Source: Cellvibrio sp. KY-GH-1 (GTDB lineage: Bacteria; Pseudomonadota; Gammaproteobacteria; Pseudomonadales; Cellvibrionaceae). Taken from it: a stretch of DNA of 64,000 nucleotides. A program made the position numbers and the translations under genes. Shown piece by piece: positions 1 to 64,000 of the stretch. How positions within the stretch are numbered: the first letter of the stretch is position 1; every line of letters begins with the position of its first letter. The stretch lies in NCBI RefSeq assembly GCF_008806975.1, contig NZ_CP031728.1, positions 2,418,001-2,482,000 on the forward strand. Reading direction: 5' to 3'. The notes under the pieces are model-generated. The model made no database searches. It was given only the letters and a program-made list of their open reading frames with translations, and had not been told where the DNA came from.

Positions 1-951
1 TTCAACCCGGCCTACGCCACACCGACGGATACCAACTCGCAAAAATACAACTCCATTGAGCTCTACGACACGCATATCCGCTATCCGCAACTGATTGAGC
101 TGAGTCACATGCAGGTACCCACCTGGTGGTTGAGCCAGGGTAAGATCGCGCCGGATTATTGGGGCCCCGAGTTTGACGATGTGCGCGGAGTACAAATAGC
201 GACGGGCGAGCGCGTCACACCCGGCAAATACCAAATGATCATCGAGCACGTCGAGTTTCGCGGAAAATATATCAGCGATCACCAATTGCTACTCATTCTG
301 GTGAGTGTGTGGACTGCACTGGCGTTGATTTATTTTTTCACCACGCTGCACAAAGCAAAATTGGAATTGCAAAGCCATCAGCAAAAACAGCAGCAACTGG
401 AATCACTTAATCGCCTGCTAAATCAGGAACAGCAAAAACTGGAAGAGCGACTCGCGCGCGACCCACTCACCGGTGTACTCAACCGCGAAGGCCTTGCACC
501 AATATTCCAACACCAGACGGAAGGCCACGCGAATTCACTGTCGCTAATATTTATTGATATCGACCACTTTAAAAAAATCAATGACCACTATGGCCACAAT
601 GTCGGTGATCAGGTGCTGCTGATTTTCGCCCAAACGCTGAGCGGTAATACCCGGGAGCACGATTTACTGGCGCGTTGGGGCGGCGAGGAGTTTGTGCTGG
701 CTTGCCCGGACACACCACTGGAAAATGCCTTGGGCCTTGCGGAAAAACTACGCCGCTGTGTAGAAGAATGTGAGTGGCCCAAAGGAATGAAAGTCACAGC
801 AAGCTTCGGAGTGGCGCAGCAGATGAATGATGAATCGCCCACCGATTTTATTGGCCGCGCTGATAAAGCCCTCTATGTAGCAAAAGCCCAAGGGCGCAAT
901 TGTGTGCGCAGCTCACAACACGGCCCGGCACAATTGAGTGTCGTTGGCTAG
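1..951 (+). CDS. Diguanylate cyclase, membrane-bound, 5' truncated by window edge
   Basis: Synthesises cyclic di-GMP from two GTP at the inner membrane. The reading frame is open from base 1, so the N-terminus lies outside the window and the 316 residues seen are the C-terminal part. A probable periplasmic stretch is followed by one membrane segment (about fragment residues 96-114), a Gln/Glu-rich coiled coil, and a full GGDEF domain. The domain starts at DPLTGVLNR and carries the intact active site RWGGEEF near residue 225 and the metal-binding FIDIDHFKKIN. No upstream RxxD inhibitory site was recognised. The periplasmic part is too short to identify the ligand-sensing family. The convergent TatD gene ends 41 bp downstream. 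Confidence 0.9.
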   Translation, partial: FNPAYATPTDTNSQKYNSIELYDTHIRYPQLIELSHMQVPTWWLSQGKIAPDYWGPEFDDVRGVQIATGERVTPGKYQMIIEHVEFRGKYISDHQLLLILVSVWTALALIYFFTTLHKAKLELQSHQQKQQQLESLNRLLNQEQQKLEERLARDPLTGVLNREGLAPIFQHQTEGHANSLSLIFIDIDHFKKINDHYGHNVGDQVLLIFAQTLSGNTREHDLLARWGGEEFVLACPDTPLENALGLAEKLRRCVEECEWPKGMKVTASFGVAQQMNDESPTDFIGRADKALYVAKAQGRNCVRSSQHGPAQLSVVG

Positions 952-991
952 GCGAAACAAGCAATCCGCAACACCAACAGTTTCGAACCGA

Positions 992-1810
992 TTATTGGGT
1001 TATTGGTGCACCGGGCAATTGAAATAGCCGGCAAGTGTTCTCCCACAATTGCGCGGCTAATGCCTCCACATTTTCACCTCGCAACTCCGCCAACACCTGC
1101 GCCACGCGCGCTGTGTTACACGGATCATTGCGCTGCCCCTGTTGGCCACACAACGGCATATCAGGCCCGTCAGTTTCCAATACAATTGCCTCGCAGGGCA
1201 CACGCGAAAAAGTCGCACGTGTTTTTTGCGCGCGCTCATAGGTAATCGTCCCGCCCGCCCCCAAATAAAATCCCATATCAATCAGTTGCATGGCAGTGTC
1301 ATAACTACCGCTAAAGGCATGTACGACACCACCATAGCGCGGCTTATTCTTTTTACACAGGGCGATCAATTCATTGTGGGTTTTTAAACTGTGTACCATT
1401 AACGGTTTGCGCCAGTGATTGGCAAGCTGAATATGCCAGGCAAATATTTCCTGTTGTTGCACCAAGGGTAGCTCGATAGTTTTATCCAGCCCACATTCCC
1501 CGATAGCGACAAATCGGTATTGTTCTGTAGGCGGCATGGACGCTAATAAATTCTCAATTTGCTCCGTGTATTTCGCAAGCGCCAGCTGACTCACATCCAC
1601 TTGATAAATCCAGCAGGGGTGAATCCCCAATGAAAAGTAAAAATCCGGTGTTGCCAATGTCATGGCGACTAGCCGCTCCCACTGCGCAGGATAAACCCCA
1701 GGCATCGCCAGCCCATAAACCCGGTGAGCTTGCGCCTTCTGCCACACTGCAGCGCGATCCGCGTCAAACTCGGGAAAGTCAAAGTGGCAATGGCTGTCAA
1801 AAAATCGCAT
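992..1810 (-). CDS. TatD-family metal-dependent hydrolase (YjjV-like)
   Basis: A 272-residue TatD-type TIM-barrel hydrolase, the usual length for this family of metal-dependent deoxyribonuclease-like enzymes. Visible metal-ligand motifs are the N-terminal HxH in FDSHCHFD (His7, His9), the Glu of AIGECGLD, His in MVHSLK and VHAFSG, and Asp in ETDGPDMP. All expected ligands are present. It reads closer to the YjjV branch than to TatD itself, but this is an impression from the sequence. It is transcribed alone and divergently from a secreted hydrolase whose start is only 43 bp away, so the two promoters must overlap. The natural substrate of YjjV-type proteins is not settled. Confidence 0.88.
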   Translation of the reverse strand: MRFFDSHCHFDFPEFDADRAAVWQKAQAHRVYGLAMPGVYPAQWERLVAMTLATPDFYFSLGIHPCWIYQVDVSQLALAKYTEQIENLLASMPPTEQYRFVAIGECGLDKTIELPLVQQQEIFAWHIQLANHWRKPLMVHSLKTHNELIALCKKNKPRYGGVVHAFSGSYDTAMQLIDMGFYLGAGGTITYERAQKTRATFSRVPCEAIVLETDGPDMPLCGQQGQRNDPCNTARVAQVLAELRGENVEALAAQLWENTCRLFQLPGAPITQ

Positions 1811-1853
1811 TTACGGCTACCCTGTGCTGGTCTTTTGCTCTGTACAGATTGTT

Positions 1854-2675
1854 ATGCGCTCATTTTTTCGCAGTTTGTTATCCCGCTCAAGCGTCCCGTT
1901 ACTTGCGGCAGCCTGTTCACTGATCGCAAGTATTTGCTGCCAGACCGCACGGGCAGACTCATCAGTGACCCTCATCGCGACCAGCGCGGCCGACACGAGT
2001 GCACAACCAGATTGCGTCATACTCTTGCACGGTCTGGCTCGCACCAGCAAATCGATGCGCCCGCTCGCGGAGGCATTGCAGGCAGCCAATTACCATGTAG
2101 TAAATGTTGGTTATCCTTCGCGTAAATTTCCTATCGTCCAACTAGCCGAACTGGCCATTGCTCCGGCGCTCGCCAAATGCCGCGAACATACGCCAACCAA
2201 TATTCATTTTATCACCCACTCACTGGGCGGAATTTTGTTGCGCCAATATGTCAGTAATCACAACATACCCGAGCTTAAACGTGTGGTCATGTTTGCACCG
2301 CCCAATAAAGGCAGTCAGGTAGTGGATAAATTAAAAAATGTCCCCGGATTCACGGCATTGAATGGCCCCGCCGGTAAAGAGTTGGGCACGGATGCAGACA
2401 GCCTGCCAAACACCCTGGGGCCAGTCACTTTTGACCTGGGTGTGATCGCCGGCACACGCAGTATTAACTGGATTCTCTCGCTCTATTTGCCCAACCCGGA
2501 TGACGGCAAAGTCTCGCTGGAAAATACCAAAATAGAAGGCATGCGCGATTTTCTCAGCGTTCCTGTATCGCACCCATTTATTATGAAAGATAAAAATGCC
2601 ATTCGCCAAAGCCTAAACTATTTAAAGCTGGGTCATTTTATTCATGACAAGACATTGCTCCCGCCAAAAAAATAG
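1854..2675 (+). CDS. Secreted alpha/beta hydrolase (lipase/acylesterase-like)
   Basis: A 273-residue alpha/beta-fold hydrolase. The first ATG at 1854 gives a basic start (MRSFFRSLLSR), a hydrophobic core and a signal-peptidase site after TARA, so export is likely. An in-frame GTG at 1824 would only add residues before the signal. The oxyanion-hole motif LLHGL and the nucleophile elbow THSLGG are clear, and a His near SVPVSHPF could complete the triad. The short lid region and the HSLGG elbow resemble lipases and PGAP1-like esterases. The substrate cannot be told. It is followed by another hydrolase gene 77 bp downstream on the same strand. Confidence 0.8.
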   Translation: MRSFFRSLLSRSSVPLLAAACSLIASICCQTARADSSVTLIATSAADTSAQPDCVILLHGLARTSKSMRPLAEALQAANYHVVNVGYPSRKFPIVQLAELAIAPALAKCREHTPTNIHFITHSLGGILLRQYVSNHNIPELKRVVMFAPPNKGSQVVDKLKNVPGFTALNGPAGKELGTDADSLPNTLGPVTFDLGVIAGTRSINWILSLYLPNPDDGKVSLENTKIEGMRDFLSVPVSHPFIMKDKNAIRQSLNYLKLGHFIHDKTLLPPKK

Positions 2676-2752
2676 CCAGTCACCTTAGGCTCAACAACAG
2701 TAACCGCGACAACTTACGCTAAACAAAAAACCAGACAGTGGAAATTTCTACC

Positions 2753-4213
2753 ATGCGCGATGGATTGATAATGCACATTTGGCCCCGTTTCTTTTTGCTA
2801 TTGATGTGCAGTCTGGTGTTAGCCAGCTGCAGTACAGTAAAAAATGCCAAACCCTGGCACCGCATTATTTTGGATGAAGAATTTACGGCAGCGGATGCTA
2901 CACCCAACTATCGCTGGGCCGATTACCTCGCCCAGGAAACCCGCTTATTTGCACAGCTGCAACAAACTCTGCGCGCTAATCCACGCGCGGATGCTTACCG
3001 TTTTCAGTTTGATTCGCCGCTCAACTCACTCAATCACAGTCGCAATTGGAACCGCAGCTTTGTCTTAAAACCACAACACCTGCGCGGCGGCGTGGTGATG
3101 CTGCACGGGTTAAGTGATTCACCCTATTCCATTCGCAGCCTGGCATTACATTTACAGCAACAAGGTTTTTATGTGATTGGCGTGCGCTTGCCCGGGCACG
3201 GCACTTTGCCCACCGGATTGCTTAATGTGCAATGGGAAGATTGGGCAGCGGTTACTGAACTGGCCATGCGCGAATTGCGCCGGCAAATCGGTGATAACAG
3301 TGAACTGTCTATGGTTGGTTACTCCACCGGAGCCGCGCTCGCAATAAACTACGCACTACAGGCTCAGGAAAACCAGCAATTGCCGCAACCACGAAAAATG
3401 GTGCTGCTTTCACCCATGATTGGCGTCAGCAAGTTCGCCGCTCTCAGCAAGGGGCTGGATTTGGCTGGGCATTTACCGCTGCTGAGCGACGAGCGCTGGT
3501 TAAATAAAAAACCGGAATACAATCCCTTCAAATACAATTCATTTACTGTTAATGCAGGCTGGCAGGCGCACAGACTGACCAAGCATCTACAACGCAAAAT
3601 CCAATTAGCAGCAGCGAAAAATAAATTAGTCAATTTTCCTCCCAGTCTCAGCTTTCAATCGCTCGTCGATACTACGGTAAGCACCGCCGCGATAGAGGAA
3701 TATTTTTATCGCGCCCTGCCAGAAAATACGCAACAAAGCCCGAGCGAGCTGGTGATCTTCGACATCAATCGCAATCAATACTTTGCGCCCATTACCCGCA
3801 GCGACAGCAAGGAATTACTTAACGCATTATTTCAACCGACTGCACGCAATTACCATCTGGTAAAACTGGGTAATCGCACATCAGAGACCAACCAAATCAG
3901 CGAATGGCGCCGCCCTGAGGGTGCACTGTCCGAGCACGAAACACAACTGCCGCTTGAATACCCGCGCGGTGTATTTTCGCTATCCCACGTCGCCATTCCG
4001 TTTCCCATGAATGACCCCACCTTTGGACTTGAACCCGACGAGCAGGAATTTTTCGGAATCCGCTTGGGCAACCTGAGCCTGCGCGGTGAAAAAAATACCC
4101 TGGTAATACCGGCCGATGCCAACCAGCGCCTGAATGCAAACCCCTTCTATAGCTACATGGAACAACGCATTGATGAATGGCTGGGAATTTCACGTCCACC
4201 AGCTATGCTGTGA
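2753..4213 (+). CDS. Alpha/beta hydrolase lipoprotein
   Basis: About 486 residues from the ATG at 2753; ATG 2771 (MHIWPRF) is equally possible and gives a 19-residue lipoprotein signal ending in the lipobox LASC. The hydrolase motifs are MLHGLSDSP (oxyanion hole), LPGHG, and the nucleophile elbow GYSTGA, with a likely catalytic His in LSHVAIPF near the C-terminus. The protein is long for a simple monoacylglycerol-lipase-like enzyme because of an insertion of about 150 residues after the nucleophile. It follows the upstream secreted hydrolase on the same strand. Function beyond ester or amide hydrolysis in the cell envelope is not evident. Confidence 0.75.
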   Translation: MRDGLIMHIWPRFFLLLMCSLVLASCSTVKNAKPWHRIILDEEFTAADATPNYRWADYLAQETRLFAQLQQTLRANPRADAYRFQFDSPLNSLNHSRNWNRSFVLKPQHLRGGVVMLHGLSDSPYSIRSLALHLQQQGFYVIGVRLPGHGTLPTGLLNVQWEDWAAVTELAMRELRRQIGDNSELSMVGYSTGAALAINYALQAQENQQLPQPRKMVLLSPMIGVSKFAALSKGLDLAGHLPLLSDERWLNKKPEYNPFKYNSFTVNAGWQAHRLTKHLQRKIQLAAAKNKLVNFPPSLSFQSLVDTTVSTAAIEEYFYRALPENTQQSPSELVIFDINRNQYFAPITRSDSKELLNALFQPTARNYHLVKLGNRTSETNQISEWRRPEGALSEHETQLPLEYPRGVFSLSHVAIPFPMNDPTFGLEPDEQEFFGIRLGNLSLRGEKNTLVIPADANQRLNANPFYSYMEQRIDEWLGISRPPAML

Positions 4214-4274
4214 TCTATATCTACGACCGGTCAACAGGTTGGTAAAACTAAAAAATCGTCACGCCAGGGGAGAA

Positions 4275-5294
4275 ATGCCGGTGCCCAGGTTCACCGACTT
4301 AACATTCACCGACGCGAAAAACAGGTTTCAGCGTGGACTTGTTTACCTGTTCGCGATTCTCGCCAGCGTTGGCATAGCGCCCTTTGTAGTTATTCGCTAT
4401 TTGAATGGCCAAGTGCTCAACGCAGCGATTGATCTGGCAATCGTGTCTATAGCACTGGGTAGCGCCAGCTATACCTATTGGCGCGGTCGGGCGACCCAGC
4501 TGGTTTCCAACGTGACTGCCGCACTTTACTCCGCCGGCGCCGTTGCCGTTGCCCATTTGAATGAACCCATATTTGTTTTCTGGTTATTCCCGGCGCTGCT
4601 CGCCAACTTTTTCCTGCTGAAGCCAAACATCGCACTGCTTGCCAATGTGCTGGCCATTCTGGCCATAGTGCCTATTGCGGCGCGACTGGAATCAACTACG
4701 CACATGTTCGCCATGATCTCGTCATTACTGATTTGCGGCAGCATGGCCTATAGCTTTGCCCTGCTCACCACGCGCCAACAGGAAATTCTGCAAAGTGTTG
4801 CTATCCAGGACGCGTTAACGCAGTTGGGTAATCGGCGCGCAATGAATGAAGAAATGCGGCTGAGTATCCACGACCATGCGCGCAACCAGATACCCGCCAC
4901 CCTGATACTGCTTGACCTGGATTTTTTTAAAATGGTGAACGATAAATTCGGTCACAGCGTGGGCGATGGTGTGCTCATCCAACTCGCCGGATTGCTAAGC
5001 CGGCGCGTGCGTAAAACGGATCGGGTATTTCGTTTTGGCGGCGAGGAGTTTGTGGTGCTTGCACGCAATACTAACCTGGAAGATGCGGTGGTGATCGCCG
5101 AACAATTGCGAGCGCAAATAGAGCTGGAGCTGCGCGACCCTGAGGGTGCTCTCACTGCATCATTCGGCCTCGCCCAACTTGCAACCGATGAAAAGCTGGA
5201 GGACTGGTTTAACCGCGCGGACAAAGCGATATATCAAGCCAAACAATTAGGACGTAACTGTGTGGTGGTTGCCGATACCCAGCGCGATAGTTAA
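4275..5294 (+). CDS. Diguanylate cyclase with N-terminal multi-pass membrane domain
   Basis: A 339-residue cyclic-di-GMP synthase. The start at 4275 is chosen because a strong Shine-Dalgarno AGGGGAG lies just upstream; the open frame extends 141 bp further up into the previous gene but has no signal there. Residues about 15-165 form roughly six hydrophobic helices, a MASE-like sensor module I cannot assign more exactly. A GGDEF domain follows, opening with DALTQLGNRR and with the active site RFGGEEF near residue 254 and the metal site LLDLDFFKMVND. It is the second intact diguanylate cyclase within 5 kb. Confidence 0.9.
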   Translation: MPVPRFTDLTFTDAKNRFQRGLVYLFAILASVGIAPFVVIRYLNGQVLNAAIDLAIVSIALGSASYTYWRGRATQLVSNVTAALYSAGAVAVAHLNEPIFVFWLFPALLANFFLLKPNIALLANVLAILAIVPIAARLESTTHMFAMISSLLICGSMAYSFALLTTRQQEILQSVAIQDALTQLGNRRAMNEEMRLSIHDHARNQIPATLILLDLDFFKMVNDKFGHSVGDGVLIQLAGLLSRRVRKTDRVFRFGGEEFVVLARNTNLEDAVVIAEQLRAQIELELRDPEGALTASFGLAQLATDEKLEDWFNRADKAIYQAKQLGRNCVVVADTQRDS

Positions 5295-5390
5295 TCAGAG
5301 TGAATCAATCATCAGCTTTGCGTTTCTTTAATTTCCGCCGCATTCTCGCTGGGCTATGCTCGCCATTATCAACAGCGCACAAGGATTCCC

Positions 5391-6305
5391 ATGCAGTCGT
5401 TAATTTCCAACATTATTGACCAGGTTGACCAAGTATTATTGGGCAAAGACCAACAAGTTCGATTGGCATTGGCCTGCCTGTTCGCCGAGGGCCATCTACT
5501 CATTGAAGACCTGCCCGGTATGGGCAAAACCACGCTGGCCCATTGCTTGGCTAAGGTGTTGGGGCTGAAATTCGAGCGCGTGCAATTTACCAGCGATTTA
5601 CTGCCCGCCGATATTCTGGGTGTAGCGATTTTTGAACGTGAGCAAGGGGTTTTTAAATTTCACCCGGGGCCAGTGTTTACACAGGTTCTGCTTGCCGATG
5701 AAATCAACCGTAGCTCGCCCAAAACCCAAAGCGCCTTACTCGAAGCCATGGAGGAAGGGCAAGTGACCATAGAAGGTAAAAGCCGCCCACTACCTACACC
5801 ATTTTTTGTTATCGCCACCCAAAACCCGCTATCGCAAAGCGGAACATTTCCACTTCCGGAATCGCAGTTGGATCGCTTTTTAATGCGCATCTCCCTCGGC
5901 TACCCCAGCCCAGCCTCAGAGCGCATGCTATTTGAAGGGGTTGATCCCCGAGCGCGTATCCGCCAGCTCACTTCGCTGGTAACGCCCGAGCAATTGGCGG
6001 GCATACAACAATCAGTACATGTAATCAAAGCCAGTGATTCCCTGCTTGATTATGTGCAGCGACTGGTTGCGTTCACCCGCACCGATGCGCAATTCACCTA
6101 CGGACTTTCTCCCCGCGGTGCACTCGCACTATTGCGCGGTGCAAAAGCCTGGGCATTGATTCACAATCGCGAATACCTGGTCCCAGAAGATATTCAAGCG
6201 GTATTGCCCGCTGTAGTCGGTCACCGCGTGCGCGGCCGAGGCCATAGCCAAGACACTGAACCGTTGGTAAAACACCTTCGTGAGAGCGTGAACGTACTTG
6301 CCTAA
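5391..6305 (+). CDS. MoxR-family AAA+ ATPase
   Basis: A 304-residue AAA+ ATPase of the MoxR type, thought to act as a chaperone or assembly factor together with neighbouring DUF58 and VWA or transglutaminase proteins. The Walker A motif (LPGMGKTTLA, around residue 43), the Walker B (LLADEINR) and the sensor-1 segment ATQNP are intact. A good ribosome site AAGGA precedes the ATG. It is the first gene of a three-gene operon, with a 4-bp gap to the DUF58 gene. This arrangement recurs widely in gammaproteobacteria. Confidence 0.93.
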   Translation: MQSLISNIIDQVDQVLLGKDQQVRLALACLFAEGHLLIEDLPGMGKTTLAHCLAKVLGLKFERVQFTSDLLPADILGVAIFEREQGVFKFHPGPVFTQVLLADEINRSSPKTQSALLEAMEEGQVTIEGKSRPLPTPFFVIATQNPLSQSGTFPLPESQLDRFLMRISLGYPSPASERMLFEGVDPRARIRQLTSLVTPEQLAGIQQSVHVIKASDSLLDYVQRLVAFTRTDAQFTYGLSPRGALALLRGAKAWALIHNREYLVPEDIQAVLPAVVGHRVRGRGHSQDTEPLVKHLRESVNVLA

Positions 6306-6309
6306 CCCT

Positions 6310-7299
6310 ATGAACAACCCCCGTAGTGCCTGGCGTATCGCTTGGGAAACTCGTTTCTATCGCTGGGTAGACACGCGTACCCCGCGCGCACGTTCCATCA
6401 CTCTCAATCGCAAGAACCTCTATACCTTTCCCAACCTGACCGGACTGATGTTTCTATTGGTGACCCTAATCATTTGGATGCTGGGCACCAACTATCAGAA
6501 CAACCTTATTCTGGCGCTCGCTTATCTGATGATGAGTATTTTCGTGGTGGCAATTCTTCACGCCTTTGCCAACCTCGCGGGTATTCGTGTCACGTTTATC
6601 GGCGCCAAACCGGCCTTCGCCGGCGAACCCACCTGCTTCGAACTTGAGTTAACAACCACCCACAAACAAGGCTGTGATCACCTGGAGTTGCGTTGGCCGG
6701 GCGGCGACACGCGCGTTGTCACACTCAATGCCAACGAACCTACGCGCATCACCCTGTACGCAAACAGCTCGGAACGCGGGTACTTGTGGCCAGGCCGGCT
6801 ACTGCTGCAAAGCACATTTCCCCTGGGAATTATTCGTTGCTGGAGCTGGTTAAACTTGGATGCGCAGGCACTGATCTATCCCGCCCCGGTAGCCTGTGAA
6901 GAACCCCAACACCAAGCTACCGATGGCAATGAGGAAGGTGGCAACCCCCAGTCGGGTGGCGATGACTTCTCCGGATTGCGAACTTACCAGGCGGGTGATC
7001 CCATCAAACACATCGCCTGGAAACAATATGCGCAGGAAAAGGGACTATTTACTAAAGAATACGAAGCCTATTTTTCCGCTGAAAAGTGGCTGGATTGGCA
7101 GAGCCTGAACCAGCCGCAGGAGCTGCGCCTCGCCGGACTCTGTTTCTGGGCATTGCACTATGAGCTTCGGCAAATTCCTTATGGGCTCGCCATGCCAGAC
7201 ACACAATTGGCCCCTGCACTGGGTGATCATCACTTGAATGCTGTGCTTAAAGTTCTGGCCGAGTTTAATTTGCCACGCGCAGGGAATCAGCAACAATGA
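6310..7299 (+). CDS. DUF58 domain protein
   Basis: A 329-residue membrane protein. Two membrane helices lie near residues 35-80, followed by a cytoplasmic or periplasmic domain with the DUF58 signature around FSGLRTYQAGDPIKHIAWK. The ATG at 6310 is preferred; an upstream TTG at 6298 overlaps the end of the ATPase gene. It sits between a MoxR ATPase and a transglutaminase and overlaps the latter by 4 bp (ATGA at 7296), so translational coupling is expected. The biochemical role of DUF58 proteins is not established; the VWA-like fold suggests protein binding. Confidence 0.9.
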   Translation: MNNPRSAWRIAWETRFYRWVDTRTPRARSITLNRKNLYTFPNLTGLMFLLVTLIIWMLGTNYQNNLILALAYLMMSIFVVAILHAFANLAGIRVTFIGAKPAFAGEPTCFELELTTTHKQGCDHLELRWPGGDTRVVTLNANEPTRITLYANSSERGYLWPGRLLLQSTFPLGIIRCWSWLNLDAQALIYPAPVACEEPQHQATDGNEEGGNPQSGGDDFSGLRTYQAGDPIKHIAWKQYAQEKGLFTKEYEAYFSAEKWLDWQSLNQPQELRLAGLCFWALHYELRQIPYGLAMPDTQLAPALGDHHLNAVLKVLAEFNLPRAGNQQQ

Positions 7300-9329
7300 T
7301 TGCACGTATATGGCAACGCGGATCAAAGGTTCCCGCAACCAGGACTGAGTACTTGGTACGCGATAAGCTCGTCTGGTTACTCATTATGCAGGCCGTATTA
7401 ATTCTGCCGCTAATATTCAATCTCCCAGTGTGGTTATCCTTGGTGTGGGCCTTTGCGGCATGCTGGCGTGTTCAAATGTTTCGTGCCCGCTGGGGGGCGC
7501 CCGGCAAACTGACCAAAACCTTACTCACCTGCGCCTGCGCGCTGGGGATGTACGCTAGCTACGCGGGCCAATCAGGCACAGAAACCATGATTGGTCTGCT
7601 GGTTTGTGCGTTTTCACTAAAACTGATAGAGGTTAACTCCATCCGCGATGCACAATTATTGATCCTGATCGGTTTTATTATTTGCAGTACACAATTGCTA
7701 TTTAGCCAATCGCCTCAAATGGCAGCTTACTGCTTGATTAGCGTGGCGCAACTCCTTGCAAGTTGGCGTTCACTCTACCTCACACGAGCCCAGACCACCG
7801 GAGCTCGCTTAAAGCGAGGCAGCGCAATCCTGCTCCATGCGTTACCCATCATGTTGGTGCTATTTGTGGTTATCCCTCGCCTCGGGCCTCTCTGGGCAAC
7901 CCCCAATCAACAGGCCGCTAAAACCGGTTTTAGCGATAGTCTGGCCCCAGGCGACCTGGGCAATCTGGCACTCAACCCGGCACCGGCATTCAGAGTTAGC
8001 TTCAACGACAAGGTGCCAAGCGTCTGCCAACTTTATTGGCGCGGCCTGGTATTGGACAACTTTGATGGGCGTAGCTGGCGGATGCGCGATCCCTGGGGAG
8101 GAAGAACCATTGATTCTAATGAGATCAAGCGCGACTTGATAACTTACAACATTATTGTTGAGCCCCACGGTCAACCCTGGCTCTTTAGTCTGATGACTCC
8201 ACAACAGGCCCAAACCCCATCAAGCACCGTACGCATTACAACGGATTCGCTGCTGATGAATCGCATCCCTGTCGCCCAACGCATGAGCTATGAGGTGACC
8301 TCGGCCCTACAGATTGAGTGGCCAGAGATGCCGCAATTATCAAAACCTCAGCGCGACAACTTCACTCGTCTGCCGAAAGGGAGCAACCCTCAAACTCGAG
8401 AAATGGCGCAGAACTGGCAACGTCAGCAATTAAGCGATCAACAAATTGTCGAGCGTGCACTGGCGTTGTTTAATCGGGAATTCAGTTACACCTTGCAACC
8501 TCCCACGCTTGGCCAGCACTCGGTTGACGAATTTTTGTTCCAGACGAAACGAGGCTTTTGTGAACATTTTGCCAGCAGCTTTAGTTTTTTGTTGCGCGCG
8601 GCCGGAATACCCGCGCGCGTAGTAGTAGGTTATCAGGGAGGTAAATGGAACCCCTTAGAAAATTACTTGCTGGTACGCCAATCAGACGCTCATGCGTGGA
8701 CAGAAGTGTGGATTGAAGGAAAAGGCTGGCAAATGATTGATCCAACTGCGGCGGTCGCCCCCAACCGAATTGAACAGGGAATTAACGAAGCGCTTAGCGA
8801 GTCAGACCTAAAGCTGGTCAGCAGTGCGTGGGAAAACTCACCCCTATTCTTACAGTTACAAATTCGCTGGGATGCCGCAACCTACGTCTGGCAACGCTGG
8901 GTACTTAATTACGACACTGAAACTCAGGACGGATTGCTTTCGCGCTTGCTCGGCGGTACCGAACCCTGGCGATTAACACTTGGATTGATTGCACTGGGGT
9001 TGGTGGGCGCCGCACTTTTTGCGTGGCTACTGTTACGCAACCAACTTATCCACGTCGTACGACCAGAAGTACGCGCCATCCAAAAGCTGGAGCAAAAATT
9101 GGCGCAGTCAGGTCACAGACGCCCCCCAGGAGAAACCTTGGGTAATTTTATCCAACGTTTATTAAGTACTCATCCGGAATATAGGCAAGCGCTTGAAGTC
9201 ATTCATCAGCTGTTTGTAAAGATCGCCTACGAACCACCACTCGCAACGCAGGTACATCACACTGATAAACCGCATCCCGATGAACTAAAACAACTGGAAC
9301 GCGCGATAAAAAATTTTCCCAAAGTGTAA
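7296..9329 (+). CDS. Transglutaminase-like membrane protein (TgpA family)
   Basis: A 677-residue protein with five or six N-terminal membrane helices (DUF3488 region), a transglutaminase core and a C-terminal membrane helix followed by a DUF4129-like tail. The catalytic triad is visible: Cys in KRGFCEHFAS, His in SDAHAWTEVW and Asp in MIDPTA. TgpA of Pseudomonas aeruginosa, the best-known relative, has periplasmic transglutaminase activity and is important for growth. It is the last gene of the MoxR-DUF58-transglutaminase operon, coupled by an ATGA overlap to the DUF58 gene, and is followed at once by a strong terminator. Confidence 0.92.
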   Translation: MIARIWQRGSKVPATRTEYLVRDKLVWLLIMQAVLILPLIFNLPVWLSLVWAFAACWRVQMFRARWGAPGKLTKTLLTCACALGMYASYAGQSGTETMIGLLVCAFSLKLIEVNSIRDAQLLILIGFIICSTQLLFSQSPQMAAYCLISVAQLLASWRSLYLTRAQTTGARLKRGSAILLHALPIMLVLFVVIPRLGPLWATPNQQAAKTGFSDSLAPGDLGNLALNPAPAFRVSFNDKVPSVCQLYWRGLVLDNFDGRSWRMRDPWGGRTIDSNEIKRDLITYNIIVEPHGQPWLFSLMTPQQAQTPSSTVRITTDSLLMNRIPVAQRMSYEVTSALQIEWPEMPQLSKPQRDNFTRLPKGSNPQTREMAQNWQRQQLSDQQIVERALALFNREFSYTLQPPTLGQHSVDEFLFQTKRGFCEHFASSFSFLLRAAGIPARVVVGYQGGKWNPLENYLLVRQSDAHAWTEVWIEGKGWQMIDPTAAVAPNRIEQGINEALSESDLKLVSSAWENSPLFLQLQIRWDAATYVWQRWVLNYDTETQDGLLSRLLGGTEPWRLTLGLIALGLVGAALFAWLLLRNQLIHVVRPEVRAIQKLEQKLAQSGHRRPPGETLGNFIQRLLSTHPEYRQALEVIHQLFVKIAYEPPLATQVHHTDKPHPDELKQLERAIKNFPKV

Positions 9330-9337
9330 AAAAAAAA

Positions 9338-9359
9338 CCGCTCAAAAGAGCGGCTTTTT
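9338..9359. terminator. Bidirectional rho-independent terminator
   Basis: CCGCTC-AAAA-GAGCGG followed by CTTTTT on the plus strand, and preceded by an A-run that gives a U-run on the minus strand. It lies between convergent genes (transglutaminase on plus, anchored secreted protein on minus) and can serve both. Confidence 0.9.
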
Positions 9360-9380
9360 AGCAGGTAAGATGCAGATGAA

Positions 9381-10001
9381 TTAACGTCCGTTGCGCAGTT
9401 TTCTTCTGCTGAAGAACAATCCCACCAGGCCAACAAACAACATCAAAATCGGGTTGGATTCCACAACATTTGCACGCGCAGTGACAACCACATCATCCAA
9501 AAAATTACCAACCGTCGAATTATCGTAACTGGTAAACGTGATGGTACTGCTAGTGCCAGTGGCGACAAAACTGCCAGTGTATTGCTTCCAACTACCCACA
9601 ACATGATCATTTAATATCGCCGCAAGACTGCCGGCACTAAAAGAAAACTGCTCACTGCTACTGGAGCGCGCGCTGTAAAAAAAGGACACATCGTAGGTTT
9701 GGCCAATCACAGTCGCGAAACTCTGGAAGATAGAAAACACTGTACCGTCAAAAGGATGAGCATTCAGCTCGGCGTGCTGGGTACCTTCAGGGGCCACTAC
9801 ACCACCAAAGTTATCCCAAATCTCGATGTTATCGCCGTCCCAGCCATTGACACTGGATGAAGAAAAATAGGCCCAGTTACCGGCTGCGACATTATTATCT
9901 TCAAAACCACCATTAACAATCAGGTTCGCCTGAGCACCCGTTGCCAATAACAACCCTGCCAACACACCTAAAATACGAATCGCAATTAATTTGGACATCA
10001 T
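9381..10001 (-). CDS. Secreted protein with PEP-CTERM-like C-terminal anchor
   Basis: A 206-residue exported protein. The start at 10001 is supported by AGGGTG upstream; the next codon is also ATG. A signal peptide ends near ATGAQA, and the mature protein begins NLIVNGGFE. It continues as a galactose-binding-like beta-sandwich (motifs SVNGWDGDNIEIWDN and DDVVV), typical of DUF642-like proteins. The C-terminus has the tripartite layout of exosortase substrates: a short motif (VVESNP), a hydrophobic helix, and a basic end (SRRKLRNGR). The canonical Pro-Glu-Pro is absent. No exosortase gene is in the window. Function is probably extracellular or surface, possibly linked to polysaccharide. Confidence 0.75.
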   Translation of the reverse strand: MMSKLIAIRILGVLAGLLLATGAQANLIVNGGFEDNNVAAGNWAYFSSSSVNGWDGDNIEIWDNFGGVVAPEGTQHAELNAHPFDGTVFSIFQSFATVIGQTYDVSFFYSARSSSSEQFSFSAGSLAAILNDHVVGSWKQYTGSFVATGTSSTITFTSYDNSTVGNFLDDVVVTARANVVESNPILMLFVGLVGLFFSRRKLRNGR

Positions 10002-10268
10002 AAGCACCCTGTTGCTAATGTTATAGGGGACTAAGTCTCCCACTCATGACGTCAAAATCAGCAATTAACGCACCAGTTTGAAATTCCATCGATAAAACAA
10101 AGATATAGTGATAACTGCATCACAAAATAAACACAACAGTGTAAATAAAGCCGACACAAACCTACCGTCACCAAGGATTACGCCGTTGGGAGCGTCCAAC
10201 CAAAGACAATTTCCGTTGGACGGCAGCGAGAGGGTCCAAGTACTTGAGCAACTACACCGGGACGGCCT

Positions 10269-10814
10269 ATGCCGACTGACGAACAACTAATCCGGGCCGC
10301 ACAGAGCGGCGATGGTCCGGCCTTTGAACAATTGCTGGGGAATTGCTATGACCAGCTATTCCGCTTCGCCTATCGCTGGTGTGGTAACCGCGCAGACGCC
10401 GAAGACGTAACCCAACTGGCCTGCCTTAAGTTGGCCCAGAGTATCCACCAATTTCGCTTTGAGGCCGCATTTAGTAGTTGGCTGTATCGATTGGTAATTA
10501 ACTGCGCCAGGGACTGGCAGCGCAGTCAGCACCGACATCAGCATGATGACCTGGAATCGCTGACCGAAGAGACGCACTCAGATCAGAGTGCAGAAGCCGG
10601 CATTTACTTGCGTCAGGTGTTGCACTGGCTGGATTCGCTTGCCGAGGGTTTCAAAGAAACGGCCCTTTTGGTTCACGCCGAAGGCCTTAGTCATGCTGAG
10701 GCTGCGGCAGTTTTGCAAATAAAGGAATCCACTGTGTCCTGGCGCCTTCACGAAATTCGCAAACAGCTTCAGCAATTCCAACACGGTGATGGAAGCGGGG
10801 AGCTTGCCCTATGA
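10269..10814 (+). CDS. ECF-type RNA polymerase sigma factor
   Basis: A 181-residue group IV sigma factor. Region 2 is visible from about residue 20 (FAYRWCGNRADAEDVTQLACLKL) and region 4 from about residue 115 (GLSHAEAAAVLQIKESTVSWRLHEIRKQL, the helix-turn-helix). There is no long C-terminal extension. The stop overlaps the ATG of the next gene by 4 bp (ATGA at 10811). That gene encodes a membrane-anchored VWA protein and is therefore a likely partner or regulator. The 225-bp upstream region should contain its promoter, possibly autoregulated; no consensus was recognised. Confidence 0.9.
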   Translation: MPTDEQLIRAAQSGDGPAFEQLLGNCYDQLFRFAYRWCGNRADAEDVTQLACLKLAQSIHQFRFEAAFSSWLYRLVINCARDWQRSQHRHQHDDLESLTEETHSDQSAEAGIYLRQVLHWLDSLAEGFKETALLVHAEGLSHAEAAAVLQIKESTVSWRLHEIRKQLQQFQHGDGSGELAL

Positions 10815-12997
10815 AAAAGCAGGATATGAACGAACAAGATATGAACGAACATCAATTGCCAGAAGATCTGCAACAACAGTTGCAGCAACCTATACCTGCG
10901 GCAGATGCCAACACCAAAGCACGTCATATTGCTGCAGCTATGGCCGCGTTTAATGCACAGCAGGTACAAACTACTTCAGGCCCCCAGGAAAATCAGGCTA
11001 ATGAAAACCTGGCAACAAACGCTGCGCAAAATAATTTGCAAAAAAAATCCAATATTCTCCAAGGATTTTTCCAGCGCCTGCGTCCTACCCGTGACATCAA
11101 CCATCACGGGACCGACTCCATGAACAACGCCATAAACAACACCTCCAACAATTCCAGTTTTGATCACCGTCCGGTTTGGCAAAAACCCGCGCTGATTTCT
11201 GCAATTGCGGCCTCCAGCCTCGCCGTGGTGGCGGGCTTAACCTTAACCCAGCATTTTATGATCCACTCCAGCGAGCAACAGCTAGCCGACGCCATATCGA
11301 TGGACGCAGCGCGAACACGTGAGCCACTGAACCTAGCTAGCGAACCAAAACTCGCCAAAGAAAAAATTCACGCGGAGCCAGCGGCGGACATGGTGGTTAT
11401 GCAAGAGTCCGTAGAAGAAGTTGTGGTCAACGCCCCGCAACCTGCGGTGGCCATGCCCGCCCCCATGAACGATAAATTTTCAGGTCAGGAAGCAGAGTTA
11501 TCCAAATCAATTCACGCTGGACTTGCAGCCGCGCCCGCATTGAAACGCGAAGCCAGCGCAGATATGAGTGCGCAGCCGGCACAAGAATTTCGTGATCGTT
11601 TTGAAGATTTCAAAGAAAATTCAGTGACTGCAGTAAGCGCCAATCCGGTATCTACCTTTTCCATTGATGTGGACACAGCATCTTACAGTTTTGCGCGGCG
11701 CATGTTGAACGCAGGCCAATTGCCGGCGAAAGATGCGGTGCGCACCGAAGAGATGATCAATTATTTTGATTATGCCTACCCTGCCCCGCGCGATAAAAAA
11801 ACACCTTTCGCCACCCATGTCAGTGTAATGGATTCGCCTTGGAAAAAAGGCAATCAACTCATTCACATCGGCATTCAAGGTTATCAATTACCAGCCAGTG
11901 AGATTCCGCAATCCAACCTGGTGTTTTTACTGGATGTATCCGGCTCTATGGACGAACCGAGTAAGTTGCCGTTAGTAAAACAATCCATGAGTTTATTGTT
12001 GGATACACTGAAACCCGACGACACCATTGCAATTGCGGTTTACGCAGGAGCTGCGGGTACGGTATTGGAACCAACAAAAGTCAAAGAGAAAACCAAAATT
12101 CTCGCCGCATTAAATAATTTGCAAGCGGGTGGCAGCACTGCCGGTGCGGAAGGTATTGCCCTCGCTTACCAATTGGCGGAAGCCAACTTTAATGCGAAAG
12201 GTGTAAATCGTATTATCCTCGCCACCGACGGTGATTTTAATGTCGGTCAAACCAGCGATGACGCACTGCAAGATTTAATTGAGCGCAAACGTGACAAGGG
12301 AATTTATTTATCGGTACTGGGCTTTGGTCAAGGCAACTACCAGGACGCCATGATGCAAACTCTGGCGCAAAATGGAAACGGCACCGCTGCTTATATCGAT
12401 ACGCTCAGCGAAGCACAAAAAGTGCTGGTGAATGAAGCCACCTCAACCTTATTTCCTATCGCGAAGGATGTAAAAATCCAGGTGGAATTTAACCCGGCCA
12501 CCGTTGCTGAATATCGCCTGATTGGCTACGAGACGCGCACATTAAATCGCGAGGATTTTAACAACGACAAAGTCGATGCCGGAGAAATTGGTGCAGGCCA
12601 TAAAGTGACTGCAATTTATGAAATCACGCCCGTAAGTGCCAATAATAAATTGCTGGAACCAAGCCGTTATCAAACCCCAAAAGTGGTAGACAGCAAAACG
12701 AATGAATTAGCATTCCTGCGCTTGCGCTACAAATTGCCGAACGAAAACCAATCAAAATTGATAGAAACACCGATCACCAATCAATTGCCGGAAGCAAAGC
12801 CCGGATATCAACAAGAAATAAACTTTTCCGTTGCGGTTGCCGGCTTTGCCCAATTGTTACGCGGCAGCAATTACCTTGGCGATTATAGTTACGACAAGGT
12901 GATTGAGTTGGCGCAAGCCAACAAAGGGAAGGATGAGTATGGATATCGCACTGAATTTATCCAACTGGTACGCAAAGCAAAAATTGCCCAGCCGTAA
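10811..12997 (+). CDS. Membrane-anchored VWA domain protein (YfbK-like), sigma-factor partner
   Basis: A 728-residue protein with a cytoplasmic N-terminal tail of about 130 residues (Gln/Asn-rich), one membrane helix near residues 130-155, and a large periplasmic part. That part carries a YfbK-type N-terminal region (TFSIDVDTASYSFARRML), then a von Willebrand factor A domain with an intact metal site: DVSGSM near residue 377, GGSTAG, and ATDGDFN. A C-terminal DUF3520-like domain completes the family architecture. The start ATG overlaps the sigma factor stop, and GGGGAG lies upstream. Topology and coupling suggest it may bind or control the sigma factor like an anti-sigma protein, but no known anti-sigma domain was recognised. 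Confidence 0.85.
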   Translation: MKKQDMNEQDMNEHQLPEDLQQQLQQPIPAADANTKARHIAAAMAAFNAQQVQTTSGPQENQANENLATNAAQNNLQKKSNILQGFFQRLRPTRDINHHGTDSMNNAINNTSNNSSFDHRPVWQKPALISAIAASSLAVVAGLTLTQHFMIHSSEQQLADAISMDAARTREPLNLASEPKLAKEKIHAEPAADMVVMQESVEEVVVNAPQPAVAMPAPMNDKFSGQEAELSKSIHAGLAAAPALKREASADMSAQPAQEFRDRFEDFKENSVTAVSANPVSTFSIDVDTASYSFARRMLNAGQLPAKDAVRTEEMINYFDYAYPAPRDKKTPFATHVSVMDSPWKKGNQLIHIGIQGYQLPASEIPQSNLVFLLDVSGSMDEPSKLPLVKQSMSLLLDTLKPDDTIAIAVYAGAAGTVLEPTKVKEKTKILAALNNLQAGGSTAGAEGIALAYQLAEANFNAKGVNRIILATDGDFNVGQTSDDALQDLIERKRDKGIYLSVLGFGQGNYQDAMMQTLAQNGNGTAAYIDTLSEAQKVLVNEATSTLFPIAKDVKIQVEFNPATVAEYRLIGYETRTLNREDFNNDKVDAGEIGAGHKVTAIYEITPVSANNKLLEPSRYQTPKVVDSKTNELAFLRLRYKLPNENQSKLIETPITNQLPEAKPGYQQEINFSVAVAGFAQLLRGSNYLGDYSYDKVIELAQANKGKDEYGYRTEFIQLVRKAKIAQP
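10823..10851 (+). repeat. 15-bp tandem duplication at the start of the VWA gene
   Basis: The unit GATATGAACGAACA occurs twice with a 15-bp period, encoding DMNEQ-DMNEH at residues 5-14 and placing in-frame ATG codons at 10826 and 10841. Both could act as alternative starts. Confidence 0.8.
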
Positions 12998-13017
12998 ATC
13001 CATATAAGCCTAAAAAA

Positions 13018-13047
13018 GCGCGCTGCTTCACACGGAAGTAGCGCGTT
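13018..13047. terminator. Rho-independent terminator between convergent genes
   Basis: A 12-bp stem (GCGCGCTGCTTC / GAAGTAGCGCGT, two G-T wobbles) with loop ACAC, preceded by an A-run that is a U-run on the minus strand. It overlaps the 3' end of the minus-strand gene that stops at 13028. Confidence 0.7.
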
Positions 13048-13498
13048 GGGTGTTTTCCTGCCACAAGTATGCGGATTGAAATGCGTACTTATAAAGCGCC
13101 AGGTATTGGAAAAAGATAAATGGTAAAAAAAATACCAAAATCACGGCAAAAGAAATCTGTGATGCTTCGTCCATATCCGGCTCAAGGAATTGCATAGCCG
13201 TATAAAACAAATCCCACAGAAATACAACCGGAATAAAAAACCGCCAAAACAGAATCAAAAATATTTTCTTTTGATAGGCCAGACCGAAAATTCCAGAAAG
13301 TACAAAGATATAAATAACGCAATCTACCGTTTCCTGCCAACCAATTGACTCCACATCAAAAAGATTGCCGTAAATAAATAGACACTGGAGCGTCAAAAGC
13401 ACCCAAAAGTATATTTTCCAACCCAACATTTTACGCGGAGCCTGGATCACAGGCTCCAGGTTGGATTCTGGTGCGTCATAGGGATTATTGGTTGGCAT
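13028..13498 (-). CDS. Small multi-pass membrane protein, unknown function
   Basis: A 156-residue protein starting at MPTNNPYDAPESNLEP. The N-terminal tail with a NPYxAP motif is followed by four hydrophobic helices. It is not assigned to a family. The start overlaps the end of the upstream TM2-pilin gene by 14 bp, so the two are probably co-transcribed. The upstream protein contains a similar SPYDTP motif. Both proteins may share an interaction or processing signal, but this is inference. The frame is open further upstream, yet that part lies inside the previous gene and has no ribosome site. Confidence 0.6.
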   Translation of the reverse strand: MPTNNPYDAPESNLEPVIQAPRKMLGWKIYFWVLLTLQCLFIYGNLFDVESIGWQETVDCVIYIFVLSGIFGLAYQKKIFLILFWRFFIPVVFLWDLFYTAMQFLEPDMDEASQISFAVILVFFLPFIFFQYLALYKYAFQSAYLWQENTQRATSV

Positions 13499-14630
13499 TG
13501 GGTGCGCCGCTACCGCCGCGACACTCCGGGTTGCGCACACGGTCAGGCATAGAACCACCTAAACAATCCCATTCAATCTGCGCGTCAACTTTTTTCGGTG
13601 TCCAGATAATAGTCGGCGACTTTTCGCCGCCAACTGACGTATTGAATGTGACGATCATTTGCGCCCCCTCACTCAACCGAATAGATTTTACGTGTTGGCT
13701 GCTGACATTCTCGGGAAGCCCTGCGAGAATATTTTCACTGGGAAGAAAATCTTTTTCCAAAATGACTTTTTCTACCTGCGCGCGCGTTTTATCTATTAAC
13801 GGCATTGCCGCGCTCATTTTGGCTCTTGCTGTGTAATCCTGATACGCAGGTAATGCAACAGCGGCAAGAACTCCGATAAACATAACAAAGAAAATAACTC
13901 CAACAACCAGCGCTACTGCCATACCTGCGCCACCACTGGTGACTTGCCCATATTTACGCTCCCAGCGCTCACGCGGGGTAAACCAAAATACCAGTGCCTC
14001 AATAAACGCAATTAAGCCGGGAATGCCCGTAATGGCAAATAGCAAATAAAAAACACCCCACCACTGGCCCAAATAAAAACGATGTACGCCCAAACCACCT
14101 AGAAAAAATGCCAGAAAGCCTGCGGCAACTTTGCTCTTACTACTGAAACGCGGCTGTTGCGCATAACACTGGGGGCAAGTGGCAACGCCAGCATGAAGGG
14201 GCGCGGCGCATTTAAAACAAAAATGGGTGGATGCATTCACATTCGCTTGAGGGGTATCGTACGGCGACGAATGCAAAGCAGTTTCCACCGACGGCGCTGG
14301 TGCCACAGTAAATTCCGGTGCAGTTTCTACAGGTGCAACACTTAATGCTGTTGGAGTGGCCGCGGTACTAAGTGCGTCATCCGGAAATAATTGTTCGCCC
14401 TGCTCCAGTAATTCACATTGACCGCCGGCTTTGGCGATCGCGGCTTGGTATTTTTTTGCAGTTAACTGATCGACATTGGCTTTGATCAGGCTGCGCGATT
14501 TACGCAACATCTTTTCAATAGTGGGAACTTCTTTTTTAAACAGCGCAGCGAGATTGCGCACCAGTGTGGGCCGATCAATCCCGGGTTGGGGTTCACCGAT
14601 TAGGTAGATGTCCCATTTAATATCTGACAT
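13485..14630 (-). CDS. TM2 domain protein with zinc ribbon and pilin-like C-terminus
   Basis: About 381 residues from ATG 14630, which has AAGGA 8 bp upstream. Order of parts: an N-terminal domain of about 75 residues resembling a small ribosomal-type fold (SDIKWDIYLIGEPQPG onward); a low-complexity Ala/Thr/Pro linker; a zinc ribbon CFKC...CPQC near residues 137-152; a TM2 domain (GFLAFFLGGLGVHRFYLGQ); then a helix VGVLAAVALPAYQDYTARAKM-like segment identical in style to the type IV pilin N-terminus. The C-terminal globular part has a Cys pair (WDCL...NPEC) like minor pilins. There is no prepilin peptidase leader because the pilin-like helix is internal. Function unknown. Confidence 0.7.
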   Translation of the reverse strand: MSDIKWDIYLIGEPQPGIDRPTLVRNLAALFKKEVPTIEKMLRKSRSLIKANVDQLTAKKYQAAIAKAGGQCELLEQGEQLFPDDALSTAATPTALSVAPVETAPEFTVAPAPSVETALHSSPYDTPQANVNASTHFCFKCAAPLHAGVATCPQCYAQQPRFSSKSKVAAGFLAFFLGGLGVHRFYLGQWWGVFYLLFAITGIPGLIAFIEALVFWFTPRERWERKYGQVTSGGAGMAVALVVGVIFFVMFIGVLAAVALPAYQDYTARAKMSAAMPLIDKTRAQVEKVILEKDFLPSENILAGLPENVSSQHVKSIRLSEGAQMIVTFNTSVGGEKSPTIIWTPKKVDAQIEWDCLGGSMPDRVRNPECRGGSGAPNANQ

Positions 14631-14742
14631 GAAGCTGATCCTTGGTGCTATGTGTTCTTGTATTTCCAAGAAATTTAATGAGAGGAATGCAGCCCACTGC
14701 TGTCAGGGCAAGAGCGGGCTACTTATTTGCTAGCGCGACATG

Positions 14743-15255
14743 CTAGCTTTTGTAAGGAAGGTTTCCAAGGTAATCTTTTTTACCCAGATCTACGCCGTTG
14801 TGACGCAAAATCGCGTAGGCAGTCGTGGTGTGAAAATAAATATTAGGAATAGCGTGCTGAATCGCAAACTCATAGCCAGTAAGATACTTACCTTCCCAGC
14901 GCGGCTGGCTGATATGACGCTCCGCAGCATCAGCAAAATCTGCCGGGGTAATGCTGGCTAGATAATCCAATACCGACTGGATACGCGCTTTTAATTCCGG
15001 CAAGGTAGTTTCAGTATCCGGATGCACCGGCACAGAGTCGGTTTTCCCCGTCAAACGTGCCACACCTAACTTGGCGGTATCGCAGGCGATTTGCACCTGG
15101 CGAATCAAATTAAACTGGTCCGGCGCCAAACGTGAGTTGAGCAGTACGCTCACATCAAACTTTTTTGCTTCGGCGTAAGCAGCGCCTTTATCCAGAAAGT
15201 GGCTGAGGTTGTTGAGCATTTTGCTGAATTGCACAACCGTGAGATCGTAGAACAT
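14743..15255 (-). CDS. DUF1993 family protein
   Basis: A 170-residue protein that reads as DUF1993, a helical DinB-like fold of unknown role. The start MFYDLTVVQF is set by a strong GGAGGATAGG ribosome site; a GTG or ATG slightly upstream has none. Typical features are the N-terminal FxKMLxNLxxxLDK pattern and the C-terminal FAIQHAIPNIYFHTTTAYAILRHNGV-type helix with conserved His residues that may bind a metal. It is a single gene, divergent from the antiporter. Confidence 0.85.
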   Translation of the reverse strand: MFYDLTVVQFSKMLNNLSHFLDKGAAYAEAKKFDVSVLLNSRLAPDQFNLIRQVQIACDTAKLGVARLTGKTDSVPVHPDTETTLPELKARIQSVLDYLASITPADFADAAERHISQPRWEGKYLTGYEFAIQHAIPNIYFHTTTAYAILRHNGVDLGKKDYLGNLPYKS

Positions 15256-15461
15256 GGTCCTATCCTCCAAAATTTAACGCAAATTTACATAGCGCGGGTT
15301 AGTACCCCAAAATCCCGCAAATGACGGGAATTATTCAAGGTTCAAGCGATTTGGGGCTAGCCCTAAAGGTATTCAATGGCTCCTTATAAAAATCAGTGGG
15401 TTGCGCCGGATTATTTTCTGACTTTATAGTCCAGCCTCAATGACAGAGGACAAATCGCCCA

Positions 15462-17186
15462 ATGCCACACAACATCAGCTTGATTACCACTATCGTCGCG
15501 GGTCTGGGATTGGCCATGATCCTCGGCTTCCTTGTCACACGCCTGCGCATGCCGCCACTGGTTGGCTATTTGATCGCGGGCATAATTGTTGGCCCTTACA
15601 CACCCGGTTTTGTGGCGGATATGGAGCTGACCGCCCAACTGGCGGAAATCGGGGTAATGCTGCTGATGTTTGGTGTCGGCCTGCATTTCTCAATCAACGA
15701 CCTGCTCGCAGTCAAGCGCATCGCCATCCCCGGTGCCATAGTGCAAATCACCGTAGCAACTGCACTGGGTGCCGGTGCCGGCCTTTGGTGGGACTGGAGT
15801 TTTGGTGAATCCCTGGTATTTGGACTGGCACTTTCAGTAGCCAGTACTGTAGTGCTGCTCAAAGCACTTGAGGCACGTGGGGTGATCGACAGTATTAACG
15901 GCAAGATCGCCGTGGGCTGGCTAGTGGTAGAAGACCTGGTAATGGTGACGGTACTGGTACTCCTGCCAGCATTTGCAGTGTTGCTTGGCGGCCACAGCGC
16001 CGCTGAGGGCCATGAGCCAGTGAGCGATAGCATCAGCCTCACGGTGCTAATCACCATCGGCAAAGTAATTGCGTTTATTGCCTTTATGTTGATCGTGGGT
16101 AAACGCGTACTCCCAAAATTATTGTGGTGGGTGGCGGGTACAGGTTCACGTGAACTCTTCAGCCTCTGCGTCATCGCCACGGCCGTGGGAGTAGCCTATG
16201 GTTCAGCAGCCTTATTCGATGTTTCTTTTGCTTTGGGAGCTTTTTTTGCGGGCATGATGCTGCGCGAATCTGAATTTAGCCATCGCGCTGCCGACGATTC
16301 ACTGCCGCTGCGCGATGCGTTTGCCGTATTGTTTTTTGTCTCGGTCGGCATGTTGTTTGATTTCCATATCGTTGTTAATGAACCATTCAAAGTGCTCGCA
16401 GTAGTTGCCATTATTATGTTTGGTAAAACTATAGTAGCGGTCGCGCTAGTGTTGATGTTCCGTTATCCGCTTAACACCGCATTAACTGTTGGCGCCAGCC
16501 TGGCGCAAATTGGTGAATTCTCCTTTATTCTCGCAGGCTTAAGCATGAGCCTTGGGCTGATGGATGCTACCGGGCAGAATCTAATCCTCGCCGGTGCTCT
16601 TGCATCCATCGCACTGAATTCGGTGATGTTTGCCAGCCTGGAACCCTTGCAGCGCTGGGCCAAAAAGCATTCTGCTTTCGCACGTCAACTAGAGATGAAC
16701 GCCGACCCACTGGCGGTATTACCCATGAACACCAGCGAAGCCTTTCTTTCCGGGCATATCGTATTGGTCGGCTACGGCCGCGTTGGTCGTCGGATTGCAG
16801 CGATATTGGATGAACAACAAATTCCTTACGTGGTTGTCGATAGCAATCGCGAGATTGTTGAGCAGCTGCGCGCAATAAATATTCCTGCCGTTTGTGGGGA
16901 TGCCGCCGATCCCAAGGTGTTGATACAAGCCCATATTGCACACGCAGGCATGCTGGTTGCCGCTACCTCCAATACGTTTCATGTACGTCAAATGATTGAT
17001 ACAGCGCGTCAACTGAATTCGAGCATTGAAACCGTTATTCGCACGCACAATGAAGAAGAAGCCAAGCTGTGGGTAAAAGAAAATATCGGCAAAATTTTCC
17101 TGAGCGAACAACAACTCGCCCGTGGCATGGCCACGCATGTGTTGTACAGGATGGGGAAATCATTCAACGAATCACACGCGCATTAA
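15462..17186 (+). CDS. ybaL: CPA2 cation/proton antiporter with TrkA-N domain (YbaL/Kef-like)
   Basis: A 574-residue inner-membrane antiporter for K+ or Na+ against H+. Residues 1-400 hold about 12 membrane helices of the Na+/H+ exchanger fold, including LVVEDLVMV with the acidic pair in the transport site and GYLIAGIIVGP. A cytosolic TrkA-N (Rossmann) domain follows from about residue 425, with the NAD-binding VGYGRVGRRIA. Length and order match E. coli YbaL. An AGAGGA ribosome site precedes the ATG. It is a single gene closed by a strong terminator. Confidence 0.9.
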   Translation: MPHNISLITTIVAGLGLAMILGFLVTRLRMPPLVGYLIAGIIVGPYTPGFVADMELTAQLAEIGVMLLMFGVGLHFSINDLLAVKRIAIPGAIVQITVATALGAGAGLWWDWSFGESLVFGLALSVASTVVLLKALEARGVIDSINGKIAVGWLVVEDLVMVTVLVLLPAFAVLLGGHSAAEGHEPVSDSISLTVLITIGKVIAFIAFMLIVGKRVLPKLLWWVAGTGSRELFSLCVIATAVGVAYGSAALFDVSFALGAFFAGMMLRESEFSHRAADDSLPLRDAFAVLFFVSVGMLFDFHIVVNEPFKVLAVVAIIMFGKTIVAVALVLMFRYPLNTALTVGASLAQIGEFSFILAGLSMSLGLMDATGQNLILAGALASIALNSVMFASLEPLQRWAKKHSAFARQLEMNADPLAVLPMNTSEAFLSGHIVLVGYGRVGRRIAAILDEQQIPYVVVDSNREIVEQLRAINIPAVCGDAADPKVLIQAHIAHAGMLVAATSNTFHVRQMIDTARQLNSSIETVIRTHNEEEAKLWVKENIGKIFLSEQQLARGMATHVLYRMGKSFNESHAH

Positions 17187-17225
17187 CGGGAGTGGCCATT
17201 GCGTTACAAAAAAGTTAACAGGGAA

Positions 17226-17262
17226 CACTAAAAAGGGCTGATCATTTCAGCCCTTTTTAGTG
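17226..17262. terminator. Bidirectional rho-independent terminator
   Basis: A perfect 15-bp stem (CACTAAAAAGGGCTG / CAGCCCTTTTTAGTG) with loop ATCATTT. U-runs form on both strands, serving the antiporter on plus and motB on minus. Confidence 0.93.
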
Positions 17263-17286
17263 TGAGCAAAAGCCATAAGCAATTTA

Positions 17287-18279
17287 TTACTGTGCACTTT
17301 GTGCATCAATTGCGTCATCCACTTCTGTGGGCGATAAAATTTTGGGCGAAGGATTACTGAATGGATCAGCACTTTTCATCAAGCTATTACTATCAATTCC
17401 AACCCCGCTACCCAGTGCATCAGCTACCGCTTTTTTCAGCACGATAATCGCAATGCGGCGATTAATCGGTTCATTAGGTTTATCAACCAATAGCGGCGCA
17501 GCAGAACCCATACCCTGTACAGTAGCAACTTTGGCCTCGGGGTAGGTTCCTTCCAACAACGCGCGCCGCGCGGCGTTGGCGCGGTCTGCCGACAACTCCC
17601 AGTTAGTGTAGGTTGCACCTGCACCGTAGGGCGTTGAATCTGTGTGGCCGGTGATGCTAATTTTGTTTTGCACCTTATTCAGAATAGGGGCAAGCGCATG
17701 CAGTACATCAGATGACCAAGGTTGTAGATTTGCGCTACCCACGTCGAACATGGGGCGCTGATCTTTATCCACGATTTGAATACGCAAACCCAGTGCAGTG
17801 AAGTCGATAAGAATTTGGTCTTTGATTTGTTGGAACACCGAATCCAGTGAATTAATTTCGGTTTCCAATTGTTTTTTCAACTCTTCCAATTGCTGGGTTT
17901 CAATTTTTTCCATTTCCTTTTTGATTTGATCTTCCGACATATCCTTGTCTTGATCTTTATTAGCCTCTTTATCACTAGCTTGATCGTTGTCGGGTTGATC
18001 GGATTGGGATTGCTTGAGGGGCTGATCCTGACTGATCAGCCCCAGGTCTGCACCACCTTCACCGACCACATATTCGCTACCCGGGTCCTGAAAATATCCG
18101 GCAATGGCTTTTTGCTCTTCAGTGGAGGTACTGCCCAAGAGCCACATTAACAAAAAGAAGGCCATCATCGCCGTCATAAAATCGGCGAGTGCCACTTTCC
18201 AGGAACCACCATGGTGTCCATGGCCGTGGCCCTTTTTTTTCTTGATGATTATGGGTTGTTGCGTTGCGCCCTTTTCCAT
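17287..18279 (-). CDS. motB: Flagellar motor stator protein MotB
   Basis: A 330-residue stator subunit. After a basic His/Lys-rich N-terminus comes a single membrane helix with the proton-carrying Asp in ALADFMTAMMAFFLLMWLL. A plug and a charged linker (DQASDKEANKDQDKDMSEDQ) follow, then a C-terminal OmpA-like peptidoglycan-binding domain (ITGHTDSTPYG...NWELSADRANAARR). ATG 18279 is preferred; GTG 18282 directly precedes it, and AAGGG lies upstream. The gene follows motA after an 11-bp gap. No other flagellar genes are nearby. Confidence 0.95.
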   Translation of the reverse strand: MEKGATQQPIIIKKKKGHGHGHHGGSWKVALADFMTAMMAFFLLMWLLGSTSTEEQKAIAGYFQDPGSEYVVGEGGADLGLISQDQPLKQSQSDQPDNDQASDKEANKDQDKDMSEDQIKKEMEKIETQQLEELKKQLETEINSLDSVFQQIKDQILIDFTALGLRIQIVDKDQRPMFDVGSANLQPWSSDVLHALAPILNKVQNKISITGHTDSTPYGAGATYTNWELSADRANAARRALLEGTYPEAKVATVQGMGSAAPLLVDKPNEPINRRIAIIVLKKAVADALGSGVGIDSNSLMKSADPFSNPSPKILSPTEVDDAIDAQSAQ

Positions 18280-18290
18280 CACTCAAGCCC

Positions 18291-19148
18291 TTATTTCTTG
18301 CTTGCGCGATATTGTTCTTCCAACTCTTTGAAAGTAGGACGAACGCTGTGGAACAACACTTTACGACCGAACTCAACAGCGACTTGCGGAGGAACACCGT
18401 TCATGGACGCAACCAACACCGCTTTAATACACTCATACGCACGCGATTCATCGCGCAGCTTGTGATTCAAATAACTAGCGAAGGGGCCGATGATGCCGTA
18501 GGCAAACAAAATACCCATCAAGGTCCCCACCAATGCTGCCGCCACCGAGTGCCCCAATTCTGCAGGTGGGCCACCGATCTTACCCATGGTGATTACCACC
18601 CCCAGTACCGCCGCAACGATACCGAATCCGGGTAAACCGTCGGCTGCGTTTTGAATCGCCCCCGGCACCAACGATGCCTCCTGGTGATGTCCGTCCAATT
18701 CCTGTTCCATCAACGACTCCAGTTCATGGGGCGCCATATTGCCCGCCACCATAATGCGCAGATAGTCGCAGATAAACTCAACGATATGATGGTCTTTCAG
18801 AATGTCAGGATAATTCGCAAATATCGGGCTGGAGTCGGGTTCCTCGATATCACCCTCGATGGCCATTAAACCTTCCCGGCGTGTCTTGTTGAGAATGTCA
18901 TAGAGCAGGGTCAGCATTTCCAGGTAAAAGGACTTTTTAAACTTGGAAGGTGTCATGAGTGCGCCGGCCGATTTCACCACACCGATACTTACGGAGAGCG
19001 GGTTTGCAACAATCATCCCCCCCAGTGATGCGCCGCAAATAATCAGAATTTCCGTCGGCTGCCAGATTGCCAGCAAATTACCGCCGTGCAGTATGAATCC
19101 GCCGAGCATACAAGCGAAGAGGACGATGATCCCCAAAATAATATTCAC
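18291..19148 (-). CDS. motA: Flagellar motor stator protein MotA
   Basis: A 285-residue proton-channel subunit of the flagellar stator with four membrane helices and a cytoplasmic loop. Family signatures are ILIICGASLGG in helix 2 and PGFGIVAAVLGVVITMG in helix 3, plus the charged residues of the rotor-contact loop (around RREGLMAIEGDIEEP). The start codon is GTG with GGGGG upstream; the first ATG lies inside the first helix and would break it. It forms a two-gene operon with motB. Confidence 0.95.
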   Translation of the reverse strand: MNIILGIIVLFACMLGGFILHGGNLLAIWQPTEILIICGASLGGMIVANPLSVSIGVVKSAGALMTPSKFKKSFYLEMLTLLYDILNKTRREGLMAIEGDIEEPDSSPIFANYPDILKDHHIVEFICDYLRIMVAGNMAPHELESLMEQELDGHHQEASLVPGAIQNAADGLPGFGIVAAVLGVVITMGKIGGPPAELGHSVAAALVGTLMGILFAYGIIGPFASYLNHKLRDESRAYECIKAVLVASMNGVPPQVAVEFGRKVLFHSVRPTFKELEEQYRASKK

Positions 19149-19392
19149 GCAAACCCCCAGCGCAGCATAACCGCTTCAAAAAGCGGCAAAAATGTCTAAT
19201 TATCAAACAATGGAATAAGCGCCAGTCAACCAGCACGAATTGAGTATAGGCAGGATGATTTGAGGTTCAAGGAAGCAAAGACGTTAAGCGCGCAGAATTT
19301 ACCAAATTTGACCGAGGCCAGCTGATCGCGGACACTGTCCGCCTTTTGCAAACTTGATCAGCTATTTGAAAAGTGAGTTACGGAGCCACTCT

Positions 19393-19707
19393 ATGAAACC
19401 TGAAGACCTTTCCCCGGAGCAACAACAAGCATTGGAAGCAGCCACCTTCCGTCGTTTACTCGCGCACCTGGATAGCCGCAAAGATGTACAGAATATTGAC
19501 CTGATGAACCTTGCCGGCTTTTGTCGCAATTGTCTCAGCAAATGGTATGTCGCCGCCGCCGAAGAGGGAGACATCCAATTAGATTACGAATCTGTACGTG
19601 CCCGCGTCTATGGTATGCCCTACCCGGAATGGAAAGATAAATACCAACTGGAAGCTACCAGCGCACAGCTCAATAGCTTCCAGCAAATAATGGACAAGAA
19701 AGACTAG
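19393..19707 (+). CDS. DUF1244 family protein
   Basis: A 104-residue protein that reads as DUF1244, a small helical family common in proteobacteria. The conserved core is LAGFCRNCLSKWY...YGMPYPEWK, including the Cys pair FCRNC. The start at MKPEDLS has CGGAG upstream. Its stop codon lies directly against the stop of the convergent sensor kinase gene, with no terminator between them. Function unknown. Confidence 0.85.
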   Translation: MKPEDLSPEQQQALEAATFRRLLAHLDSRKDVQNIDLMNLAGFCRNCLSKWYVAAAEEGDIQLDYESVRARVYGMPYPEWKDKYQLEATSAQLNSFQQIMDKKD

Positions 19708-22700
19708 CTAAAGTTGTTCGGGAGTAATATCGCGCGATGCCTGTAAATCCAGAGCACCGCTGGCGATTAACGCCGGTAATTTGCCTTCTTGCAACGGATT
19801 TTCGGCTGGCGCATCACTCAAACGACTATTGAATCCAACCCAACAATCGCGCCCGGCCTTTTTAGCAACATAAAGGGCGCGGTCAGCGATATTGACTACC
19901 TGCTCCCAGCTCAACGCGTCCGGCTCTTGTTGATAGAACGGATAAATTGCGAATCCCAAGGATACGGTTTTATGCAAATGAATGCCGTCGCCAATATCAA
20001 ACGAATAATTGGTTACCGCCTGACGAATGCGCTCAGCCATTTCCGGCGCCTCTGCTCGCGAGCAAAAGCGCGCCACAATTAAAAATTCTTCCCCACCCCA
20101 GCGCACCAAATAATCTGAATCGCGCAATGCCTCTTCCAATAGACGGCTGAGTTGATCGAGCACCTTGTCCCCAGCCGCATGGCCATAGGTATCATTTACT
20201 GTTTTAAAATGATCCACGTCCAACAACAGAAAAATCAGATCATGATCACGCGGTGGTGGCCAGAAAATGGAATCTTCACTGCGCCCATGATTTGAATCAT
20301 GCCAATTTTTATATTCGCGATCGACCAATGCCAAATCAACACCAATCGATTTGTTAAGGAACCGGCGGTTGTGCAATCCCGTTAACGGATCGGACAAACT
20401 CGCCTCCTCCAACTTGCGATAAGCGATTTGTAATTCCTGTTGTGCTTGCCGCAACCCTTCATTTTTCTTGCGCAACTCTTCCGTGCGCTCAGCCACTTTT
20501 TTATCAAGATACTGAGTAGCACTATAAAGTTGAAGATGCGTATCTACGCGCGCGAGCAACTCTTCTTTTGAAATTGGCTTACTGAGGTAGTCATTCGCGC
20601 CCACTTCAAAACCCATTACCAAATCATGGGTCTGATTGCGCGCCGTGAGAAAAATAATTGGCAATTCATAAGCACGATAGGATTCCCGTAACCGCTTACA
20701 GGTTTCATAGCCGGACATCTTCGGCATCATGATATCCAGCAACACCAAATCTACATCGCCGAGCTGCTCAACTAATGCGATCGCTTCTTCGCCACTGGAG
20801 GCCTCCGTGACACGGAAATTACGTAAGGCCAAATGACTGACAAGTACCCTGCGATTTATCGAGTCATCATCGACCACGAGAATGTGGCCTTGATAAGTTG
20901 CATCATCGGTTCGCACCTGAGAATCGGGCTGGTCCAAGACGATTTGTTCTACCAGCTCTGCCGAGGCCTCGGGTGTACTGAGTTCTAGCGATTCGCCCGG
21001 CAACTCTAATGACATAGGAAGCATTACACTAAAAACCGACCCCTGCTCCGGGGTCGACTCTACGCTAATAGTCCCGCCATGCAGCTCCACTAATTGTTTG
21101 GTGATCGACAGGCCCAAACCTGTACCGCCGTATGCGCGTTCAATGCGACTATCAACCTGATGAAAAGCCTGAAAGATGTCAGACAAATGTTCGCTGGGAA
21201 TCCCAATGCCCGTATCTGCAATTTGTACGCGAATCTGGTCATCTTTTACTTCGGCAAAAACGTTAACACTACCCTCGTGAGTAAACTTAACCGCGTTGCC
21301 AATTAGATTATGCAAAATTTGTAGCAAGCGATCTTCATCGGCGTAAATCGCTGGCAAATCACTGGGAATATAATTGTTAAGTTGAATTTTTTTAACACCG
21401 ACCAGCGGCCTGGATAGCGTAATTACCACATCAACCAAAACACGCAAGTCAATTGGCTTTTTGTGTAAGGCAATGCTCTGGTTTTTTAATTTTGAAAAAT
21501 CGAGGATGTCGTTTACCAACGCCGAAAGTCGTTGGCCACTTGCCGCAATCAACCGCAAGCTGTACTGGGCTTGTGAAGGAAGCTGCCCGCTTGCACCATC
21601 GAGCAAGGATTCGGCTAAACCAATAATGCCATTCAATGGCGTGCGCAACTCGTGTGAAGTATTTGCAAGGAATTCGTCTTTTAGTTTATCCACTTGTTGC
21701 AAACGGCGAACCAACGAGCGCTCTTGCTCTACTTGTTGTCGCTCGTAACGCAACCGCATGCGCTGAATACGTAAAAACCAGAGCAATAGCAGCAACGCGA
21801 ACAACGCGTAAAGAATATAAGCCCAACCGCTGCGCCAGGGAGGTGGCGACACATGGATCGTCAGACGCGCGCGTTTATCACTCCAAATACCGTCGTTATT
21901 CGCGGCCGTAACTTCAAAAATATAGGTGCCTGCATCCAGGTTAGTGTAGGTTGCCGTGCGCTTGTTACCGGCCTGAATCCAATCTGCATCAAATCCAATT
22001 AGTCGGTAAGCATATTGGTTTTCTTCGCTCATTTGAAAATTGAGCGCCGCAAATTGGAACGTAATAACTGAATCTTGATGCGTTAAGTGAATTTCCCCCG
22101 TGCGATTAAGGGACTTGTTCAAGAGTGAGTTGTCGGGCCCCACTTCCACGGGTTTATTCAACACAAACAGGTCAGTGAGCACGACTGAAGGACGAATTTG
22201 ATTTGTACTGATAGCCGCGGGGTCAAAGGTCACAAAACCTTTGCTGTTGCCAAAAAATAATTTGCCTGAATTTAATTTCACCGGCGCGTTGCGGTTAAAC
22301 AGGTTATCGCCGAGCCCGTGGCGCTTATCGAAGTTGCGAAACTGTTTGTTAGTGTAATCAAAGCGCGACAACCCTTTTTGCGTTCCGAGCCAGATGTATC
22401 CCTGATCATCTTCGATAATCCCAGCGATTACGTCATCGACTAACCCATCTTTGCTGGTGAGCGTGGTAAATTTTCCAGTATCGCGATCCAACAACCCCAA
22501 ACCACCTCCGTCACCGCCTACCCAAAAATTTCCGCGACTATCTTCATAGAGGACGAATACAAAATCAGTACCCAAGCTGGAGAGGTCGCCATCTTGATGA
22601 CGATAGCGTTTAACAAATTGCTCGCTGACCGGATCAAACAAATATAGGCCTGTGATAGTGCCTACCCATACACGATTTTGACGATCAACATACACAACGC

Positions 22701-24285
22701 GAGAATAGAGTACCTGTGCACCATCCAACATTTCCGACGGCGGCAAGTAATAGCGAAACTTTCCCGTGCGCGGATCGAAGCGATTCAAACCCTCTTCGGT
22801 TGCAATCCAGAGATAACCCTGATTGTCGCGCGCCACTGACCAAGGCTCGCGCCCGCGAATGGCATCCGGGTTGTTTTTATCAGGCAAGTAATGGGTAAAT
22901 TTACCGGTAACCAAATCCAGTCGGTTTAACCCTCCGGCAAGAATTCCAAGCCAAAGCGAGTGAGTGGATTCATCCTGTGCCAGCGATAACACAGTGTTGC
23001 CATTCAATCCCTGCTGGTTGTTGGGATCGTATTGATAGCGAGTAAACTGTTCGGTGATGGGGTCGAAATGGTTCAACCCATAACCTGCGCCAATCCAAAG
23101 CTTGCCCGCCGCATCCTTAACCGCAGAAAGCACCCCGCCCTCGGTGATTGAATTTGGGTTACCAGCGCGATATCGGTAATTATTAAAGACAGACGCGTGA
23201 CGATCGACCACGTCAACGCCAGACGGAAAAAAGCCGAGCCAAATGTCTCCGGCTGCATCTTCAAACAGCTCGTTGACTACGTAGTTGCCGGGAGACCCCT
23301 GCTCGGATTCGTCGTAACTAAAGCGCGCAAAATGAGTTGTACCCGGTGCGCGAACGTAGACTGCACTGCCATCACCGATCCACAAGTTATGTTGGCGATC
23401 TTCCAGTACCGACCAGACCACCGCACTTTTCTCAAGGGTGTCGTGTTTGACTGCTACAAAGCGCTCACGTGCTGTGTCCAGCATAAACAGGCCACCACCA
23501 TAACTGCCTGCCCAAAGGTTATTTGCAGAATCTACGTGGAGCTCACGAACGTCCAGAAACATCAGACCTTCGTCTTTGCCGTAAGCTCGCATGGTTTCTG
23601 ATGCAGGATCAAAGCGGATCACCCCGCGCTTTTGGTGCCCGAGCCAGAGCATGCCTTGATTGTCTTTCACCAGGGCGTACACCCAATCGTCTTGGGCATC
23701 ACCACCAAAGGAATAGCCTTTGAATTGCTGCTGCTGGACATCAAACCGAAAAAAGCCGCCTTGTGTTCCCAACCACAACAAGCCATCGCCGGTTTGCTCT
23801 ATCTCCATAATGTTATCGGCGTTTACTGCTGTTTGTGCGTCGTGATGCACCTCAAAACGCGTAAAACTATCCGCATCTGCGTCATAGCGGTTAATGCCTT
23901 TGCGCGTGGCAATCCAGAGGTTGCCGTCAGCATCCAGGAAAATATCGTTGACGTAACTGTGGCTGAGGCTGCGAGAGTTATCGTCCTCCTTGCGATAGAT
24001 TCGCACCTGATAACCGTCATAGCGAGCAAGCCCATTCGCCCCGCCAAACCACATAAAACCGTCGGCATCCTGAGCAATTGAATTGATATAGCCGATAGCG
24101 GCTACCTGATCGGGGAGTACGTGACTAAATGAATAATGCGGAGTGCTAACGTCTGCGTTTGCCGGCTTCGCGCTTACCCAAGCTGGCACCATCAGCAAAA
24201 CCACCAAGTTAGCCAACTGGACCCGGCGGAAGATTCCCCCATATAGGGAGAGCACAATAAACATCCAAAAGCTCTGCGAACTCAC
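19708..24285 (-). CDS. Hybrid sensor kinase: propeller sensor, kinase, receiver and GGDEF
   Basis: A 1525-residue signalling protein. The start GTG 24285 is supported by AGGAA 7 bp upstream. Order: a signal peptide or anchor; two seven-bladed propellers of Reg_prop repeats (motifs like GLWLGTQGG and GNLWIATRKG) to about residue 730; a Y_Y_Y domain (about 742-808); a membrane helix (about 817-836); HisKA with SHELRTPLNG near 878; an ATPase domain (NAVKFT, ADTGIGIPSE, GTGLGLSI); a receiver with the phospho-acceptor Asp in LLDIMMPKM near 1182; and a GGDEF domain with RWGGEEF near 1397. Family knowledge suggests periplasmic sensing of glycans. Here the output is cyclic di-GMP instead of the usual DNA-binding domain. 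Confidence 0.9.
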   Translation of the reverse strand: MSSQSFWMFIVLSLYGGIFRRVQLANLVVLLMVPAWVSAKPANADVSTPHYSFSHVLPDQVAAIGYINSIAQDADGFMWFGGANGLARYDGYQVRIYRKEDDNSRSLSHSYVNDIFLDADGNLWIATRKGINRYDADADSFTRFEVHHDAQTAVNADNIMEIEQTGDGLLWLGTQGGFFRFDVQQQQFKGYSFGGDAQDDWVYALVKDNQGMLWLGHQKRGVIRFDPASETMRAYGKDEGLMFLDVRELHVDSANNLWAGSYGGGLFMLDTARERFVAVKHDTLEKSAVVWSVLEDRQHNLWIGDGSAVYVRAPGTTHFARFSYDESEQGSPGNYVVNELFEDAAGDIWLGFFPSGVDVVDRHASVFNNYRYRAGNPNSITEGGVLSAVKDAAGKLWIGAGYGLNHFDPITEQFTRYQYDPNNQQGLNGNTVLSLAQDESTHSLWLGILAGGLNRLDLVTGKFTHYLPDKNNPDAIRGREPWSVARDNQGYLWIATEEGLNRFDPRTGKFRYYLPPSEMLDGAQVLYSRVVYVDRQNRVWVGTITGLYLFDPVSEQFVKRYRHQDGDLSSLGTDFVFVLYEDSRGNFWVGGDGGGLGLLDRDTGKFTTLTSKDGLVDDVIAGIIEDDQGYIWLGTQKGLSRFDYTNKQFRNFDKRHGLGDNLFNRNAPVKLNSGKLFFGNSKGFVTFDPAAISTNQIRPSVVLTDLFVLNKPVEVGPDNSLLNKSLNRTGEIHLTHQDSVITFQFAALNFQMSEENQYAYRLIGFDADWIQAGNKRTATYTNLDAGTYIFEVTAANNDGIWSDKRARLTIHVSPPPWRSGWAYILYALFALLLLLWFLRIQRMRLRYERQQVEQERSLVRRLQQVDKLKDEFLANTSHELRTPLNGIIGLAESLLDGASGQLPSQAQYSLRLIAASGQRLSALVNDILDFSKLKNQSIALHKKPIDLRVLVDVVITLSRPLVGVKKIQLNNYIPSDLPAIYADEDRLLQILHNLIGNAVKFTHEGSVNVFAEVKDDQIRVQIADTGIGIPSEHLSDIFQAFHQVDSRIERAYGGTGLGLSITKQLVELHGGTISVESTPEQGSVFSVMLPMSLELPGESLELSTPEASAELVEQIVLDQPDSQVRTDDATYQGHILVVDDDSINRRVLVSHLALRNFRVTEASSGEEAIALVEQLGDVDLVLLDIMMPKMSGYETCKRLRESYRAYELPIIFLTARNQTHDLVMGFEVGANDYLSKPISKEELLARVDTHLQLYSATQYLDKKVAERTEELRKKNEGLRQAQQELQIAYRKLEEASLSDPLTGLHNRRFLNKSIGVDLALVDREYKNWHDSNHGRSEDSIFWPPPRDHDLIFLLLDVDHFKTVNDTYGHAAGDKVLDQLSRLLEEALRDSDYLVRWGGEEFLIVARFCSRAEAPEMAERIRQAVTNYSFDIGDGIHLHKTVSLGFAIYPFYQQEPDALSWEQVVNIADRALYVAKKAGRDCWVGFNSRLSDAPAENPLQEGKLPALIASGALDLQASRDITPEQL

Positions 24286-24491
24286 ACGATATTCCTGTAT
24301 TGCTCTGGTCGATCAACCAGATTAACGGGGCGCAGAGTTAGTCTCGCGCTCCAACTAGCTTAGCCCAGCCGATGAGGGGCGCAATTTTAATCAACACAAT
24401 CCATTGAGCAAGGGAAGTGCGCAACACTCGGCGCCACTTGCACAACGAAATAAGCCAATGAGAGCAAATACAACCGGGGAAATTTAATAGA

Positions 24492-24518
24492 TAAAAAAAT
24501 GCCCCCACATGGGGGCAC
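24492..24518 (-). terminator. Rho-independent terminator of the propeller-protein gene
   Basis: On the minus strand GCCCCC-ATGT-GGGGGC is followed by ATTTTTTTAT. It lies 16 bp after the stop of the gene ending at 24534. Confidence 0.9.
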
Positions 24519-24533
24519 TGATGAAAGGTCAAT

Positions 24534-25370
24534 TTACTGGAGATGGTAGGCAGTAACGGAGTTTTTGAAAAAGTTAGGGACGAATAAGGTGTTGGTTGTT
24601 GCATCAAAACCTATATCAGCCGTGTTGATTTTGTCTGCCTGCGAATCGATAAGTAGCTGAATCTTGCCATCGGCATAAACGTAATAAACCAACCCGGGCC
24701 AGCAAGACACAATAAATTCACCGCGCTTAGCCATCTCAACCCCGTCAATTCCCTGGGCAAAACCTTTAGCGAGGGTCAAGCGGGCTTTATCTGGACCAAA
24801 TATTAATAATTCAGATCCTGCGCCGACTAACAAATTCGAACCTATCGCTTTAAGCCCGTTGGCGTTGTTGATATTGTCCAGATAAAGCGTCGCTTCATCT
24901 TTTTCAATTCGATAAACCTTATGGGTCCGCGTATCTGATACAAACACTATTCCGGCAGAATTAGCCGTTACATCATTTAAAAATACTGAATTGGCAATGG
25001 GGATTTTTTTAAGGATTTTTTGTTTTTTAATATCAATAACCACAACCTCGTTAATATCCGCCACATATAACCGGTTTTTTACAATAGCCATCCCCTTAGG
25101 TGCATTGAGACCGGTGATCCAGTCCTTATCTAGCACCGAACCATCTGGCGCCAAGCGGGCAATTCCACCTTTACTGTCTGCAACCGCCCCCTCACCATCA
25201 ATCAGAGATACTAACAAATAGGGGGACTTTTTATCGGCAACAAACAGTACCGATTCGGGGGTAGGTAAATCAGATGCCATCCACAGAGATGTCAGAGTAT
25301 GCTGCGCCTGAAGCGCCGCCGAAGAAAAACAAGTTGATAGGAATAACACTAGCGCCGATAGCTTTTTCAT
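24534..25370 (-). CDS. Periplasmic SMP-30/NHL-like beta-propeller protein
   Basis: A 278-residue exported protein with a signal peptide ending near AALQAQ. The body reads as a six-bladed propeller of the SMP-30/gluconolactonase or NHL type, with repeated blades such as GLNAPKGMAIVKNRLYVADI and SVFLNDVTANSAGIVFVSDT. The acidic metal ligands expected for a lactonase can only be guessed, so activity is uncertain; binding or scaffolding is equally possible. It is a single gene with its own terminator, divergent from the LacI-type regulator, sharing a 293-bp intergenic region with it. A link to the nag regulon is possible but not shown. Confidence 0.7.
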   Translation of the reverse strand: MKKLSALVLFLSTCFSSAALQAQHTLTSLWMASDLPTPESVLFVADKKSPYLLVSLIDGEGAVADSKGGIARLAPDGSVLDKDWITGLNAPKGMAIVKNRLYVADINEVVVIDIKKQKILKKIPIANSVFLNDVTANSAGIVFVSDTRTHKVYRIEKDEATLYLDNINNANGLKAIGSNLLVGAGSELLIFGPDKARLTLAKGFAQGIDGVEMAKRGEFIVSCWPGLVYYVYADGKIQLLIDSQADKINTADIGFDATTNTLFVPNFFKNSVTAYHLQ

Positions 25371-25663
25371 GGGATACCTCTTTATTGTTGTAGTAAAAAC
25401 TCAGCAGGAACAGCCAGGTAAACCAGCGAGACAACCCTGTTACTGATAGCCGAACCGGTTTTTATGGTGCCATTGCCCTTTTAGCCCACGCAAAAGACTT
25501 TACAAAACCTTGCGTGATTCAAGAGGTGGTAATTCGGCCGTGAAATGATTGCGCCAATGGCAGCTAAGCTCTACCCTAGACACCATTACAGTCTAGCCAA
25601 CGCAGCGCAGGCGTCTTGCGCGCTGCAATAAAAATCCATTCACAAAAAGAAAGTTGCCAGAGA
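25371..25663. promoter_or_regulatory. Divergent intergenic region with imperfect operator-like sites
   Basis: This region separates the propeller gene and the LacI-type regulator. GACAACCCTGTT near 25430 matches the 12-bp nag palindrome at 9 positions, and an inverted repeat CTAGAC-N9-GTCTAG lies at 25576-25596. Neither is strong evidence of a binding site. Confidence 0.3.
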
Positions 25664-26719
25664 ATGATGAAGACCAGTGCCGACAAACACGCCCCCAAAG
25701 CCAAAGCCACCATTAAAGACGTAGCGAAGCTGGCCGGAGTCTCCTTTAAGACCGTATCGCGCGTTATCAACAAAGAGGGTACTGTTGGCCAGGAGCTACA
25801 AGACAAGGTAATGCAGGCAGTGAAAGCCCTGAATTACCAACCCAACCTGTCAGCGCGCCTGTTGCGCGGGGCGGCCTCCTCCATCGGCTTTATCTACGAC
25901 AACCCCAACAGTAACTACGTGATCGATATGCAAAAGGGGATTCTGGGCGAATGCCGACGTCAGGGTTACGAACTGGTTATTCACCCCTGCGATTCCAAAG
26001 CGGAAGATATTATTGATGAAGTGCTAAATATGGTGGACCGCAGTCAAGTGGGCGGCCTCGTATTAACCCCACCCATGTCGGAAATGCCCGATGTGCTAAC
26101 CGCACTGGGTAAACGCAAAATTCCGTTTGTGCGCATTCTCTCCGGCGCACAAGCACCCGATAAAAAAGGCCCGTGTATTTTCATCGACGACCGCACGGCC
26201 GCTTACAAGATTACCCAATACCTGATCGACCTGGGCCACAAAGCCATCGCCTTTTTGGGCGGTGAAGAAGCACATAAATCCAGCGGTGAGCGCTTGGAGG
26301 GCTACAAGGCCGCACTCAAAGCCAACAAAATTACACTCGACAAGAAACTGATTTTACCGGGCGAATATTCATTTGAATCCGGCGTAAAACGCACTCGCCA
26401 ATTGCTCGCGTCCAATTTAAAACCCACCGCCGTGTTCGCCTGTAACGACGAAATCGCTGCAGGTACTTTATTTGCCGCGCGTATTCAGGGCGTAGACGTA
26501 CCGCAACAATTATCCATCGTCGGGTTCGAAGACAGCCCCTTCTCCCGTCAAGCCTGGCCTAATTTAACCACCGCCCAACAACCCAACCCCACCATCGCCG
26601 AGCGCGCGACGTTTTTATTAATTGAAACTATACGCGCACAACGCACCGTAGAGAGTGAAGGTTTTTATCCACAACTCATTGTGCGCGATTCTACTTGCCC
26701 GGCGCCGAGTAAACGTTGA
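25664..26719 (+). CDS. nagR: LacI-family transcriptional regulator, probable GlcNAc regulator (NagR-like)
   Basis: A 351-residue LacI/GalR repressor. The helix-turn-helix is IKDVAKLAGVSFKTVSRVIN (residues about 17-36), with the hinge helix NLSARLLRG. The effector-binding periplasmic-protein-like domain ends with FEDSPFSRQAWPNLTT, typical of the family. ATG 25664 (or 25667) follows AGAG; the open frame upstream has no start signal. The gene lies next to the nag operon, and three perfect palindromes GACAACGTTGTC with the central CG usual for LacI operators occur in the nag promoters. LacI-type NagR regulators of GlcNAc use are known in Shewanella and Xanthomonas. The assignment rests on this context, not on a tested ligand. 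Confidence 0.85.
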   Translation: MMKTSADKHAPKAKATIKDVAKLAGVSFKTVSRVINKEGTVGQELQDKVMQAVKALNYQPNLSARLLRGAASSIGFIYDNPNSNYVIDMQKGILGECRRQGYELVIHPCDSKAEDIIDEVLNMVDRSQVGGLVLTPPMSEMPDVLTALGKRKIPFVRILSGAQAPDKKGPCIFIDDRTAAYKITQYLIDLGHKAIAFLGGEEAHKSSGERLEGYKAALKANKITLDKKLILPGEYSFESGVKRTRQLLASNLKPTAVFACNDEIAAGTLFAARIQGVDVPQQLSIVGFEDSPFSRQAWPNLTTAQQPNPTIAERATFLLIETIRAQRTVESEGFYPQLIVRDSTCPAPSKR

Positions 26720-26773
26720 ATTTTTTTATTCGACAAATACATTTGAAAAGCAATTTTATAAAAACGACATTTT

Positions 26774-26820
26774 ATACAAACGAAATCGAATACAAACGAA
26801 ATAGGATACAAAAGAAAAGG
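26774..26820 (+). repeat. 16-bp tandem repeat, three copies
   Basis: Units ATACAAACGAAATCGA, ATACAAACGAAATAGG and a degenerate ATACAAAAGAAAAGG follow each other between the nagR stop and the terminator. The stretch is A-rich and noncoding. Confidence 0.8.
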
Positions 26821-26843
26821 CCAGCAATATTTGCTGGCCTTTT
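26815..26843. terminator. Bidirectional terminator between nagR and nagB
   Basis: A 13-bp stem AAAAGGCCAGCAA / TTGCTGGCCTTTT with loop TAT and further T-run (CGTTTTT) on plus. It separates convergent nagR and nagB transcripts. Confidence 0.92.
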
Positions 26844-26876
26844 CGTTTTTCAGATTTCTCACATTCGAGGAAGTAA

Positions 26877-27671
26877 TTAATCTCGCCCTAAACGCTCAAG
26901 CAGCTTTTGGTTTTCCATTTCGATGTGTTTGTAAAAATCCACATCAGCCAACTGCGATGCTGCAGCCTCATCAATCACCAGTACCACATGCTCATGCATT
27001 TGCAACGCGGATGCTGGGCAGGCTGCTGTTAACGGGCCTTCTACCGTTGCTTTAATCGCCTCGGCTTTGTTGGCACCAGTTGCCAATAGCACTACTTTTT
27101 TGGATTCGAGAATAGTACCAATACCCATGGTGATGGATAAATGCGGCTGATACTCATCAGGGCCAAAGAACCGCGCGTTGTCATCGATAGTGGCGCGAGT
27201 CAGGGTTTTAACGCGAGTGCGCGACATCAATGATGACGAAGGTTCGTTAAAACCAATATGCCCGTTACGACCAATACCCAGTAATTGAATATCAATACCG
27301 CCTTTTTGCTTGATATTGTGTTCGTACTGCTCGCAGGCTGAAAACGGATCTTCTGCATCCCCTGGTGGCACTGCCGTTTGCGATTTTTCGATGTCGATAT
27401 GATCAAACAATTGTTGATTCATAAAATAGCGATAGCTTTGTGGATGAGTGCCAGTCAAACCCAGATATTCGTCCAGGTTAAAACTGCTCACATTTTTGAA
27501 AGACACGCGACCAGACTGATACGCAGCAATTAATTCTTTATACAAAGCCACCGGCGTAGAACCAGTCGCCAAACCCAATACCGAATCAGGTTTGCGTTTA
27601 ATTTGTTTGATAAAAATATCAGCGCCGTATTTAGCAACTTCGGCGGCATCTTTCAGGATAACAACTTTCAT
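26877..27671 (-). CDS. nagB: Glucosamine-6-phosphate deaminase
   Basis: Converts glucosamine-6-phosphate to fructose-6-phosphate and ammonia, the last step of GlcNAc entry to glycolysis. It is a 264-residue NagB-I (E. coli type) sugar isomerase-fold enzyme. The phosphate-binding [16 protein letters not shown], the catalytic segment FNLDEYLGL (Asp and nearby His) and [12 protein letters not shown] are all present. GGAG lies 6 bp before the ATG. It is the last gene of the nag cluster but is separated from nagA by 163 bp that contain a long hairpin element. Confidence 0.95.
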
Positions 27672-27717
27672 TAAGCACTCCGGTGAGTGTTGGAACAGAG
27701 AAGGAAATTGGTACTCA

Positions 27718-27827
27718 GATTTGTTGTTCGTTGACTATTAGCAGACTGCCGGAGACAGGGACGTCGACGACAAGCCTACAGGGATGCATTTACGGCGCGT
27801 CTGCAAATAGGCAACGAACAACAAATC
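27718..27827 (-). repeat. Long hairpin element with conserved 52-nt core, copy 1 (nagA-nagB)
   Basis: Arms at 27718-27746 and 27799-27827 form a 29-bp inverted repeat with two mismatches (outer part GATTTGTTGTTCGTTG). They enclose a 52-nt core, read on the minus strand from GCGCCGTAAATGCATCCCTG through GGCTTG and GTCGAC to CTCCGGCA. The core matches a second element at 47208-47259 at 44 of 52 positions, while the arms are unrelated. The core is in the sense direction of nagA and nagB. It could be a structured RNA, a processing or termination signal, or a DNA element. Confidence 0.8.
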
Positions 27828-27834
27828 GGTTTAA

Positions 27835-28992
27835 CTAATTGTGAGTATGCATATCACCCGCAATCCAGGTGCGAGTCACTTTAAAATCGTCAGTAAAATG
27901 AACTAAATCAGCGCGATAATTTGCACGAATACGGCCAAGATAATTATCCACCTGCATAAACTCGGCAGGATACAGCGATGCCATACGCAAGCTTTCGGCA
28001 AGTTCAACACCCACCCAATGAGTATTCAAACGCACCGCGTCAATCATCCCGATTGCACTGCCCGCCAAACGCCCTTCTGCATTCACCAGGCAACCGTCTT
28101 TTTCATAAATGGTCTCGCCGTAAATCTGGAAAGATTTCTCGGGCGATCCAACCGTCGACATAGCATCAGTCACTAAATACATTTTGCCTTTAGGCTTGGC
28201 CGCATAAGCAATGCGCGCAGAGGCTGCGTGCACGTGATAAGTATCAATAATAATGCCGCACCAACTATTCGTATCTTCAAGCGCCGCACCAACAACACCC
28301 GGTTCACGACCGGTAGTTGGACGCATAGCGTTATACAAATGCGTAAATCCGGAGAGACCTTCTTTTAGGGCAGCAACTACATCATCGTAATGACCATCGG
28401 TATGACCTGCACACACCACGACACCCGCAGACGTTAATTGTTTAATTTGCCCGGCATCAGCATGTTCTGGTGCGAGGGTCAGCATGACTTTAAATTCGTG
28501 TTGCGCTTTTACAGACGCAGCCAGCCAATCAATATCAGCCTGTTCCATTTTGCGAATGTAGCGCTCATTGTGCGCACCGCGTCGCGCCATATCAAAAAAT
28601 GGCCCTTCCACATGCACCCCCAAAACGCCTTTCACACCTGCAGCCACTGCATCGGCAACAGCGCGAACACCCGCTTGATGCACTTCACGTGTATCGCTAA
28701 TCAAGGTTGGCAAAAACGAAGTGGTGCCTGTTGGGCGATGACCATCGAGCATGGTTTGAATGGCATCTACACTGGTGTTGTTGGTAAAAAAGGCCCCCCC
28801 ACCGCCATTCACTTGTAAATCGATAAAGCCCGGTGCCAACACACCGCCGCTTAACTCCACGCGCACAAAATCAGGAGACAAATCACTTGCCGGCACCACT
28901 GCCTCAATAGCATCACCATTGATAATTAATGCCTGGTTTTCCAGAAATTCTTCGCCGGTAAAAATTCGTGCACCGACTAACGCTTGTTTCAT
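27835..28992 (-). CDS. nagA: N-acetylglucosamine-6-phosphate deacetylase
   Basis: Removes acetate from GlcNAc-6-phosphate to give glucosamine-6-phosphate in the cytosol. It is a 385-residue amidohydrolase-fold enzyme of normal length. Visible motifs are GFIDLQVNGGGG at the barrel entry, HVEGPF with the metal-binding Glu, CAGHTDG and FTHLYNAMRPTTGREPG with metal or substrate His residues, and LVTDAMSTVG with the catalytic Asp. A GGAACGAG ribosome site precedes the ATG. It lies 51 bp downstream of nagX, on the same strand. Confidence 0.95.
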   Translation of the reverse strand: MKQALVGARIFTGEEFLENQALIINGDAIEAVVPASDLSPDFVRVELSGGVLAPGFIDLQVNGGGGAFFTNNTSVDAIQTMLDGHRPTGTTSFLPTLISDTREVHQAGVRAVADAVAAGVKGVLGVHVEGPFFDMARRGAHNERYIRKMEQADIDWLAASVKAQHEFKVMLTLAPEHADAGQIKQLTSAGVVVCAGHTDGHYDDVVAALKEGLSGFTHLYNAMRPTTGREPGVVGAALEDTNSWCGIIIDTYHVHAASARIAYAAKPKGKMYLVTDAMSTVGSPEKSFQIYGETIYEKDGCLVNAEGRLAGSAIGMIDAVRLNTHWVGVELAESLRMASLYPAEFMQVDNYLGRIRANYRADLVHFTDDFKVTRTWIAGDMHTHN

Positions 28993-29043
28993 ATCTCGTT
29001 CCGCAAGGTAAATCTGTATGATAAGCCGTTATAAACTGATTGG

Positions 29044-30132
29044 TTAAAGGCTGATAATGATATTGCGCTTATGCAATACCCAGGCAACAAACCAGAGAAT
29101 AGAAACCATCAGTAAGGCAAACAGGAAAGACGCAAAATAAGGATCAAAAAAGCCCCGGAAAAAACCGTAGAGCGCAGAGTAAGCATTCTCACTACCGACA
29201 GGAATTAAATAGAGCGTGGTCGCCAGCAAACCGGACAACACATAAATAAACAGCGGGTTTTTGCCAATAATTTCAAAAAAGTGGTACACAGGACGTGCAG
29301 CATTAATTGCCGGCGACTGCTCAATTTTTACTAACAAGAGCAACACGAGAATCGCGACACCGCAGGTCAGTAATACAAAGGGACTGGTCCATAAGGATTT
29401 ATTAATCGGGAATACCGTGTTCCACGCCAATGCCAAGCCAATCAACAAGAGGGCCGATACAAATAATTTACTCAGTGCTTTTTGCTTGTCTTCGCTCGCA
29501 AGCAAAACACGCGTCGCCTCAAATCCAATCAGGACATTCACAATGGATGGAAAGGTACTCAAAATGCCTTCCGGATCAAAGGGCATCCCCTTACCCTGCC
29601 ACAGATGGCTTGCACCCAACACACTTAAATCAACCTGACGAACAATACTTTGTTCGAGACTGTATGGGTCCGCGGCGAGATTGAGTAATCCCCAATAACC
29701 AATTAATAAAATTGCACTGATAACAACGCGCGCGGTAAATCCGAAATGCAAAATGATAAACGCAGCAAAACCATAAGCAATGGCAATGCGCTGCAGAACG
29801 CCCATGACGCGCCACTGATCCAGGCTTTCGTTAAAAGGGTACGCAGAAAGTAAAACGCCGATCAAAAATAACAAAGCCACGCGGCGCAGGATTTTTTTCG
29901 CTTGCTCGCCCGAACCAAGTTGACTCAGGCCGCGCACAGCAAAATACATGGCCGAACCGACAATAAACATAAAGAAGGGAAACACGAAATCAGTCGGCGT
30001 TGCGCCGTGCCAACTGGCATGAAGCAAGGGAGCATAAACAAACTCCCATGATCCCGGTGTATTCACCAGGATCATCAGCGCGAGGGTCAAGCCGCGCATT
30101 ACATCAAGAGCCAAAAAACGTTGCTTGACCAT
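29044..30132 (-). CDS. nagX: NagX: inner-membrane acyltransferase-like protein (DUF5009 type)
   Basis: A 362-residue membrane protein with about ten helices. The N-terminus RFLALDVMRGLTLALMILVNTPGS and FFMFIVGSAMYFAV match the family related to heparan-alpha-glucosaminide N-acetyltransferase, called NagX where it occurs in nag clusters. Its exact reaction in bacteria is not settled; it is proposed to act on glucosamine or oligosaccharides at the inner membrane. GAGGT precedes the ATG. It lies between nagP and nagA, with a 54-bp gap to nagP. Confidence 0.9.
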   Translation of the reverse strand: MVKQRFLALDVMRGLTLALMILVNTPGSWEFVYAPLLHASWHGATPTDFVFPFFMFIVGSAMYFAVRGLSQLGSGEQAKKILRRVALLFLIGVLLSAYPFNESLDQWRVMGVLQRIAIAYGFAAFIILHFGFTARVVISAILLIGYWGLLNLAADPYSLEQSIVRQVDLSVLGASHLWQGKGMPFDPEGILSTFPSIVNVLIGFEATRVLLASEDKQKALSKLFVSALLLIGLALAWNTVFPINKSLWTSPFVLLTCGVAILVLLLLVKIEQSPAINAARPVYHFFEIIGKNPLFIYVLSGLLATTLYLIPVGSENAYSALYGFFRGFFDPYFASFLFALLMVSILWFVAWVLHKRNIIISL

Positions 30133-30186
30133 CAGATACCTCGCAGATGTAGTTAAAAATTTAACAGTAAATAATCTTTGGGCAGA

Positions 30187-31494
30187 TTATTTCCAGCTGC
30201 GCAATTTGTATCCTTTTGCCGCGTAATACAGAATAAACATGTAGCAGGGTGTCATTACTATATACGCGGTTTGGCGGTCTACCAGATGTGAAATTCCGCC
30301 GAGAATTAATGGCAACACTGCACCACCGGCAATTGCCATAATCAATAGTGCTGAACCCGTTGCGGTGTACTTACCCAAACCACTCAATGCCAATGGCCAA
30401 ATCGCTGGCCATACAATTGCATTGGCAAACCCTAACAAGGCAATACACAAAATCGTGTTCGGAATTGCTGGCACGCCAGCGAATGAGAACAATGAAGAGA
30501 TCGACGTGGACTCATGATTACCGAGCACTATGCTCAAACTCAATACCACACCCAAAATCGCCGAAAGCATCAGGAAGTTTTGTTGGGAGATTACTTTTGG
30601 AATCAACAAAATTCCAAGAAAATATCCCACCACCATGCAGGCCATGGTAATAGAAGTAAGTATGCCAAAATTGCTAAAACCTATGCTGCGGCCATAAGCA
30701 CCAATAGTGTCGCCCGCAATCACTTCCACACCCACATAAAAGAACAGTGCGATTACCCCTAAAACCAAATTAGGGAATTGCAGCACTTCGCGCAAAGGCA
30801 ACTTATCTTCTTTGCTTTCTTCCGATTCCAAATCAGGTAGAGAAGAAAAACGCACTAGCAGCGCCACAACACCAATAATACAAGCCATATAAATGTAAGG
30901 CATGATCAAGTTATTCGCTAATTGCGCAATTTCTTCGGCACTAGGAGTCTGCGCGGTATGGGTGTTATTCACGCCCCCCAATATCAACGCAGTAAACACA
31001 ATCGGCGCAACAATACCTGCCGATTTATTTAAAATCCCCATGATACTGATACGACGCGCGGCAGATTCTTCTGGTCCCATTTTTACAACGTAGGGGTTGA
31101 CCGCCGTTTGCACCAGTGTTTGCCCTGCCCCCATAACAAATTGGGCCAGAAGGAATAATGCAAATGACTGGGCTTTTGCAGCAGGGATGTAAAACAGTGC
31201 TGCAGCCGACATAACCCCCAACCCTATCGCCATGCCATTTTTATAGCCAACGCTATTAATGATCCAAGAGGATGGAATCGAAAAGATACAGACGGAAAAA
31301 TAAAAGCTGGAAATAATCAGGTACGCCTGAATAGGATTCAACTTCAGAATCAACTCCAGATAGGGCATCAACGAGCCGTTTAACCAGGTCACAAAGCCAA
31401 AAATAAAGAAAAGCCCGGCGATCATTGCCAAAGGAATGAACGAGCTTGAATACTTTTCCTGCGTACTGGGAGCTGTCATAGTTTCACTATTCAT
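30187..31494 (-). CDS. nagP: N-acetylglucosamine permease, MFS (FucP-like)
   Basis: A 435-residue inner-membrane sugar/proton symporter of the fucose-galactose-H+ symporter group with about 12 membrane helices. Motifs include MIAGLFFIFGFVTWLNGSLM in helix 1 and the FVMGAGQTLVQTAVNPYV segment in helix 4, both characteristic of FucP/NagP proteins. Members in nag clusters import GlcNAc. The gene follows nagK by 18 bp and precedes nagX, so it is part of the same transcript. The ribosome site is weak. Confidence 0.92.
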   Translation of the reverse strand: MNSETMTAPSTQEKYSSSFIPLAMIAGLFFIFGFVTWLNGSLMPYLELILKLNPIQAYLIISSFYFSVCIFSIPSSWIINSVGYKNGMAIGLGVMSAAALFYIPAAKAQSFALFLLAQFVMGAGQTLVQTAVNPYVVKMGPEESAARRISIMGILNKSAGIVAPIVFTALILGGVNNTHTAQTPSAEEIAQLANNLIMPYIYMACIIGVVALLVRFSSLPDLESEESKEDKLPLREVLQFPNLVLGVIALFFYVGVEVIAGDTIGAYGRSIGFSNFGILTSITMACMVVGYFLGILLIPKVISQQNFLMLSAILGVVLSLSIVLGNHESTSISSLFSFAGVPAIPNTILCIALLGFANAIVWPAIWPLALSGLGKYTATGSALLIMAIAGGAVLPLILGGISHLVDRQTAYIVMTPCYMFILYYAAKGYKLRSWK

Positions 31495-31512
31495 ATTATT
31501 GATCGACTCTGG

Positions 31513-32439
31513 TTAAAGGGTAGCACTTAATGGATCGTTGTTATTCTTTGCCGCCTTCAACGCCTGTTTTGCAAAATACACAGCGCCAAATTCGGGTTGG
31601 TAAAGTACTGGTGAAAGATTATCGGCCATGTCCTTATCCATCCAGGGAATCAGACGCGGAGCGAGACCGCCGATAATTGACATGCGCCCCGGGCTGGTTG
31701 CCCAAAGCTTGCGAGCTACCCCACTCATGTAGGCAGCCCCTTCCTTAACAATATTGATAGCGACGGCATCGCCCTCATCGGCGGCATCTACTACAAAAAT
31801 AGCGAACTTGGCATAATCGCCCTGACGCGCGCCAAACATTTTGTCGACAATCATCATGCCTTTTGCTTGCAGGAAATCACCAATAGATTCACTCATGATG
31901 GTGCGCGGCCCTAAATCATCAGACGCCAGCAATACCGCTTGGATTGCTTCAAGCCCCATCCAGGCACCACTGCCTTTATCACCAATCGGGAAACCGTGAC
32001 CACCAATGAAGAGTGGCTGATTATTTACGAAGGAATAACCGCAAGAACCGGTTCCGCAAATCATCACTGCCCCTTCGTCGCTATTGTGCGCACCCAAGCA
32101 GGCGATATGCAGATCAGTCGTTAAATGCATTTCTTTGAAAGGATGATCCCAGGCGGACATAACGTCAAAAAGGCTAGGGACATTAACACCCGCCAACCCC
32201 GCGCCGGCGATTAATTCACCCATGCCAGAAATCGGCAGACCCGCATCGATTAACGCCAGTTCGGCGGCAGTGCGGATGGAATCTTTGGCTTGTTGAACGC
32301 CTTGAAAAGGATTGGCTGGACCACCGACGCCTGTGCCAAGCACTTGCAAATCTTCGGTCATGATACTGGCGCGACACTTGGTGCCTCCCCCATCAATTCC
32401 GATAAACAAGGTTTGCGCGCCCAGTGGCAACTTCGCCAT
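31513..32439 (-). CDS. nagK: N-acetylglucosamine kinase, BadF/BadG family
   Basis: Phosphorylates imported GlcNAc to GlcNAc-6-phosphate with ATP. A 308-residue ASKHA-fold kinase of the BadF/BadG/BcrA/BcrD type used in nag clusters that lack a PTS. Motifs: FIGIDGGGTKCRA (phosphate-1), ICGTGSCGYSF (phosphate-2), GDKGSGAWMGLEAIQ, and a C-terminal SIIGGLAPRLIPWM (adenosine). AGAGGTAG lies before the ATG. It is the first gene of the nagK-P-X-A-(B) operon. It has a leader of about 255 nt running from a promoter that overlaps a nag palindrome. Confidence 0.93.
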   Translation of the reverse strand: MAKLPLGAQTLFIGIDGGGTKCRASIMTEDLQVLGTGVGGPANPFQGVQQAKDSIRTAAELALIDAGLPISGMGELIAGAGLAGVNVPSLFDVMSAWDHPFKEMHLTTDLHIACLGAHNSDEGAVMICGTGSCGYSFVNNQPLFIGGHGFPIGDKGSGAWMGLEAIQAVLLASDDLGPRTIMSESIGDFLQAKGMMIVDKMFGARQGDYAKFAIFVVDAADEGDAVAINIVKEGAAYMSGVARKLWATSPGRMSIIGGLAPRLIPWMDKDMADNLSPVLYQPEFGAVYFAKQALKAAKNNNDPLSATL

Positions 32440-32571
32440 GATCTACCTCTTATTTTGTAGAGCTGATTTTTTAGAGCCAATATCCGGGTTCTCTAACACC
32501 AGAACCAGCTACTTAAAAATTCGTTGTTTTGGTGTAAAGCGTCCCGTGTAATGGCGATCATAGCAGACTGT

Positions 32572-32604
32572 TAAAAAAGGTTAGTGCCCCACAGGACACT
32601 AACC
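32572..32604 (-). terminator. Terminator-like hairpin in the nagK leader (possible attenuator)
   Basis: On the minus strand GGTTAGTG / CACTAACC with an inner CC/GG pair is followed directly by TTTTTT. It is 231 bp beyond the DUF6445 stop and about 90 nt beyond the predicted nagK start site. It could end the upstream transcript or attenuate nagK transcription. Confidence 0.65.
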
Positions 32605-32700
32605 ACAAGACCACTACTACAGCTCTAGAGAACTCATGCCCCATGATACTGAACCCAACAAGGAGAGATATCAGGTCAGTTGTCATCATCGGACAAGGTT

Positions 32701-32729
32701 AGATTACGCGCTGCGGACAACGTTGTCAA
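32701..32729 (-). promoter_or_regulatory. nagK promoter overlapping a LacI-type operator
   Basis: On the minus strand TTGACA (32724-32729) and TAATCT (32701-32706) are separated by exactly 17 bp. The perfect palindrome GACAACGTTGTC at 32716-32727 covers four bases of the -35 box. A bound repressor would block RNA polymerase. The same layout occurs at the TonB receptor promoter. Confidence 0.85.
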
Positions 32730-32834
32730 AGAAATTTTGATCTTTTTTTAACTTTTTTACCAAAGAGCGAATTTGGCCCACAAATACAGGTTTCAAATAA
32801 AACCCGAACTACATTTCCTCCCCCAAAGATCTCG

Positions 32835-33548
32835 TCACTCATAGCTAAAAAATATATTCGCTGTTAAGCGGCCTACTGCGGGGTCGGTAGTAATACTGGT
32901 ATCAGATAATATATTGGCAGAATGCAAAATATTGCCGCGATAGATTAACAGCCGATTAAACTCAGCTGGCACAAAACCGATTTTGGTAAAAACCTCATTG
33001 GAATCCGAAAAATATCGACGCTCCACTCGCTTGCTATTTAACTCATCATAAGAAATATCGAGATAATGATCAGCGCGCTCTGGGGTAATGGCCTCATATC
33101 CCGTTAGGTTATGACGATAAAAACCTGTACCCCCATGCCGCGCATCACACAGAAACAAGAGTGTTGCAAAAAAATAAGGGCTACTCGCATCAAAATGGGG
33201 AATACGTTGCAACGGACCAAGCTCAACTTCCGGGACTGCCAGCATACACAGCGCATCCTGAAGTGGCTTTATTGATCGCTCGGGCGAAATTTCATATTCA
33301 CGCCGCACAATAGAATCGATTTTTTCCCTCAAAGCGAGCCCCAACTCCGCAGGTGCAGCAGCACGCACGCCCGGATAACCTTTTCGCTGCGCTGCCGCTG
33401 CGTAAGGAGCAAACGTCGATGCCTTGGCAAAGTCTACTAACCGCAAAGGATCGGCAAGAAAATTATCGATACAAATAACTTTGCTTTGTTCTTTACCGAT
33501 TTGCAGAACTTTTACATCCAAAGAATCATTTACCACAACACACCTCAT
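32835..33548 (-). CDS. DUF6445 family protein, 2OG-oxygenase-like
   Basis: A 237-residue cytosolic protein. The motifs RIPHFDASSPYFFATLLFL (H-x-D), RGNILHSANIL (second His) and a following Arg in VGRLTANIFF resemble the iron and 2-oxoglutarate sites of prolyl-hydroxylase-like oxygenases. I read it as DUF6445, a family often found beside TonB receptors and tryptophan-halogenase-like genes. The substrate is unknown. The annotated ATG has no ribosome site; AGGTG within the first codons could instead serve an internal GTG at residue 5. It follows the halogenase gene by 33 bp. Confidence 0.65.
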   Translation of the reverse strand: MRCVVVNDSLDVKVLQIGKEQSKVICIDNFLADPLRLVDFAKASTFAPYAAAAQRKGYPGVRAAAPAELGLALREKIDSIVRREYEISPERSIKPLQDALCMLAVPEVELGPLQRIPHFDASSPYFFATLLFLCDARHGGTGFYRHNLTGYEAITPERADHYLDISYDELNSKRVERRYFSDSNEVFTKIGFVPAEFNRLLIYRGNILHSANILSDTSITTDPAVGRLTANIFFSYE

Positions 33549-33581
33549 TCGAAATCACTAAAGCATTGGAAAACTACCTAA

Positions 33582-35105
33582 TCAGCGCGATGCCAGCGCT
33601 TGCTGTAACTCTGTAAGCCAACGACGATGGGATAACAAAGCACCGCTCATATGCCTGGACTTTTCCTGCACCGAATTAATTAACTCCTTCGCCCTATCTA
33701 CTTCTTTCACACCCACCACACCAGCGCGTGTTGGATAGTGCATGCCATAAAGCACAAACAGATAATTTTCCACACCAAAAATATCAAATGCGCTAAAAAA
33801 ATCGGATTTTTTTGGCGCCGCTATTTTCCACAGCGCGAGACGCTCCCTAAGCACGTCGGAAAGCATAGAATTTTCCGTGCTCTCCTGCCAAAAACGAGAG
33901 TCCCTACGATCTGAAATATAGTAATGAAGCTGGACAAAGTCGATAACTCGTTCCCAGGTATAACGCACCACCTTATTGCAATAATCAGAGACCGCTGCAA
34001 TATCCTGCGCAAATACCGGAAAATTTCTTGCAAGCTGCAACGCAGCAAAATCAGTCACCAATATTGATGTTGCTTCCAGGGGTTCGACAAACCCTTGCGC
34101 CAATCCCAACGCCACACAATTTTTCTGCCAGAAAGATTCCCGATAACCAATCTGCATGGGTATTTTACGTAGGTTTGCACTATGGAGATCTCGCCCCAAG
34201 TATGCTGAAAAACCTTCCACGGCCTGACTTTCGCTCATATGTTCAGACGAGTAAACAAAGCCAATGCCACGGCGTGTCGTCAGTGGAATGTCCCAGATCC
34301 ATCCCGCCGCATGGGCAGTGGCCGAGGTATAGGGCTGAATTTCATCAGTCTGCGCTATCGGCTCCTGCAACGCCAACGCGGTGTCAGTTAAAATTTGATC
34401 CGACTTATTCAGAAAAGGAACACCCAAAGTCTTTCCTAATAAGAGCGACGCGAAGCCGGTGCAATCCACAAAAAAATCAAATTGCTGTGTGCGCCCGTCG
34501 CCATAAATAAATCCACTCAAACTGCCATCATCGCTGGTTGTTACCTGCGCAATGGTTTCATAAATATGCTTTACAGCGAATTTCTCTCGCGCATTGTTTG
34601 CTAGAAGTTCGGCAAATTTCACCGCATTAAAATGATAGGCGTAATCAACCGCACCCACATAAGGAGGTGATGACTTTTGCTTGGGCGATCGATTCGATTC
34701 AGCAATAGAATAAATTTCGGATAATTTGGAAAAGTCACAATCTTCTTTATTGTTAAGCCAATAATTGGTGACATCATAACCGGAGGGAAAAGGAGAGCTA
34801 AAAGGATGGTAATAAAAATGCTTTTCACCGTGCTTTTTTACATCCATCCACTGAGAAAATTTTATACCCTGCTTAAAGGTTGCATCACAACTTGCAAGCA
34901 AATCTACTTCAGCGATACCAAATTTTTTTAAGGTTGCTTTTATCTGCGGGACCGTTCCTTCCCCCACGCCGATGATAGGAATATCTTTTGATTCGATAAG
35001 TGTAATTTCAATGTCGGGATCGCGCGATAGCTCAACCCCCAGATGATTGGCAGCCAGCCAACCGGCAGTACCACCACCGACAATTGCAATACGTTTGATT
35101 TTCAT
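33582..35105 (-). CDS. Flavin-dependent tryptophan-halogenase-like protein
   Basis: A 507-residue FADH2-dependent halogenase-type protein. The N-terminal Rossmann motif IVGGGTAGWLAA binds flavin, GVGEGTVPQI follows as in PrnA-type enzymes, and the halogenase signature WxWxIP is present as WIWDIP (about residue 265). FKQGIKFSQWM carries the Lys that in PrnA forms the haloamine or guides HOCl. Relatives next to TonB receptors in Xanthomonas and Brevundimonas halogenate indoles in vitro, but their natural substrates are unknown. It lies behind the TonB receptor with a strong terminator between. Confidence 0.85.
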   Translation of the reverse strand: MKIKRIAIVGGGTAGWLAANHLGVELSRDPDIEITLIESKDIPIIGVGEGTVPQIKATLKKFGIAEVDLLASCDATFKQGIKFSQWMDVKKHGEKHFYYHPFSSPFPSGYDVTNYWLNNKEDCDFSKLSEIYSIAESNRSPKQKSSPPYVGAVDYAYHFNAVKFAELLANNAREKFAVKHIYETIAQVTTSDDGSLSGFIYGDGRTQQFDFFVDCTGFASLLLGKTLGVPFLNKSDQILTDTALALQEPIAQTDEIQPYTSATAHAAGWIWDIPLTTRRGIGFVYSSEHMSESQAVEGFSAYLGRDLHSANLRKIPMQIGYRESFWQKNCVALGLAQGFVEPLEATSILVTDFAALQLARNFPVFAQDIAAVSDYCNKVVRYTWERVIDFVQLHYYISDRRDSRFWQESTENSMLSDVLRERLALWKIAAPKKSDFFSAFDIFGVENYLFVLYGMHYPTRAGVVGVKEVDRAKELINSVQEKSRHMSGALLSHRRWLTELQQALASR

Positions 35106-35140
35106 AGGCTACCTGAGAGCATAAACAGTGAAACAAAAAA

Positions 35141-35163
35141 GCCCAGCATAAGCTGGGCTTTTT
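35141..35163. terminator. Bidirectional terminator between TonB receptor and halogenase
   Basis: GCCCAGC-ATAA-GCTGGGC with T-runs on both strands. It lies 28 bp after the receptor stop and 36 bp before the halogenase start, so the halogenase needs read-through or its own promoter. Confidence 0.92.
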
Positions 35164-35190
35164 AAACTACTCAGCTAATTGTGTTAGCGA

Positions 35191-37893
35191 TTAGAACTTG
35201 TAGCTCACACCCAGCATGTAAGTTGCCTCACCTTCAAATGACCAAGCAGGGAAGCCTTCCAACAGCGGAGTTTTCATACCGTATTTTGCGGTATAGGCCT
35301 CAGCTGCACCATACTGAATATCATCTTCTTCAAGGATATTGGTAGCCTCAAAACTGATGTTAATGCTATCAGTTACGTTCCAACCCAAACTCAAGTCCAA
35401 TGACCCGAAGTCATCGTGCATACGGTTGCCGTAGTACCCAGTTTCACGAATCATGTACTCTGAGCGCCAGTTGTAAGCAGCACGCGCTGAGTACACATCA
35501 TTTTCCCAGTAACCAACCAGGTTCACGCTGTCTTTGGATGACTCAGTGAATACACCCAGACGGTCCGCATAGCTTTCTGCAGGTGCATTGGCATTCACAT
35601 AAGTGTAGTTCAATACCACACCAAAGCCGTTATCGAATGCATGGTTCAATTGCAGTTCAACACCATCGATCTCACCACCGCCAGCATTTTTCAGGGTATT
35701 TACTTCCCAATTATCAACGCCGGTATCCGGGCTTACCAGACCAACAGATTGGTTCACCTGAATTTCGGTAGTTACAAAGTTGTTAATTGACTTCACGAAG
35801 TAAGTCGCAGACAACATATTGCCGTCACCGTAGTAGTACTCAACTCCGATATCCGCTTGTGAAGCTTTCATTGGCTTCAAACCAACATTACCAATAGTCA
35901 AACGCTCATTGCCTTTAACGGTATCCTGATAACCCGCCTGGCTCGCTGCGGTAAACATATCGTTGTAGTTTGCACGGCTGATTGCTTGTGACGCCGTAGT
36001 GCGCAACACCAGATCATCAGTCAAATCGAAAGATACGTTCACACTCGGCAACACGTCATCATAACTTTCTTTAACAGAACTTTTTTCAGCGCTGTAGAAA
36101 GCATTTTGGCTCAAATCGCCGGCCGCTAAAGGAGTGCCATCGATAGCGTAAGACTTACCTTCTACGTCGGTGTGAACGTAACGCAGACCAAAGTTACCTT
36201 TCACCGCATCCGCTTCGAAAGTAAACATACCGTAGAGCGCATCATTCTGCTCATTCAGACCAGCGTAACCGGCGCGCTCCTCTTTCCAACCGGTAATGTC
36301 AGCACGGGTTTTTGCAATCATCGCGCCGAGGTTTGGTTTCGGAGCGGTCATGCCGTGAGCACCCACTTCAAATGTGCCGCTATAAAACTTGGAAGTATCT
36401 TCAGCCTGAGCCTTGGGGTCGATTGTCGCAACGTCAGAGGATTTTTCAACATCATGGTCGGTCGTGCGAACACCGGTTTTAAAGGATTTAATTGCGCCTA
36501 AATCAAGGTCAAACTCAAAATCAACTTGCGCATAACTTTCTTCGTCAGAATTTGGACCTCTCTTGATCGCCCATGACTCAGGAGCCGACTTATCGCGGTA
36601 GTTCGCCAGAGTCATATTAAGATCAGAAGTCGGGTTAATTTTAATTTGCTTACCGGTTGCATCAATGCTGCCAGCCCACAACGCCATGTTGTAGTCACCC
36701 AAACTGGCGAAATGTGAGAAGTTGGTAGTCAGGTCGGTACCGCCATCCGCTTTAGTGCTACCTGCACGCGCAGTAACTTTGAATCCATCTGTCGCGTATT
36801 CTGCATCAATATCGACAGTATCAGACGTCATACTGGCAACGCGACCCCAGGTTTGGTTGAAGGTTTCAGTTCCCAAGGCTCCGCTTGCCCAACCCGCGGT
36901 CAAGTTACCGCGAACTGGATTCTTGGTTGTGCTTTTCACGCAAACACCCGCGGCATTGGTTTCAGAACAGGTGTAGTTAGCCGCGCTCTTATCCAAACCG
37001 CTAAAAATATAGGTGCTGGTGTTGGTGTTGTTTGCCTTCAGATCAAGAGACAGCGCGTGCAAACCAAAAGTCAGGTTTTCCGTTGGGGCCCACTGAGCAG
37101 TTAAATCCAATGCGGTACGCTCGCGCTCCTGGATAAAGGTCGTTGGAGAAACGTCATCCCACCAACGGTAATCTGCCTCAGTGCCACGACGCACGTAGTC
37201 GAAATCTTCGGTTGCACCAGCAATCAATACACCAAAGGTCTCAGATTCGTTTTTCCAGCTGTACATACCTGAAAGCTCTGGAGAAACCTCATCACTAATG
37301 GTGCCAGTTTGCGCTTTGGCACCCAGGTATACGCTATTAGCTTCCAGATCGAGAGGCTTGCGGGTTTTGACGATAACGGTACCGCCGATACCACCTTCAT
37401 TTAAGTCAGCTTGAGATGACTTGTATACATCCATACCACCGATCAACTGGGAGGGCAGCAGTGAGTAGTTAAAGCTACGGTCAATCGCTTGCTGATCATA
37501 CCAACCAGTAGATGCAACGTTTTGTCCGTTCAATTGGGTCAGTGTCATTTGTGGCGCTGCACCGCGAATCGAAACAGACGCACCTTGACCGAATGCGCGA
37601 CCTACGGTTACCCCTGGAACGCGGCCCAGAGACTCGCCCACGTCTGAATCCGGGAACTTACCCACATCTTCAGCAGACACTGCATCAACCACCGCGGTTG
37701 AGTTACGTTTGATATCGACAGCATTTTTCAATGCGCCGCGAATACCGGTTACCAACACCTCTTCCGGCTCTGCACCTGCATCTTGCGCGCTGGCAGTGGT
37801 GGCAAAACCCATCATGGTGACTGCTGCCACTGAACCGAGCATCAACGCACTCTTATTGGCCAGTTTGATCGCATCACTTAACTTGTTACGCAT
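35191..37893 (-). CDS. TonB-dependent outer-membrane receptor, GlcNAc regulon
   Basis: A 900-residue TonB-dependent transporter. The start at 37893 (MRNKLSDAIKL) is set by GGGAG upstream. A long signal peptide ends at TTASAQD. The TonB-box region EEVLVTGIRG is followed by a plug domain (DVGKFPDSDVGESLGRVPGV; SIRGAAPQMTL) and a 22-strand barrel ending in an aromatic residue (MLGVSYKF). The plug resembles the carbohydrate-type receptors of Xanthomonadales and Alteromonadales. Two copies of the nag palindrome at the promoter place it in the GlcNAc regulon, so chitooligosaccharide or GlcNAc uptake is the likely role. Confidence 0.92.
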   Translation of the reverse strand: MRNKLSDAIKLANKSALMLGSVAAVTMMGFATTASAQDAGAEPEEVLVTGIRGALKNAVDIKRNSTAVVDAVSAEDVGKFPDSDVGESLGRVPGVTVGRAFGQGASVSIRGAAPQMTLTQLNGQNVASTGWYDQQAIDRSFNYSLLPSQLIGGMDVYKSSQADLNEGGIGGTVIVKTRKPLDLEANSVYLGAKAQTGTISDEVSPELSGMYSWKNESETFGVLIAGATEDFDYVRRGTEADYRWWDDVSPTTFIQERERTALDLTAQWAPTENLTFGLHALSLDLKANNTNTSTYIFSGLDKSAANYTCSETNAAGVCVKSTTKNPVRGNLTAGWASGALGTETFNQTWGRVASMTSDTVDIDAEYATDGFKVTARAGSTKADGGTDLTTNFSHFASLGDYNMALWAGSIDATGKQIKINPTSDLNMTLANYRDKSAPESWAIKRGPNSDEESYAQVDFEFDLDLGAIKSFKTGVRTTDHDVEKSSDVATIDPKAQAEDTSKFYSGTFEVGAHGMTAPKPNLGAMIAKTRADITGWKEERAGYAGLNEQNDALYGMFTFEADAVKGNFGLRYVHTDVEGKSYAIDGTPLAAGDLSQNAFYSAEKSSVKESYDDVLPSVNVSFDLTDDLVLRTTASQAISRANYNDMFTAASQAGYQDTVKGNERLTIGNVGLKPMKASQADIGVEYYYGDGNMLSATYFVKSINNFVTTEIQVNQSVGLVSPDTGVDNWEVNTLKNAGGGEIDGVELQLNHAFDNGFGVVLNYTYVNANAPAESYADRLGVFTESSKDSVNLVGYWENDVYSARAAYNWRSEYMIRETGYYGNRMHDDFGSLDLSLGWNVTDSINISFEATNILEEDDIQYGAAEAYTAKYGMKTPLLEGFPAWSFEGEATYMLGVSYKF

Positions 37894-37968
37894 GGTTATT
37901 CTCCCGTGACTTGGCAATATGTGTTTCTTAATAATTAGTAACCCCATTCAACAAACGCCGGCACCTAA

Positions 37969-37980
37969 GACAACGTTGTC
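37969..37980. promoter_or_regulatory. nag operator copy 2 (downstream of receptor start site)
   Basis: A perfect GACAACGTTGTC palindrome placed just after the predicted transcription start of the receptor gene, 36 bp centre-to-centre from copy 3. Two in-phase sites would allow cooperative or looped binding of a LacI-type repressor. Confidence 0.85.
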
Positions 37981-37989
37981 GATAAATCA

Positions 37990-38018
37990 ACACTATGCCT
38001 GATAGACAACGTTGTCAA
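37990..38018 (-). promoter_or_regulatory. TonB receptor promoter overlapping nag operator copy 3
   Basis: On the minus strand TTGACA (38013-38018) and TAGTGT (37990-37995) are 17 bp apart. The palindrome GACAACGTTGTC at 38005-38016 overlaps the -35 in the same register as at nagK. Confidence 0.85.
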
Positions 38019-38190
38019 CAGCTTTGTAAAGCATCGTTAAGTCGCGTTAAGAAAGTGACACCATGGCGCCAAATTAATTTTTCTTATAAATCAAACGATT
38101 AGCACATTTAGGCGACAGAAAATCAGCACTACGAAAAATTAAATTTTTTAGGAGGGATTACCAAAATACACACACAGAGAGGCAAAGAAA

Positions 38191-38220
38191 TAAAAAAGCC
38201 GCGTATAAAAGCGGCTTTGA
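38191..38220 (-). terminator. Terminator of the DUF3014 gene
   Basis: On the minus strand AAAGCCGC-N8-GCGGCTTTTTTA, about 40 bp past the stop at 38261. Confidence 0.85.
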
Positions 38221-38260
38221 GGTGGAGCGAATTAAAAAACCGGCGCGCAAAAATACGCCA

Positions 38261-39106
38261 TCACTTAATCAACCGTGCCCTTAATTGGCGCAAACTTGCC
38301 TTAACACTGCGCGCATTTTCGGGGCCCATACGCAGCATCAATTTGTGTGTTTGCGGGAGCTGCTCGAGTGCTGGATCGGCATATTGATAAAACACCTTGG
38401 GTCTCACCAGCAACAAATCACCCTGGGCGTCCGGTGCAGCGAGAATATTATCGATAGCGGCAATCAACACACTGTGGAAATTGGGCTTTTTCAATCCCAG
38501 CTCGCGAAATGCCTCTTCCAATAATGGATAGAAGCGACGATACACGGCTACCGCAGCATCGCTATCAATTAAAGCAAGGGTGGTCACGTAAGGTTCATAG
38601 CGTTGGAAGTTAGCCGGCGCGACACGCTCCTGATCCACCGCCGTTCCCTCGATCATGACTGAAAAAGTTTCCGCCACAAATGGTGGTGGCGGTGATACTA
38701 CCGGGCGGTACTCGTGAATGACTTTGCCTTCGGCAAGATTGTTTACCGCCAGTACAAATTTCCGAATCAATTCTTGTGGCACTAACAACTGCAACAGGCC
38801 TTCGCCGCGCAATTGCTGCAGCGCGGCGAGTATACTGCTGTCGCTCTCATTCAAGGTTGGCAGCGGGTCAACCTCCACTACCGGCATAGGCGGCTGATAC
38901 TCGACTATAGCAGCAACAGACGAGGCCACGCTGCTAGCTGCAATCGCTTGTGGCGCTACCGCGACAGGAGTAGTAACTGTTTGTGATGCAGCGGGCGCTT
39001 CGTCGCGCAGAAAATAAAAAGCCGCTGCGGCAACAATAACCACCAACACCACTATTACCCACAGTGAACCCGAAGAACTTTGTCGTGGTTGATAATCGTC
39101 ACGCAT
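38261..39106 (-). CDS. DUF3014 family inner-membrane protein
   Basis: A 281-residue protein with a short cytoplasmic tail, one membrane helix (SLWVIVVLVVIVAAAAFYFL, residues about 15-34) and a periplasmic domain that reads as DUF3014. ATG 39106 is chosen because AAGGG lies 8 bp upstream. A Pro/Val/Ala linker separates the anchor from the globular part (LPTLNESDSSILAALQQL onward). Function of the family is unknown. It is a single gene with its own terminator, divergent from cti. Confidence 0.82.
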   Translation of the reverse strand: MRDDYQPRQSSSGSLWVIVVLVVIVAAAAFYFLRDEAPAASQTVTTPVAVAPQAIAASSVASSVAAIVEYQPPMPVVEVDPLPTLNESDSSILAALQQLRGEGLLQLLVPQELIRKFVLAVNNLAEGKVIHEYRPVVSPPPPFVAETFSVMIEGTAVDQERVAPANFQRYEPYVTTLALIDSDAAVAVYRRFYPLLEEAFRELGLKKPNFHSVLIAAIDNILAAPDAQGDLLLVRPKVFYQYADPALEQLPQTHKLMLRMGPENARSVKASLRQLRARLIK

Positions 39107-39304
39107 ACTCAATACCCTTTTGCTTGGCGTTATGGTTTATAAAATAACCAGGAATATAAGGAATTATGGCCCAATCGCTCTTAAGGTGACAGCCTTAATG
39201 CTACGGGGTTCCCGTTTGACGGCATGATAGACTCTAACTTCCTTCAGTTTCAGCTAGACTGCGCGGATATTTTGACTGTTAGTGATTGCGTATACGGGGC
39301 CGCT

Positions 39305-41638
39305 ATGAAATTTACCAGCCTGATTATTTTACTTGTGATGATTGCCGGTTGTGCCAGCATCTCCGGTTCACAGTGGGACAAGCGTTTCGGAAAAGCCGAA
39401 GTCCGCGAAATGCCAACCAACCCCAGCCAAAGCCAAATCAGCTACTACCAACATACTCGCCCAATTCTTGAACAGCGCTGCGTTGTTTGTCACGGTTGCT
39501 ACGACGCCCCCTGCCAACTCAAGCTGGAATCCTATGAAGGGTTACTGCGTGGCGCCAACCCGGAAAAAGTGTACGACGGCACTCGCTTGTTGGGCGCCAA
39601 TCTAACTCGCTTATTTGAGGATGCACAAACCACTGCTGAATGGCGGTCAAAAAAATTTCATCCGGTGATCAATGAACGCAGTAATTCCCCCAGCGCCAAT
39701 ATTGATGCCGGGGTATTAGCGCAAACGCTGAAATTAAAACACGCACATCCGCTACCAAATGCAGCAATCCTGCCGGAAAACTTCGACCTTAACCTGGACC
39801 CCACTCAATACTGCCCAAGTATTGAAACCTTTAACGCCTTTAGCCAAAAAAATCCGCTCTGGGGAATGCCCTATGCCCTGCCAGGCCTGAATGAAAAAGA
39901 ATACAAACTGACGATGGATTGGTTGGCGCAAGGCGCCGCCATGGGGACTTTAACTCCCATCCCTGCCAGCGTACAAAAGCAAATCATTAGCTGGGAGAAG
40001 TTTCTAAACGGGGCTTCGCTCAAAGAACAGCTGGTTAATCGTTATATTTTTGAACATCTATTTTTAGCGCATTTATTTTTTGCTGAAGCGCCGCGCACGT
40101 ATTTTCGTCTGATACGCTCCAGCACACCGCCAGGAGAACCCATTCAACGCATTAGTACTGCGCGCCCGTTTGACGACCCCAAGGCACAACGGGTTTATTA
40201 TCGTTTATGGCGCGACCCTTCCAGCACCGTTGCCAAAACCTTCATGCCTTACAAACTGAGCAAGCAGCGCATGGATCGCTGGCAAAAGTTGTTTTATCAA
40301 GTTGACTATCAGGTCGCGCAATTACCCTCTTACCACCCCGACACTGCTGCCAATCCGTTTATCACCTTTGCGGAGCTGCCAATCAGTGCGCGCTATCGTT
40401 TTATGCTGGATGAAGCGCAGTTCACAATTATGAATTTCATCAAGGGGCCGGTGTGTCGCGGCCAGGTTGCACTCAATGTAATTCAGGATCATTTCTGGGT
40501 ATTTTTTCTAGCGCCAGACAATCAAAGTTCCAAAGGCACCGAAAAATTCCTCGCCGATAATAGTAAACACTTACAACTACCCGCGAGCGCCGGTAACACA
40601 ATGATGCCAATGCCCGACTGGATAAAATATTCGGAGCTACAAAAAGAATATCTCGCTGCCAAGGCAAAAATTGTTAATCAGGTGGCGAAAGAAAAAGATG
40701 GCCTGGATCTTAATCTTTTCTGGAATGGCGACAAAGGCACCAACCCCAATGCCGCGCTAACTATTTTTCGTCATAGCGACAGCGCCAGCGTACACCAGGG
40801 TTTAATCGGACAGCCGCCCAAAACCGCGTGGGTCATTGGTTATCCATTACTGGAACGAATTCATTATTTATTGGTGGCAGGTTTTGATGTCTACGGCAAT
40901 GTATCGCATCAGCTGCTCAGCCGTCTGTACATGGATTTTTTACGTATCGAAGGGGAAATGAATTTCGTGACCTTCCTGCCTAAAAAAAACCAGCAACAGG
41001 AAATGGCCTTTTGGTATCGCGATGCCGAATCCAATTTGCAAACCTATTTGAATCTGTATATCAATCAGCTCGATGATAAAAATAATATCCGGTACACCAG
41101 TGACAACCCCAAATTAGAACTCTATAAAAAGTTACAAGATTATTTAGGTGAAGCCAGTAAATCGCCGCTAAATATTCGCACCAACAAGTTAAGTGCAGAT
41201 CAGCTGGCGCTCTATGAAAAATTGCAAAGCACCCATGGCACGGCCATTAGCTTCCTACCGCAAACGACCGTGCTGGAAATTCCCGGCAAGGGCTTATTTA
41301 CGCTGATTCATAACAACGCCTACAGCAATCTTTCTTCCCTATTTGGTGAAGACAAACGGCATATTCCAGTAGAGGATAATCTGACGATTGCGCGCGGTAT
41401 TGTTGGCAGCTATCCCAACAGCTTTTTACGTGTAGAGAGCAACGCGCTGGATGCGTTTGTTACCCAATTCCAGGCCATGCGCTCCGAGGCTGATTACCGC
41501 GCCCTGCGCGACACCTATGGCATCCGCCGCAGCAACCCCGATTTCTGGGCCTTTAGCGACCATGTGCATGAGTTGTATTTCCGAAACCAGCCCAAAGAAG
41601 CAGCCATTCTGGATTACAACCGGCTGGAGAATCGGTAA
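39305..41638 (+). CDS. cti: Fatty acid cis/trans isomerase
   Basis: A 777-residue periplasmic enzyme that turns cis-unsaturated membrane fatty acids into trans forms, stiffening the membrane under solvent or heat stress. The start MKFTSLIILLVMIAGC gives a lipoprotein-type or cleavable signal; the reading frame is open 81 bp further up without a start signal. The c-type haem motif CVVCH sits near residue 59, as in Pseudomonas Cti, followed by a large C-terminal domain of family length. Activity of Cti needs no ATP or new protein synthesis in known cases. It is a single gene. Confidence 0.93.
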   Translation: MKFTSLIILLVMIAGCASISGSQWDKRFGKAEVREMPTNPSQSQISYYQHTRPILEQRCVVCHGCYDAPCQLKLESYEGLLRGANPEKVYDGTRLLGANLTRLFEDAQTTAEWRSKKFHPVINERSNSPSANIDAGVLAQTLKLKHAHPLPNAAILPENFDLNLDPTQYCPSIETFNAFSQKNPLWGMPYALPGLNEKEYKLTMDWLAQGAAMGTLTPIPASVQKQIISWEKFLNGASLKEQLVNRYIFEHLFLAHLFFAEAPRTYFRLIRSSTPPGEPIQRISTARPFDDPKAQRVYYRLWRDPSSTVAKTFMPYKLSKQRMDRWQKLFYQVDYQVAQLPSYHPDTAANPFITFAELPISARYRFMLDEAQFTIMNFIKGPVCRGQVALNVIQDHFWVFFLAPDNQSSKGTEKFLADNSKHLQLPASAGNTMMPMPDWIKYSELQKEYLAAKAKIVNQVAKEKDGLDLNLFWNGDKGTNPNAALTIFRHSDSASVHQGLIGQPPKTAWVIGYPLLERIHYLLVAGFDVYGNVSHQLLSRLYMDFLRIEGEMNFVTFLPKKNQQQEMAFWYRDAESNLQTYLNLYINQLDDKNNIRYTSDNPKLELYKKLQDYLGEASKSPLNIRTNKLSADQLALYEKLQSTHGTAISFLPQTTVLEIPGKGLFTLIHNNAYSNLSSLFGEDKRHIPVEDNLTIARGIVGSYPNSFLRVESNALDAFVTQFQAMRSEADYRALRDTYGIRRSNPDFWAFSDHVHELYFRNQPKEAAILDYNRLENR

Positions 41639-41742
41639 CCTTGCGCACCTTGAATAAAGACCAGCGCATAAAATTGCGGCAACACTGTAAATAAAGTATT
41701 CTTTCTAATAATCAATCTCATTTACATGCAAGACTTATTTTT

Positions 41743-42036
41743 ATGAATACCGCCGTCTCCAGCTCCAACCTCGCCGCCAGCCTGCGCCTCGATCAATGTG
41801 CCAAGGGTGCGAGGGTGCGCGTGGTTAATCTGATCGATCAACCGCTGTTTGGCGCACAGGATGAACACGTCAGCTTGCGCCTTAAGGAACTGGGTTTTTT
41901 GCCGGGAGCCCCGTTGAAGGTGATCGGCTTTGGCCTGCTCGGTGCCGACCCACTGGCCGTACAAGTGAACGGTACCAAATTCGCATTGCGCCGTGCCGAG
42001 GCTGCCAAGATCTGTGTCGAGCCAATCCTTGAGTGA
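41743..42036 (+). CDS. feoA: Ferrous iron transport protein A
   Basis: A 97-residue cytosolic SH3-like protein that supports FeoB. The FeoA core runs from residue 16 (RLDQCAKGARVRVVNL) to the C-terminal ALRRAEAAKICVEPI, including the LKELGFLPGAPLKVIG segment typical of the fold. It has an N-terminal extension of about 15 residues. feoB starts 93 bp downstream and the two are surely co-transcribed. The ribosome site is weak. Confidence 0.93.
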   Translation: MNTAVSSSNLAASLRLDQCAKGARVRVVNLIDQPLFGAQDEHVSLRLKELGFLPGAPLKVIGFGLLGADPLAVQVNGTKFALRRAEAAKICVEPILE

Positions 42037-42129
42037 TGCTGGTTGCCGTACCTTGTGCCCGAACCTTTTGACTGACCACTACTTTTGACTAACCGCTACA
42101 TTGACCGGTTGCTAAATTAGGAAATCCGC

Positions 42130-43989
42130 ATGTCCGCTGTCCCTATCCGCCTGGCGCTGGTTGGCAACCCCAACTGCGGCAAAACCTCACTGTTCAACCG
42201 TTTGACTGGCGCGCGCGCCAAAGTTGCCAACTATCCTGGTGTTACCGTAGAGCGTCGCTCCGGTATGGTTACTGCGTTAGAAAACCCTGCTGAACTGTTG
42301 GATTTACCAGGCACCTACAGTCTTTTTGTCACCTCGCCCGATGAGCAAGTAGCACGCGACGTCATCTTGGGCAAACTTGCCGGCGAGCGCCGCCCGGATC
42401 TGCTGGTTGCCGTAGTCGATGCCTGCAACCTGCGCCTGGGGTTGCGCCTGGTTATGGAACTGCGCAGCCTCAATCGGCCCATGGTATTAGCGCTTAATCA
42501 GATGGATGAAGCGCGTCGTCGCGGAATCAGTATCAACACCGCCGCGCTGTCACAGGCTATTGGTATTCCCATCATTGAAACCGTCGCGGTTAACAGCCAG
42601 GGCGTTGCGGACTTACGCAAAGTGCTGGATAGCTATGCCCAGCAACCGCCATTGCCTACCGGCGAGCAAGCACTTACCCTCAGTGATCGTCAGGAGTCTG
42701 TGGAGGCACTGTACGACCAGATCGAAAGCTTGATGAAGCTGCATGTTATTCAACCAGCCGAAATGCCGCGCTGGCAGGATCGCCTTGATGCGCTGGTAAT
42801 GCACCCGGTGTTGGGGCTTGTCTTACTCTTTACCACGCTTCTGATAATTTTTCAGGCGGTATTTACCTGGGCAACGCCACTGGTGGATTTAATTGATGGC
42901 GCCTTCGTTGTGCTGGGGGAAAGCGTAGCCAGCGTTTTGCCGAATGGCATTCTGAAAGACTTTATTGTCGACGGGCTAATTGCCGGCGTTGGCGGTGTAC
43001 TGGTATTCCTGCCGCAAATTCTGATCCTGTTCTTCTTCATTTTGGTACTGGAAGATACCGGCTACCTCACCCGCGCCGCCTTTCTGCTGGATCGCCCGAT
43101 GCGCGGGCTGGGCTTGTCCGGCCGCTCATTTATCCCGTTATTATCGAGCTTTGCCTGCGCCGTGCCCGGCATTATGGCGACCCGCACAATTGCCGACCCA
43201 CGAGAGCGTTTTATCACCGTGATGGTAGCGCCGCTTATGACCTGTTCGGCGCGTTTACCGGTGTACGTCTTGATCATTGCCGCTTTTATTCCAGAACAAC
43301 ATGTGTGGGGTATTTTTACCCTGCAGGGCCTCACGCTGTTTGCGCTCTATTTTGCGGGCGTCGCGAGTGCGGCCTTAATAGCCTGGATAATGCGCCGCCG
43401 CGCCGCGCGCGAAGAGTTCCCACTGTTGCTGGAACTCCCCAGTTACCGCTGGCCCATGGCCTATCACCTGCTGATTGGTTTGCGTGAACGCGCCTGGATC
43501 TTCTTACGCCGGGTGGGGACGATTATTCTGGCACTGTCGGTAGTGCTTTGGTTCCTCGCCACCTTCCCCGGCGCACCAGAAGGCGCGACCCAACCCGCAA
43601 TCGACTACAGTTTTGCCGGCCAACTCGGTCACTTTATGCAACCGCTCTTTGCACCGCTCGGCTTTAACTGGCAAATGTGTATTGCGTTGATACCGGCAAT
43701 GGGCGCGCGCGAGGTAGCGGTTAGCGCCCTCGCTACGGTTTATGCGGTCGGCGAAGAATCTATTGACGCCGCCTTGGGAGCAACCCTGGCAGCAAGCTGG
43801 TCGCTACCAGTGGCCTACGCCTACCTCGCATGGTTCGTCTATGCGCCCCAATGTATTTCTACTATCGCCGTGGTAAAACGCGAAACCAACTCGGCCAAAG
43901 CGACAACCTTTTTCACCGTATATTTATTCGCTCTGGCTTACTTTGCTGCATGGGCAACTTATCAAATCGCCACGGCGATTGTGAATTAA
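42130..43989 (+). CDS. feoB: Ferrous iron transporter FeoB
   Basis: A 619-residue inner-membrane Fe2+ transporter with an N-terminal G domain: G1 GNPNCGKTSLFN (residue 12 on), G3 DLPGTY, and G4 LNQMDE. A helical guanine-dissociation-inhibitor region follows and then about eight membrane helices with the gate motifs FACAVPGIMATR and PAMGAREVAVSAL. It is shorter than E. coli FeoB (773) because the spacer loops and C-terminus are compact, which is common. It lies between feoA and a small Cys-rich membrane protein that probably takes the place of FeoC. Confidence 0.95.
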   Translation: MSAVPIRLALVGNPNCGKTSLFNRLTGARAKVANYPGVTVERRSGMVTALENPAELLDLPGTYSLFVTSPDEQVARDVILGKLAGERRPDLLVAVVDACNLRLGLRLVMELRSLNRPMVLALNQMDEARRRGISINTAALSQAIGIPIIETVAVNSQGVADLRKVLDSYAQQPPLPTGEQALTLSDRQESVEALYDQIESLMKLHVIQPAEMPRWQDRLDALVMHPVLGLVLLFTTLLIIFQAVFTWATPLVDLIDGAFVVLGESVASVLPNGILKDFIVDGLIAGVGGVLVFLPQILILFFFILVLEDTGYLTRAAFLLDRPMRGLGLSGRSFIPLLSSFACAVPGIMATRTIADPRERFITVMVAPLMTCSARLPVYVLIIAAFIPEQHVWGIFTLQGLTLFALYFAGVASAALIAWIMRRRAAREEFPLLLELPSYRWPMAYHLLIGLRERAWIFLRRVGTIILALSVVLWFLATFPGAPEGATQPAIDYSFAGQLGHFMQPLFAPLGFNWQMCIALIPAMGAREVAVSALATVYAVGEESIDAALGATLAASWSLPVAYAYLAWFVYAPQCISTIAVVKRETNSAKATTFFTVYLFALAYFAAWATYQIATAIVN

Positions 43990-44010
43990 CCGTTAATCCC
44001 GGAGGCGATG

Positions 44011-44193
44011 ATGTGGCAGGACTTTCCATGGCAAGAAATGATTGTAGGATGTTGCGTACTGGCAGCCGCGCTATTCCTGCTGCGCCGCTGGTTCTTCTCA
44101 TCTAAAAAGTCCGCTGTCTGTGGTGGATGCAGCGGCTGTGATAAAACCGCAGCATCCAGTTGCGCCAATCCCACCGAAAAAATTCATCACTGA
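44011..44193 (+). CDS. FeoB-associated small Cys-rich membrane protein
   Basis: A 60-residue protein 21 bp after feoB, with GGAGG placed best for ATG 44011 (ATG 44008 is adjacent). One membrane helix (MIVGCCVLAAALFLLRRWFF) is followed by a cytoplasmic or periplasmic tail with a Cys cluster CGGCSGC and a further Cys. Proteins of this kind (FeoB-associated Cys-rich, DUF6587-like) often replace FeoC in gammaproteobacteria. An iron or iron-sulfur role is likely but not proven. The last 7 bp overlap the convergent gene. Confidence 0.85.
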   Translation: MWQDFPWQEMIVGCCVLAAALFLLRRWFFSSKKSAVCGGCSGCDKTAASSCANPTEKIHH

Positions 44194-45158
44194 TGTAGGG
44201 CGTGCGAGGTCGGGATAGACTGGCGGGCCTGTGCATTACGCGCGTTTAAATCAATCCAATAACGCGGATTTGCAAGTGGCGTTTCATCCGGGAGCAGTGG
44301 ATTTTCCAGGTAAATAACATGGCGATTGGTGAGCCGTTCCAACCCGGAACTTACGCGCGGATGATTATAAAAAAACTCATCAAATTTACCGTTGTCGATT
44401 AACATTTCCAAACCTTGCTCGATACGTTTCGCAAGTGCTTCATTCTTTTTATTGACAAAAAAATACAGCGCCGTTGGATAGTAGAGCAAAATATTTGCCT
44501 CGACCTCCAGATTTTTTTCGCGTCGTTGTGCAAGTTCAAACCAGGCCTCGGAAATACCGCGCGGAAAATAATCAAATCGCTTGGCGTTAATCATGCGAAA
44601 CAGCGATTCCGTCGTTTCAGCCGTAGTTACCCGCAACCCATTGTGTTGCAAGATAGGAGTATCCGGCCAATGAGTTCCCTGTCCTGCCAGCAATTTCGCC
44701 AAATCCTCCCGCGTTTTTATTTGATTAAAACGAGCCTGCTCATGAGCGCGAATTAAAAACACCCTGTAGCCAAACAAACCTTTGAACAAGGGGATACGGA
44801 TAGGTCGCAGCTGCTGTTCGCGCTCCTTGTCGGTCATGGTCCAGATAACCAGAGCGCGCGTGTCGTTTTGTGCTATGTGAATCCAGCGCGCCTGGGAATA
44901 ATCGCGCTCGGAAAATTCAATATCGATGACTTCGTTATCCGCTTTGCTGGTATTCAGAGCGAGCACTAACAGACTGGTAAAGTAATCTACCGGCTGCTCC
45001 AGCTCAGTGGCCTGCACCTGTACCTCAATATGGACTTTGCCATCGTCGGCAGAATAGGCCCAATTGCTCGCGCCTATACCAAGCGCGCAGATAAGTCGCC
45101 AGGGCGGCAGGCGCAACAGAACAATTACCCATTTAACGAGGAATTTGGTTACCAACAT
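44187..45158 (-). CDS. Periplasmic solute-binding-like protein
   Basis: About 323 residues, start taken at MLVTKFLVKW (45158), which gives a signal or anchor helix ending near SNWAYSADDG. The mature part reads as a bacterial extracellular solute-binding family 3-like fold, with two lobes and a LFRMINAKRFDYFPRGISEAW segment seen in such proteins. No ABC transporter genes are near, so it could be a stand-alone sensor protein as often found in Cellvibrio and Shewanella relatives. Ligand unknown. It ends 7 bp inside the small feo protein on the other strand. Confidence 0.65.
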   Translation of the reverse strand: MLVTKFLVKWVIVLLRLPPWRLICALGIGASNWAYSADDGKVHIEVQVQATELEQPVDYFTSLLVLALNTSKADNEVIDIEFSERDYSQARWIHIAQNDTRALVIWTMTDKEREQQLRPIRIPLFKGLFGYRVFLIRAHEQARFNQIKTREDLAKLLAGQGTHWPDTPILQHNGLRVTTAETTESLFRMINAKRFDYFPRGISEAWFELAQRREKNLEVEANILLYYPTALYFFVNKKNEALAKRIEQGLEMLIDNGKFDEFFYNHPRVSSGLERLTNRHVIYLENPLLPDETPLANPRYWIDLNARNAQARQSIPTSHALHQ

Positions 45159-45311
45159 CAGCACAATGCCCGACCGCCAGTGAATATTCTCGAAGCATAG
45201 AAGATTAGTAGCTACTTTGCCGGCTCGAGAGTCACAGTGCACAGATGACACTCTCGCCTCGCTCCCGTATAGTCACCCACCATTCACCCCGCTCTGTGAA
45301 GGACAAGCGCC

Positions 45312-46400
45312 ATGCAACAAAAACTGGAAACCCGTACGTTTCTGCTGTTTTTACTGATTGTGACCACCGGTTTTTTACTAATCCTTAAACCCTTCTTTGG
45401 CACTATTTTTTGGGCGTGCGCCATCACCGTGATTTTTTATCCCCTACAGCTAAAACTGTTGGATGTGCTTAAAGGCCGCACCAACCTCAGTGCCCTGCTC
45501 ACCCTCACGGCGTGCATCCTGGTTGTCGTATTGCCAGTCATATTTCTCATTAGCTCAGTGGTCGCGGAAGGCGCCGCCTTTTACCAAAAGCTGGAGGAAG
45601 GCGAGGTAAATCCAGCCCAATATATCGAGCAGGTGCGCACCGCATTTCCCGCTGTCCAACAAACGTTGGATCGATTCGGAGTCGATATCGCCAAAATCAA
45701 AGAGGGCGCTCTCAGCTTCAGTATGACCGCCGGTAAATGGCTAGCGCAGAACGCGCTGAGTATCGGCCAAAATACCTTCAAGTTGCTGCTGAATATCTGC
45801 CTGATGTTGTACCTGACTTTCTTCCTGCTGCGCGACGGCCAACAGCTGCTCGAGTTATTAATTCGCGCACTACCATTAGGGGACGCGCGCGAACGCATGC
45901 TGTTTGCCAAGTTCGGCGAAGTTACCCGCGCAACCATTAAAGGCAATATGGTGATTGCCATTATTCAAGGCAGTCTGGGTGGATTGATTTTCTGGGCACT
46001 GGGAATTCCCGGCGCGCTTTTGTGGGGGGTGATTATGGCAGTGCTGTCGCTGATTCCGGCGGTAGGCCCGGCAATTGTCTGGGCACCGGTTGCCCTCTAT
46101 TTATTTGCCACCGGCGCTAATGTAAAAGCCATTATCCTGATCGCCTTTGGCATGGGCGTTATAGGTTTGGTGGATAACATTCTGCGCCCGATACTCGTAG
46201 GCCGGGACACCAAACTACCTGACTACATAGTGTTGCTTTCCACCCTCGGCGGCCTGGGCTTATTCGGAATCAATGGCTTTGTTATTGGCCCCTTGGTGGC
46301 CGCTCTGTTTATCGCCTTCTGGGGGATTTTTATCCGCGAGGTGCATGTATTGGCGCCGGAAGAAAACGCCGCCGAACTCAAAAACTCCGAGACAGATTAG
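45312..46400 (+). CDS. AI-2E/PerM family inner-membrane permease
   Basis: A 362-residue membrane protein with about eight helices. The family motifs are FFGTIFWACAITVIFYPL near the start and GLVDNILRPILVGRDTKLPDYIVL near residue 290. Despite the family name, members have been linked to varied transport roles and only some export AI-2; the function here is open. AAGGA precedes the ATG. It is a single gene closed by a short terminator. Confidence 0.9.
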   Translation: MQQKLETRTFLLFLLIVTTGFLLILKPFFGTIFWACAITVIFYPLQLKLLDVLKGRTNLSALLTLTACILVVVLPVIFLISSVVAEGAAFYQKLEEGEVNPAQYIEQVRTAFPAVQQTLDRFGVDIAKIKEGALSFSMTAGKWLAQNALSIGQNTFKLLLNICLMLYLTFFLLRDGQQLLELLIRALPLGDARERMLFAKFGEVTRATIKGNMVIAIIQGSLGGLIFWALGIPGALLWGVIMAVLSLIPAVGPAIVWAPVALYLFATGANVKAIILIAFGMGVIGLVDNILRPILVGRDTKLPDYIVLLSTLGGLGLFGINGFVIGPLVAALFIAFWGIFIREVHVLAPEENAAELKNSETD

Positions 46401-46436
46401 CCCTCGTATCTGCTAGACTGCCCCACCTTTTAAGCG

Positions 46437-46460
46437 GCCCTGCCCTGTGCGGGGCTTTTT
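46437..46460 (+). terminator. Terminator after the PerM-like gene
   Basis: GCCCTG-CCCTGTG-CGGGGC followed by TTTTT, between the permease gene and fklB. Confidence 0.8.
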
Positions 46461-46486
46461 ATTTTTCAGCACAGCGAGAATGTTTT

Positions 46487-47104
46487 ATGTCCAACAATTA
46501 CAGCACTGAAGAGCTTGTAAGTTACGGTATCGGTCGCCAAATGGGCCAACAATTGGCCGACAATCCGTTTGATGGTGTGTCCCCAGCGGCAGTTGCCCAG
46601 GGCTTGCTGGATGCATTAAATGGTGTAGAAATGCCCTACAGCAATGAACAAATGCAAGCTGCCTTTGGCGAGATTAACGAGCGCATGCAAGCCAAAGAAG
46701 CCGAACAAAGCAAAACTTTAGCGGCAGCAGGCGAGGCGTTTTTAGCCGAGAACGCCAAAAAAGCCGGGATCACCGTGACTGCGTCCGGTTTGCAGTACGA
46801 AGTAATTACCCAAGGCTCCGGTGCGATTCCAACCAAAACCTCCAAGGTTAAAACCCATTACCACGGTACTCTGATTGACGGCACAGTGTTCGACAGCTCG
46901 GTAAATCGTGGCCAGCCCATCGACTTCCCGGTAGGCGGCGTTATCGCGGGTTGGACTGAAGCACTTCAATTAATGCCGGTTGGCTCCAAGTGGCGTTTGT
47001 ACATTCCGCACAACCTGGCGTACGGTGAGCGTGGCGCAGGCGCTAGCATCAAGCCTTATTCGGCGCTGATTTTTGATGTTGAGTTGCTGGATATTGTTAG
47101 TTAA
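46487..47104 (+). CDS. fklB: FKBP-type peptidyl-prolyl cis-trans isomerase
   Basis: A 205-residue isomerase that speeds proline isomerisation in protein folding. An N-terminal helical dimerisation domain (YSTEELVSYGIGRQMGQQLA to about residue 85) precedes the FKBP domain. The domain is complete: KVKTHYHGTLIDGTVFDSS, FPVGGVIAGWTEALQLMPVG, and IPHNLAYGERGAG with the usual active-site aromatic residues. There is no signal peptide, matching cytosolic FklB. A long hairpin element lies in the 3' region before rdgC. Confidence 0.93.
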   Translation: MSNNYSTEELVSYGIGRQMGQQLADNPFDGVSPAAVAQGLLDALNGVEMPYSNEQMQAAFGEINERMQAKEAEQSKTLAAAGEAFLAENAKKAGITVTASGLQYEVITQGSGAIPTKTSKVKTHYHGTLIDGTVFDSSVNRGQPIDFPVGGVIAGWTEALQLMPVGSKWRLYIPHNLAYGERGAGASIKPYSALIFDVELLDIVS

Positions 47105-47186
47105 TTCCGTTCACAAAAAAATGAGAATTGAATAACCAATTCAATTCCCCACCAAAACTTTTCTGTTTATTAAACACCAGCATGGA

Positions 47187-47280
47187 TTCCGGGGTTCTCT
47201 TTGAGACGCGCCGTGAATCCGTCCCTGGAGGCTTGCCGTCGACATCCATGTCTCCGACAGTCTCAAAGAGAACCCCGGAA
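47187..47280 (+). repeat. Long hairpin element with conserved 52-nt core, copy 2 (fklB-rdgC)
   Basis: Arms at 47187-47207 and 47260-47280 are perfectly complementary over 21 bp (starting TTCCGGGGTTCTCTTTGAGA). The 52-nt core at 47208-47259 runs from GCGCCGTGAATCCGTCCCTG through AGGCTTGCCGTCGAC to TCTCCGACA. It matches the nagA-nagB element at 44 of 52 positions. In both copies AGAC closes the stem before the core and GTCT reopens it after. Confidence 0.85.
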
Positions 47281-47341
47281 CCCCTGCTTTATCGCACCTG
47301 GATAGCCGGTTGAAAGATATTTTTTTGTTATTGGATTTTCC

Positions 47342-48250
47342 ATGTGGTTTAAAAATTTACGGTTGTATCGCTTAACCGAAGAGTGGACTATTTCCACCGA
47401 AGAATTGAATGAAAAACTCGCCGAGTTTTGCTTTAACCCCTGCGGTAGCCTTGATCCTCTGCGCTATGGTTTTGAATTCCCGCTCGGTCGCCACGGCAGC
47501 GAGTTTGTGCATGTTACCAATGGCTACATCATGATTTGCGCCAAGAAGCAGGAAAAAATTCTCCCTGGCGGCGTGATCAAAGAGGCGCTGGAAGAAAAAG
47601 TTCAAGCGATTAACGATGCGGAATCGCGCCCGGTAGGCCGCAAAGAGCGCGACTCTTTAAAAGATGAAATTATTTTTTCATTGCTACCCAAAGCCTTTAC
47701 CCGTTCCACGCTGGATTACGCCTACATAGCACCGCAAGAAAAATTAATTGTGGTGAATTCATCGTCTGCGAAACGCGCGGAAGATTTGCTGAGCAAATTA
47801 CGCGAAGCATTAGGCAGCTTGCGCTGTTTGCCTATCGCCCCCAAAAATATTCCCACCCAAGTGATGACTCACTGGTTGCGCGAAAGCCAGGCGCCACATC
47901 AATTTGAGTTGGGCGAGGAAGTAGAGCTGCAAGCCACCAAAGATGGCCGCGTAGTGCGCTGCAAAAAGCTGGACCTTACCGCTGCGGAAATTCGCAATCA
48001 TCTCGAGAGCGGTATGCACGTCAGTAAAATTGCACTGGTGTGGAAAGAGGCCATCAGCTGCATTATCGATGACCAGCTGGGTATCAAGCGCGTGAAGTTT
48101 GAAGATGTGATTAGCGATAAAGCTAACGAGCGCAACCCGGAAAGCAAAGCCGAACAATTTGATGCCGACTTTGCCATTATGGCGATGGAGCTGAAAAATT
48201 TTATCACCGCTTTACTCGCCGCGTTCGGTGGCGAAAGCGACCCAATTTGA
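47342..48250 (+). CDS. rdgC: Recombination-associated protein RdgC
   Basis: A 302-residue ring-forming DNA-binding protein that dampens RecA activity. Length equals E. coli RdgC (303). Motifs: MWFKNLRLYRLTEEW at the start, YGFEFPLGRHG, and the central KEALEEKVQAINDAESRPVGRKERDSL-type region. The C-terminal part ends with an acidic helix. It is a single gene after the hairpin element and before a bidirectional terminator. Confidence 0.95.
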   Translation: MWFKNLRLYRLTEEWTISTEELNEKLAEFCFNPCGSLDPLRYGFEFPLGRHGSEFVHVTNGYIMICAKKQEKILPGGVIKEALEEKVQAINDAESRPVGRKERDSLKDEIIFSLLPKAFTRSTLDYAYIAPQEKLIVVNSSSAKRAEDLLSKLREALGSLRCLPIAPKNIPTQVMTHWLRESQAPHQFELGEEVELQATKDGRVVRCKKLDLTAAEIRNHLESGMHVSKIALVWKEAISCIIDDQLGIKRVKFEDVISDKANERNPESKAEQFDADFAIMAMELKNFITALLAAFGGESDPI

Positions 48251-48264
48251 CCAATCGACTGATT

Positions 48265-48300
48265 AAGATAGCCGTCAGATCGCTTGCTGACGGCTATCTT
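48265..48300. terminator. Bidirectional terminator after rdgC
   Basis: A perfect 13-bp stem AAGATAGCCGTCA / TGACGGCTATCTT with loop GATCGCTTGC. It lies between convergent rdgC and a secreted-protein gene. Confidence 0.88.
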
Positions 48301-48308
48301 TAATACCA

Positions 48309-48797
48309 TTAACGCAAATAATAAGTTGAGTAATAAACGTTACTTCTGTATTCAACTACTTTAGTTTTATCTACACAGGTACCAATTGGTGAATAAAACT
48401 CTGCCCTAACATTACCCATACCAGCCCCACCCGTTGGATAGGTAGTCCAGGTACAAGCAGCGCCGGCGGGACCTGGCGGCACCTCAACTACAGTGTAATA
48501 AATGGAATAACTATTACAATTACCATTGATTTTATAGGGGCTTACGGCATTAATGGAACAACTAGACTGTCCGCTGGTAGATGTCCACCAGGATTTCGTT
48601 GCCAAAGTTCCACTCGGACAAACCAGGCTAGCATTATACCAATAGACAGTCCCTACACCTGCACCCCCACTCACCCCAGATGACGTTGTACTCCAACTGC
48701 AAGCGCTTGTGTCAACAGTAACGTTATAGTCAGCAAAAGACTGAGCCGAAAATGCGAACGCTGCTGCCGCCATGATTCCAATAACTTTAGTTTTCAT
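48309..48797 (-). CDS. Small secreted Cys-rich protein with internal duplication
   Basis: A 162-residue exported protein of unknown function. AAGGAG lies 5 bp before the ATG. The signal peptide ends at AQSFA. The mature chain has two related halves: ACSWSTTSSGVSGGAGVGTV followed by CPSG, and ACTWTTYPTGGAGMGNVRAE followed by a Cys. Six Cys residues in the mature part could form three disulfides. It is rich in Ser, Thr and Tyr, fitting a surface or secreted protein. Confidence 0.65.
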   Translation of the reverse strand: MKTKVIGIMAAAAFAFSAQSFADYNVTVDTSACSWSTTSSGVSGGAGVGTVYWYNASLVCPSGTLATKSWWTSTSGQSSCSINAVSPYKINGNCNSYSIYYTVVEVPPGPAGAACTWTTYPTGGAGMGNVRAEFYSPIGTCVDKTKVVEYRSNVYYSTYYLR

Positions 48798-48920
48798 AAA
48801 CACTCCTTTCTCCTTTTATGTAATGAAGTTAACCGACAAATCCTTAAGCCTTTTTCATCAGCAAGATGCGCTGCTATTGGTCAATTAGCAACGAGCCCAC
48901 CACTCCTTTTTCATATTAAA

Positions 48921-49586
48921 TTAATTTTCATTGCGAGCCAAATACACAATCAATTTACTCTTACTTTCGTCATAAAAAATGGAGGCCTTGCCATTAACCC
49001 CTTGAGAATTATTGACAATCGTCTTTAACAAATTTTCGCTCATTATTGATTGATTTTGTGAATCGGCTCCTGGAATAGATATTTTGCAACTTTTTTCACG
49101 GCACTCAATTTGTTCTGGCACATAGTCCGCAATCGCATCATTATCCTGAAACATACTTTTCAAAGTGCGCTCATAGTCACTCGCCCAATTTCGATCAGCA
49201 ATTTCAGACGCGAAACTTTCCTCGGTGACACTCAATAGATGGCCTACAGATTGGCCATTCAGCCGCCCAATATTGTTGAGTTCAGAAATTAACGAATAGT
49301 CACAGGGTTGCGCGGGAGAAGCGATTTTTATTGACGAGGAAGAATTATTCATAGATTCCATTTTTGTCAGTTTTCCGCTGAGCGATTTATTGTGAGCAAC
49401 AATTTCTGCTACATCTTTTACACCCACATCAAAAGTATCGCGATGCTCTGTGTAATCAACCGGCAGCGCAATAAGTTGCTCAGCAGGACGATTAACTTGA
49501 CGCTCAGAGTCAAAAAAAATCTTATTAAAAAAAAGAGTCCCCATAACACCAGAAATCAACCCTATGAAAAACACTTTCACGTCCAT
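48921..49586 (-). CDS. Hypothetical anchored periplasmic protein
   Basis: About 221 residues from ATG 49586 (GGAG nearby); ATG 49595 or 49628 are other options. One N-terminal membrane helix (VKVFFIGLISGVMGTLFF) is followed by a periplasmic region of about 190 residues. It contains Cys residues in QPCDYS and IECREKSCKIS that suggest a disulfide. I do not recognise the family. It is preceded by the secreted Cys-rich gene's upstream region and may be a lone gene. Confidence 0.5.
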   Translation of the reverse strand: MDVKVFFIGLISGVMGTLFFNKIFFDSERQVNRPAEQLIALPVDYTEHRDTFDVGVKDVAEIVAHNKSLSGKLTKMESMNNSSSSIKIASPAQPCDYSLISELNNIGRLNGQSVGHLLSVTEESFASEIADRNWASDYERTLKSMFQDNDAIADYVPEQIECREKSCKISIPGADSQNQSIMSENLLKTIVNNSQGVNGKASIFYDESKSKLIVYLARNEN

Positions 49587-49734
49587 GCACTCCATGAAGA
49601 TCGAATAACGAAGAGCAAAATATTTCATGATGATAGCGCTGTCAAACAATCCGCGAACCTAAACGCCAGAATTTACCCTGGGGTTAGTTTTTCTGGAACA
49701 AACATTTTTTGAGAATATTTCGGTGGTGGCACAA

Positions 49735-51444
49735 TTACGACGCCGTGGCGGCTAATGCTTCTTTTAAGGAATGACAAAATCTTAAGGTGCCGGCGCGTGG
49801 CTTAACGTGCGCACGCTCCATGATGAGGCCAATCGGCACTGGAATATCCGTGAGTATTAATTCGGTTTGATTGTGCTGGCATTTATCAATTAATTTACCA
49901 AGCGCTGACAGCCCTCCAGCATCCAACACCGACACATCCTTAAACGATAAAATAATATGTTGGTCATCCTCGCAGAGGCGTGCAAGTTCGCTGAATACTC
50001 GATCGGCAGCAGCGAAAAATAGCGGGCCACTGATGTGAAGTACCCTCCAATTCTTGGGAAGTAAATGCTGATTTTCTTTGGTGAGATCATCTATATGCGT
50101 CATCGACGCAATTTCTTTCATAAACAACAATGCCGCCAGCACTATTCCCATCGTAATCGCAATCACCATGTCGAAAAATACGGTCAGTAATAAGCAGACA
50201 GCAAACACCCAGATATCACCGCGTGGCGCGGTTTTTACCAGATGTACAGCTTTGTGCGCTTCGCTCATACCCCAAGCCACCATCACCAGTAATGCCGCCA
50301 TGGCCGGCATGGGTAAATAAGCCAGCAGCGGCGCCAGCGCCACCAACCCCAGCAACACCACCAGCGCATGCACCATACCCGCCACTGGGGATTCCGCCCC
50401 CGCTTTTACGCTCGCCGCCGAACGAGCCAATGCAGCGGTCGCCGTAATACCACCGAAAAACGGCGTGATCATATTGGCAATCCCCTGCCCCATTAATTCG
50501 CTATTGGCACTGTGGCGTTTGCCGGTCATCCCATCCAGTACCATCGCACAAAGAAGCGATTCGATCGCGCCGAGCATGGCAATCGCAAAGGCGGCAGACA
50601 GCAAATCCTGCAGCACACGCGAATTCCAACGGATAGGCTCACCATGAGCACCCAACTGGTCCCAAGGCCAGATCAATTCCGGCAATTGTGGCGGAACACC
50701 AAAACCGGTAACGCCATTCGGCAGGGTGTATGAAAAACGCGAACCAATAGTGTCGACGATCCACCCCTGTTGATTGAAAAAAAATGCGAGCAAACTACCT
50801 ACAATAATTGCAGGTAAATGAGGAGGGAGCGGCGACTTCAACAATGGCCACAGCAACATCATCAACAGAGTGGTTGATGCTACAGCAACGCTTGGCCAAT
50901 CGATGTAGGGCAGCTGCTGAAACAACAGCGCTACTTTTTCCAGATAATGTGCCGGCAATTGCACTTGCAGCCCTAGAAAATCTTTTATTTGCAATGTGGC
51001 AATGACAATCGCGATGCCCGCCGTAAAACCCAGCGTCACCGCCTCCGGAATATATTCGATCAACCGCCCCAAGCGCAGTAGCGCCATAGCAATCATGATG
51101 GCACCTGCCATAAGGCTAGCCACCAATAATCCGCCCAAACCATATTGTTGTGCAACGGGGAAGAGGATGACCACGAACGCCGCCGTAGGGCCGGAAATAC
51201 TGAATCGCGAACCGCCAAGCAAGGGAATTAAAAATCCCGCAACAATTGCGGTATATAAACCATATTGCGGCGGCACACCGCTAGCAATAGCGAGAGCCAT
51301 CGCCAGTGGAATGGCAATAATGCCTACGGTAATGCCCGCTAACAGATCGCGCCGCAAGCGTCGCGCACCATAGGTTTCCAAAAAACAGGCTTCACGTACC
51401 GCGTGCGCAATACGAAGAGAAAACAAATGTGCGCGATGCGGCAT
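49735..51444 (-). CDS. SulP family anion transporter with STAS domain
   Basis: A 569-residue inner-membrane anion transporter. The membrane domain has the SulP signature region VGIIAIPLAMALAIASGVPP near the N-terminus and GGSRFSISGPTAAFVVI. The C-terminal STAS domain starts near residue 455 (HISGPLFFAAADRVFSELA). Substrates in the family include sulfate, bicarbonate and dicarboxylates, so the substrate is uncertain. A bicarbonate role would fit the SbtA-like gene 4 kb away, but this is inference. It follows a small membrane-protein gene 25 bp upstream. Confidence 0.9.
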   Translation of the reverse strand: MPHRAHLFSLRIAHAVREACFLETYGARRLRRDLLAGITVGIIAIPLAMALAIASGVPPQYGLYTAIVAGFLIPLLGGSRFSISGPTAAFVVILFPVAQQYGLGGLLVASLMAGAIMIAMALLRLGRLIEYIPEAVTLGFTAGIAIVIATLQIKDFLGLQVQLPAHYLEKVALLFQQLPYIDWPSVAVASTTLLMMLLWPLLKSPLPPHLPAIIVGSLLAFFFNQQGWIVDTIGSRFSYTLPNGVTGFGVPPQLPELIWPWDQLGAHGEPIRWNSRVLQDLLSAAFAIAMLGAIESLLCAMVLDGMTGKRHSANSELMGQGIANMITPFFGGITATAALARSAASVKAGAESPVAGMVHALVVLLGLVALAPLLAYLPMPAMAALLVMVAWGMSEAHKAVHLVKTAPRGDIWVFAVCLLLTVFFDMVIAITMGIVLAALLFMKEIASMTHIDDLTKENQHLLPKNWRVLHISGPLFFAAADRVFSELARLCEDDQHIILSFKDVSVLDAGGLSALGKLIDKCQHNQTELILTDIPVPIGLIMERAHVKPRAGTLRFCHSLKEALAATAS

Positions 51445-51469
51445 GAATAGTTACTCGAACAAACCAAGC

Positions 51470-51964
51470 TCACGTCTTGGTGGTTTTGGATTTTTTTCCC
51501 AAGGTCTCTGCAAAACCAAAGCCAGAATCAATGCGCTCCATTTCTTTGATTACGCGCTCTGCCATCACAGGCTCCCAGTCATCGGCATACACAATCGAAC
51601 GCATTAAATTTTCTACGAACAGTTGGCGTTTTTTATAGTGAGAGTAAATGGCAAACGCGAGGCCCACAAATGCGGTGATCGTGGTTTGCACAATGGCAGA
51701 CGTAAAAAAATCCTTGTCCCAATTAAAGGATTTGGATAACTCTGCTGTCATCGGCCACATCACCACCGCGATTCCACCAAGCAACGCAAACCAGAAAGTC
51801 ACTTTGTTGATAATGCTAAAGCTGCGCGCTTTGATATAGAGGTCATGCAGTAGCAGATAGCGCTGGTGATCCTGCAAGTCAGCATTTGTGTTGTTATCAA
51901 TCCATTTGCTTTGGGCAAATTCCAACAGCAGCCGCGCGCTGGTTTGGTTGGCAGAATAGAGCAT
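51470..51964 (-). CDS. Small membrane protein upstream of SulP gene
   Basis: A 164-residue protein with two central membrane helices (KVTFWFALLGGIAVVMW and TTITAFVGLAFAIYSHY) between N- and C-terminal soluble stretches. Two-helix layout recalls DUF4231/SLATT-like proteins, but this is not certain. GGAGTAATC precedes the ATG. It is 25 bp upstream of the SulP gene on the same strand and probably co-transcribed. Function unknown. Confidence 0.65.
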   Translation of the reverse strand: MLYSANQTSARLLLEFAQSKWIDNNTNADLQDHQRYLLLHDLYIKARSFSIINKVTFWFALLGGIAVVMWPMTAELSKSFNWDKDFFTSAIVQTTITAFVGLAFAIYSHYKKRQLFVENLMRSIVYADDWEPVMAERVIKEMERIDSGFGFAETLGKKSKTTKT

Positions 51965-52036
51965 GATTACTCCTTTAAGCGAAGCGATAATTTAGGTTAA
52001 GTTTTGATGATAACCCTGAATTGCGCAAAAAACATG

Positions 52037-52065
52037 CTTATCCGTAGTCGATCGCCCGCTATAAT
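52037..52065 (+). promoter_or_regulatory. Probable apbE promoter
   Basis: A consensus -10 TATAAT at 52060-52065, with only a weak -35 (TTATCC) 16 bp upstream, ahead of the ApbE gene. Confidence 0.45.
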
Positions 52066-52103
52066 GCCCGCCACTGATTTAATTCGATTTACGGAGTTTT
52101 CCT

Positions 52104-53165
52104 ATGTTCCTCGCAACAACTGCATCGCCCTCCCCTCGTCGCTATTTAGGTCTGGGGCTGGCCATCGCACTGCTGGCAGGCTGCAGCAAAGCACCTGAGT
52201 TGAGCAAAATCCACGGCGCCGCCCAAGGCACGACTTACAACCTCACCTTTGAATTACCCGCGGATTCGAAGACTCCATTAAACGCGATTGAAACTGCCGT
52301 AAACGATGAATTTGCACGTATCGATAAGGCGCTGTCGAACTATCGCGACGATTCGGTCATCGAACAATTTAACGCCCAAAAAACTACCGAAGTATTAACC
52401 GCAGATGCCGAACTGGTCGCATTGGTTGAAGAAGCGCGCAAGGTATATACGGCGAGCAGTGGTTGCTATGACCTGACGATTAAACCCCTGTTTGATTTAT
52501 GGGGTTTTAAAAAGGACGTATTTTCGCCGCCCACCGAGGAAGCGCTTGCACAAACACTCGGCACGGTGGGCCTCAATAAATTGGAAACAATCGATAGCAC
52601 ACATTTACGCAAGCAACTCCCGGAGTTGCGGGTAGATATTTCCTCCATCGGCCAGGGCTACAGCGTGGGCCGTATCGTAAAAATATTGGAGCAATATGGT
52701 GTGCAAAATTATCTGGTGGAAATTGGCGGTGAATTGCAAACGCGCGGCAAAAAGCCGAACGGCGAGCCCTGGCGAATTGCCGTAGAAAAACCATTGCCCA
52801 ACGAGCGCAAACTGCACAAAATTGCCAGCTTTGATTCGGGTGCACCTATGGCGTTGATGACGTCGGGCACCTATCGCCATTTCTTTGATAGCAACGGCAA
52901 ACGCTACAGTCATATTTTGGATGCCCGTACCGGAAAACCTGTCGAGCACAACACGGTATCAGTAACGATATTCCACGAAAATCCCACCATTGCTGATGCG
53001 TGGTCTACCGCATTACTGTGCATGGGTAGTGAAGAAGGATTAAAAGTCGCTAACGCCAATCAACTGCCAGTCCTGTTTATCGATCAGCAAGGCGATGAAT
53101 TAATTGAACATGAAAGCGACAACTTAAAAACCTTTAAAGATGTCAGCCTGCATAAACCCCAGTAG
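52104..53165 (+). CDS. apbE: FAD:protein FMN transferase ApbE
   Basis: A 353-residue periplasmic lipoprotein that attaches FMN through a phosphodiester to Thr of target proteins such as Nqr and Rnf subunits. The lipobox LLAGC lies near residue 30. Family motifs: RIDKALSNYRDDS, DLTIKPLFDLWGF, IGQGYSVGRI, VEIGGEL, and the metal-binding SHILDARTGKPV with TIADAWSTAL. GGAG is 7 bp before the ATG. It starts a small operon with the DUF2007 and phosphodiesterase-like genes. Confidence 0.93.
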   Translation: MFLATTASPSPRRYLGLGLAIALLAGCSKAPELSKIHGAAQGTTYNLTFELPADSKTPLNAIETAVNDEFARIDKALSNYRDDSVIEQFNAQKTTEVLTADAELVALVEEARKVYTASSGCYDLTIKPLFDLWGFKKDVFSPPTEEALAQTLGTVGLNKLETIDSTHLRKQLPELRVDISSIGQGYSVGRIVKILEQYGVQNYLVEIGGELQTRGKKPNGEPWRIAVEKPLPNERKLHKIASFDSGAPMALMTSGTYRHFFDSNGKRYSHILDARTGKPVEHNTVSVTIFHENPTIADAWSTALLCMGSEEGLKVANANQLPVLFIDQQGDELIEHESDNLKTFKDVSLHKPQ

Positions 53166-53177
53166 AGAAGAATTACG

Positions 53178-53495
53178 ATGAAACTCGTCTACACTCACGA
53201 AAACCGGCTGCTTGTCAGCAATGCCCACAACCTGTTGGAACAAGCTGGTATTGAATGTGTGTGGAAAAATGAATTCGCGGCCAGCGCCATCGGGGAATTA
53301 GCACCTATCAGTAGCTGGCCGGAATTATGGGTAGTGAATGACGCGCACAGCGAACGCGCGGCGGCATTAATTGAAATCGCATTTTCATCATCCAGCTTAC
53401 CGCAATGGATCTGCAGCCAATGCGAGGAAATGAATGAGCCTTCCTTTGACTATTGCTGGCGTTGCCAAACAGAAAAACCGGAGTCAACATCATGA
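53178..53495 (+). CDS. DUF2007 protein with C-terminal zinc ribbon
   Basis: A 105-residue protein. Residues 1-70 read as DUF2007 (KLVYTHENRLLVSNAHNLLEQAGIE), a small PII-like fold annotated as putative signal-transducing. The C-terminus is a RanBP2-like zinc ribbon, WICSQCEEMN...YCWRC, with four Cys. It is 12 bp after apbE and overlaps the next gene by 4 bp (ATGA). The role is unknown. Confidence 0.88.
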   Translation: MKLVYTHENRLLVSNAHNLLEQAGIECVWKNEFAASAIGELAPISSWPELWVVNDAHSERAAALIEIAFSSSSLPQWICSQCEEMNEPSFDYCWRCQTEKPESTS

Positions 53496-54343
53496 AACGT
53501 TTTCTTATCCTGCTTGCCCTCCTCGGTTATTCCGGCTTAAGCCATGCACAATCGTTGGATGTAATGACGTACAACATTCGTTGCGGCTCCTGTGAGTCTC
53601 CCGAAAACACCAACTACTGGAAAAAGCGTAAATACCTGGTGGCACATCTGATTAAAATGCATAACCCGGATGTTATCGGCCTGCAGGAAGCAGAAGTTCC
53701 GCAAGTAGAGGATTTGGTAGAAATGCTGGATGACTATTCCTGGATTGGTGTAGGCCGTGAAGATGGAAAAGAAAAAGGCGAGACCACTGCCATTTTATTT
53801 CGCCATAACCGCTTTGCCCTGCAAGGCCAACAAACACTCTGGCTGTCGCAAACGCCGCAGCAAGTGTCACGCGGCTGGGATGCTTCTTATCGCCGCACAC
53901 TCAGTATCGCCAAATTAACCGACACACTGAATAAAAAAAACCTGCTGGTCTTCAACACCCATTTCGATAATGAAGGTGAAATCGCTCGCCAGGAAAGCGC
54001 AAAATTTCTACTCGCCGAGGTTGCTAAACTCAGCCCTCAGGACAATTATGTAGTGACAGGGGATTTTAATTTTAAGGCCGATGCAAAAGGCTACGAAATT
54101 ATTACCCAAACCCTTGCTGACGCAGGAAAAATAGCCACAACCCCGGCAACGGGCGGCAACAAAACCTTTAATGATTTTGGAAAAAATGCCGAAGTGGATA
54201 ACAAAATCGATTTCATCTTTGTAAAAAAAGATGCAAAAGTCCTCATGCACCAGGTGGACACCACTACCTACAACGGACTGTTCCCATCGGATCATTTTCC
54301 CGTCGTTACACGTCTGGAATTATCCGTTCCCGCTCAACAGTAA
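53492..54343 (+). CDS. Secreted endonuclease/exonuclease/phosphatase-family protein
   Basis: A 283-residue exported hydrolase of the DNase I/sphingomyelinase fold. A signal peptide ends at SHAQS. Active-site motifs are complete: MTYNIRC, GLQEAE (metal Glu), VVTGDFNFKAD (Asp and Asn) and SDHFPVV (Asp-His pair). The substrate may be a nucleic acid, phospholipid or inositol phosphate. It is coupled by an ATGA overlap to the DUF2007 gene and its 3' end overlaps the convergent LysR gene by 24 bp. Confidence 0.85.
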   Translation: MKRFLILLALLGYSGLSHAQSLDVMTYNIRCGSCESPENTNYWKKRKYLVAHLIKMHNPDVIGLQEAEVPQVEDLVEMLDDYSWIGVGREDGKEKGETTAILFRHNRFALQGQQTLWLSQTPQQVSRGWDASYRRTLSIAKLTDTLNKKNLLVFNTHFDNEGEIARQESAKFLLAEVAKLSPQDNYVVTGDFNFKADAKGYEIITQTLADAGKIATTPATGGNKTFNDFGKNAEVDNKIDFIFVKKDAKVLMHQVDTTTYNGLFPSDHFPVVTRLELSVPAQQ

Positions 54344-55270
54344 ATCCAGTTCATTACGGATGTATTTTTCATTCACCCACTCGCCTAAATGCGCATTCAT
54401 ATAACGGATGAAATTATGCGCGGCGACTGGCAAGCGCCGGTCGCCATGACGGACTAGATACCAGTGACTGGTGAGGGGGAAATCCTTTACCGGCAAAATA
54501 ACTACCTTGGCATTGGCTTGCGCCAGGGTATGTTCGGAAAGTACGGCCAACCCCAAACCAGTTTCCACACTCATCCGAATCACTTCGTTGCTCTCAATTT
54601 GCAAGGTGTTATGCAGCTGATAATTTTGCTCGCGCAGCCAATTTTCAAACACCATGCGCGTAGCACTACCTGGTTCGCGCATTAAAAATCGCTCATTCAT
54701 CAACTCAGAAAATGTCAGCGATTTCTTTTTCGCCGCCCAGTGATGCAAAGGCGCGATCAGTACCAGCGGGTTGCGTAAAAATCTGCCGCTCACCACATGA
54801 TCACCCGTGGGTGGATGACTAAATAAATACAGATCATCCAGCTCATTTTGGAATCGCTGCAACACACTGCCGCGATTGCCAATATTAAAAGTCACATCCA
54901 CGCCCGGATACTGTTGGGTATAGGGGCTTAACAACAATGGCAATACATATTGCGCGGTAGTTACAACTCCCAAACTGAAATGCCCCTTATCACCCTGCGC
55001 CGCCTCACTTAAAAAACTATTGAAATCATCAAACCGCCCCAAGGCGTCCAGAGCAGCATGGTATAGCTCGCGCCCCACATAGGTGGGTTGATAGTGGCCC
55101 TCGCGCAGCTCCAGCAACTCCTCGCCGACCGCCTCCGTCAAACGCTTTATCTGCTGGGATACGGTTGGCTGGGTCAAATGCAATTGCACTGCGGCCTGGG
55201 AAATGGAGCCAGTGCGGATCACCGCGATGTACACCTGCAACAGGCGAAACGTGAGATGGCGAATATTCAC
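54320..55270 (-). CDS. LysR-family regulator of the bicarbonate transporter
   Basis: A 316-residue LysR-type regulator. The start GTG 55270 is preferred because AAGAGG lies 6 bp upstream; a TTG at 55300 has no site. The N-terminal helix-turn-helix is TGSISQAAVQLHLTQPTVSQQIKRL, and a co-inducer domain follows. It is divergent from an SbtA-like transporter, the arrangement seen for CbbR/CmpR-type regulators of carbon uptake. Direct regulation is inferred. Confidence 0.88.
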   Translation of the reverse strand: MNIRHLTFRLLQVYIAVIRTGSISQAAVQLHLTQPTVSQQIKRLTEAVGEELLELREGHYQPTYVGRELYHAALDALGRFDDFNSFLSEAAQGDKGHFSLGVVTTAQYVLPLLLSPYTQQYPGVDVTFNIGNRGSVLQRFQNELDDLYLFSHPPTGDHVVSGRFLRNPLVLIAPLHHWAAKKKSLTFSELMNERFLMREPGSATRMVFENWLREQNYQLHNTLQIESNEVIRMSVETGLGLAVLSEHTLAQANAKVVILPVKDFPLTSHWYLVRHGDRRLPVAAHNFIRYMNAHLGEWVNEKYIRNELDLLLSGNG

Positions 55271-55308
55271 AGCGGGCCTCTTACAAACATATATAGACAA
55301 TCCTCAAT

Positions 55309-55346
55309 ATTAATAATCATAAACATTAATTATCATCTATTCATAA
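55309..55346. promoter_or_regulatory. Candidate LysR binding region
   Basis: The intergenic region has the dyad TTAT-N9-ATAA at 55330-55346 (a T-N11-A type site) and two ATTAAT boxes 16 bp apart at 55309 and 55325. The pattern fits LysR-type operators but is AT-rich and could be chance. Confidence 0.4.
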
Positions 55347-55403
55347 GAGTCGCCAAAATAACCTTGAATACCGTTAATTCCGGCAAGTTAAGAGGTTATG
55401 TCC

Positions 55404-56336
55404 ATGCCCGATATCGTCATTATGTTTTTCCTGCTCGGCGTTCTGGCCGGGGTAGCCAAGTCAGATTTAAAAGTGCCCAAGGCAGCTTACGACACCCTGA
55501 GCATACTGCTGATGCTTACGCTGGGGCTGAAAGGTGGGCTGGCGCTACACGGCAATGTGAATTGGCAGCTGCTGCCAGAAGTCATTACGGTGCTTCTGTT
55601 GGGGATTGCGATTCCCTTGTTGCTCTACCCGCTGTTGCGCAAATTCGTCCAACTAAATACCGCGAACAGCGCCAGCATCGCCGCGCACTACGGTTCTGCC
55701 AGCGCCGGTACCTTCGCGGTTGCCCTCGCCTTCGCCGAGGTGAATAACCTGACCATCGCCCCGCAAACCACCTTGTACCTGGTGCTGCTGGAACTGCCTG
55801 CCATTGTGGTGGGAATTTTGTTGTTCAAGAAAGCCACCGGAAATAACAGCAGCATGAAGGGAATTTGGCACGAAGCCCTTACCAGTCGCGGCGTTGTGTT
55901 ACTGACGGGTGGAGTGATTATTGGCTACCTCTACGGCCCGGATGGCAGCAAGGACGTAGCTCCCTTGTTTCTCGGCGCCTTCAAAGCCCTGCTCGCGTTG
56001 TTTTTACTGGAAATGGGGGTCTGCGCCTCACAACATTTAAATCCATTTCCAATTCAGCACTGGAAACTGATCACTTTTGCGTTGCTTGCGCCCTTCGCAC
56101 TGGCATTGATAGGAACAGCGGCTGGATTCGCATTACAGCTGCCAATTGGAAGCACATTAATTCTCGCATCATTAACCGCTAGCGCATCCTATATCGCCGC
56201 ACCCGTAGCCATTAAAGCCGCGATAAAAGAAGCAGATGTCGGCCTGGCGATTTTCGCGGCACTTGGCGTTACCTTTCCACTGAACGTATTAATTGGGATT
56301 CCAGTGTATTTCAAATTAATGGAGTCGTACGGTTGA
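55404..56336 (+). CDS. SbtA-like sodium-dependent bicarbonate transporter
   Basis: A 310-residue inner-membrane protein with about ten helices. GAGG lies 8 bp before ATG 55404; ATG 55398 is too close. Motifs KVPKAAYDTLSILLMLTLGLKGG and HYGSASAGTFAVALAF match the SbtA/DUF897 family. Cyanobacterial SbtA imports bicarbonate with sodium. No SbtB gene is seen. Its 3' end overlaps the convergent algL by 26 bp. Confidence 0.88.
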   Translation: MPDIVIMFFLLGVLAGVAKSDLKVPKAAYDTLSILLMLTLGLKGGLALHGNVNWQLLPEVITVLLLGIAIPLLLYPLLRKFVQLNTANSASIAAHYGSASAGTFAVALAFAEVNNLTIAPQTTLYLVLLELPAIVVGILLFKKATGNNSSMKGIWHEALTSRGVVLLTGGVIIGYLYGPDGSKDVAPLFLGAFKALLALFLLEMGVCASQHLNPFPIQHWKLITFALLAPFALALIGTAAGFALQLPIGSTLILASLTASASYIAAPVAIKAAIKEADVGLAIFAALGVTFPLNVLIGIPVYFKLMESYG

Positions 56337-57534
56337 AATTGCGTCGATAATAAGCAAACACTTTATCGTCAAATATATTTCTCCCGTACGGCCACGCATT
56401 AATCTGATTAATCAGCGGCGGCCGAGGATGACTCAAGTATGAACTGGATTTTTCAACATATTTTTCCGCATAGATCAGCGTAAGATCCCCCCCTAACCGG
56501 CTTGATGTCATTGGCCTAAGCTGTTGCCAGCGAAAAGGAATGATGGCATCAGGTTTTAACACCAACCAAGGCTCTAACCAAGACAAACCTGACCCGGAAA
56601 CGAGCTTATCGGTTTTCTGATTTTCTTCTGCGACCTCAGCCATAAGCTGAGGTCGAACCGTTGCCCTCAATGTAGCGGATACTAACCGCTCTAGCGCAGA
56701 GTTATTGTGCTTAAACACCTCATATCCATTTGTTTTCAACAATACCGCAAGGCTCACCAAAGGTTGAACCGCATAGTGGTGATAGCTTAATGCCAAACCC
56801 TTACGTTTTAATTCATTAGGTAAATAACCGGTTTTAATATCCACTTGCCCCATAGCCTGAACATATTTTTCATAAGACCACTGCAACAAGTCCGTACGAT
56901 TTAAAAAGGTCGCAGACACCCCCACCGCCCAAGCTGCCCAGTAGTCATGATTATTGACTTTTTCCACTGAATTTGTTGCGTAATCAGCAATTACCTGCAC
57001 AGCCATTTTTTCCAGCCAGCCTTCTATTAATTGCTTTTGCGTTGGAGCTATTGCAGGTTGTGGAGCACTAGAAAAAACAATTTTTGCGTAACCTGCAGCA
57101 ATAGCGGCGAGAGTCCACTTTCTGACGGCCGCACCGGTGTGGTTGCTCGACTTACTCAATAAAGCATCTGACTGTGCCCAGGCCGATAAAACGTCCAGCG
57201 CGCAATTACGATAAATTACATTGCCAGTGCGCAAATATTTATTGCTCAAATCTGCAATCACCCGTTGCAACTCAGTCATATCATTGGTTTGTTCCAGATA
57301 ATCATCCAGCGCATCCGGATTCACAATCGAGTTAGCATCATCGGTACCTTCATACTTGCTAGTAAATAGCAAACTCCCCTTAAAAGGGGGTGGCGCCTTG
57401 GGGCAAGATATGTTGAGATTGTTATTCGGCATAAGCGGCGCACGTTTAAACCCGGCAGGAATTTTGATATCTGCGTAGGCATTACCCACACAACTCAACA
57501 TAATTAATGCCAAGATACCGCTGATCGCTTTCAT
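56311..57534 (-). CDS. algL: Alginate lyase AlgL
   Basis: A 407-residue periplasmic mannuronate-specific lyase that clears stray alginate in the periplasm during secretion. The signal peptide ends at GNAYADI. The PL5 signatures are present: NNHDYWAAWAVG with the catalytic Asn and His, ALSYHHYAVQPL with catalytic Tyr, and LLFTSKYEGTDDA with the substrate Lys. It is the last gene of the visible alg operon, 20 bp after algX, whereas in Pseudomonas algL lies in the middle. Confidence 0.93.
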   Translation of the reverse strand: MKAISGILALIMLSCVGNAYADIKIPAGFKRAPLMPNNNLNISCPKAPPPFKGSLLFTSKYEGTDDANSIVNPDALDDYLEQTNDMTELQRVIADLSNKYLRTGNVIYRNCALDVLSAWAQSDALLSKSSNHTGAAVRKWTLAAIAAGYAKIVFSSAPQPAIAPTQKQLIEGWLEKMAVQVIADYATNSVEKVNNHDYWAAWAVGVSATFLNRTDLLQWSYEKYVQAMGQVDIKTGYLPNELKRKGLALSYHHYAVQPLVSLAVLLKTNGYEVFKHNNSALERLVSATLRATVRPQLMAEVAEENQKTDKLVSGSGLSWLEPWLVLKPDAIIPFRWQQLRPMTSSRLGGDLTLIYAEKYVEKSSSYLSHPRPPLINQINAWPYGRNIFDDKVFAYYRRNFNRTTPLI

Positions 57535-57554
57535 AGTTTAACTACCTATATCTA

Positions 57555-58955
57555 TTAACGTTTACATAAACGCACATTCACCGACAGATCGGTATAGTTT
57601 TCAGGAATGTTGATTTCAGAAGAAAGGTAAATAAAATCAGCCCACTTATTTTCATCTTTTAAATCAAACACAAAACGCCCATTCATTTCCACAGTATCGC
57701 TGCGCTCGATTTTCACTGTGTCGCGACGGCCATTCAAATGCCAAATTACCATATCCAGCTTGCGGAAGTTGGTATCCGAAAACTGCAATTCCATAAAGTG
57801 ATTTTTGTTATCAATATTATCAACCCGCTCGCTATCAGCACCGCCGGCGTTAAATAAGAACTCATTTTTTCCAGGTTTCAATTTAACAGTTTCAGATAAC
57901 ACCGGTGTTTTTCCTTCGCAGGAAGAATTTATCAAAGGCATCGCTTGACGATAAAACTCGCGTTCGTCCAAACGATAATATGCAGGCAGCTCCCAAATCA
58001 ATAATTTGGGCGGATTAGCCAGAAACTCAGGGTCATTGAGAGTCTGCAATAGAGAGCCATCAAAACCACCGCCTTCAATAGAAAGGTTTGTAATATCTGT
58101 ACCTAAATACTCGCGCAAAAAGCCCACAAAATTAAATTTTAGATCCGCGCTAAAGCTAGTACCGACCAAACTGATTTCTGGTACTGACTCATCGGAAAAT
58201 AACGCATCCTCTGCATTCGCGACAGAAGACTCACCGCGCTCATGCACATAAAAGGGAACAAACTGTTTGAGAAATTGCTGGTCGCATAAACTTTTCCAGG
58301 CTAACTGTAAAGTGCCGTCCCGCCCGAACACCCCTTCAGGGCGATTCACAAAAGTTTGCGGTGCAAAACCCTCCGTAACCTGTTGAGACCTTAAATAGTC
58401 TGCAGCAACTCGTGCAGTCACTTTGGCACCAAAGGGCGTCCAATGATGATCGCGTTTGAAATAATAATCATCGCTTAGTGGCTGCGTTATCAATTGACTA
58501 TAGTCAGCCACTACAATGCCTTGCGCGCGAATACGCTCCAATGCCTGACGATAGTTATTCAGCGCTTGCTCATGGTTATAGGCACGTGCGTTTACATCGT
58601 CAAAAAAGCGATTGTGCAAAAGTCCTCGCGTAGGCACATACACCACCATCAGCTGAATACCTTTCGCTTTTAAACTGGACACCAGCTTTTTTAACAACAC
58701 CAGGGATGCATCGTCTGGCCCAAAGGAGCCCAACATGTCGGTACCGGTGCGAAAGAGCCAATCCTCTTTACCTAATACCAGGGTTTTAAAACTGCCTAAA
58801 TAGGAATTGTTGTAATTGTTGATATCAGCCGCCGCTGAGCAACCATACTTCGCTTTGCCCAGCTCATATACCGGAAACTGTTGCGCCAATGCACAAGAGC
58901 CGATTACTGATAAACCTATAGCGCCAAGCGCAGCTTGAATAATTTTCTTTAACAT
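57555..58955 (-). CDS. algX: Alginate O-acetyltransferase AlgX
   Basis: A 466-residue periplasmic enzyme that acetylates alginate. The SGNH-like domain has the catalytic Asp and His in RDHHWTPFGA (about residue 175) and the Ser motif SLVGTSFSAD. The C-terminal half forms a carbohydrate-binding beta-sandwich typical of AlgX and absent from AlgJ. The signal peptide ends near SCALAQQ. It lies 34 bp after algF and before algL. Confidence 0.93.
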   Translation of the reverse strand: MLKKIIQAALGAIGLSVIGSCALAQQFPVYELGKAKYGCSAAADINNYNNSYLGSFKTLVLGKEDWLFRTGTDMLGSFGPDDASLVLLKKLVSSLKAKGIQLMVVYVPTRGLLHNRFFDDVNARAYNHEQALNNYRQALERIRAQGIVVADYSQLITQPLSDDYYFKRDHHWTPFGAKVTARVAADYLRSQQVTEGFAPQTFVNRPEGVFGRDGTLQLAWKSLCDQQFLKQFVPFYVHERGESSVANAEDALFSDESVPEISLVGTSFSADLKFNFVGFLREYLGTDITNLSIEGGGFDGSLLQTLNDPEFLANPPKLLIWELPAYYRLDEREFYRQAMPLINSSCEGKTPVLSETVKLKPGKNEFLFNAGGADSERVDNIDNKNHFMELQFSDTNFRKLDMVIWHLNGRRDTVKIERSDTVEMNGRFVFDLKDENKWADFIYLSSEINIPENYTDLSVNVRLCKR

Positions 58956-58989
58956 TGAAATAGGTACATCCGCGTAATGTAGTCAGGCC

Positions 58990-59631
58990 TTATTTATTGG
59001 TTGCCGCCAGTTTGTCTTCAACCCAGTAATAGTTAGCAGCGCCATTCTTTTTAAATACAAACAGGCTACCTGAGCGACCGCGATCCAAATAAATTTCGCT
59101 GGTTTCCAGCAAGCGCTGGCCTCCGCTATACGCTGAAAATGCAATTTTTACCGGATTAATAGCGCGTTCTCCAGAGCTAAAACTCGCAATGCCGGGCACT
59201 ACATCCACATCGCCTTTAAGGGTTTTAAGGTCAACTGGTTGATCAGTAAGATTCACCAAATGGATCAAACCTTTACGCTTATCCTTCAATGCAGAAATTT
59301 CAACGGTTTTCACTACTTTGCCATCAAATACCAAATTGAAAAATTTCCCTTCTGTTAATGCAACAGGATAATCCACCTTATCCAGGATAATAGATGCTTG
59401 TTTTGCGTCGACAAATACAAAATCACTACTATTGCCCGGGGCAATTTGTGCAACGCTTTTTTTACCAAGATTAACAGTGCCAATCGCGTTATCCGTCTGA
59501 TAATTAAACACACGCACAAAGGCAGATCCGGGTGGAGGGGTTTCATAAAGTTTATTGTCTGCTGCCAGCGTTAACGAGACAGCAAAAGTGGCAATAGAAA
59601 AAACAGCAGTCAACAAAAATGATTTCATCAT
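58990..59631 (-). CDS. algF: Alginate O-acetylation protein AlgF
   Basis: A 213-residue periplasmic adaptor of the alginate acetylation machinery, with a signal peptide ending at SLTLAAD. The two beta-rich domains and length match AlgF. The start is coupled by an ATGA overlap to algJ, with AAGGA upstream. In Pseudomonas it bridges AlgJ and AlgX. Confidence 0.9.
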   Translation of the reverse strand: MMKSFLLTAVFSIATFAVSLTLAADNKLYETPPPGSAFVRVFNYQTDNAIGTVNLGKKSVAQIAPGNSSDFVFVDAKQASIILDKVDYPVALTEGKFFNLVFDGKVVKTVEISALKDKRKGLIHLVNLTDQPVDLKTLKGDVDVVPGIASFSSGERAINPVKIAFSAYSGGQRLLETSEIYLDRGRSGSLFVFKKNGAANYYWVEDKLAATNK

Positions 59632-60755
59632 TGATTTCCTTTTAGGATTGCCAATAGAGAAGCAATGTTTTCTTTAGGTTGGGGTGCAGGTAAAAAACGC
59701 ACAGGAATTTCCCAAATCACCAGTGCTGGCGGTGCATTGGTAAAGTCGGCGGAATTTAAATAATCAGTCATGGGCACAAATGGCCCCTTGCCTTCCTGGG
59801 CATAATTTACCAAATCAGTACCAAGATGCTGCTTCAGTGCACCTGCAAAATTCCAGTTTGCGTTAGCGCTATAACTGGTACCTACGAGCGCAATGTCGGC
59901 TGATGATTCACCAAACAAATCATCTGCAGCAGTAGCAGTTGACGTAGCGACTTGAGTACGTGTTTTTACCAATTGGTCAGCAGATACATCAACCCACTCA
60001 GAAAATATTCCCAGCGGAATATAGTTCAACAAGTCACCCTGAAAGTGAGTTGGCTCATCATCCTGTGATGAAAATACTTGTTGTTCCAACAACGGATGAT
60101 GCAGGGAGTTTTTTAGTGTTTGCGCAATTTCTTTGGCAACAACTTCAGCACCAAAAGGGGTCCAATGGGTATCGCTTTTTAAAAAGGTCGTCGCTGTCTG
60201 CTTTGCATTTATCAATGCATCAGTAGTATCCACCACAACCACGCCTTGCCCACGCAATTGATTAACAACTTGCGCATACAATTGCGAGTGAATGGGAGCA
60301 ACGCGCCTGGGGCCCAGATATTCAGAATAAATTGCTGCTTTTTCTGGCACCAATGCCACTAATAAATCCGATCCCTGTGCGCGAACATGTGCAGCAACTG
60401 CATCAATCGCCGCCAAATTAGTCGTTAGGTCTTGCGCTGCTTCGGGATAGTCTTTGACCTCATCCAGGGTATAGAGCCAGGACTCCTCGCCTATTACTAC
60501 ACCGACTCGTCCCTCTCTAAACAGGCTGTAATTGATCAAGGCCCAGAGATTTGACCCCAAATCGCGCGCGATAAAGTTTTCGTTGTAGTAATGCTCTATG
60601 TCCAGCGCCACCTGTCCCTTTAAAAAACTTTTTTGTTCCTGCAGTTGATAATCGCGCAACGCAACACCGCTGTAGATAGCCCCTGCGATAACCAGCGATC
60701 CAAAACAGGCAGAGTAAATTCCATGCCATAAGGGATTAGCCGTTTTTAAATGCAT
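59628..60755 (-). CDS. algJ: Alginate O-acetyltransferase AlgJ
   Basis: A 375-residue inner-membrane-anchored, periplasmic SGNH-type acetyltransferase partner. An N-terminal helix (HGIYSACFGSLVIAGAIY) is followed by the catalytic region with DTHWTPFGAEV (Asp-x-His) and ALVGTSYSANANWNF (Ser). There is no C-terminal sugar-binding domain, which separates it from AlgX. It lies 8 bp after algI and receives acetyl groups from it. Confidence 0.93.
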   Translation of the reverse strand: MHLKTANPLWHGIYSACFGSLVIAGAIYSGVALRDYQLQEQKSFLKGQVALDIEHYYNENFIARDLGSNLWALINYSLFREGRVGVVIGEESWLYTLDEVKDYPEAAQDLTTNLAAIDAVAAHVRAQGSDLLVALVPEKAAIYSEYLGPRRVAPIHSQLYAQVVNQLRGQGVVVVDTTDALINAKQTATTFLKSDTHWTPFGAEVVAKEIAQTLKNSLHHPLLEQQVFSSQDDEPTHFQGDLLNYIPLGIFSEWVDVSADQLVKTRTQVATSTATAADDLFGESSADIALVGTSYSANANWNFAGALKQHLGTDLVNYAQEGKGPFVPMTDYLNSADFTNAPPALVIWEIPVRFLPAPQPKENIASLLAILKGNQ

Positions 60756-60763
60756 GACTCACC

Positions 60764-62173
60764 TCAAAATTGAAAGTACAGGAAAGGTGAATAGAGTTCG
60801 GCGGCCAGTTTCAACACTGACAACATAAACAGCGGAAGTAGCAGCAATGCTCCCATCGCCGAAAAATATTTACGCTTCCACTGCCATACGAAACCAGAAT
60901 GAGCGCGACAAACTTCAAATACCAGAACACCGCAGGCAATCACCAGCATGAGTAATTGCTGGCGAGTAATCGAATCCGCGTAAACCTGGCTTAACTGCCA
61001 ATTGCTAAAACTGAACATGGCTTCATAGATACGCAATGCATCTGCCATGGATTCCGCACGAAATACCACCCAACCAATAACCACCAGCAACATAGTGAAT
61101 ATCCAGCGCAATGGTTTAAAGCCTGAATCGGTTTTTAAACCCAGTGCGCGTTCAATTGCCAGCCAGGTACCATGCCATGCCCCCCAGACAATAAAGGTCC
61201 AGTTAGCACCGTGCCATAAACCACCAAGCAACATGGTCAAAAATAAATTGCGATAGGTATTCACCGAACTGCCGCGATTTCCACCCAGTGGAATGTATAA
61301 ATAATTTTTAAGCCAAGATGAAAGGCTAATGTGCCAGCGTTGCCAAAATTCAGTAATAGATTGGCTTGCGTAAGGGCGATTAAAGTTTTCCATAAAGCGA
61401 AACCCCATCATCAAGCCCAACCCAATGGCCATATCACTGTAACCGGAGAAGTCAAAATACAGCTGGATGGCGTAGGCAATTGCCGCTACCCAGGCATCAC
61501 CGGTGGTCATATTTTCCATGCCATAGGCTTGGTCGACCAAGGGAGCAATTGTGTCGGCAATAAATACTTTTTTAATAAACCCCTGCATAAACCGGCTACA
61601 ACCTTCAGCGGTTTTATCCCAGGTATGAGTGCGATTGGCAAATTGGTCGGACAGATCTTTAAAACGCAAAATTGGCCCGGCAATCAGATGGGGGAAGAGT
61701 GCAACAAAGGCGCAGAAGTCAAGGAAACGACGCGTAGCCGGAATTTCCTTGCGATACACATCCATCAAATAGCTGATGGACTCAAACACATAAAACGAAA
61801 CACCAATTGGCAATAAAATTTTTCCCAACTCCAGTGGCTCAAAACCGGCAGATACCAACAGCGCATTCATGGAGTCCACACCGAAATTGGCATACTTGAA
61901 ATAACCCAGTGTGCCCAAATCAATTGCCAGGCCTAACAACAACCAACGCTTGGCTCTCTCCCTCGTTTCGGCCTGCTCGATACGCAAACCCAACCAGTAA
62001 TTGATAGCAGTAATGCCAAAAAATAATGCCAGAAAATCTATTCGCCACCAGCCATAAAAAATATAACTCGCAATAACGATAATTAGCGAGCGCCACTTAT
62101 TTGGCGTTAAAAAATAGACCGCAAAAAATATCGGTAAAAAAACAAATAAAAAAATACTGGAGGAGAAGACCAT
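60764..62173 (-). CDS. algI: Alginate acetyltransferase AlgI (MBOAT)
   Basis: A 469-residue multi-pass membrane protein that moves acetyl groups across the inner membrane. Typical MBOAT motifs are FNRPYASQSITEFWQRWHISLSSWLKNYLYIPLGG and the catalytic His in GGLWHGANWTF. Length fits AlgI. The gene starts one base after the stop of algG, so coupling is tight. Confidence 0.95.
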   Translation of the reverse strand: MVFSSSIFLFVFLPIFFAVYFLTPNKWRSLIIVIASYIFYGWWRIDFLALFFGITAINYWLGLRIEQAETRERAKRWLLLGLAIDLGTLGYFKYANFGVDSMNALLVSAGFEPLELGKILLPIGVSFYVFESISYLMDVYRKEIPATRRFLDFCAFVALFPHLIAGPILRFKDLSDQFANRTHTWDKTAEGCSRFMQGFIKKVFIADTIAPLVDQAYGMENMTTGDAWVAAIAYAIQLYFDFSGYSDMAIGLGLMMGFRFMENFNRPYASQSITEFWQRWHISLSSWLKNYLYIPLGGNRGSSVNTYRNLFLTMLLGGLWHGANWTFIVWGAWHGTWLAIERALGLKTDSGFKPLRWIFTMLLVVIGWVVFRAESMADALRIYEAMFSFSNWQLSQVYADSITRQQLLMLVIACGVLVFEVCRAHSGFVWQWKRKYFSAMGALLLLPLFMLSVLKLAAELYSPFLYFQF

Positions 62174-62174
62174 A

Positions 62175-63719
62175 CTAATTCAGCTCCCTGGATGAGGATT
62201 CGACAGCAACGGGCTTGCGCACCAGTTCTGCCATTTGCTTTTCCTTAATCACTGTTTTCCAAAAATCACCATAGTGGTCCTGTAATGGCCCTTCCAACAC
62301 CAATGCCTGTCCCGGCAGGTTTTGCACATCGATTTGGCTAACCTGTAAGTATTCCGGCCCTACAGCCGAAATAACACCCGAGCGATTGGCGTGGATTTTT
62401 CCACCTTTCAATTGGAAGGAATAACGTTGAACGTAGGGATCTTTTATCGAATCACGATGCTTGTTATCGCGCAAATCTTTGGTGTGGCCAAAAATGCCAA
62501 AGCCCCCGTTGCCAAATACCAGATTATCTTCAATCTGAATGTTCTCGCTGTTGCGCACCCGAATACCATGTTTCTTGTTACCGTAAACATGATTGTTGCG
62601 CAGTACATTGTTGCTACTTTCGTAAATAGTGATTCCATCGGTGTGGTTTTTATAGACTTTATTGCCAACTACTAAATTATTAATGCAGTTACGATCCAGT
62701 ACAAAACCCGATAACTTATTGTCGTAACTGATGTTACCGATAAACCAACTGTTATCCACTGAACGCGAACCAATAATGCCGTGCTTCACTTTCGTGCCAT
62801 ACACAGTATTACGTGCAAAAATCAAATGACTGGAGCGGTCATGCGGGTCGATTCCGTAAATAATATTGTTTTTATAAACTGTATCGATTACTACCAGACC
62901 ATCGGCCTCATAGCAGTAAAACCCGTAATACAAATCTTCAAATACAGAGTTCAAAATCCAGGCTTTGGGGCTGGCGCGCTGTAAACGCTTGTTCCACACA
63001 AAACCGTGTTGGGAAATTGATAACCCGTAACTTTTACTCCGGTGATAACCCAGAGCCAGCGCGTGAGCATTGTGCATATACAATTCACCACCGCCCCACA
63101 CGGTGATAAATGGGCGAAAACTGTCATCATCTTTAAAGTAAGCCGGGGTTTGTTCTGCATCGCGCCAGCCGACAATTTTTGTGTCCAGAACAAATAGACC
63201 ACCATCGGAAATCAGGAATGAACCTTTTTCTTCTGACAATCGCAGTTCACCCACTTCGTTGCCGGATAACAACAAGCTAGCACCAAACTCGACGACAATT
63301 GGCAACCGCGCATAGGCAATTTTATTAACACTATCCCACTGAAAATATTTTGGGTTGTTAATCGCTTTAGCAATATCAGTCGCGGTGACTACGCCCTCTT
63401 TAATAAAAATAGCCTGAGGTACACCACCCTGTAATTTCGCCCAACGTCCCGCACGGCCACTACCGGTAAACAACACCAGCTCATGTTCTTTAAATACCCT
63501 GCGCAACTCCACCACCGGCTTAATTGCCTGTTGATGTTGTTGTTGTAATTTTTCATCGATGGCAGTGCGCGTATATACACTTAAATCCGGCAAGTCCTGT
63601 GCCTTTACCACCGGTGGCTGCTCAATGCCACTATTAAAACGGTAATCAGCCAAGGCTACACCCGTCGACATAAAACAAATTATGCCCAGCAATAAAAAGC
63701 CAATGCGTTTACTTGTCAT
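62175..63719 (-). CDS. algG: Poly(mannuronate) C5-epimerase AlgG
   Basis: A 514-residue periplasmic epimerase that converts mannuronate to guluronate in the polymer. The start ATG 63719 overlaps the algE stop as ATGA. The N-terminal part is followed by a right-handed beta-helix with the catalytic DPHDRS near residue 300 and repeated coils such as NNVLRNNHVYGNKKHGIRV. Both features are diagnostic for AlgG. Confidence 0.95.
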   Translation of the reverse strand: MTSKRIGFLLLGIICFMSTGVALADYRFNSGIEQPPVVKAQDLPDLSVYTRTAIDEKLQQQHQQAIKPVVELRRVFKEHELVLFTGSGRAGRWAKLQGGVPQAIFIKEGVVTATDIAKAINNPKYFQWDSVNKIAYARLPIVVEFGASLLLSGNEVGELRLSEEKGSFLISDGGLFVLDTKIVGWRDAEQTPAYFKDDDSFRPFITVWGGGELYMHNAHALALGYHRSKSYGLSISQHGFVWNKRLQRASPKAWILNSVFEDLYYGFYCYEADGLVVIDTVYKNNIIYGIDPHDRSSHLIFARNTVYGTKVKHGIIGSRSVDNSWFIGNISYDNKLSGFVLDRNCINNLVVGNKVYKNHTDGITIYESSNNVLRNNHVYGNKKHGIRVRNSENIQIEDNLVFGNGGFGIFGHTKDLRDNKHRDSIKDPYVQRYSFQLKGGKIHANRSGVISAVGPEYLQVSQIDVQNLPGQALVLEGPLQDHYGDFWKTVIKEKQMAELVRKPVAVESSSRELN

Positions 63720-64000
63720 AGATTTACGATCCAACTCAACATGCCCGCATACTGGGTATTCAGGTTTTCCAACTCCGGATTGTTCGCCTGCTGCCTGGTG
63801 TCATAATCAAACGCGGATAAACGAAGGCGAATAACCGAATCAAAATACCCCAGCGAAAACAGCCCCGGCCCCTTGCGATTCAAATAACCGGAGAAAACCA
63901 AATCCAACCCGCGCCCTAAATGCGCATCATCGCCTACTAACATATGGGGCTTGCCATTCAGGTAGTAAGACTCGCGCACATCATCCAAAGAGAAATCACT
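63716..64000 (-). CDS. algE: Alginate export porin AlgE, C-terminal part (truncated by window edge)
   Basis: Only the last 94 residues are in the window; the frame is open to the right edge. Alternating hydrophobic strands (LDLVFSGYLNR, GLFSLGYFDSVIRLRLSAFDY, MLSWIVNL) fit the end of an outer-membrane beta-barrel. With the position directly before algG and the ATGA overlap, AlgE is the clear choice. The earlier alg genes (such as algD, alg8, alg44, algK) should lie beyond the edge. Confidence 0.82.
   Translation of the reverse strand, partial: SDFSLDDVRESYYLNGKPHMLVGDDAHLGRGLDLVFSGYLNRKGPGLFSLGYFDSVIRLRLSAFDYDTRQQANNPELENLNTQYAGMLSWIVNL

Follow-up and report, generated by a model that had tools for sequence, protein, structure and literature searches.

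A dispersed hairpin repeat of Gammaproteobacteria with two GGA loops appears to be a divergent relative of the TwoAYGGAY RNA and a candidate CsrA/RsmA ligand

Two long hairpins in a 64,000-nucleotide stretch of the Cellvibrio sp. KY-GH-1 genome (the window; G000:C1:2418001-2482000 of a 5.76 Mb genome) are copies of a dispersed repeat family. Comparison of the sequences gives good support for two further points: the repeat is a divergent, high-copy relative or sister of the TwoAYGGAY RNA family (RF01731), and its working strand is the one that carries A-N-GGA-Y loops (the GGA strand). The whole reading, a divergent TwoAYGGAY sister whose GGA-strand transcripts would serve as a platform or decoy for CsrA/RsmA, is advanced tentatively, as a serious possibility that stops short of probable.

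In the first hairpin (element 1, Table 1), two 29-bp arms that pair except at two positions enclose a 52-nt core (27747-27798), which reproduces the preliminary description of this site. The second core copy that it had listed at 47208-47259 was confirmed as well (element 2). By eye, 44 of 52 core bases are identical between the two elements, and their arms have little in common except an AGAC/GTCT foot. A 26-base core pattern, with up to three mismatches allowed, matched the window twice and 100 dinucleotide shuffles not once; a chance origin of the core in the window is excluded. The covariance model introduced below placed the elements at G000:C1:2445726-2445819 and G000:C1:2465187-2465280. 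The names nagA and nagB are those of the preliminary description and the sequences are consistent with them; the FKBP-type and rdgC labels were assigned by eye, and the outermost GCC/GGC pairs of P2 in both elements are a proposal made by eye.

Table 1 Parts and neighbours of the two window elements (positions are those of the window).
Feature	Position	Strand	Location or basis
Element 1, whole hairpin	27718..27827	+ (probable folding strand, GGA loops)	between nagA and nagB
Element 1, outer stem P1, 5' arm on GGA strand	27718..27746	+	
Element 1, outer stem P1, 3' arm on GGA strand	27799..27827	+	
Element 1, inner hairpin P3, loop AGGGAC	27747..27772	+	sequence and pairing in the 12-copy alignment
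Element 1, inner hairpin P2, loop AGGGAT	27774..27796	+	sequence and 12-copy alignment
Element 2, whole hairpin	47179..47288	-	gap between an FKBP-type peptidyl-prolyl isomerase gene and rdgC
Element 2, arms	47179-47207 and 47260-47288		flank the core 47208-47259
Element 2, 52-nt core, three-way junction with P2 and P3	47208..47259	-	
Element 2, inner hairpin P3, loop AUGGAU within ACAUGGAUGU	47234..47259	-	sequence
Element 2, inner hairpin P2, loop AGGGAC	47210..47232	-	sequence and 12-copy alignment
nagA	27835-28992	-	neighbour of element 1
nagB	26877-27671	-	neighbour of element 1

A covariance model built from 12 copies of this genome found 26 matches in it at E ≤1, where E-values are rough; three of these are weak (E 0.001-0.005), two of them being long-core forms. 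The pattern search (up to three mismatches) recovered six copies, and a BLAST search with one of the elements gave 15 places (E ≤10). When 13 short copies were laid out, eight had 17-29 bp arms that pair almost or entirely without mismatch; L001 has 29-bp arms by eye, and L013, L015, L016 and L017 have weaker arms. Counting this genome, 34 of 57 related genomes and 30 of 185 in a class-wide sample of Gammaproteobacteria contain a match. The relatives have between 0 copies (G009 among others) and 69 (G022), and per-genome counts in the class-wide sample are limited to a first look. Further copies had thus been rightly predicted, both within the genome and across other Gammaproteobacteria. A scan of named genomes returned at least 119 matching stretches; the 80 titles that name a genus, among the matches listed, are presumably all Gammaproteobacteria. 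Viral contigs gave three matching stretches, and plasmids, searched with two other queries, 13 Pantoea records and one Marinobacter record. No match was found in plasmids with the window element as query, in the phage collection with two queries, or in E. coli genomes with one. Among the papers listed by literature searches that do not extend to subscription papers, we found none on this repeat.

Counted over all fetched sequence, the majority of distinct core matches (229 of 288) combine a near-fixed 52-nt core with strong arms, and 59 lack strong arms beside a normal-length core; of the 198 that fit the exact pattern, 154 reached an arm score of 12. In a typical copy, the core forms a three-way junction with two small hairpins on arms of ~27 bp, the sequence of which varies between copies while complementarity is retained. 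Core length is mostly 52 or 53 nt, with a junction of the ACGCCGTGAA type. The three-helix fold pairs 94.4% of 396 cells in the 12-copy alignment, compared with a shuffled mean of 67.1% and 31.6-44.9% in slid controls. Changes on both sides were seen at 19 of 21 outer pairs and at 22 of 33 pairs over all helices, with switches between U-A and C-G at P2 pair 32-43, C-G and A-U at P2 pair 33-42, and G-C and A-U at P3 pair 49-72. In the larger set of 215 copies described next, the closing bases of P3 covary in most (90 CG...ACG, 55 TG...ACA, 30 CA...ATG, 8 CT...AAG). Its GGA loop is closed by at least three pairs in 207; the core pattern is silent on this loop, and the model that supplied part of the loci scores it. 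Compensatory arm changes, which the preliminary description had proposed as a check, are present in the 12-copy alignment, in the larger set and in orthologues of element 2. The pairing and these changes support its suggestion that selection acts on a folded strand whose core is recognised. They indicate that the stems are nearly free in sequence, and that pairing and the A-N-GGA-Y loops are constrained.

The two strands were compared over 215 distinct copies with an arm score of at least 12 (18 own, 32 from G012, 13 from G038, 47 from other relatives and 105 from contig scans). Weaker-armed copies were dropped, and the score counts Watson-Crick pairs only, so that it favours neither strand. 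The arm mismatches include 238 G.U on the GGA strand vs 31 on the other, counts that kinship among copies inflates. By element, 120 of the 215 lean toward the GGA strand and 13 toward the other, and 18 arm singletons give 25 vs 3 in the same direction. The lean was found in the own copies (16 vs 4), G012 (17 vs 0), the other relatives (66 vs 9), the contig scans (129 vs 14) and, at p 0.18, G038 (10 vs 4). Predicted RNA energy is lower on the GGA strand in 171 copies and on the other in 44. Together, these comparisons give good support to the GGA strand as the working strand, opposite to the one chosen in the preliminary description. A first reading of the 12 copies, which hold few G.U, as strand-indifferent DNA pairing was overturned by the larger sets; a replication-strand bias was likewise rejected, with no clear bias by eye over own and relatives' matches under an assumed origin. 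Other mismatches are also skewed to the GGA strand (G.A 93 vs 8, G.G 30 vs 3, A.A 18 vs 11), and pyrimidine mismatches (purine-purine on the GGA strand) cluster at arm positions 4-9 with a peak of 14/120 at position 7. Since G.A and G.G are enriched about like G.U, the skew is not predicted by RNA wobble alone.

Relative to both neighbouring genes, called here as the longest open frames, the GGA strand is sense in 34 copies of this set and antisense in 47, with 74 of the 215 lacking context and 23 having one neighbour only; sense is not preferred. The G.U asymmetry is 44 vs 6 in sense copies and 55 vs 11 in antisense copies, without significant difference (Fisher p 0.60). As it also holds in copies antisense to both neighbours, a simple role in the mRNA does not fit. 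An independent RNA and a single-stranded mobile intermediate are both compatible with the asymmetry. An RNA element would not be expected to show such independence of orientation, which calls for an explanation. Sigma-70-like promoters 5' of the GGA strand were found in 65 vs 49 copies, which is no significant excess (p 0.14).

At the curated cut-offs, Rfam gave no match in the window. Below its cut-off of 43, RF01731 aligns to element 1 at 27708-27837 (+, 27.2 bits, E 0.012) and to element 2 at 47171-47296 (-, 30.9 bits, E 0.0019), in both cases on the GGA strand over model positions 1-168. The preliminary description could name no family; a related one does exist, though the elements match it only below the cut-off. 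At E ≤0.1, RF01731 has two matches in this genome (34.4 and 30.9 bits) and matches in 20 of 21 genomes of the genus, exceeding the cut-off in 5 of 21; none of 14 control genomes had any match. Four of the five genomes with TwoAYGGAY above cut-off are poor in the element (G009 0, G005 1, G003 5 and G017 7 copies), and the fifth, G020, has 35 copies. The motif TGGCAC was counted within 50 nt of the GGA-strand hairpin: of 208 copies, 22 have it on the 5' side and 13 on the 3' side (~2 expected). It also lies near the 5' end of 10 of 20 chosen RF01731 matches and at the 3' end of none (~0.3 expected); 15 of these 20 matches come from G009 and are thus not independent. Other Rfam matches on the arms, to microRNA precursor families, were taken as chance matches to long hairpins.

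The repeat shares with TwoAYGGAY a long outer stem, a three-way junction and two hairpins with A-N-GGA-Y loops on the same strand, TGGCAC 5' of some hairpins, and the same intergenic slot in sister species. It differs in scoring below the curated cut-off, in its 52/53-nt core with a ACGCCGTGAA-type junction, in arms that are mostly unrelated between copies, and in loops that are often AGGGAY rather than AYGGAY. In the window, the P3 loop of element 2 (AUGGAU) fits AYGGAY, and the other three loops are AGGGAC or AGGGAU. TwoAYGGAY itself was marked as a probable RNA that is probably not cis-regulatory (Weinberg et al. 2010, PMC2864571), and another paper mentions tandem G.A pairs in one of its stems and proposes that it binds CsrA (PMC4333381).

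The gap between the FKBP-type gene and rdgC is fully readable in 20 of 21 genomes of the genus; the G020 contig ends inside it. Judged by eye, the element lies there in the same orientation in 12 genomes (decaying in G010) and reversed in G018 and G006, other repeats including RF01731 matches occupy the gap in G009, G003, G017 and G005, and G012 and G015 have no element. Together with G020, five related species carry RF01731 matches here, above cut-off in G009, G003 and G020 (in the last beside rdgC at the contig end, C147:24170-24304). The gap (window 47104-47342; orthologues L091-L120) is a hot slot with occupants that vary by species: this element in both orientations, TwoAYGGAY, and a repeat that by eye resembles a CGTC-type REP. 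For five species in register (G013 omitted for an indel; G016 equal to G007), the inner 25 pairs give 250 species-pair cells, of which 150 are unchanged, 55 changed on both sides and paired, and 45 have at least one unpaired member. The 14 unpaired positions read on the GGA strand as 6 G.U, 7 G.A and 1 C.C, with 0 G.U on the other strand. The GGA strand is antisense at this locus, and the mismatch lean persists.

At 13 of 15 nagB loci, nagA stands beside nagB. The element is present in 2 of the 13 (this genome and G016), with different arms, and by eye absent from 11; the two copies are probably separate insertions. The filled gaps measure 166 (own) and 164 (G016), ten of the others 40-79 bp, and that of G019, which by eye lacks the core, 128 bp. 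Inverted duplication of one target flank was rejected, as the filled gaps are longer by about the whole element with both arms. With an excess of this size, no arm seems to be left in the empty site, a reading limited by spacers too divergent to prove the absence of a leftover arm. In addition, the gaps L095/L096 at FKBP-rdgC are identical in G007 and G016, the nagA-nagB gaps of which differ entirely, and a recent exchange at FKBP-rdgC is possible.

Two convergent gene pairs on Pantoea agglomerans plasmids carry a variant of the element in some strains and lack it in others. In L244 and L254 the element is flanked on either side by a 28-bp terminator-like hairpin, of which the element-less strains L253 and L255 have a single copy; the doubled hairpin may be a target duplication, or the repeat via which the empty strains lost the element. 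The second 28-bp repeat is absent from P. vagans L257 and Lij88 L256, and in L248 the element seems to have been lost between CCGT repeats. Some Pantoea strains, but not others, have a 78-nt second module in place of one P3-loop base; at FKBP-rdgC, several species have a different second module in their P3 or P2 loop. Nested modules with their own GGA hairpin were noted inside GGA loops at L095, L096, L097, L100, L101 and L102 and, in Pantoea, at L249, L251, L254 and L256; they are polymorphic between P. agglomerans strains at loci ~97-99.5% identical. Inverted element pairs ~130-340 bp apart occur in G012, G038 and G032. Pairs at this spacing, BIME-like in arrangement, were noted at L270, L273, L276, L301, L305 and L307. 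Variation in copy number, nesting and strain-level presence or absence are element-like, and the earlier verdict that the pattern is the reverse of a transposon was too strong.

These features, including the nesting in Pantoea and at FKBP-rdgC, would be accounted for by a non-autonomous mobile element, the folded single GGA DNA strand of which is acted on by a recombinase or HUH-type enzyme. The strand-specific fold would then be selected on the mobile intermediate, independent of gene orientation, as the G.U asymmetry is; the patchy copy number, the inverted pairs and the enrichment of G.A and G.G like G.U also fit. Folded strands serve as substrates in integron attC bottom strands and REP hairpins. 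The repeat may be likened to attC, where structure is conserved beyond sequence and one folded strand works, but its loop and junction sequences are conserved and no cassette arrays were noticed. Weighing against mobility, a search for the Y1/RAYT domain alone (PF01797, E 1e-5) found no match in G012, G015 and G032, which hold 67, 58 and 54 copies; a copy in the same orientation at FKBP-rdgC in 12 genomes, with compensated stems in 5, is more than mobility alone needs; and no clear target duplication, as a MITE would leave, is seen by eye at nagA-nagB. PF01797 matches 39 of 57 relatives, Y1 transposases do not track copy number, and mobilisation by RAYT was rejected on the three high-copy genomes. 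We regard a mobile element of this kind as possible but somewhat unlikely. A broader version, which we rate as unlikely, is a gammaproteobacterial mobile element copied as one folded strand that shifts CsrA/RsmA docking sites, with loops and junction fixed, stems nearly free and modules that insert into each other's GGA loops. TwoAYGGAY would then be one branch of an element superfamily rather than an ordinary sRNA.

The repeat shares with REP/BIME systems and their RAYTs short intergenic hairpins, inverted pairs and patchy copy number. It is unlike them in its ~110 nt with a three-way junction, in that no GTAG foot was noticed, and in the three high-copy genomes without a Y1 match; the GTAG and CGTC REPs of PMC3733652 are likewise unlike this repeat. 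A REP-like hairpin indifferent to orientation could still block exonucleases or serve as an RNase III cleavage site in intercistronic mRNA, with the GGA loops as an incidental feature. The stems are long and often perfect, and among the 25 own copies with both neighbours (gene calls being the longest open frames), 21 lie between co-directional genes and 18 within 100 bp of both; three lie between divergent and one between convergent genes. Conservation of the GGA loop (207 of 215) and one-strand asymmetry in both orientations would be left unexplained, and we hold this explanation to be distinctly improbable. Of the co-directional copies, 12 have the direction given in the preliminary description and 9 the opposite: its statement that copies are in sense with flanking genes holds for its own strand in both window copies and fails as a rule.

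A further possibility is that templated repair, through quasipalindrome correction or strand switching, and not selection preserves the complementarity of the arms. Perfect arms in 50 of 215 copies would fit, as would six G038 copies that have an identical 52-nt core and different near-perfect arms, which implies that arms are altered or replaced more quickly than the core. Such repair predicts strand-symmetric mismatches, which the G.U counts contradict. The arms of G012 retain a weak shared consensus, which argues for fast compensated change from common ancestors, and G007 and G016 share arms with few changes at two loci; templated repair is thus very improbable. An intrinsic terminator or attenuator, suggested by a strong intergenic hairpin, is scarcely credible given that the hairpin is not followed by a T run (mean T in 12 nt over 207 copies, 2.22 on the GGA strand and 3.59 on the other) and that element 1 lies inside the operon-like nag gene pair. 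Insertion into a pre-existing terminator was rejected, there being no T runs and arms that by eye are unlike terminators.

The reading as a TwoAYGGAY sister that engages CsrA/RsmA starts from the fold that the sequences show for the GGA strand, a long outer stem, a three-way junction and two hairpins capped by A-N-GGA-Y. Each loop would be a CsrA/RsmA-type site, and the pair may hold one dimer. GGA-strand transcripts could then act as a local platform or decoy, in which the outer stem would keep the junction together and shield the RNA; the repeat would be long-persisting yet also spreading. Binding of CsrA/RsmA to the GGA loops is a reasonable but provisional inference. The P3 sequence ACAUGGAUGU resembles the CsrA consensus. 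GGA hairpin loops are also found in the CsrA/RsmA-binding RNAs CsrB, RsmY and RsmZ, from which the repeat differs in having two loops and not many, in being multi-copy and dispersed, and in that no promoter of its own was found. CsrA-family genes occur in 55 of 57 relatives, near-universally and also in copy-less genomes, so that the presence of CsrA does not discriminate; G002 has 9 copies and no CsrA match in an assembly that is 85% complete. G006 and G022 have nine CsrA-family matches each vs 0-5 in the other 55 genomes.

The kinship ties an orphan Rfam family, RF01731, to an abundant repeat of Gammaproteobacteria with up to 69 copies per genome. It supplies hundreds of covarying sequences, from which the working strand can be fixed by sequence alone, and the proposal that TwoAYGGAY binds CsrA would become directly testable in culturable species.
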